From the IMG/VR virus record IMGVR_UViG_3300033146_001610, positions 1 to 26,305 of that record: DNA of 26,305 bases; one strand, given 5' to 3'. The position numbers and the translations under genes were made by a program. The notes under the pieces are model-generated. The model was not told where the DNA came from and did not search any database. It saw only the letters and a program-made list of their open reading frames with translations. The DNA is from a virus. This document shows positions 1 to 26,305 of this stretch, piece after piece. Every line of letters starts with the position of its first letter. The first letter of the stretch is position 1.

Positions 1-891
1 TTATTAACTGATATGCACCACGAAGATAAAGAATTTTCTATGTTATGGCAACAGAAATATTTTAATGAGTTGTTCGCTAACTTAGATAAACGAACTAATG
101 ACAGACTTATAATTTTAGGAGATATAACGCATAAAAGAAAAAGTATTTCAATTAAAACTTTAGATTTTATAAAGAAAAATTACATTAAGTTATTTTCTTA
201 TTTTGAAGATGTTTATATTATAATGGGAAATCATGATTCATACTATTTTAGTAATAATAGTGTATATACCGTTAAATCTATATTTGAGAATATTAAAAAT
301 GTTACTTTAGTGCAAAATGAAGCAATTGAGATTGAAGATAATATTCATCTAGTTCCTTGGTTGAGTACTGAAAATAGTAATAATTTAAAATCTTATATAA
401 AAGAACATAATGATGAGAATAATATTCTTATGGGTCATTTTATAGGCTCTCCTTATCAAACTAGATATGGTGAGGGTAATAGTCATAAAACCTTTTTTAT
501 TGACGGAGAATCAAACCTCCAAACCCTATTTACCTTTACAGATATTTTTATAGATGTTATTATTGCAGAGAATGATATATCAAAAGATAAGATTTATGAA
601 ATATTATCTAAGTTTGACTCTGATAAAAAAATTAAGATTAATATTCAAACGCAAGACCCTGCACTAATTGATGAAGCTATTTTAACTATTGATTCTATGA
701 ATCTAAAATATTCAACCAAAATATTCACTGATAATAATAAGGTTAAACTTGATATAAATATTGATGATAGTTTAGATTTGATTAAAAATTCTGATATGGA
801 AGAAAGTTTTTTCAATCTACTTGATGTTGATGAAACAGAAAAGGAAGAAATAAAAAATGAGTTTAACAATATTAAAGAAAAAATCAGTTGA
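1..891 (+). CDS. 47: Recombination endonuclease subunit gp47 (SbcD/Mre11-like), 5' partial
   Basis: Metallophosphoesterase subunit of the gp46/gp47 nuclease, which processes DNA ends for recombination-dependent replication. The frame is open to the first base of the window. Codons 3-6 (TDMH) are the DxH metal-binding motif, so the true start lies upstream and the ATG at 13 is internal. Further motifs in order of visible codons: GD at 40-41, GNHD at 76-79 and GHF at 145-147. The GSPYQ-type segment that follows the second His motif in relatives (149-153) comes directly after GHF. The stretch with the final GHxH motif therefore appears to be missing. The 3' end overlaps regA by 35 bases. The rest of the C-terminus is acidic and matches family length poorly. 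Family assignment is firm; nuclease activity is uncertain. Confidence 0.82.
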   Translation, partial: LLTDMHHEDKEFSMLWQQKYFNELFANLDKRTNDRLIILGDITHKRKSISIKTLDFIKKNYIKLFSYFEDVYIIMGNHDSYYFSNNSVYTVKSIFENIKNVTLVQNEAIEIEDNIHLVPWLSTENSNNLKSYIKEHNDENNILMGHFIGSPYQTRYGEGNSHKTFFIDGESNLQTLFTFTDIFIDVIIAENDISKDKIYEILSKFDSDKKIKINIQTQDPALIDEAILTIDSMNLKYSTKIFTDNNKVKLDINIDDSLDLIKNSDMEESFFNLLDVDETEKEEIKNEFNNIKEKIS

Positions 892-1333
892 TAAGAACGA
901 GTTATTACCTAATTTTTTAGAAATTAGTTTTGTTCAACCTAACCATTTTAATATAGTAAAAGAGACGCTTACTAGAATGGGTTTTATTAATGAACTTAAA
1001 CATACAATTCATATACCTTGCTATATATTCTTTCATAATAATAAGTATTATATAGTTCATTATGCTGAGATGGAAATATATAATGATGGTATATTTGATA
1101 ATCTATTATATAAATCAATCCTTGTTAGGAATAAAATTGCAGATGAATTACATAGATTTGGTTTTATACATTATGTAAATCATGAAAGAACAAAATTATG
1201 GAAATGCTGTGGTATTGAATATGAAATTGGTAATGAATATGTCGATTTTAATTTAATTCCATATAAACATAAACATAATTATTCTCCAATATATTTTTAT
1301 AATTATCAAAGGAGGAAATTAAGTGATGCCTAA
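857..1333 (+). CDS. regA: RegA-like translational repressor
   Basis: Sequence-specific mRNA-binding protein that, in T4, blocks translation initiation on many early transcripts by covering the ribosome-binding region. The segment KETLTRMG (about residues 36-43) followed by a YYIVH-type strand and a late NHERTKLWK segment matches the T4 RegA pattern as I remember it. It has 158 residues against 122 in T4; the excess is an N-terminal extension of about 20 residues and a longer C-terminus. The ATG at 857 is preceded by a GGAAG motif inside the end of gene 47. In T4 regA lies between the clamp-loader and polymerase genes; here it is coupled to gene 47 and followed by tail genes, so its targets may differ. 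Confidence 0.8.
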   Translation: MSLTILKKKSVDKNELLPNFLEISFVQPNHFNIVKETLTRMGFINELKHTIHIPCYIFFHNNKYYIVHYAEMEIYNDGIFDNLLYKSILVRNKIADELHRFGFIHYVNHERTKLWKCCGIEYEIGNEYVDFNLIPYKHKHNYSPIYFYNYQRRKLSDA

Positions 1334-2324
1334 AAAATTATTTGATGTTGATAGACAATATTTTCCATTAGATTTAAAAAATAAAATAGAAGAAGGTAAT
1401 AGTGTTGCATTTATTAAGTTTGCACCTAGAAAATTTACAACATTGACTAAAAATTATAATCCCGATACTAGAGAGTTAAACCCAAAAGAAACAATTTCAG
1501 CTAATATTGAAAAGGGTATATCGGGAGAACTTCAAACTAAATTAAGTGCAGTTAAGGGTTATAATAATATATATCTTCCAATACGACCAGTAATTGATAC
1601 TTTAAAGGCTAATTATAAATCAGTTGCAGGACTTGAATTATTAGACCATAAAGATTATATGTCATATGCAGGTCATTTAGTAAGTTCAGGTAAAGTAAAT
1701 GAAATGTTAGCAAAGCTTCCTATGATTGGAAAATATGTAGGCATGATGAATAGTATGGCTACATCATTAGCTCCAGCTGAATTTTGGAGACAAGGATTAT
1801 TGGGGTCTGGTTATGCACTTAATCCTAATGATTTGGTAATTTATACTGGTACTGATAGAAGACATTTTAGTATGGAATATGCCTTTTTGATGCCTTCGTC
1901 ACATGAGGAAGAAGTTGCTCTTAATGATATAATTGAGATGTTTAAAAAAGGTACTATTGGAGAACATAAGAATATGGGTTTAGAAGACCCAATTCATTGG
2001 TTTGTTGATTTCTTTAGTTTAACTGATACCTTACATGATGGTTCACATATAGATAATGGAAGTAGTAAAGATACTGGACAAAACCCATATCTTAGTTACT
2101 TTAATTGTGTACTTCAAAATGTATCAATTAAATACGGAAAAGATAATGATGTTTATAGAACACCAACAGGAATGCCAGTTAGAACAATAAAATTAGATTT
2201 CTATGAGACTATAAGACCAGGAAGTGTTACATATAATCATCTTATTAAAGTTAGAGATAAAAATGGAAATAATAATTATATAACAGGTGCTGAATCTATA
2301 TATGCAGGACTTCAAATAACATGA
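1323..2324 (+). CDS. Baseplate tail-tube cap/initiator protein (gp48/gp54-like)
   Basis: Structural protein that probably closes the baseplate and nucleates tail-tube assembly. The middle of the 333-residue product carries a tube-fold signature: YTGTDRRHFSMEYAFLMP followed by an acidic helix and IIEMFKKGTIG (about residues 178-215). The C-terminal part has an LQNVSIKYG and PVRTIKLDFYE strand pair, as in myovirus tube-like proteins. T4 gp48 is 364 and gp54 is 320 residues, and I cannot choose between them. A strong AAAGGAGG lies at 1308-1315. GTG at 1323 and ATG at 1326 are both well spaced, and ATG 1326 is the more likely start. It overlaps the end of regA and shares an ATGA junction with the next gene. 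Confidence 0.72.
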   Translation: MMPKKLFDVDRQYFPLDLKNKIEEGNSVAFIKFAPRKFTTLTKNYNPDTRELNPKETISANIEKGISGELQTKLSAVKGYNNIYLPIRPVIDTLKANYKSVAGLELLDHKDYMSYAGHLVSSGKVNEMLAKLPMIGKYVGMMNSMATSLAPAEFWRQGLLGSGYALNPNDLVIYTGTDRRHFSMEYAFLMPSSHEEEVALNDIIEMFKKGTIGEHKNMGLEDPIHWFVDFFSLTDTLHDGSHIDNGSSKDTGQNPYLSYFNCVLQNVSIKYGKDNDVYRTPTGMPVRTIKLDFYETIRPGSVTYNHLIKVRDKNGNNNYITGAESIYAGLQIT

Positions 2325-3361
2325 GCGGAGCAAATTATCACGTAAGACTTAATGAAATGTCAATTACTGATATGGATACAAATGAAATAATCCCAACAGG
2401 TAATAATATACTGGATTATCAATTTGAACATAATATATCAGATATATATCCAAAAGCTCAATTAACATTACAATGTGTTCCTGCTGTTACTAATTTTTTA
2501 ATAGACCATACTAATATTAAAATAACGATAATATATTGTATTGAATTTTCTAATATTGAGCCAGTAAGAAGAAAAGTAGAATTTAAATTATATGATATTA
2601 TTACACATAAAAGAGATATTAATAAATTGATTGATGTTATGGTATTAGAGCTTAGGAGCTTTGATTATGTTGATTTAATAACAAAAAGATATGATAGGTA
2701 CTATGATGATACTAAAAGAGTTGATATACTAGAAGATTTATATAATACTAAAACTGATGATAAATCAAAGAATATAGAAAAGACATCTTTTTATACTGAT
2801 ATACTTCCATATAACTCTATTAGATTGGTTTCATTATTAGGTGATAATCCAATATACTCTGTTTATAATACCAGAGATAATAAAATAACATTTATGAGTA
2901 ATAGTAGTTTCAAATTAGTTAAACCTAAACATATGATAGGAAATATTAATTTACAAGATTCAGATGGTATATTATTAAGAAATGTTATAATCTCCTATGA
3001 GATTATAAATCCTAAAGTTGGGGTCTCATCTATACCAAAAGGTTATATTCATAAGACTACTGATATTGATTCTAAAAAACTAAAGATGAAAAAATATATG
3101 GATATACATTATGGTGTAACTGAGTTACAAAATTGTTTTGATTTAAATAAAATACTAACCGCAAAACAACTTAAATGTAAACTTGGTATCCCTGATACAT
3201 CTTTAAATGTAGGAGATACATTACACGTTAAATTTAAGAATTTAACAAATAAAGAAAAAGATATTATAATAGTAGACAATCTATATTATATATCTACAAT
3301 AACCGAACAAATAGCGAATAGTGCTATAGTACAACATATAATACTAACTAAGGTATTATAG
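2321..3361 (+). CDS. Probable baseplate hub protein (gp27-like)
   Basis: A 346-residue protein translationally coupled to the tube-cap gene by an ATGA overlap. The C-terminal 70 residues (LNVGDTLHVKF, then NLYYISTITEQI and a terminal beta strand) resemble the end of tail hub proteins, in which a barrel domain closes with a short 'delivered field, binding, extra strand' pattern. The N-terminal half is rich in alternating hydrophobic strands, as expected for the hub barrels. No lysozyme or cysteine motif is seen. T4 gp27 is 391 residues. The call rests on fold-like pattern and on its place directly after a tube-cap gene, so treat it as probable rather than shown. It could be another baseplate wedge or plug component. 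Confidence 0.5.
   Translation: MSGANYHVRLNEMSITDMDTNEIIPTGNNILDYQFEHNISDIYPKAQLTLQCVPAVTNFLIDHTNIKITIIYCIEFSNIEPVRRKVEFKLYDIITHKRDINKLIDVMVLELRSFDYVDLITKRYDRYYDDTKRVDILEDLYNTKTDDKSKNIEKTSFYTDILPYNSIRLVSLLGDNPIYSVYNTRDNKITFMSNSSFKLVKPKHMIGNINLQDSDGILLRNVIISYEIINPKVGVSSIPKGYIHKTTDIDSKKLKMKKYMDIHYGVTELQNCFDLNKILTAKQLKCKLGIPDTSLNVGDTLHVKFKNLTNKEKDIIIVDNLYYISTITEQIANSAIVQHIILTKVL
2985..3008 (+). other. Perfect 10-bp hairpin inside the hub gene
   Basis: TTATAATCTC at 2985-2994, loop CTAT, then GAGATTATAA at 2999-3008 form an uninterrupted 10-bp inverted repeat with a 4-base loop. It lies in coding sequence, has no U-tract after it, and may be chance in AT-rich DNA. Confidence 0.6.
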
Positions 3362-3367
3362 CTTTTT

Positions 3368-3381
3368 TATTTTTTACAAGG
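3368..3381 (+). promoter_or_regulatory. TATTTTTTACAAGG leader box before the RNase H gene
   Basis: This 14-base box ends in the AAGGAG Shine-Dalgarno of the RNase H gene. An identical copy occurs inside the same gene at 3428-3441, exactly 60 bases downstream. A close variant ending in ACTAGG lies at 20769-20782, and a shorter one at 4334-4347. A good TATAAT hexamer sits upstream at 3337-3342 but has no clear -35 partner. A role as leader or translational control site is inferred. Confidence 0.4.
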
Positions 3382-3389
3382 AGACAAAG

Positions 3390-4286
3390 ATGAAGTTACT
3401 TATTGATTACAACAATTTATTCTATCGTATTTTTTACAAGGTTTTATACTCAGAAGGTAAAACTAAAAAGATTGATTATGTTGCTTTAGAGAAAGACATT
3501 AAGGAAAGTATCCTAAATTCAATATTATTATTGAGTTCTAAATTTAAATCAGATAAGATTATTTGTGCTGTTGATACCGATACTAATTGGAGAGAGGGTA
3601 CATTTGATGGGTATAAAGGAACAAGGTCAAAAACTGATGATATAGATTGGAAAACAGTACTTGGTTGGTTAGATACGCATACTGAAATATTTAAAGGTCT
3701 TGGTATTCAAAAGTTAATGATTGATGATTGTGAAGCTGATGATATAATTGCAATTATAAGCAAGCACGATAAAGAGAATATAATTATTGTATCTAATGAT
3801 GATGATTTTTCACAATTATTGGTATTTGATAATGTTAAACTATATCAACCTAACAAACAACAATTTAAAGAAAGAACTGATATATCAAAGAATTTAATAT
3901 ATAAGATTATATTGGGCGATAGAGGAGATGGAATACCTAATATAAAAAATCCTTTAGATTTTTATGTTGGTGATTATGAAGGTAGGGCTGTTGGGCTTGG
4001 TGTTAAGACTTTAGATAAGAAAATACTAGATATAAATGGTGATATTGATAATGATTTATTAAATGATTTTATTGCTCCATTTATCAAAAGATATGAACAG
4101 AATGTGCAATTAATTTCTTTCGATTGTATACCTAAACATATAGAAAATAAAATTTTAAATGAATATAAAAGATGTAAATTTAAGAAGTCTAAGAGATTAG
4201 AAATATTAAGGTTTTTAAAAAATAATAATTTAAATGATATAAAATTTAAATTTATGAGTGGTAAATATAAATTTGGTTTATTGTAA
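3390..4286 (+). CDS. rnh: RNase H, 5'-3' exonuclease (T4 Rnh/FEN family)
   Basis: Structure-specific 5' nuclease that removes RNA primers from Okazaki fragments. The 298 residues match the T4 enzyme (305). Acidic metal-binding residues appear in family order: D6 in the first strand, D62 in AVDTD, the DCEADD cluster at 113-118, SNDDDF at 135-140, and GDRGDGIPNI at 176-185, which also starts the helix-hairpin region. The start is well supported by AAGGAG at 3378-3383. It lies 28 bases after the hub gene and begins the replication block. A promoter and palindrome separate it from gene 39. No anomaly is seen beyond the repeated leader box inside codons 13-18. Confidence 0.92.
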   Translation: MKLLIDYNNLFYRIFYKVLYSEGKTKKIDYVALEKDIKESILNSILLLSSKFKSDKIICAVDTDTNWREGTFDGYKGTRSKTDDIDWKTVLGWLDTHTEIFKGLGIQKLMIDDCEADDIIAIISKHDKENIIIVSNDDDFSQLLVFDNVKLYQPNKQQFKERTDISKNLIYKIILGDRGDGIPNIKNPLDFYVGDYEGRAVGLGVKTLDKKILDINGDIDNDLLNDFIAPFIKRYEQNVQLISFDCIPKHIENKILNEYKRCKFKKSKRLEILRFLKNNNLNDIKFKFMSGKYKFGLL

Positions 4287-4295
4287 AAATAATTA

Positions 4296-4324
4296 TTGAC
4301 AAACACAATATTATATGTTATATT
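4296..4324 (+). promoter_or_regulatory. Sigma70-like promoter for gene 39
   Basis: TTGACA at 4296-4301, a 17-base spacer and TATATT at 4319-4324 make a near-consensus host-type promoter in the intergenic gap before gene 39. Transcription would start near 4331, giving a leader of about 28 bases. The promoter is embedded in a long inverted repeat (4297-4334). Confidence 0.72.
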
Positions 4325-4334
4325 GTGTTTGTCA
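4297..4334 (+). repeat. 14-bp perfect inverted repeat overlapping the promoter
   Basis: TGACAAACACAATA at 4297-4310 and TATTGTGTTTGTCA at 4321-4334 are exact inverse complements around a 10-base loop. The left arm overlaps the -35 and the right arm overlaps the -10 and the start point. In RNA from upstream genes it could act as a weak terminator (TTTTGTT follows). As DNA it has the form of an operator. Which role applies cannot be told from sequence. Confidence 0.7.
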
Positions 4335-4358
4335 TTTTGTTACTAGGTTGAGGTTAAT

Positions 4359-6239
4359 ATGAAATCAGACAAGCAAAAATATCTATCTAAAAGACAACAT
4401 ACATTATTAAGACCATCTGCATTATTAGGTGATATTACAACGAAGTTATTTGATGGTTGGATAATTGAGAATAATGAATTAAAGTATACAAATTACCTAT
4501 ATAATGAAGGGTTTTTTAAACTTATATTTGAGCCTATTGATAATGCAATAGATGAATATATAAGAACAAATAAGATGTTTGGTAAAAAGTTAATTATAAA
4601 AACTGAATATAATACTGACACCAATAATATAGATTTTTATATTAAGGATACTGGTCGTGGTTTATCTACTGAGTTGATGAGAAGAGTTGATGAAGATGGT
4701 AATGAATATGGAGATAATTTACCATCTTCACTATTAGCTTTTACTGATTTAATGGTTGGCTCTTCATTTATTAGTGATAGAGAAACTAGGGGTACGTTTG
4801 GAATGGGTGTATCTTTGACTAATTTATTTAGTAAGGAATTTTATGTTAAAACAGTTAATAATAAAGAATGTTTTGAGATGACTTGTACTGATAATATCAC
4901 TAATATAAATTACACATTGAATAGGAAAAATAGAAGTAAAGATAAACGAGGAACATATATTAAATTTTCAATTGATATTGATAGATTTACTGATTCATGT
5001 ATGATACCTATTCATATTATAAATGGTATTATACAAATGAGAATGATTGAGGTAAAAACTTTTTATCCTGATATGAGAATAAAATTTAATGGTAATGAAA
5101 TACAATATGGATTATCATCTTATTTAAGGTCTGAATTGTTAGTAACTGAAAATAATATATTCTCATTAGGGTTTAGTAATGATAAGAAAACAAATCTAAC
5201 ATATATAAATGGTGTATATACTTATGATGGCGGAGACCACTTAAAACATATACAAGAGCATATATATAATGTTTTTTATGATTTTATATTAAAAAAATAT
5301 AAAGTTGAAATAAAAAAATCTCAATTGTTTAAATATTTTTATGTTGTGTTTGGTATGTCTAAAATAAAAGACCCAAAATACATAGGGCAATATAAATCTT
5401 CATTTTCGATGAAAAAAGAATTATTTGATAAATACATAGAACCTGATGTAAAGGTAATAAACTCATACTTAACTAACATATTCAAAGATAATCAAGGTTA
5501 TTTTGAATTGATTGTAAATGATATACTTGATAAAAAAGAAGAAACTTTAATAAAAAAACAAAAAAGAGATAGTAAGAAAAATAAAGTTGCAATTGATAAA
5601 TATTTTCCTTTATCGCCTAATAAAAGAGGTGTTGGAGATTTATTTATATTAGAAGGCGATTCTGCTATGGGAATTGGTATTAAAGTTAGAGATAAAAAAC
5701 GTCAAGCATTATATTCTTTAGGTGGTAAGATGCTAAATGTTTTTAATAAGAGAGAGTCTATAGTTAGAAGTAGTAAAAAAGCACTTGATTTAATTGATGT
5801 ACTTGGTTGTGAAATAGATGATAAAAAATATATGAAGAATATAAGATTTAAAAATGTATATCTTATGCCTGATGGAGATGTTGATGGTTATCATATTGCT
5901 CTTCTTGTTATAGTTTTCTTTTATAAGTATTTTCCTGATTACATAAAGGCTGGTAAGTTAAGAAAACTAAGAATACCTCTATTTATTGCAAGAAAATCAA
6001 ATGATAAAAAGATATATTATAGTTTTAAATCATATGAAGAAGATGAACAATACTTAGCTGATAATAATTATAAGGTTAAATATTATAAAGGGATTGGTAG
6101 TTTTAATGATGAAGAATATCAAGATTTCCTAAATAGTTTAGTATATGATACTATAGATTTAGGAGATGATGTTAATTTTATATCAAAGATTTTTTCTGAT
6201 GATACTGATTTTAGAAAAAAATGGTTAAGTGAGGTTTAA
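4359..6239 (+). CDS. 39: Type II DNA topoisomerase large subunit gp39 (ATPase + TOPRIM)
   Basis: GyrB/ParE-like subunit that binds ATP and, with gp52, passes DNA strands to relieve supercoils at replication forks. The N-terminal GHKL ATPase shows E58-x3-NAIDE at 62-66, DTGRG at 97-101 and the glycine lid GTFGMG at 145-150. The C-terminal TOPRIM domain shows EGDSAMG beginning at E432 and DGDVDG at 505-510. At 626 residues it contains both parts. In T4 the TOPRIM part is split off as gene 60, whereas here it is one chain, as in T2 and most relatives. The start has GAGG at 4350-4353. The downstream gene 55 starts 2 bases after its stop. Confidence 0.94.
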   Translation: MKSDKQKYLSKRQHTLLRPSALLGDITTKLFDGWIIENNELKYTNYLYNEGFFKLIFEPIDNAIDEYIRTNKMFGKKLIIKTEYNTDTNNIDFYIKDTGRGLSTELMRRVDEDGNEYGDNLPSSLLAFTDLMVGSSFISDRETRGTFGMGVSLTNLFSKEFYVKTVNNKECFEMTCTDNITNINYTLNRKNRSKDKRGTYIKFSIDIDRFTDSCMIPIHIINGIIQMRMIEVKTFYPDMRIKFNGNEIQYGLSSYLRSELLVTENNIFSLGFSNDKKTNLTYINGVYTYDGGDHLKHIQEHIYNVFYDFILKKYKVEIKKSQLFKYFYVVFGMSKIKDPKYIGQYKSSFSMKKELFDKYIEPDVKVINSYLTNIFKDNQGYFELIVNDILDKKEETLIKKQKRDSKKNKVAIDKYFPLSPNKRGVGDLFILEGDSAMGIGIKVRDKKRQALYSLGGKMLNVFNKRESIVRSSKKALDLIDVLGCEIDDKKYMKNIRFKNVYLMPDGDVDGYHIALLVIVFFYKYFPDYIKAGKLRKLRIPLFIARKSNDKKIYYSFKSYEEDEQYLADNNYKVKYYKGIGSFNDEEYQDFLNSLVYDTIDLGDDVNFISKIFSDDTDFRKKWLSEV

Positions 6240-6241
6240 AA

Positions 6242-6910
6242 ATGGTAAGATTAAAATTTAATAATAAATGGGCGAAGAAACAGAAAGAAGATATAAAAAA
6301 GAAAGAAGATAGATTGATACAAGAAGTTAAAAGGAATAAAATAAAAAATACAAATTATAATCATAAGAGAAAAAAAGATGTAAATTCTAAACAATATTTA
6401 GATAATACATTATTAGGAAAACGCTTAGCATTATATAGAAAGATACATTATCATATAAAAGATAATAATATAACAAATAGTAAATATAATAGGATATTAA
6501 TAAGATTAAGAGATATTTTAATGAAGGATTCTACTAAAATAGCAAATCAGTTTATTAATTATCACTGGTTTAGTGATTTAGATTATCATGATAAACAGGA
6601 TTTAGTACAGCAAGCTATATTTAAAACCATATATTATTCTTATTTTTATGCGTTTGATATAACAAGTATATCTAGTGTTACGGGTAAGCCTGTTTCCGCA
6701 TTTGCGTGGCTAACACAACAAATTAAAAATTATTTTATACAAGAAATAAAAACAAATGATAAATATAAAGCATTAAGAGAAAGAGTTAGAGTTATAGGTA
6801 TTCATACTTTAGAAAATAATAATACTGCAAAATCTTTAGATATGCATTCACAGGCTTCTTTAGTTAAGGGAATAAGATACTCATTTGCAGATAAGGGTAC
6901 TGATGATTAA
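6242..6910 (+). CDS. 55: Late-transcription sigma factor gp55
   Basis: Reduced sigma70-type factor that directs host RNA polymerase to TATAAATA late promoters together with the sliding clamp and gp33. The diagnostic part is about residues 114-178: HDKQDLVQQAIFKTIYYSY, then FDIT and FAWLTQQIKNYFIQEIK, which corresponds to sigma region 2. It has 222 residues against 185 in T4. The excess is a lysine-rich N-terminus of about 60 residues with predicted helical character. The gene sits between gp39 and primase, with GAGG at 6231-6234 before the start. Several intergenic TATAAATA boxes in this window agree with the assignment. The C-terminus (YSFADKGTDD) is hydrophobic then acidic, possibly the clamp-binding tail. 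Confidence 0.8.
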   Translation: MVRLKFNNKWAKKQKEDIKKKEDRLIQEVKRNKIKNTNYNHKRKKDVNSKQYLDNTLLGKRLALYRKIHYHIKDNNITNSKYNRILIRLRDILMKDSTKIANQFINYHWFSDLDYHDKQDLVQQAIFKTIYYSYFYAFDITSISSVTGKPVSAFAWLTQQIKNYFIQEIKTNDKYKALRERVRVIGIHTLENNNTAKSLDMHSQASLVKGIRYSFADKGTDD

Positions 6911-8030
6911 TATAAGTAGTTTTACCATAAAACAGTTTGTTGAAGAATTGCCATTAGAATATATTGATAGACATAGAAGTGATTGTATAAACTTCAGATG
7001 TCCTTTTTGTGGTGATAGTCAAAAAAGTAAATTTAAAAGAAGAGGATATGTGATTTATACTGATTCTAGTGCTTATTACATATGTCATAATTGTGATGTT
7101 AGAATGGGTATATTTAAATTTATTCAATTATTAGATGTTACTGTGTATAACAGATTTAAAAGGGAAGTATTTCAAGGAAGTTTTAATGATTTTGTTAAAC
7201 CTAAACCAAAAAAACTAAAAGTTATTGTTGATGTAGAGAATGACACTGAAGATTTGCAGGAGAGCGATGATAACAAGTCTAAGATACCATTAAGGTCAAT
7301 TGTAAATTATCATGCGAAGAGCAAAGGTGCTGTTTATTTAACTAATAGACGAATACCTAAACTTAATTGGAATGATATATATTATTTTAAAGGTAATGTT
7401 TATCAATTATATCAAGAAATATTTAATGATGATAAGTACAAACGAAAAGCAGATAAAATTTTAGACCACGAAGGAATAGTAGTACCATTTTATAATATAG
7501 ATAGAGAATTATATGGTTTTACTCTTAGAAGTACAAAAGAAAAAGGAATGAGATATGTTACACTTGGTGTTGATAATATAGAATCTGGAATGTTTGGTAT
7601 TGATATAGTTGATTTTACACTTAAATTTTATATAGTTGAAGGAATATTTGATAGACTATCGTTTAATCCATGTAATCAAATTATGGCTATGAAATCAAGT
7701 AATCCACATATTGATAATATACCAAAAGAATATTTAAAAAATGCAACTTATATATTTGATAATGAGTATCATAATAAAGAATTATTAAAACCAATAAAAA
7801 AAGTAATATTAAAGGGTATTAATGTTGTTCTTTTTGATGAGAATTTTAAATATAAGGATATAAACGAAGCATTAAATAATGGTGTTACAGAAGATGAATT
7901 AAGATTATATTTTGATAAGAGACAATTTAAAGGATTGGGTGCTACTATTGAATTAGATAGATTAGCACACATAAGTAAATCTAAAAAACATATGGAGGTA
8001 ATGAATGGTAAAAAAACAACAATCTGCTAG
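6903..8030 (+). CDS. 61: DNA primase gp61
   Basis: DnaG-type primase that makes RNA primers on the lagging strand with helicase gp41. The N-terminal zinc ribbon is CPFC at 33-36 and CHNC at 61-64. The TOPRIM part has FYIVEGIFDRLSF, with the catalytic glutamate at 246, and IFDN at 284-287. Its 375 residues are close to T4 gp61 (342). A TTG at 6885 opens the frame, but ATG 6903 is chosen because AAGGG lies 5 bases upstream and it overlaps the end of gene 55 by 8 bases. Its 3' end overlaps the next gene by 26 bases. The second acidic TOPRIM motif (DNEYHN) is less canonical than DxD. Confidence 0.9.
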   Translation: MINISSFTIKQFVEELPLEYIDRHRSDCINFRCPFCGDSQKSKFKRRGYVIYTDSSAYYICHNCDVRMGIFKFIQLLDVTVYNRFKREVFQGSFNDFVKPKPKKLKVIVDVENDTEDLQESDDNKSKIPLRSIVNYHAKSKGAVYLTNRRIPKLNWNDIYYFKGNVYQLYQEIFNDDKYKRKADKILDHEGIVVPFYNIDRELYGFTLRSTKEKGMRYVTLGVDNIESGMFGIDIVDFTLKFYIVEGIFDRLSFNPCNQIMAMKSSNPHIDNIPKEYLKNATYIFDNEYHNKELLKPIKKVILKGINVVLFDENFKYKDINEALNNGVTEDELRLYFDKRQFKGLGATIELDRLAHISKSKKHMEVMNGKKTTIC

Positions 8031-8748
8031 GGTGGTTAAAGGATTTGATGGTAGTATATCAAATGATTATGTTATGGCAAATGAAACTGCTACAACATCA
8101 TCATTCTTTGATACATTTGCATTAATAAAACTGGGCATTGCATATGAGATATTAAATAAAAGAAAGGGTTATCATTATGCTGTTATAAATGCAAAAGGCT
8201 ATACAATCAATGCGTATACTACATTTGATACATTAAAGGAGGAATATATAAATAAAAAATCTATCAAACATGCTAAATCAAAGGGTTTTGATATAGAAAA
8301 TGATGGACTTAAATTATGTACATACTCTAAGCAATTTAAAAAGGAAGCATTATTAAGTGGTTTAAGTACGGGTTGTTATTTAGATTATAGGAGAATAAAA
8401 GATACTGATTTATATATGTTAATTAATTATTTGGGAATGAGTGAACAAACACATGTATTATCATTACTTGCATCTAATTTGTTTGCAAAAAAAGTTAAAC
8501 CAAAAGAAATAATTAGATTTATAGAAAATGAGTTACCATCAAATCTTTATATTCGATATGTTAAAAATGGTAAAGATTATAATAAAGATGATTTTAAAAG
8601 AATTAGGAAATACACTCATTTGCAGGATTCTGATTTAGAGGGAATTGCTGATATGATTTTATTAGATGGAGGTGATAAGGCACTTAAAAAATTTATGTCA
8701 AGTTATAATGAAGGTGGAGAAAAAGCTAAATCTAAAAAAAGGAGATAA
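8005..8748 (+). CDS. Protein of unknown function between primase and polymerase
   Basis: A 247-residue basic, soluble protein that I do not recognise. It starts with MVKKQQ after GGAGG at 7994-7998, and its start lies inside the end of the primase gene. It contains no transmembrane segment. A lysine-rich tail closes it. The central part alternates helices with short polar loops, including MLINYLGMSEQTHVLSLLASN (about 132-152; helical in appearance). Sitting between gp61 and gp43 in a tight operon, it most likely acts in replication. The position and size (T4 gp59 is 217 residues) make a helicase loader or single-strand-binding accessory conceivable, but no motif proves either. Confidence 0.8.
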   Translation: MVKKQQSARVVKGFDGSISNDYVMANETATTSSFFDTFALIKLGIAYEILNKRKGYHYAVINAKGYTINAYTTFDTLKEEYINKKSIKHAKSKGFDIENDGLKLCTYSKQFKKEALLSGLSTGCYLDYRRIKDTDLYMLINYLGMSEQTHVLSLLASNLFAKKVKPKEIIRFIENELPSNLYIRYVKNGKDYNKDDFKRIRKYTHLQDSDLEGIADMILLDGGDKALKKFMSSYNEGGEKAKSKKRR

Positions 8749-8751
8749 ATC

Positions 8752-11094
8752 ATGTTTAGTTATGTTAGAGAAATCGAAGATAAAATATATATTAAATATA
8801 GAGACCAAAAGACAAATAAACCAAAAATAAAAAAAACTGATATGCAACCTATTGCATATTTTGAAGGTAATGGAAGGTATAAATCATTTATATCAAATCA
8901 ATCTTTAGATAGAGTTAAATTTAGTAGTATAAAGGAATTTAATGAGGAAGTTAAAAATCATAAAGGTATGATGAATGATTATACTTATGGAATTGTTAAA
9001 CAAGATTATCCAATCTTACAATATCTATATGATAATAAACATGGTGAGGATAAAAGATATGATGATTTAGATATATATTTCTATGATATTGAGGTTGTAT
9101 CTAAATTAAAAGATGAAGCTCTTGATACAAAAAATACAAAAGTTCCATTAACTACATTTACTATGATTGATAGAAAGACTCATAATGCTATTACTTGGTC
9201 GCTTAGATATGAATCTTTAGATGATAGTCAACAGTTTAATATGTTTGAAATGTTTATAGATGAATATAAACAATATAATGAGTATGATGATTTTGCTGAA
9301 GTTAGAGATGAAATACAATCAAACATTAAAAAATTTAAATCAAAGTTAAATACTGATAATAAGCGTACTATAAACAAGATGAAAAAGAAAATATCAGATT
9401 GTAATACTGAGTTAAAATTTCTTGATTTTTGTGAGAATATTGATTTTAGAGAATATGATGATGAAGAGGATATGCTACTTGATATTATATCATATTTTGA
9501 AGATAATAATATTGATATGTTAGGTGGGTTTAATAGTAAGGCGTATGATGACCCTTACACAATAAGAAGAATGTTATCTTTACTTGGTGAAGATGAAACG
9601 CAAAGATTATCTCCTTTTGATAAATTAAAGAAAATTAAAAATAAAGATTTATATGGTAATAAATATGAATCATATGATATTGTTGGTCTTGGTTTATTTG
9701 ATTATTCTATATTATATAGAAATTATACTTTTAATGAAAGAGACTCTTGGACTTTGGATAGTATATGTGCTGATGAATTGGGTGCAAGAAAGAAAACATT
9801 AACGGGTGGTTTTTGGAATTCTTATCATAATGAATATCAGAAGTTTGTTGCGTATAATATTATTGATGTTGACCTTCTTTATCATTTAGATAAAAAGAAA
9901 AACTTTTTAAATACTGCTTTAAATGTTGTTCATATTGCTAATTGTCAATTTAAGGATTTTCAATATTCAACTAAAACATGGGAAAATAAAATATGGTTAC
10001 GGCTAAAAGAAAAAGATTATAATTTTATAACACCAAAAATAACTAAAAATGAAAAGGGGCATATTGAAGGGGCATATAATAAAGAAATAGCTCCTAGAGT
10101 GTATAAGAATGGTACTGCTTACGATTTAAAATCACTATATCCTCATTTAATTATGCAATATAATATTAGCCCTGAAACATATGTTCCTTTAAGTGCTATT
10201 AAAGATGAGAAACTAATAAAAATGTCTAAGTTGGCTTCTAAAACAATACATAGCGGAAACCCAAATCCACATTCTTATGGTGTAGATTTAATTATAGATA
10301 AAGACCCTAGACTTGATTTTGATTATATTAAATCAAAGGGACTTATAATGACTCCTAATGGAGCATTTTTTAGAAGAGGGGTTAAAGGTTTAGGACCGAC
10401 ACTTATGCACGAAACTTATAATGGTCGTAAAACTATACAGAAATCAATGAGGACACATTATAAAGAAGCTAATGAAACCAATGATAAGGTATTAAAAGCT
10501 GAACTATTGAGGATTGCAAATATAGAAAATTTAGACCAACATAATAAAAAGATAGATTTAAATTCATATTATGGAGTTTTCTTACAATCTGGTTTTCCTT
10601 ATTATAATCAAATTATAGGCTCAGCTATTACATCTGCTGGACAATTATCAATTCGATATATAGCAAAATATCTTAATACTTATATAAATGCTATGCTTAA
10701 CTTAAATAAAGATTATATTATTGGTTCATCTACAGATTCAATATATGTATCACTTGATTCTATTGTTAATACTATGTTTAAACCTAAATTTAATACTGAT
10801 GATGTAATAGAAAGTAATAAAGAATTTGTTGATTTTATTGATAATTTTTCTAAAACAAAAATAGAGGCTTATGATGATTTAGCTGATTATGTTTGTGCTT
10901 TTGAAAATAAGATGGCTATGAGTAGAGAGGTTATTTTTAGGCGAGGATTTTGGCAAAATAAGAGGGTATATCTCATTGAAGTTTTATCTGATGAAAATGT
11001 TTATTTTTATAAGAAACCAAAATATAAATTAATGGGGCATGTATCTAAAAAAGCTCAAACCCCTAAGATTATGAAAAATATTATGCAGTATTAA
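8752..11094 (+). CDS. 43: DNA polymerase gp43, N-terminal and palm portion (B family)
   Basis: Replicative polymerase with proofreading exonuclease. Exo I is DIE at 112-114, Exo II AYDDPY at 264-269 and Exo III YNIIDVD with D372. Motif A is YDLKSLYP with D458, and motif B is K600-x3-NSYYG. Motif C, normally GDTDS, reads GSSTDS at 658-663, so Ser660 replaces the first aspartate while D662 remains. A lysine-rich, coiled-coil-like insert (about 190-225) separates Exo I and Exo II. The chain stops at 780, just after the palm KKPKYKLMG segment and STPK-like TPK. The thumb is encoded in another frame immediately downstream. GGAGAT at 8741-8746 supports the start. Confidence 0.93.
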   Translation: MFSYVREIEDKIYIKYRDQKTNKPKIKKTDMQPIAYFEGNGRYKSFISNQSLDRVKFSSIKEFNEEVKNHKGMMNDYTYGIVKQDYPILQYLYDNKHGEDKRYDDLDIYFYDIEVVSKLKDEALDTKNTKVPLTTFTMIDRKTHNAITWSLRYESLDDSQQFNMFEMFIDEYKQYNEYDDFAEVRDEIQSNIKKFKSKLNTDNKRTINKMKKKISDCNTELKFLDFCENIDFREYDDEEDMLLDIISYFEDNNIDMLGGFNSKAYDDPYTIRRMLSLLGEDETQRLSPFDKLKKIKNKDLYGNKYESYDIVGLGLFDYSILYRNYTFNERDSWTLDSICADELGARKKTLTGGFWNSYHNEYQKFVAYNIIDVDLLYHLDKKKNFLNTALNVVHIANCQFKDFQYSTKTWENKIWLRLKEKDYNFITPKITKNEKGHIEGAYNKEIAPRVYKNGTAYDLKSLYPHLIMQYNISPETYVPLSAIKDEKLIKMSKLASKTIHSGNPNPHSYGVDLIIDKDPRLDFDYIKSKGLIMTPNGAFFRRGVKGLGPTLMHETYNGRKTIQKSMRTHYKEANETNDKVLKAELLRIANIENLDQHNKKIDLNSYYGVFLQSGFPYYNQIIGSAITSAGQLSIRYIAKYLNTYINAMLNLNKDYIIGSSTDSIYVSLDSIVNTMFKPKFNTDDVIESNKEFVDFIDNFSKTKIEAYDDLADYVCAFENKMAMSREVIFRRGFWQNKRVYLIEVLSDENVYFYKKPKYKLMGHVSKKAQTPKIMKNIMQY

Positions 11095-11111
11095 AATTAT
11101 ATATTACTGAT

Positions 11112-11564
11112 ATGAAAGGAAGGCAATTATATAAATCTATAATGTTAGAAGCCAAAAAACTAATGCAACTGGATTATATTGATTTAGCAAAAACCCTATC
11201 AGTTAATCATTTAGAAAAATATTATATAGAAAGAAGAGGTGATAGAATAGATACATATTTACAGCAAAATGAGGGTAGAACACCTGCAAATACTAAAGGC
11301 TCTATCATATATAATAATTTAATAAAGAGATTTAACTTACCAGAAAGTGATATGATATTAGAAGGAATGAAAGTTAAAATAATAGATTTAAAACTTCCAA
11401 ACCCATATAATACTGATGTGATATGTAGTATTGGTAAATTACCAAAGGAATTTAAGTTAGATGAATTTGTTGATAAAAAATCTATGATTAAAAAGTTATT
11501 TATTAAACCGTTAGTTGATACAATGGAAGTTATTGGAATCAATTATAAAAGTAGTTGGGGTTAA
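11112..11564 (+). CDS. 43: DNA polymerase gp43, C-terminal (thumb) portion
   Basis: The 150-residue product carries the thumb region of T4-type polymerase: LDYIDLAKTLSVNHLEKYY (about 20-38), GSIIYNNLIKRFNL (63-76), a GMKVKIIDLKLPNPYNTDVIC stretch, and FIKPLVDTMEVIG near the end. It lies one frame back (-1) from the first portion. The ATG at 11112 has no Shine-Dalgarno upstream, and AAGGAAGG occurs only after it. The same frame stays open upstream to 11067, overlapping the first portion. Reading from TPKIMK of the first frame into this frame gives a junction that looks collinear with intact polymerases. The pieces may therefore be joined by frameshifting, be truly split as in some Aeromonas phages, or reflect a one-base error. 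Confidence 0.82.
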   Translation: MKGRQLYKSIMLEAKKLMQLDYIDLAKTLSVNHLEKYYIERRGDRIDTYLQQNEGRTPANTKGSIIYNNLIKRFNLPESDMILEGMKVKIIDLKLPNPYNTDVICSIGKLPKEFKLDEFVDKKSMIKKLFIKPLVDTMEVIGINYKSSWG

Positions 11565-11567
11565 ATT

Positions 11568-11954
11568 ATGAAATTACAAATTTATACAGGTTGGTCAAAT
11601 GAAATGGGTGTTGATGTTATTGGTTATTATAATGAAGAAGATAATCAGCTGATGGATGTTTTTGCTGTAGAAGATGTATTTAATGCTAATGGACAAACAT
11701 TACCAGTTATTTCAATATTAAGAAGTGTTGGATTTACATTTGATAATATCGGTGATAGATTATCATATGTATTAGATGTCGAGGATATAAAATATTTTAG
11801 ACCACTATCAGAATATCATTTATTAACAAATCAGATATTATTAGAAGATTATAAGAAAATGGTAAATATTTCAAATATAGATGAGTATAAGGAACTTATG
11901 ACAAAATCTAACACTGAGGTAAATATAGATGAAAGCAAAGAATTACTTGGATAG
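11568..11954 (+). CDS. Small protein of unknown function
   Basis: A 128-residue acidic protein placed 3 bases after the polymerase thumb reading frame and overlapping the start of gene 52 by 26 bases. GGGGTT at 11557-11562 precedes the ATG. It has no membrane segment or catalytic motif that I can name. The N-terminus (MKLQIYTGWSNEMGVDVIGYY) looks like a beta-rich domain, and the C-terminal third is helical and acidic. The coupling to gene 52 suggests co-expression with the replication genes. No function is offered. Confidence 0.75.
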   Translation: MKLQIYTGWSNEMGVDVIGYYNEEDNQLMDVFAVEDVFNANGQTLPVISILRSVGFTFDNIGDRLSYVLDVEDIKYFRPLSEYHLLTNQILLEDYKKMVNISNIDEYKELMTKSNTEVNIDESKELLG

Positions 11955-13266
11955 TATAACCATAAAGGATTTTATTAATACTTTTTATAAAGACTATGCT
12001 AATTATATTTTAGTTTATAGAGGTATACCAACTTTTGAAGATGGTTTTACTAATGTACAAAGAAAGTTATTTTATACATTAAGCTCATTAAAGAAGAATA
12101 AATATCATGAGATGTTAAATGTTATAGGTAATTTAAAAAGTACTGGTTATTTACATGGAGATGCTTCTGGTTATAAAGCAGGAGCAAATATGATAGCAAG
12201 TTATATTGGTTCATCGAATAATATCAATTTATTCGAGGGTGATGGTAATTATGGAAGCAGGTTTTTTAGGAAACCTGCTTCCATGAGATATGTCAAAGGT
12301 AAGTTTGCTGATATATCAGATGAAATTTTTGTTGATACTGATATAACTGAAAAATCATCTGGTTTCGAAGCTAAAGAACCTTCTTTTTACTTACCTATAA
12401 TTCCTATGTTAATTGTTAATGGTAATATGGGCATAGGGCTTGGTTTTGCTACCAACATTCCACCACATAATCCAATAAACATAATTGACTATATGATTGA
12501 AATATTAGAAAAGGGTGTTAGTGATATTAAAATATATCCATATTATAAAGGGTATAACTCACCAAAAATCAGAAAGATTGGCGATGGTAAATTTAAGATT
12601 AAAGGTAAAGTTAAAAAAATATCAGATAAAAAAATACAAATAACTGATATTCCACCACAGTATGAATATAACACATATGTATCATTATTGGATAAATTAG
12701 TTGATAATAATACATTAACTTCATATGTAGATAATAGCTCGTTTGATAAATTTGATTTTACTGTTAGGTTTAAAGAACCTATAAGTGACGATTATATGAC
12801 TATTTTAGGATTATCAAAAAGTATAAGTTGCAATTATGTATGTATTAAAAATGGCTCAGTTAAAACATATAATGAAGCAGAGGATATAGTCGATGATTTT
12901 ATTGAGTTTAGACAAGAATATTATTCTAAGAGATTTAAGAATGATATTAAAAAATTAAAAAATGATATAAAATTTTTAAGAGCTAAGAAATATTTTATCA
13001 GTGGCATATTAAAGCATCTTAATAATAATTCATCTATAGATAAGAAATCTATTATGAATTTCATTAAAGATGATAATTATAAGGATAAGTTATTAAGATT
13101 ATCAATACTTTCTATATCAAATGAAGATGTAGAACAATTAGTTATTGATATTAATAATCTAAAAGATAAAATTATTAGCATATCAAGTAAAGATGTTGAT
13201 GATACATATGTAGAGGAGCTTAAGGAGCTTAGACGGACACTAACGAACAATTATAATTGGGGGTAA
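11929..13266 (+). CDS. 52: Type II DNA topoisomerase medium subunit gp52 (DNA cleavage)
   Basis: GyrA/ParC-like subunit that cleaves and rejoins DNA. Its 445 residues equal T4 gp52 (442) in length. RKLFYTL follows the YRGIPTFEDGFTNVQRK motif (about 30-46), GYLHGDASGYKAG at 73-85 fits the winged-helix region, and GNYGSR...RY places the active-site tyrosine at Y121. ANMIASYIG and GLGFATNIPPHNP (about 166-178) are further conserved blocks. The C-terminal part ends in paired helices. The start has GAGGT at 11915-11919. A perfect hairpin lies in the codons just before Y121. Gene 39, its partner, is about 5.7 kb upstream. Confidence 0.94.
   Translation: MKAKNYLDSITIKDFINTFYKDYANYILVYRGIPTFEDGFTNVQRKLFYTLSSLKKNKYHEMLNVIGNLKSTGYLHGDASGYKAGANMIASYIGSSNNINLFEGDGNYGSRFFRKPASMRYVKGKFADISDEIFVDTDITEKSSGFEAKEPSFYLPIIPMLIVNGNMGIGLGFATNIPPHNPINIIDYMIEILEKGVSDIKIYPYYKGYNSPKIRKIGDGKFKIKGKVKKISDKKIQITDIPPQYEYNTYVSLLDKLVDNNTLTSYVDNSSFDKFDFTVRFKEPISDDYMTILGLSKSISCNYVCIKNGSVKTYNEAEDIVDDFIEFRQEYYSKRFKNDIKKLKNDIKFLRAKKYFISGILKHLNNNSSIDKKSIMNFIKDDNYKDKLLRLSILSISNEDVEQLVIDINNLKDKIISISSKDVDDTYVEELKELRRTLTNNYNWG
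12251..12284 (+). other. Perfect 14-bp hairpin in gene 52 beside the catalytic codon
   Basis: ATGGAAGCAGGTTT at 12251-12264, loop TTTAGG, and AAACCTGCTTCCAT at 12271-12284 are exact inverse complements. Stem GC content is high for this genome. The hairpin ends 4 bases before the TAT codon for Y121 at 12289-12291. The reading frame passes through unbroken and encoded length fits the family. Confidence 0.85.
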
Positions 13267-13270
13267 TGGT

Positions 13271-13576
13271 ATGATAGCTATTAATTCGATAGTATATATG
13301 AAAGGTACTACTGATGATACTAAAGTTAATTATAACCAACCATATAAAATTATAGGACATTTATATATGGAAAATGATAATTATTATTTGACTAGTTGTA
13401 ATGTTTATAGGGATAGACATAAAGATATGTTTCCTATAATGGCAGTTTATAATGAAAGGTTAATGATTACATTAGAAGAAGCAAAAGAACATTATTTAAC
13501 TAATTATAAATATGCAAGCAATGAAGAATTTAAGGAGCTATTTGAGAATATTGATATGAAAAGATTTGAAAATTAA
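13271..13576 (+). CDS. Small protein of unknown function
   Basis: A 101-residue protein starting 4 bases after gene 52 with GGGGGT at 13259-13264 upstream. The first 50 residues alternate strands and charged turns (INSIVYMKG, YKIIGHLYME, NYYLTSCNVYRD), suggesting a small beta-barrel or SH3-like fold. The remainder is a helical acidic tail. It is not recognised. Its 3' end overlaps the gp4 gene by 11 bases. Confidence 0.7.
   Translation: MIAINSIVYMKGTTDDTKVNYNQPYKIIGHLYMENDNYYLTSCNVYRDRHKDMFPIMAVYNERLMITLEEAKEHYLTNYKYASNEEFKELFENIDMKRFEN
13505..13512 (+). promoter_or_regulatory. Possible late promoter box TATAAATA before gene 4
   Basis: An exact TATAAATA lies 53 bases before the gp4 start, but inside the upstream small gene. 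Such an 8-mer is expected several times by chance in DNA this AT-rich, so position is the only support. Confidence 0.35.
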
Positions 13577-14027
13577 ATATAAGCCAAAAAAAAATTATCA
13601 AGGTTTACAAGAGATAACATTTCGCTCAACTTGGGAATATAAGTCTGCAATAATGTATGATGCAGATAAACGTGTCGAAAGTTGGGGTTTTGAGACAAAA
13701 AGAATCTTATATTATAACCCAGTAAAACATAAAGAAGTAAGGTACTTAATAGATTTTCATTTAGTTATGAAATTATCTAAAGGATTAAGACATATTTTGG
13801 TTGAAGTTAAACCAAAATATTTTATAATACCTCCTCCAAAACGGTTATTAACCAACAACCCACAAAGATACTACAAAGATTTAAAAAACTACTCTATTAA
13901 TTATTCTAAATGGTCAACAGCTTATAAATACGCTTTAGATAATAAAATGCACTTTATGATTCTAACTAAGGTCAATGGTCGTTTTGTATATTTTACTATG
14001 GAGGAACTGAATATTGAAGCTAAATAA
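13566..14027 (+). CDS. 4: Head completion protein gp4 (PD-(D/E)XK-like)
   Basis: Needed in T4 to finish filled heads before tail joining; the family has an endonuclease-like fold. The 153 residues match T4 gp4 (150). Conserved blocks are IKYKPK at the N-terminus, FRSTWEYKSAIMYD at 19-32, RYLIDFHLV (D63) and HILVEVKPK (E80, K82), which form the PD-(D/E)XK core, then KWSTAYKYA and HFMILT. The start is TTG. A TGA lies just upstream in frame (13557-13559), and the homologous N-terminus begins here, so no ATG start is available. Shine-Dalgarno sequence is weak, so translation may depend on coupling to the overlapping upstream gene. Confidence 0.85.
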   Translation: MKIKYKPKKNYQGLQEITFRSTWEYKSAIMYDADKRVESWGFETKRILYYNPVKHKEVRYLIDFHLVMKLSKGLRHILVEVKPKYFIIPPPKRLLTNNPQRYYKDLKNYSINYSKWSTAYKYALDNKMHFMILTKVNGRFVYFTMEELNIEAK

Positions 14028-14784
14028 AATATCAGAAGCTAAGTATAATAAAGATAAATTTGCTGATAAATCATACTTTTCAAAATTATTCTATGCTATG
14101 TCGAATCCAAAACAATCAGCAATGAATAAATCTGGTCAACCAAAAGGACTAAAGCTTCCTAGGAATAAATATTCAATAATTGCAGAGAAATTTCATCGTT
14201 CAGGTGTATCGCAGAATGCACATCTTGCATTTATATATTCTCATGTTTATATTCCAAAACACATAAAAACTTTACCTTTCTATGATATGATGCCTTTATA
14301 TATTCCATTTAAGATACAAAATCATAGATTATGGGTTTTTAATTTGCATTATTTAGATACTCAAGTTAGAAAATCATTTATCGAAGGGTATATTAAACAT
14401 TTGAAAATGAAAGCTAAGCAATATTATGGAATATCATATTTAACAAGTAAAAGAAATAAATCAGAAAAGATATTCGGGAATGATTTTGATATTGATAATA
14501 TAGGTAAGCAAAGATTAAGACAATTTGGATTAAGATATATAGAAGATAAAGTGTTTGGAAGTGATATATTTAAACGATGTATTAGAAGTTATCTACCTCC
14601 TTATATTATATCAAATATATATAGATTAAATTTTACTCCTTTATATAATGATATTAATGCTGTTAATATGGCTATACCTGCACAATTTAAAATTGGCGGA
14701 ACTAGTGTATCAAGTAAATATGTATATGATTATATTAGAAGTGGTAATATGAAACAATTTAAAGATAAAACTCAAAGCATATAA
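14014..14784 (+). CDS. Protein of unknown function in the head-completion region
   Basis: A 256-residue basic protein starting at TTG 14014, supported by GGAGG at 14000-14004 and a 9-base spacer; it overlaps gp4 by 14 bases. The middle has a PLYIPFKI, RLWVFNLHYLD and VRKSFIEGY series. I have the impression of similar 'NLHYLPP..R' stretches in unnamed proteins of T4-like marine phages. In T4 the end-protector gp2 and wedge gp53 lie next to gp4. The length is near gp2 (274) but I cannot show homology. The C-terminal part is rich in aromatic residues. The position before the portal gene suggests a late head role. Confidence 0.78.
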   Translation: MKLNKISEAKYNKDKFADKSYFSKLFYAMSNPKQSAMNKSGQPKGLKLPRNKYSIIAEKFHRSGVSQNAHLAFIYSHVYIPKHIKTLPFYDMMPLYIPFKIQNHRLWVFNLHYLDTQVRKSFIEGYIKHLKMKAKQYYGISYLTSKRNKSEKIFGNDFDIDNIGKQRLRQFGLRYIEDKVFGSDIFKRCIRSYLPPYIISNIYRLNFTPLYNDINAVNMAIPAQFKIGGTSVSSKYVYDYIRSGNMKQFKDKTQSI

Positions 14785-14787
14785 ATA
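14780..14787 (+). promoter_or_regulatory. Late promoter for the portal gene
   Basis: Exact T4-type late box TATAAATA overlapping the stop codon of the preceding gene, 32 bases before the portal ATG. This intergenic position before a structural gene, with a gp55 gene in the same genome, makes it a good candidate. RNA start is expected about a dozen bases downstream, near 14798. Confidence 0.65.
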
Positions 14788-14819
14788 TGATATATAAAAA
14801 TTAATAGGAGATAGATATA

Positions 14820-16349
14820 ATGGTAAAAAGGAGAAAATCAAGAACTATTCGTGCAGGTGAAACTGCAATGAATAGCATTCTTATGGGTGATTTACTTAGT
14901 CACGAGAATGATAGCGAAACTATAATAAATAATAATTCCAATTTTTTCTCTTTCTTTTCTAGTGGTATACAAGAAAAAACATTACATAATGAAAAGGAAT
15001 TAACTCAAAAGTATAGAGAATACTCAGAAATAACAGATATTAGTAATGCGTTAGATATTATTAGTGGAGAGGCTGTTATATATGATGAAAATATTGATGA
15101 GCGAGTATTAAATATTAATATTAAGAAGATACCATATTTTAATGCAAAAACACGTGATTTATTAGAAATGGAAATATTGGAATCATTTGATAAGATATAC
15201 AACACTCTTAATTTTGATGTTGATGGTGAATCTTTATTTAGAAGATGGTATATTGATGCAAAATTATATTTGTGGGTTGATTTTGACGATGAATTAAGTG
15301 AAGGATTAAACTCTATTTACTATCTCGACCCTATAAGATTAAGTAAACATAAGCAAGGTGCTGAAGTATATTATAGATATACACTACAAAAGGATAAGGA
15401 TAGAAAACAATATAAATTCATTGATATTCCTGAAAAACATATTTATTATTTATCAAGTGGTTTGATAGGTAAGAAAGGTCTAACTATGGGGTATTTAAAT
15501 AAAGCTATTAGACCAATGAGTGCTTTAAAGATGATGGAAAATAGTGTTATGATTTCTGTAATGTCAAGGGCTCCAGAAAGATTTAAATTTAAGTTATATA
15601 CTAGCGGAATGGCAACCCCATTAGCAGAACAATATATGAGAAGTTTGGCAAGAAGATATTCTAATAGATTTTATATTGATGGAACTACTGGAGAGATAAG
15701 AGGTGATGTATCACGAATGAGTGTTATTGAAAACTTTTATTTTGGAAGAGATAAACAAGGTGAAGGGCATGACGTTGAAGCAATAAAAGGCACTGACCCT
15801 ATGACTAATATTGGGTTGTTAGAATATTATTGGGATAAGGCTATAAATTCTCTAAATATAGACCCTTCTTTATTGCAGAATAAAAATAGCTTTGGTTTTG
15901 GTGCAGAAAAAGAAGATAATAAAGCATTAAAAGATTTATATAAATTTATTTCTAAATTGAGAAGAAAAAGTATAAAACCACTTTTTATGGATTTGATTAA
16001 AAAGGATTTAATATTAAGAAATATTATTACTCCTGATATGTGGGAATATATGAATAGATATATTCAATTTAAATATAATAATGACAATAAGATGGAAGAG
16101 CTTAAACTAGAGCAGAAACTAACATCTATGTTTGAGAAGTATCCACAAGCAAAACAAATGTATTTAGAAGGATTTATGACAATTGAGGATTTTTATAAAA
16201 TAGTATATGATTTACCAGAGCATAAATTAGATGAGGTTAAATCTATAAGAAAATCTAATTTAGTAAATCTTGCTTCTGAAAAGAAATTAATGGTAGATTT
16301 AAATCTAAAGGATAAAGATGAATTTAACGATATAGGAGAATATGAGTAA
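14820..16349 (+). CDS. 20: Portal vertex protein gp20
   Basis: Dodecameric ring at the head vertex through which DNA is packaged and to which the tail attaches; it also initiates prohead assembly. The 509 residues fit T4 gp20 (524). Recognisable stretches are the early RKYSEI-like and ALDIISGEAVI segment (about 78-88), LNSIYYLDPIRL, the APERFKFKLYTS block (about 250), the RRYSNRFYIDGTTGEIRGD segment, and the long DIEAIKGTDP-type helix region leading to DPSLLQNKNSFGFGAE. TAGGAGAT precedes the ATG. Its stop overlaps the gp21 start by one base (TAATG). Confidence 0.92.
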   Translation: MVKRRKSRTIRAGETAMNSILMGDLLSHENDSETIINNNSNFFSFFSSGIQEKTLHNEKELTQKYREYSEITDISNALDIISGEAVIYDENIDERVLNINIKKIPYFNAKTRDLLEMEILESFDKIYNTLNFDVDGESLFRRWYIDAKLYLWVDFDDELSEGLNSIYYLDPIRLSKHKQGAEVYYRYTLQKDKDRKQYKFIDIPEKHIYYLSSGLIGKKGLTMGYLNKAIRPMSALKMMENSVMISVMSRAPERFKFKLYTSGMATPLAEQYMRSLARRYSNRFYIDGTTGEIRGDVSRMSVIENFYFGRDKQGEGHDVEAIKGTDPMTNIGLLEYYWDKAINSLNIDPSLLQNKNSFGFGAEKEDNKALKDLYKFISKLRRKSIKPLFMDLIKKDLILRNIITPDMWEYMNRYIQFKYNNDNKMEELKLEQKLTSMFEKYPQAKQMYLEGFMTIEDFYKIVYDLPEHKLDEVKSIRKSNLVNLASEKKLMVDLNLKDKDEFNDIGEYE

Positions 16350-17077
16350 TGCGGACAGTAAAAAGCGATTATAATAATGCTTATGAAATTATTAAAGATG
16401 ATGATACATCTACAGGAGTGTATGTATGTAACGAAAGCCATAATATATCAGAAAGTCTGATAGAAACTGAGGGTGGTAAAAAATATTATTTTGAAGGAAC
16501 TGCAACACAGGCGGAACTTGTAAATGGTAACTCAAGAAAATATTTAATTGATGAAATGGTAAGTGAATGTGATGGTTATCAATCTTTAATTGTAGAAGGA
16601 AGAGCAGTTGGTGAATTAAATCACCCACACAATCCTTCTATAAACCCAGAAAGAATAGCACTAAAGATAGTTGAGTATAAGAGAATTGGTGATACAAATG
16701 ATTTTTATCATAAATCACAAGTATTAGATTATGGTCTTGGTAAATTAATTATTGGTCATATGGATAATGGAATACAACTTGCTACATCTAGTAGGGGTCT
16801 AGCTAAATTTGTAAAGAAGGGTGATATTATAATCGCTAAGAATTTTAAACTTATTACTCCTGCTGATATAGTTTGGAATAACTCTGCACCTGATGCTATA
16901 CCAAAATACGTAAAAGAAGATATATTAAATATGGCATTTGAGGAAGTTGATATTATGAATGGTATATATTCAAAAGAAATAGATTGTGTATATAATACAC
17001 TTCATACATCTTCAAAATTCAATTTAAATGATAGTATAAATAAAGCATATGAACAGCTAATGAATGTTGTAGTTTAA
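16349..17077 (+). CDS. 21: Prohead core protease gp21
   Basis: Serine protease that matures the prohead by cutting scaffold and capsid proteins, typically after L/I-x-E. The 242 residues compare with 212 in T4. Key blocks are GRAVGELNHPHNPSINPERIA, with the likely catalytic H92, and ATSSRGL, with the likely nucleophile at S147 or S148. A run of beta strands lies between them, and LITPADIVWNNSAPDA follows. AGGAGA at 16334-16339 precedes the ATG. The portal, protease, scaffold and capsid order is as in T4, apart from genes 67 and 68, which are not separate here. The N-terminal 30 residues are extra and acidic. Confidence 0.9.
   Translation: MRTVKSDYNNAYEIIKDDDTSTGVYVCNESHNISESLIETEGGKKYYFEGTATQAELVNGNSRKYLIDEMVSECDGYQSLIVEGRAVGELNHPHNPSINPERIALKIVEYKRIGDTNDFYHKSQVLDYGLGKLIIGHMDNGIQLATSSRGLAKFVKKGDIIIAKNFKLITPADIVWNNSAPDAIPKYVKEDILNMAFEEVDIMNGIYSKEIDCVYNTLHTSSKFNLNDSINKAYEQLMNVVV
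17035..17042 (+). promoter_or_regulatory. Possible late promoter before the scaffold gene
   Basis: Exact TATAAATA 53 bases before the scaffold ATG, inside the last codons of gp21. The placement suits a late promoter, but chance cannot be excluded. Confidence 0.4.
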
Positions 17078-17095
17078 CAATAAAGGAGATTTATT

Positions 17096-19252
17096 ATGAC
17101 AATTAAACTTAAAGAAGTTTATGAAAAGGAAGGTTGGACACCTGAGCAACATAGAGATTATACATCATCTATGAAAACTGCTGTTGAGTCTAAAAATCCA
17201 CAAGTGGTTTTAGATTTTTTAGAAGAAAATCTAAAGAAATGTGATGATGACACATATACTGTGGTTTGTGAAGCAAATATTGAATCTATTAATTCTCTTA
17301 TTGAGGAAGCAATCTCTAACACAAGTAAAGATAATGAGATTGAGAACGAGGGTGGAAGTAAAATCACTAATAAAGTACAAGATGCACTTGATGCTTTAAA
17401 AGCAAAGAACTCACAATTTGATTTTAGAACAATTAGTGGCGAAACTGATGATACTATCACAGTTACTTTATTTGGAGATGATAGTAATGATACTAACACT
17501 TTTACTTATACTGGTAGTGGTGATGGTAGCTATGCTAATTTCAAAAAGTGGTTGGATTCTGCATATAAAGAATACTATGGTGGACTTGATACTAACAGTA
17601 CAGTTCAAGACCCTCAAATTATCGCAAAGCAAGTTACTGCGTTTAATGAAGGTATTGTTTTTGGTTTAGATACTTTTCCTAATGAACTTACTCTTACAGA
17701 AGAACAAAAGAAAGATGAAGAGTTTGAAAAAGGTGCAAAAAAAGGTTGGAACTCAGCAAAGAAAATATCTGATGAATCAATCAAAAAAGCAAATGTAGGT
17801 GATAACCCAACACAAGACCCTGAAACCTATGGTACAAAAGAAACTGGTAAGAAAGGCGTAAAAACTGGTGATGATGATATAGAATCTGATAAAGCCAGAA
17901 AACAGACTACTGAAGTTATTAAGCCTAGAAAAGGTAAAATTTCAAAAGAGTCTAAAGAAGCCTTTGAAAGTGGTTATGAAGATGGTTATAATGAAAGAGA
18001 AAGTAAATATGCGAAAAAGGATAATAATACTCAAGATGAAAAAGAGTATATGGACGGTTATAAATCTGGCAAAATTAAAAGGTCAAGTAATGAATCATTA
18101 GACCACGATTTGGCTACTGACGCAAGAATTAAACTTTATCTAGGTGAATCTGTCGAAGCTGTTGTTAAGGGTTATGTTTTAGATACCTTAGAAAATGGTA
18201 GAATATCAGATACAATAAAAACAATAAAAGAAGATGCTAAATATCTCACTTTTATTGATTATAAATATATTGTTGAAAGTTATGTTTTGGAACTTGGTTT
18301 TCATGGTATAAACAATGTTTGTATTATTGAAGAAGACGAAATATCTTTTACGGAAAGTGAATTACAAGAAATATATGAGGAGGCTCAAATGGCTAGACCT
18401 AAGACTAAGATTAAAGATGCTAAAGGCTCTGAAAAAGAGAATAACACTATTGATACAAAAAATAGTGAATATCTCGATACAGTTTCAGACCATCAAGTAG
18501 AAGAATTTAAAAAGAAAGCAAAAGGCTCAATGACTGATGCAGAAAACATTAAAGCATTCGAATTGATGTTTGACATTAAATTATCACCAGCTGGACAAAA
18601 TGTTTTTGGAACTAAACTCAATCAAAATGCTGAGCTTGGCGGTGATGGAGCGACTAGTGATACTATATCTGATGATATGGTTAAACAATTTAAAGAACTC
18701 ACTAAACCAATGAAATGGGAAAAAGCTAAAGAGATTTTTATGAAAATGTTTGATATTAAAGAAATGTCAACTAAAGTAGAAGCTTCTTTTAAGACTAAAT
18801 TAGAACAAGATGATTTACTTGGTGCTAGTGGTAAACCAGAAGAAACTGTATCAGATAAGATTGATGGTATAGGTAACAAAAAGGTTATGGAATCAATGGA
18901 GACTCTAGCTAACAGCATGAAAACTATGGCTGAGGGTATAACTAAGGGTTTTGAGACTTTAGGTAGTAAGCTATCTAATGTTGATGAAAGTATTAATGCT
19001 GATACACTCAAGAAATCAAAGAAAGAAATAATTGAGGAAGCAATTAAACTTTATAATGTTGATGTTGTTGCAACTCAAGTTGAATTAACATCTGTATGTG
19101 AATCATTAGGTTATGAATCACCTGAACAATATAAAAAAGCTGTTGATACTGTTGTTAAATTGGGAAGTACTAAACCAAAATTAGCAGAAGAATCAACTGT
19201 TTTTGGAAATGAAGAAAAATATACGCAAAAAGCGAAAAAGTATTTTAGATAG
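17096..19252 (+). CDS. 22: Large prohead scaffold/core protein at the gp22 position
   Basis: Lies between protease and capsid genes, where T4 has the scaffold gp22 (269 residues), but encodes 718 residues. Composition is that of a scaffold: highly charged, lysine/glutamate rich and low complexity. Residues 205-330 contain repeated FEKGAKKGW, FESGYEDGYN and YMDGYKSGK units. Residues 463-517 and 523-577 are two copies of one helical domain. Residues 595-630 form a coiled-coil-like helix. GAGGAGG plus ATG at 18389 would start an in-frame product of 287 residues from codon 432. AAAGGAGAT precedes the ATG at 17096. A scaffold role is inferred from place, composition and size of the nested product. 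The first 431 residues are not recognised and may do the job of gp67/gp68 or an internal head protein. Confidence 0.75.
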   Translation: MTIKLKEVYEKEGWTPEQHRDYTSSMKTAVESKNPQVVLDFLEENLKKCDDDTYTVVCEANIESINSLIEEAISNTSKDNEIENEGGSKITNKVQDALDALKAKNSQFDFRTISGETDDTITVTLFGDDSNDTNTFTYTGSGDGSYANFKKWLDSAYKEYYGGLDTNSTVQDPQIIAKQVTAFNEGIVFGLDTFPNELTLTEEQKKDEEFEKGAKKGWNSAKKISDESIKKANVGDNPTQDPETYGTKETGKKGVKTGDDDIESDKARKQTTEVIKPRKGKISKESKEAFESGYEDGYNERESKYAKKDNNTQDEKEYMDGYKSGKIKRSSNESLDHDLATDARIKLYLGESVEAVVKGYVLDTLENGRISDTIKTIKEDAKYLTFIDYKYIVESYVLELGFHGINNVCIIEEDEISFTESELQEIYEEAQMARPKTKIKDAKGSEKENNTIDTKNSEYLDTVSDHQVEEFKKKAKGSMTDAENIKAFELMFDIKLSPAGQNVFGTKLNQNAELGGDGATSDTISDDMVKQFKELTKPMKWEKAKEIFMKMFDIKEMSTKVEASFKTKLEQDDLLGASGKPEETVSDKIDGIGNKKVMESMETLANSMKTMAEGITKGFETLGSKLSNVDESINADTLKKSKKEIIEEAIKLYNVDVVATQVELTSVCESLGYESPEQYKKAVDTVVKLGSTKPKLAEESTVFGNEEKYTQKAKKYFR
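18377..18391 (+). promoter_or_regulatory. Internal ribosome-binding site and ATG for a nested scaffold
   Basis: GAGGAGG at 18377-18383 is followed after 5 bases by ATG at 18389-18391, in frame with the large scaffold gene (codon 432). It is among the strongest Shine-Dalgarno sequences in the window. The product would be 287 residues beginning MARPKTK, close to T4 gp22 in size. Confidence 0.65.
18482..18646 (+). repeat. Scaffold domain repeat, copy 1
   Basis: Encodes residues 463-517: VSDHQVEEFKKKAK, then FELMFDIKLS, then FGTKLNQNAELGG. Aligns without large gaps to copy 2. Confidence 0.7.
18662..18826 (+). repeat. Scaffold domain repeat, copy 2
   Basis: Encodes residues 523-577: TISDDMVKQFKELTK, then FMKMFDIKEMS, then FKTKLEQDDLLGA. 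The copies are diverged at DNA level, so this is an old duplication. Confidence 0.7.
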
Positions 19253-19256
19253 GTAT

Positions 19257-19264
19257 TATAAATA
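19257..19264 (+). promoter_or_regulatory. Late promoter for the major capsid gene
   Basis: Exact TATAAATA in the 48-base gap between scaffold stop and capsid ATG, 36 bases before the start. With the terminator after the gene it defines a separate, probably highly expressed capsid unit. Confidence 0.72.
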
Positions 19265-19300
19265 CTGTATTATGGATAACTAATTTTTAGGAGAATTATT

Positions 19301-20644
19301 ATGTTGTACGGAAAATTGATTGAAGAACATGTTGATACATTCAAGGAAATTCTTGAAGAAAATCCATATGTTGCCGAGGAAAGTCATAGAATGAGCAATA
19401 TGGCTCTTTTATGTGCCGCAGAAACTACACTTGTTGAAGAAAATTCTGTAAGTGGAGATATTGCAGGTTATGACAAATTTTTATTTAAACTTGTAGAAAG
19501 AGGATACCCAGCTGTTATTGGTTTGGATATTTTCGGTGTACAAATGATGGACGGTCCTACTGGTATGATTTTCTCTCTATGGAGAAGTTATGCAGGTGAT
19601 GATTTGGCTCCAGGAACCGTTAAAAAATCTGATGGTGTTATTCTTGTAGTTGATAATGCAACTGTATTTACAGCACAAAATGATATAATTACAAATAGTA
19701 CAACTGGTGCTACTGGAAGTGTTGTACTTGTTGATGGTTTTAAATTGCTTGTAAAAATCACTGGTGCTGGTGGTTGGAATGCTACTGATGTAGTTACTGA
19801 TGGTGTGACATCTATTAATGTTGTTATCGCTGATGATAATGTTTTAGGATACAAACATGTATTTACAGACCAAGCAAAATTTTCTTCTGTTTACGCAGGT
19901 GAAATTGCTTCAACAAACATTAAACAAATCACAATCAACATTGAAAAACTCACTGCTGTTGCTGAAACTTTCAAAATGAAAGCTAAATATACAGAAGAGA
20001 TGAGACAAGATTTGGCTAAACTTCATAGAAAAGATGCTTCAAATATCTTTGCAGGTGTTGCTTCACAAGAGTTTGCACTTGAATTGAATGCACAACTTTT
20101 ACAAGTTATGAAAGTTAGAGCTGGTGAGGGTGGAACTCTTGCTTATGATTATGCTTCTGCTATTGGAATGAGTCAAAAACAAAAAATCGAAAGTTTGGTT
20201 GCTACAATTGCAAGAGCAACTGGTCAAATTGCAAAAAGCTCAATGATGGGTTTTGCTAATTGGGCTGTTATGGACGTTGAAACTTTTATGACTCTTTTTA
20301 TTATGGGATTCGTTGATAAATCAATGCTACCTAATAAAATCCTCGACCCTACACTTAACGCTTTTGTTGGTGTTTTGGTTGGACAATGGAGAGTTTATAT
20401 TGATTTATTTGAAGATGATACTGTTATCTATCTTGGATATAAAGACCTTAGTGGAAGACCTGAAGCTGAATGGAAAGCAGGTATTTACTTTTGCCCATAT
20501 ATTCCAGTAGAGAGTATTGAAGTTAGAGACCCTGAAAGTGGTCAACCTAGATTGATTTTCACTACTAGATACGCTCTAGTTGAGAATCCTTTCGGAGCAA
20601 AGAATTTTTACAGAAAAATTACTGTTGCTAATCTTCCTGCATAA
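19301..20644 (+). CDS. 23: Major capsid protein gp23 precursor
   Basis: Forms the hexamers of the head shell (HK97 fold). The 447 residues are shorter than T4 gp23 (521). Conserved blocks are GLDIFGVQMMDGPTGMIFSL at 74-93, AETFKMKAKYTEEMRQDL, GVLVGQWRVYIDLF, and AGIYFCPYIPVESIEVRDPESGQPR with the C-terminal TRYALVENPFG. TLVE-ENSV at 43-50 aligns with the T4 propeptide cleavage region and fits the L-x-E rule, giving predicted cleavage after E46. A beta-rich, Thr/Val-rich insert (about 113-178) replaces the T4 insertion region. Codon choice is somewhat richer in C-ending codons than in neighbours, consistent with high expression. TAGGAG precedes the ATG. Confidence 0.93.
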   Translation: MLYGKLIEEHVDTFKEILEENPYVAEESHRMSNMALLCAAETTLVEENSVSGDIAGYDKFLFKLVERGYPAVIGLDIFGVQMMDGPTGMIFSLWRSYAGDDLAPGTVKKSDGVILVVDNATVFTAQNDIITNSTTGATGSVVLVDGFKLLVKITGAGGWNATDVVTDGVTSINVVIADDNVLGYKHVFTDQAKFSSVYAGEIASTNIKQITINIEKLTAVAETFKMKAKYTEEMRQDLAKLHRKDASNIFAGVASQEFALELNAQLLQVMKVRAGEGGTLAYDYASAIGMSQKQKIESLVATIARATGQIAKSSMMGFANWAVMDVETFMTLFIMGFVDKSMLPNKILDPTLNAFVGVLVGQWRVYIDLFEDDTVIYLGYKDLSGRPEAEWKAGIYFCPYIPVESIEVRDPESGQPRLIFTTRYALVENPFGAKNFYRKITVANLPA

Positions 20645-20666
20645 ACAGAAGGTTAATTGAATTATT

Positions 20667-20701
20667 TAGGGCGGTGCTTAATTGTACCGCCCTATTTTTT
20701 T
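20667..20701 (+). terminator. Rho-independent terminator after the capsid gene
   Basis: An 11-bp stem (TAGGGCGGTGC at 20667-20677 with GTACCGCCCTA at 20684-20694, one G-U pair) with a TTAATT loop is followed by seven T's. It is the most GC-rich stretch in the window and the clearest terminator. Confidence 0.93.
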
Positions 20702-20723
20702 GCAAATTAAATAAAAATAAAAA

Positions 20724-20752
20724 TTGACTTTATAATATAAATATGATATATT
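20724..20752 (+). promoter_or_regulatory. Sigma70-like promoter for the 20791 operon
   Basis: TTGACT at 20724-20729, a 17-base spacer and TATATT at 20747-20752, directly after the capsid terminator. It matches the gene 39 promoter in spacing and -10 sequence. Transcription would start near 20759. An exact late box TATAAATA (20736-20743) lies within the spacer. Confidence 0.68.
20736..20743 (+). promoter_or_regulatory. Possible late box inside the spacer of the early-type promoter
   Basis: Exact TATAAATA, 47 bases before the ATG at 20791. It is intergenic but in a run of A/T, so it may be chance. If used, the operon would be read both early and late. Confidence 0.35.
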
Positions 20753-20768
20753 AGTTTTGTTGATTTGT

Positions 20769-20782
20769 TATTTTTTACTAGG
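20769..20782 (+). promoter_or_regulatory. TATTTTTTACTAGG leader box
   Basis: Differs by one base from the box before the RNase H gene (3368-3381) and shares TTACTAGG with the gene 39 leader (4340-4347). It ends in the AGGTGA Shine-Dalgarno of the 20791 gene. Confidence 0.4.
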
Positions 20783-20790
20783 TGATTAAA

Positions 20791-21546
20791 ATGAGTATAT
20801 TCTTTAAAGTTAATAAGTTACCAATATATATTGAACGAGTTGACCACTTTGAGGAGATACAAAATAGAAAAGCATTAATGAATCAAGATGATGATATTGT
20901 GCTTGATATAGTATCTAATGATTATAGGGTTATTACTAATTATGAAGTTTATACTAACATTACTAAAGCATTAGATTATAATAATATAAAGTGGAAATTA
21001 GGTAGAAATGAGAGTGTTAGAAATGGTATTAATAATCTAATAGAAATAGAATTACCTGAATATATGATAAGAACTAAATATGCAAATGCTTCATTAAGAT
21101 TATATATTTTAAATGATTTCGTGCGTGGTAGTAAACCTATAATAAAGAGTGGTTTTGTTACTAATTTTAATGGAACTATGATTTTAAATAGTACTATGCT
21201 AACTGAGTTATTTAATGAGGAAGATTTAAATATTAATATGGTTAAATATATTAATGAAATATATAAAAATTTAAATTACTATATATCATCTTTAGCTAAT
21301 AATAGTTTCAATGATGTACGTTCTGTATTGGATTTTGTAGAAGCAAATAATAATGAATCAAATACTTTTAAAAAAGAGTTTATTGAAATATGGGATAATG
21401 TTTATGAAGGTACTTTAAATTCTTGGGTTATAATGAATATATATCTTGATGTAATATCAAGAAAATCAAATGCTAGACTAATAAATAAAATGCGATATTA
21501 TAGTAATTTATACCGTAGATTTAATTATTTTATTGAGGTTTTATAA
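20791..21546 (+). CDS. DUF932-like protein upstream of uvsX
   Basis: A 251-residue protein. The stretch VLDIVSNDYRVITNYEVYTNI (about 40-60) and the later Asn-Ala-Ser-Leu-Arg-Leu and KSGFVTNFNGT segments resemble phage/plasmid DUF932 proteins, whose role is not known to me with confidence. GTG at 20782 also opens the frame, but ATG 20791 is preferred because AGGTGA at 20780-20785 is correctly spaced only for it. It is the first gene of an operon with a 177-residue orphan, uvsX and gene 41, which suggests a DNA-metabolism role. The C-terminus is helical and aromatic. Confidence 0.6.
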   Translation: MSIFFKVNKLPIYIERVDHFEEIQNRKALMNQDDDIVLDIVSNDYRVITNYEVYTNITKALDYNNIKWKLGRNESVRNGINNLIEIELPEYMIRTKYANASLRLYILNDFVRGSKPIIKSGFVTNFNGTMILNSTMLTELFNEEDLNINMVKYINEIYKNLNYYISSLANNSFNDVRSVLDFVEANNNESNTFKKEFIEIWDNVYEGTLNSWVIMNIYLDVISRKSNARLINKMRYYSNLYRRFNYFIEVL

Positions 21547-21547
21547 A

Positions 21548-22081
21548 ATGGATAATACACTAGATATAATGTTTACTAGTAGATATGAACTTTATAATAA
21601 TGAACGTTGTTATTATAGATGTATTGATATTGATAGTTTAACTTGTTCTAACAAAAAGGAGAGATTAATGAAAGTTATTAGAAATGATGGTATGATTACT
21701 ATAGAGTATAGTAATCACTTTTACAATTTAAAAATGTTTAAGGGTATAACTCCAATATCAATTATGATAAAGGAAGGACTTACCATAAACACTTACGAGA
21801 ATTTTGCAACTGCACAAAAAGACTCGACTTCTACTAAAGTCATTAAAACTATGAATAATAAATCAAATCAAATCATTAAAGGGTTTAGATTTACTATTCA
21901 TTTTGCAACTGATATTATATTAGACTATGTAAATGATTCTTTCCTAGATACAGTTAATGATTATAATTCTATAGTTAGTATATTGTTGGGTTATGAAATT
22001 GAAGATTTTGAATATATAGCTAAACAAGCAAGACAAATGGGACTTGATATAAGTACTGAAATACTAAAACTAAGGGGGTAA
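21548..22081 (+). CDS. Protein of unknown function before uvsX
   Basis: A 177-residue protein starting one base after the previous stop. ATG 21548 is chosen over the TTG at 21533 because TTGAGG at 21533-21538 is the matching Shine-Dalgarno. The N-terminal half looks beta-rich (YELYNNERCYYRCIDI; MITIEYSNHFYNLKMFKGI). The second half is helical, with FRFTIHFATDIILDYV. There is no known motif or membrane segment. Its location directly before uvsX in one operon suggests a recombination or replication accessory role, without proof. Confidence 0.72.
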   Translation: MDNTLDIMFTSRYELYNNERCYYRCIDIDSLTCSNKKERLMKVIRNDGMITIEYSNHFYNLKMFKGITPISIMIKEGLTINTYENFATAQKDSTSTKVIKTMNNKSNQIIKGFRFTIHFATDIILDYVNDSFLDTVNDYNSIVSILLGYEIEDFEYIAKQARQMGLDISTEILKLRG

Positions 22082-22085
22082 GATT

Positions 22086-23270
22086 ATGGCTTTTAATTTA
22101 AATTTCTTAGATGACATTACATCTAATTTAAACGATGATGATTTAAAGACTTATTTTTTTGATACAGGAAACTACATACTTAATTTCATGACAAGTGGTT
22201 CAATCTTCAAAGGTTTACCATCAAAGATAACAACATTTGCTTCACCTCCTCATGTAGGGAAATCTTTAATTGTTTATACCGCATTTAAAACTCATTTGGA
22301 AGCTGACCCTGAAAATTATGTAATACTATATGATATTGAATCTGCTGTTGATGAAGAATCAATGAAAAGGTTTTTAGGAGATAGTTATAGTAGATTTAGA
22401 TTAGTTGGAGCTAAACAACAAGTAAATATAGCAGAAAACTTTAGTAATCATATTATTAATTTAATGGATAAATTAAAGGATAATTATGATGGTGGTAAAA
22501 GCAAAGTAATGATAGCGATTGATTCTATGTCAGTGTTTTCATCTCTTAAAGGTTTAGATAATATGAAAACTACAGGTGATGTTACTGCTCAATGGTTGGT
22601 TTCTCAATCTATTGTTACTGAAACATTAAAAGTATTAGTAAGCTCATTTAAAGAAATGGGAATACCTGTTATAATGACTGCTCATATGAAACCTAAAGTA
22701 ATGGGTATGGCAAGAGAAATGAATATTGTTGGTGCTAAAGCATTGGAATTTTTATGCTCTAACTTTTATAAAATGTCAAAGGTAAAATCAGATAATGAAA
22801 TAGAAGAGACAATTGCTAGATGTAGACCTCATAAATCAAGGTATTGTAGAAGTATGTTTGTTTTTGATTTACCTATCAATTATGAAAAGGGTATCGAAAG
22901 ATATGCAGGATTGTTTGAATTACTCAAAGCTGATGGCGTATTAAAGAAAAGAAAAAATGGTGATGATATAAAATATACAGGAAATGAGATATTAGATAAT
23001 ATAGTATTCTATCAAAGTGATTTAGATTCTAATCCTGATATACTTGAAGATAAATTAGATTCTATCAATAAGTATTTGCAAGATACATATAGACTTGGCT
23101 CTACTGTAGAATTGAAAATTAAGTTAGATGATATTAATATTGATGCTATGGAAGTTGATGATATGATAGATATAATCAATGAAAATAAAATTGATATTGA
23201 TTATATGGATAAAAACGGTGAAGTTATATCAAAAAGAAAACTAAAAAAATTATTAATGTCTGTTTTATAG
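22086..23270 (+). CDS. uvsX: UvsX RecA-like recombination protein
   Basis: Strand-exchange ATPase that coats single-stranded DNA and starts recombination-dependent replication and repair. The 394 residues match T4 UvsX (391). Walker A is SPPHVGKS at 53-60, with Ser in place of the first glycine. IAIDSMSVF (about 142-150) is the Walker B region, and VIMTAHMKPK carries the RecA-type glutamine/histidine position. The C-terminal third is acidic, as in UvsX. GGGGG at 22073-22077 precedes the ATG. It is followed after 11 bases by the helicase gene. T4 also has uvsX near gene 41, so this pairing is conserved. Confidence 0.92.
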   Translation: MAFNLNFLDDITSNLNDDDLKTYFFDTGNYILNFMTSGSIFKGLPSKITTFASPPHVGKSLIVYTAFKTHLEADPENYVILYDIESAVDEESMKRFLGDSYSRFRLVGAKQQVNIAENFSNHIINLMDKLKDNYDGGKSKVMIAIDSMSVFSSLKGLDNMKTTGDVTAQWLVSQSIVTETLKVLVSSFKEMGIPVIMTAHMKPKVMGMAREMNIVGAKALEFLCSNFYKMSKVKSDNEIEETIARCRPHKSRYCRSMFVFDLPINYEKGIERYAGLFELLKADGVLKKRKNGDDIKYTGNEILDNIVFYQSDLDSNPDILEDKLDSINKYLQDTYRLGSTVELKIKLDDINIDAMEVDDMIDIINENKIDIDYMDKNGEVISKRKLKKLLMSVL

Positions 23271-23281
23271 GAAATAATTAA

Positions 23282-24700
23282 ATGTCTATGATTAGTGATT
23301 TAATGGTATCCCATCTATTTCTATTTAATAAAATGTATAGGGATAAGATGACTCCGCATTTAAATTCTGCATTTTTTGATGACCCGAACTTGGATACATT
23401 AATAGGGTCATTACTTGAACGAGTTAATGTTGATATTAATGATTTTCCTAAATCTGTTAAAGGCTACTTATATAGGAACCCTTTAAATGAAGATTCTGAA
23501 GTAATAAAAGAAAAAATGGAACTTATTGATGTTGATATAGAAGCTATACGAGAGATTGAACCAAATGAATTATTATCAGATGTTAAGATTTGGCTAAAGA
23601 CTAAATCATTCACTCATTATATCAAGGAGGGTTACAATGAGGTAACGCAAAAGGGCGATGTCAACTATACCCTATTTGCAGATAAAATAAACAGTATAGA
23701 CACAATATCCTTTGAAGATAACGCTGATTGTAATATGTTAGATGTTAGAAACAATCTAAGGATTATTTCAGAAAGTTCACCTCGTATTGATATGGGTAAC
23801 AAATACTGGAATGAAATAACTAATGGTGGTTTTGAAGTTGGAACTTTTAATGTTGTTATGGGAAGAGTTGGGGTTGGTAAAAGTAGAGTACTTCTTAACA
23901 TAGCTTGGAATTATATGCAACATAAGGATAACATCGTATTATATATTTCATTAGAAATGTCAATTAAAAATATGTTAGTTAGATTATATGCTATTATGTT
24001 TGGAATGACCACTAATGAAGTTGAACGTTTATCAAAGAATGATACTGATAAATTATATGATGATTTTATAAGTACTTGTGAAATGAGAGGTAGACGATTA
24101 GGAAATATATATTTTAAACGATATCCTGCAACTGCTACATCAACATCGGATTATAAAGCATTGTTGCAGAATCTAAAAAATAGAGGTATTGTTCCAAATG
24201 TGATTATTGTTGATTATCTTGGTATTAGTGCATCTAGTAATAAAAATGGTGCTACTGATTCACACGGTAAAGGAGCAGAAATAGCAGTGCAATACCGAGA
24301 TTTCTTTGCTGAAGCCGAAGTTGTTGGTTTTACTGGTGTTCAGACTTTTCAAGGTAGAATTAAAAAGGACTTTGAATTAACTGTTGGTGATGAGGGTGGT
24401 TCACAGGGTATAGGTGCTACTGCTGATGCTCAACTTATTATTATGGAAGATAAAATACATGCTAAAATGAAACAACAGGTTATTAAATTTGCTAAGAGTA
24501 GAGATAATAGCACTGGATATTCTTTGGTTGTAAAAACTAGCGATTATTATTCATTAACACCTATGGCTATCAAAAAGCCACAAGACCAATTAGATAATCC
24601 AGAATATAAAGAAGATGTAGCAGATAAGAATAAGACAACTGATGTAACATCTACAAGAAATAAATCAAGATTAAAATCATTAAAAAATAAACGAAGATAA
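23282..24700 (+). CDS. 41: Replicative DNA helicase gp41 (DnaB family)
   Basis: Hexameric 5'-3' helicase at the replication fork, partner of primase gp61. The 472 residues equal T4 gp41 (475). The RecA-type core has Walker A GRVGVGKS at 194-201, the catalytic SLEMS at 223-227, Walker B NVIIVDYLGI with D311, and FAKSRDNSTG containing the probable arginine finger. The N-terminal 150 residues are helical. The C-terminal tail is lysine rich. AGGAAA at 23269-23274 lies upstream of the ATG. Nucleotides about 23625-23720 use noticeably more C and G in wobble positions than their surroundings; the protein stays collinear. Confidence 0.94.
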   Translation: MSMISDLMVSHLFLFNKMYRDKMTPHLNSAFFDDPNLDTLIGSLLERVNVDINDFPKSVKGYLYRNPLNEDSEVIKEKMELIDVDIEAIREIEPNELLSDVKIWLKTKSFTHYIKEGYNEVTQKGDVNYTLFADKINSIDTISFEDNADCNMLDVRNNLRIISESSPRIDMGNKYWNEITNGGFEVGTFNVVMGRVGVGKSRVLLNIAWNYMQHKDNIVLYISLEMSIKNMLVRLYAIMFGMTTNEVERLSKNDTDKLYDDFISTCEMRGRRLGNIYFKRYPATATSTSDYKALLQNLKNRGIVPNVIIVDYLGISASSNKNGATDSHGKGAEIAVQYRDFFAEAEVVGFTGVQTFQGRIKKDFELTVGDEGGSQGIGATADAQLIIMEDKIHAKMKQQVIKFAKSRDNSTGYSLVVKTSDYYSLTPMAIKKPQDQLDNPEYKEDVADKNKTTDVTSTRNKSRLKSLKNKRR

Positions 24701-24708
24701 AAATCACT

Positions 24709-24716
24709 TATAAATA
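24709..24716 (+). promoter_or_regulatory. Late promoter for the baseplate wedge genes
   Basis: Exact TATAAATA in the 45-base gap between gene 41 and gene 25, 29 bases before the ATG. It would switch the baseplate genes on late although they follow replication genes. Confidence 0.7.
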
Positions 24717-24745
24717 TTTTAGATAATTTTCAGGAGTTATTTAAA

Positions 24746-25117
24746 ATGAAAGATTTTGATTTGAGTTTTAGAAGTACTAGTCAAGGTGTTGGTTTAGTTA
24801 ATGGAGAATATGAAGCACTTCAAACAATAACTGATGCTATAATGACACAAATAGGGGAAGATTTACAATACCCAGATTGGGGAACAACTGTTAAGACTGA
24901 TATTCTTGGTTCTAGGAGTAGATTAACTTTGATTGATATTGAGGAATCGGCTTTCTTTGCGGTTGCTAATATGAATAAATATATAATTTATAAGGATAGT
25001 GTAAACGCTAGATATGACACATTAAACAAGCGATATATACTTGATATAAATATAGAAAGTATATATGATGGTCGTTTCATTAATAATAGTATCCCAATCT
25101 ATGTTTCAAAAGTATAA
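24746..25117 (+). CDS. 25: Baseplate wedge protein gp25
   Basis: Small wedge component of the gp25/lysozyme-like family, which links the wedge to the sheath. The 123 residues match T4 gp25 (132). The family core is TITDAIMTQIGEDLQYPDWGT at about 27-47: helix, then the PDWG turn. The middle IEESAFFAVANMNKYII and the strand ILDINIESI are also typical. CAGGAG at 24731-24736 precedes the ATG. It lies 12 bases before gene 6, the order seen in many contractile tails. Confidence 0.88.
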   Translation: MKDFDLSFRSTSQGVGLVNGEYEALQTITDAIMTQIGEDLQYPDWGTTVKTDILGSRSRLTLIDIEESAFFAVANMNKYIIYKDSVNARYDTLNKRYILDINIESIYDGRFINNSIPIYVSKV

Positions 25118-25129
25118 AAGGAGTTACAA

Positions 25130-26305
25130 ATGAATGAAATATTTAACAATAAAATAGATTATGGTAAACTCGATTTTGATGCAATAGATTCAGCATTTAA
25201 ACGTTTCCTACAATCACCTAATTCTCCATTTAAAGATTATAATTTAGATGGGGCAGGCTCAAAAAATTTAAGAATGCTTATGACTTATTTTATTCATTAT
25301 TTGACCTTTTATTTGAATATGGGTATAAATGAATCAAATATTACAACGGCTGAAATACCTGATAATATTTACAAGCTAATAACCAAATATGGTTATATTC
25401 CTTCTGGTAAGAGACCTGCAAGTAAATTATTTGAATTTTTTCTTTATAGAGCAAGTACAAAACTCACAAGATTAACGGTTGATAGTTTAACTGGATTTAG
25501 TATTAATGATACGGTAACTAATACTGTTGGTGGGCTTGAACTTGCAATGGGTAATATTCAAGTTATCAATGATGATGGAACTAATTTATATCTTTATGTT
25601 GATACTACTACTGATACTATAACTTTTGCTAATGGAACTGTATCTAATGGAACTGTATCTACTAATGTTACTGATGTTACTGAAAATAATGATTTTTATG
25701 TAACTGATGATAATAAGAAATTTTATATGAAGTTTACAAGTGCTGAATATGCAGATGGTTATAATGTAATGCCTACTTATAGAGATAAGTGGATGGAAAA
25801 TAAATATACAGAAAGTAGCTTAAATATAGTTAATCAGAATAGAGTTGTATTTGAAATGCAACCTATTATAATTGATGATAATAGATATATTAAAGTAAAA
25901 ACAAACGCAATACAAGCTAATTGGAATACTTTGGAATTATCATCACCAGTAGAAATAACAAATGCTGATGATAGTCAAGAAATATATTTTACTATAGATG
26001 GTCAACCTGATAAAGATAGCATTTATAAAAATAAAATAATAAATGACACCATTAGAGTTTTTATTTTAGAAGATGGTAATACTGATTGGACTAATGCTAT
26101 AGAATATACAAATGTTGATATGTTAGATATAAATTCTAACATTAGACATTTTAAAATTAAATATGATATTGAAAATGGTATATATTTAAAATTTAATATT
26201 ACTGGCTTCTGTCGGAGATTGTCGAACACAGACAAAATACGAGTTATCTACGCTTACACTCAAGGCGATGATATAAACACTATGAGCGGTGTGAATGTTT
26301 ACGGA
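25130..26305 (+). CDS. 6: Baseplate wedge protein gp6, 3' partial
   Basis: The frame opens at ATG 25130 after AAGGAG (25118-25123) and runs unbroken for 392 codons to the window end. The N-terminus, with FDAIDSAFKRFLQSPNSPFKDY, GAGSKNLRMLMTYFIHYLTFYLNM and then KLITKYGYIPSGKRPASKL, is the standard start of gp6/GpJ-type wedge proteins, which form the dimeric wedge core and drive baseplate opening. T4 gp6 is 660 residues, so about 270 may lie beyond the window. Residues about 117-186 form a Thr/Asn/Val-rich beta insert similar in style to one in the capsid protein, and contain an exact 15-base tandem duplication. Confidence 0.85.
   Translation, partial: MNEIFNNKIDYGKLDFDAIDSAFKRFLQSPNSPFKDYNLDGAGSKNLRMLMTYFIHYLTFYLNMGINESNITTAEIPDNIYKLITKYGYIPSGKRPASKLFEFFLYRASTKLTRLTVDSLTGFSINDTVTNTVGGLELAMGNIQVINDDGTNLYLYVDTTTDTITFANGTVSNGTVSTNVTDVTENNDFYVTDDNKKFYMKFTSAEYADGYNVMPTYRDKWMENKYTESSLNIVNQNRVVFEMQPIIIDDNRYIKVKTNAIQANWNTLELSSPVEITNADDSQEIYFTIDGQPDKDSIYKNKIINDTIRVFILEDGNTDWTNAIEYTNVDMLDINSNIRHFKIKYDIENGIYLKFNITGFCRRLSNTDKIRVIYAYTQGDDINTMSGVNVYG
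25631..25660 (+). repeat. Tandem 15-base duplication in gene 6
   Basis: AATGGAACTGTATCT occurs twice in a row (25631-25645 and 25646-25660), encoding NGTVS twice. Both copies are identical, so the duplication is recent or under selection. Confidence 0.9.

Follow-up and report, generated by a model that had tools for sequence, protein, structure and literature searches.

Nested scaffold genes have been described in systems that join the scaffold and its protease in one protein. In phage lambda, C/Nu3 is a nested protease-scaffold gene, while herpesvirus UL26/UL26.5 provide long and short co-terminal scaffold proteins for capsid assembly, made from separate transcripts and with the protease as the N-terminal part. 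In phage T4, gene 21 has a second start at Met45, yielding gp21s, which is reported to be essential for head assembly (PMC9026906). The T4 gp21 protease cuts after L/I-x-E, and splits gp22 into several fragments (PMC9026906). A search of the open-access literature, a scope outside which most subscription papers lie, found no report of an internal start in gp22.

The DNA analysed here (the window) is a complete 26,305-base IMG/VR record from an uncultured, divergent T4-type phage, in which gp20, gp21, gp23, the scaffold-position ORF and the features within that ORF described below lie on the + strand. A 718-codon ORF occupies the gp22 (scaffold) position (17096..19252), and contains an in-frame internal ribosome-binding site and start that would give a scaffold-sized C-terminal product. 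The best explanation, to which we assign a probability of about 0.68, is that a gp22-type scaffold gene was fused to an acidic 431-residue N-terminal extension with retention of the gp22 ribosome-binding site and start, so that two co-terminal proteins would be made.

The gene order gp20-gp21-ORF-gp23 corresponds to the gp20-gp21-gp22-gp23 order of T4-type scaffold genes, with the portal gp20 (14820..16349; PF07230, E 2.8e-66) and the prohead protease gp21, a separate gene (16349..17077; PF03420, E 2.3e-18), upstream of the ORF, and the major capsid protein gp23 (19301..20644; PF07068, E 7.9e-59) downstream. The gp20 stop overlaps the gp21 start, leaving no space for genes in the gp67/68 position. 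Directly after gp23 lies an unusual capsid-gene neighbour, a 254-aa ORF (20782-21546) with weak likeness to TIGR03299 (E 0.004) and phrog_1221 (E 3e-4).

The nearest phages listed are distant, with gp23 just 27-29% and DNA polymerase ~27% identical to those of the window. No relatives in phages were found with the 718-aa protein as query, or with the 730-aa protein of its homologue (see below), and six exact peptide patterns of the 718-aa protein found none in viral contigs. Relatives were located by gp23 alignments in place of the scaffold ORF, giving 48-80 loci per scan. Among the closest of them (gp23 30-38% identical), gp22 stands alone as an ORF of 225-262 aa in which the gp22 profile can be recognised, and one or more small ORFs sit between gp21 and gp22 at a number of these loci. 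In the first set of loci, the 71 other complete scaffold-position ORFs span 241-477 aa (median 378). The preliminary description of this DNA gave the long ORF as 2.7 times the normal size, a figure that is correct against T4 gp22 and falls to ~1.9 times against these 71 ORFs. The full-length 718 aa lies outside the range of ~225-480 aa that characterizes gp22-type scaffolds, and only the putative nested product of 287 aa lies inside it. This product is also, as had been proposed, about the size of a stand-alone gp22. Among the relatives, gp21 ORFs of 293-301 aa with an additional C-terminal part of ~70 residues were observed (L098:4592-5497; L123:3362-4243; L007:3556-4437), the addition in L098 resembling by eye parts of small gp21-adjacent ORFs at other loci. 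The portal ORF reaches 638 aa in L097:1-1917, where it runs off the contig, and 961 aa in L099:2447-5332 and L117:2450-5335, those of other relatives being ~480-590 aa.

The full-length product starts at ATG 17096, preceded by the Shine-Dalgarno sequence AAAGGAG (-8.0 kcal/mol). The internal Shine-Dalgarno sequence GAGGAGG (18377..18383), the single occurrence of this heptamer in the window, is separated by the 5-nt spacer CTCAA from an in-frame ATG (18389..18391, codon 432), which leaves 287 aa; the coordinates, frame and product lengths given in the preliminary description were all confirmed. The anti-Shine-Dalgarno duplex energy at this site, -11.2 kcal/mol, is the best among the 188 in-frame internal ATGs of the window, and of the 25 gene starts scored, a single one surpasses it (-11.3 kcal/mol). 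Most genes of the phage are preceded by AGGAG-like sequences, which its host presumably recognises. The local RNA folding predicted at the internal site (-4.9 and -7.5 kcal/mol) is at least as strong as that at genuine starts. In gp20, codon 300 (15717) is another internal ATG that pairs strongly with the anti-Shine-Dalgarno sequence (-10.1 kcal/mol), and lies outside the best conserved Met pairs with the homologue.

The one homologue found for the long ORF is in the record IMGVR_UViG_3300040781_000269 (L215), which has the same synteny and a gp23 66% identical to that of the window. Its ORF (L215:5773-7965) encodes 730 aa, with 30% identity to the window protein across the full length (E 5e-84). 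Because the homologue is likewise one long ORF, an assembly artefact does not account for the length of 718 aa. The internal Shine-Dalgarno sequence and ATG, whose presence in relatives had been named as a check, are kept in this single homologue: the same heptamer (7087-7093) stands at the same 5-nt distance from an ATG at 7099, leaving 288 aa. The proteins at the site read YEEAQ-MARPKTK in the window and LEEGA-MKTK in L215, and the two internal Met residues are aligned by BLASTP, while MAFFT puts a 3-residue gap elsewhere. A DNA-pattern match in L298 was rejected as spurious, since the strand opposite it encodes a 1043-aa ORF that is unrelated.

Where the two ORFs share a residue, codon identity (0.619, against 0.595 in shuffled sequences) lies inside the shuffle range. 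Synonymous sites are therefore saturated and have lost the memory of ancestry, such that the shared site would reflect selection or chance, and not inherited DNA. GAA is the usual Glu codon, GAG accounting for 22% and 26% of Glu codons in the two ORFs, and each ORF contains exactly one GAG-GAG Glu pair, located in both at the internal site. In a synonymous-codon shuffle with the proteins fixed, which was run after the site had been seen and covers two genomes only, the observed energy was matched in 4.5% and 6.0% of trials (joint ~0.0027). Among 39 conserved internal Met pairs in nine shared genes, the pair at the internal start has energies of -11.2 and -11.7 kcal/mol, compared with ~-5.9 kcal/mol for the weaker member of the runner-up.

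The main rival is that a nearly identical fragment is made by proteolysis, a possible but unlikely route in which only the full-length protein is translated and gp21 cuts at an L/I-x-E motif before residue 432, the Glu-Glu being kept for the protease and the likeness to a Shine-Dalgarno sequence being incidental. The gp21 gene adjoins the scaffold ORF, and candidate motifs are well placed, since I-Y-E in the window (codons 426-428, 18371..18379) and L-E-E in L215 (438-440) stop 3 and 2 residues short of the Met, respectively. However, such motifs occur 16-18 times per protein, and one near any given residue is often expected by chance. Proteolysis requires neither an ATG nor a fixed 5-nt spacing in both genomes, and leaves unexplained the choice of GAG-GAG in both ORFs, where GAA is usual.

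That the internal start is a functionless chance match within a gene for one long scaffold protein appears improbable. Internal ATGs at -9 kcal/mol or better number 5/998 in 160 gp22-like ORFs (where several of the five have a Shine-Dalgarno sequence too distant from the ATG), 4/1,829 in gp23 and 12/1,721 in gp20. Strong pairs thus make up 0.2-0.7% of internal ATGs in these genes, and just two genomes are available, two points in favour of a chance match; nevertheless, chance would have to produce the same event at the aligned position in both genomes, with equal spacing. A lone strong site in a single gene would cause little surprise, and the case for the internal start rests on the recurrence of the site at the matching position in a homologue that is 30% identical.

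The putative nested product (18389..19252; 287 aa, 288 aa in L215) would be the equivalent of gp22. Near its start are two tandem repeats of ~58 residues (residues 461-518 and 522-579; 18476..18832), with a local score of 79 compared with a maximum of 55 in 2,000 shuffles, which were modelled as two similar helical units with pLDDT up to ~77. An apparent relationship, by eye, of these repeats to a module of small gp21-gp22 ORFs in L098, L125, L128 and L129 was rejected, as scores were at shuffle level. A helical region (18833..19249) follows the repeats, and includes both a helix predicted at the C-terminus and a segment resembling gp22 (T4_CASP), with its best match at residues 637-688. This segment lies near the C-terminus, just upstream of gp23, as in gp22.

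The C-terminal product of L215 matched Pfam T4_CASP (PF25623) at residues 179-268 (E 4.2e-5, 23.7 bits, below the curated cut-off of 27), a match that spans only the C-terminal third of the nested product; the window protein alone was unmatched. A profile built from the two C-terminal sequences, when run against 5,079 ORFs, 175 of them gp22-like, ranked gp22-like ORFs in all of the top seven places. Alignment with hhalign gave a weak match to gp22 for the C-terminal part (P 6e-4, probability 28%) and a weak N-terminal hit (P 0.015). The best domain scored 14.1 bits, while the highest score among the shuffles listed was 9.0. No match to phrog_237 was found in the window, and the gp22 model of close relatives gave no whole-length match. 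This weak but consistent signal, significant only when L215 is included, suggests homology of the C-terminal segment to gp22. The gp22 likeness anticipated in the preliminary description therefore survives as a weak signature detected through L215 and the pair profile, and fails for the window protein alone and for any match above cut-off. Structure models were of low confidence (mean pLDDT 52.6 and 44.9), with the nested product helical, and Foldseek comparison with viral models returned nothing at E <= 0.001.

The N-terminal extension (residues 1-431; 17096..18388) has a capsid-targeting-like start, a low-complexity middle and a predicted helical stretch at 332-402. Its net charge is -33, shifting at the internal-start boundary to -4 in the nested product; the corresponding values in L215 are -44 and -9. 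In line with the preliminary description, which could put no name to it, searches with the extension gave nothing above cut-off in Pfam, PHROG, NCBIfam or PDB, and no protease family was matched. By eye, its first residues (MKITIKKILEDA in L215) resemble the starts of small gp21-gp22 proteins in relatives, e.g. MKTYKQFISEA, and by analogy may serve for capsid targeting, as do sequences reviewed in PMC9026906. Runs of 3-4 small ORFs between gp21 and gp22 at some loci (L118:4493-6121; L102:4791-6107; L122:2641-3908), several of which begin with this peptide or with MKSYKQFVNEE, have the appearance of new internal head proteins that bear capsid targeting sequences. The further suggestion, that T4-type gp67/gp68 core proteins were fused with gp22 to give this protein, is very improbable. 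In its favour, neither the window nor L215 has the small gene(s) present between gp20 and gp21 in most relatives, and several small gp20-gp21 ORFs rank high with the two-repeat profile. However, none of those matches is significant by itself, and in the reverse direction, families made from the small gp20-gp21 ORFs score the protein no better than shuffles.

A T4-late-promoter-like motif, TATAAATA, lies 61 nt upstream of the scaffold ORF (17035..17042), and a similar motif lies 55 nt upstream of the start of the L215 homologue. In the AT-rich window TATAAATA is not enriched (12 found, 16 expected). Eleven of the 12 copies are on the + strand, and six (13505, 14780, 17035, 19257, 20736, 24709) lie 37-61 nt upstream of gene starts, including those of gp20, the scaffold ORF and gp23. 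These six look like T4-type late promoters, in a total count that is not above chance. A copy at 18260 was considered as an internal late promoter and rejected, and because the motif is not enriched in the window and is absent at that place in L215, no separate internal transcript is claimed.

According to the preferred reading, an in-frame fusion of an upstream gene with gp22 would have left the gp22 ribosome-binding site in use, and the locus would produce both a full-length 718-aa form from ATG 17096 and a normal-sized 287-aa scaffold from ATG 18389. Both forms would enter the prohead core through their common C-terminal half, the long form bringing the extension into the core. Both would be cut by gp21, probably at several L/I-x-E sites including the one beside the internal start. 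A more elaborate version, which we regard as tentative and rather doubtful, is that the junction at residues 428-432 is doubly coded, serving as the start of the free scaffold and as a protease site at which the long form is cut to yield a near-identical scaffold. In that case, the acidic extension would represent a protein of the core, or one that is ejected, attached to the scaffold, and internal initiation would set the ratio of free to cargo-bearing scaffold in each head. If two forms are made, the locus would provide a natural system for investigating how the ratio of long to short scaffold determines head size or the loading of internal proteins, and would illustrate how annotation of one long ORF can conceal the actual scaffold.

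In comparison with known systems, the locus resembles the T4 gp22-type scaffold (PF25623 T4_CASP, PHROG 237) in its position between gp21 and gp23, its helical C-terminal region, its weak C-terminal profile match and the length of the nested product. It differs from T4 gp22 in having the 431-residue N-terminal extension and the internal start, and in that the N-terminal part of the scaffold is replaced by the two tandem repeats. The likeness to lambda C/Nu3 pointed out in the preliminary description applies to the scaffold, whose translation would begin in frame within a longer head gene, of which it occupies the 3' end, but not to the protease, which in the window is a separate upstream ORF (16349-17077), the extension having no recognisable protease domain. 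As in T4 gene 21, internal initiation would let one T4-type head gene yield two co-terminal proteins; however, the gene is a different one, and the N-terminal difference, short in gene 21, amounts here to 431 residues. Herpesvirus UL26/UL26.5 share with it the long and short co-terminal scaffold forms, and differ in their separate transcripts and N-terminal protease. While nested scaffold genes as such are already known, this T4-type lineage, whose protease is a separate gene, seems to have reached two co-terminal scaffold forms by joining a different partner to gp22, with the gp22 start retained.
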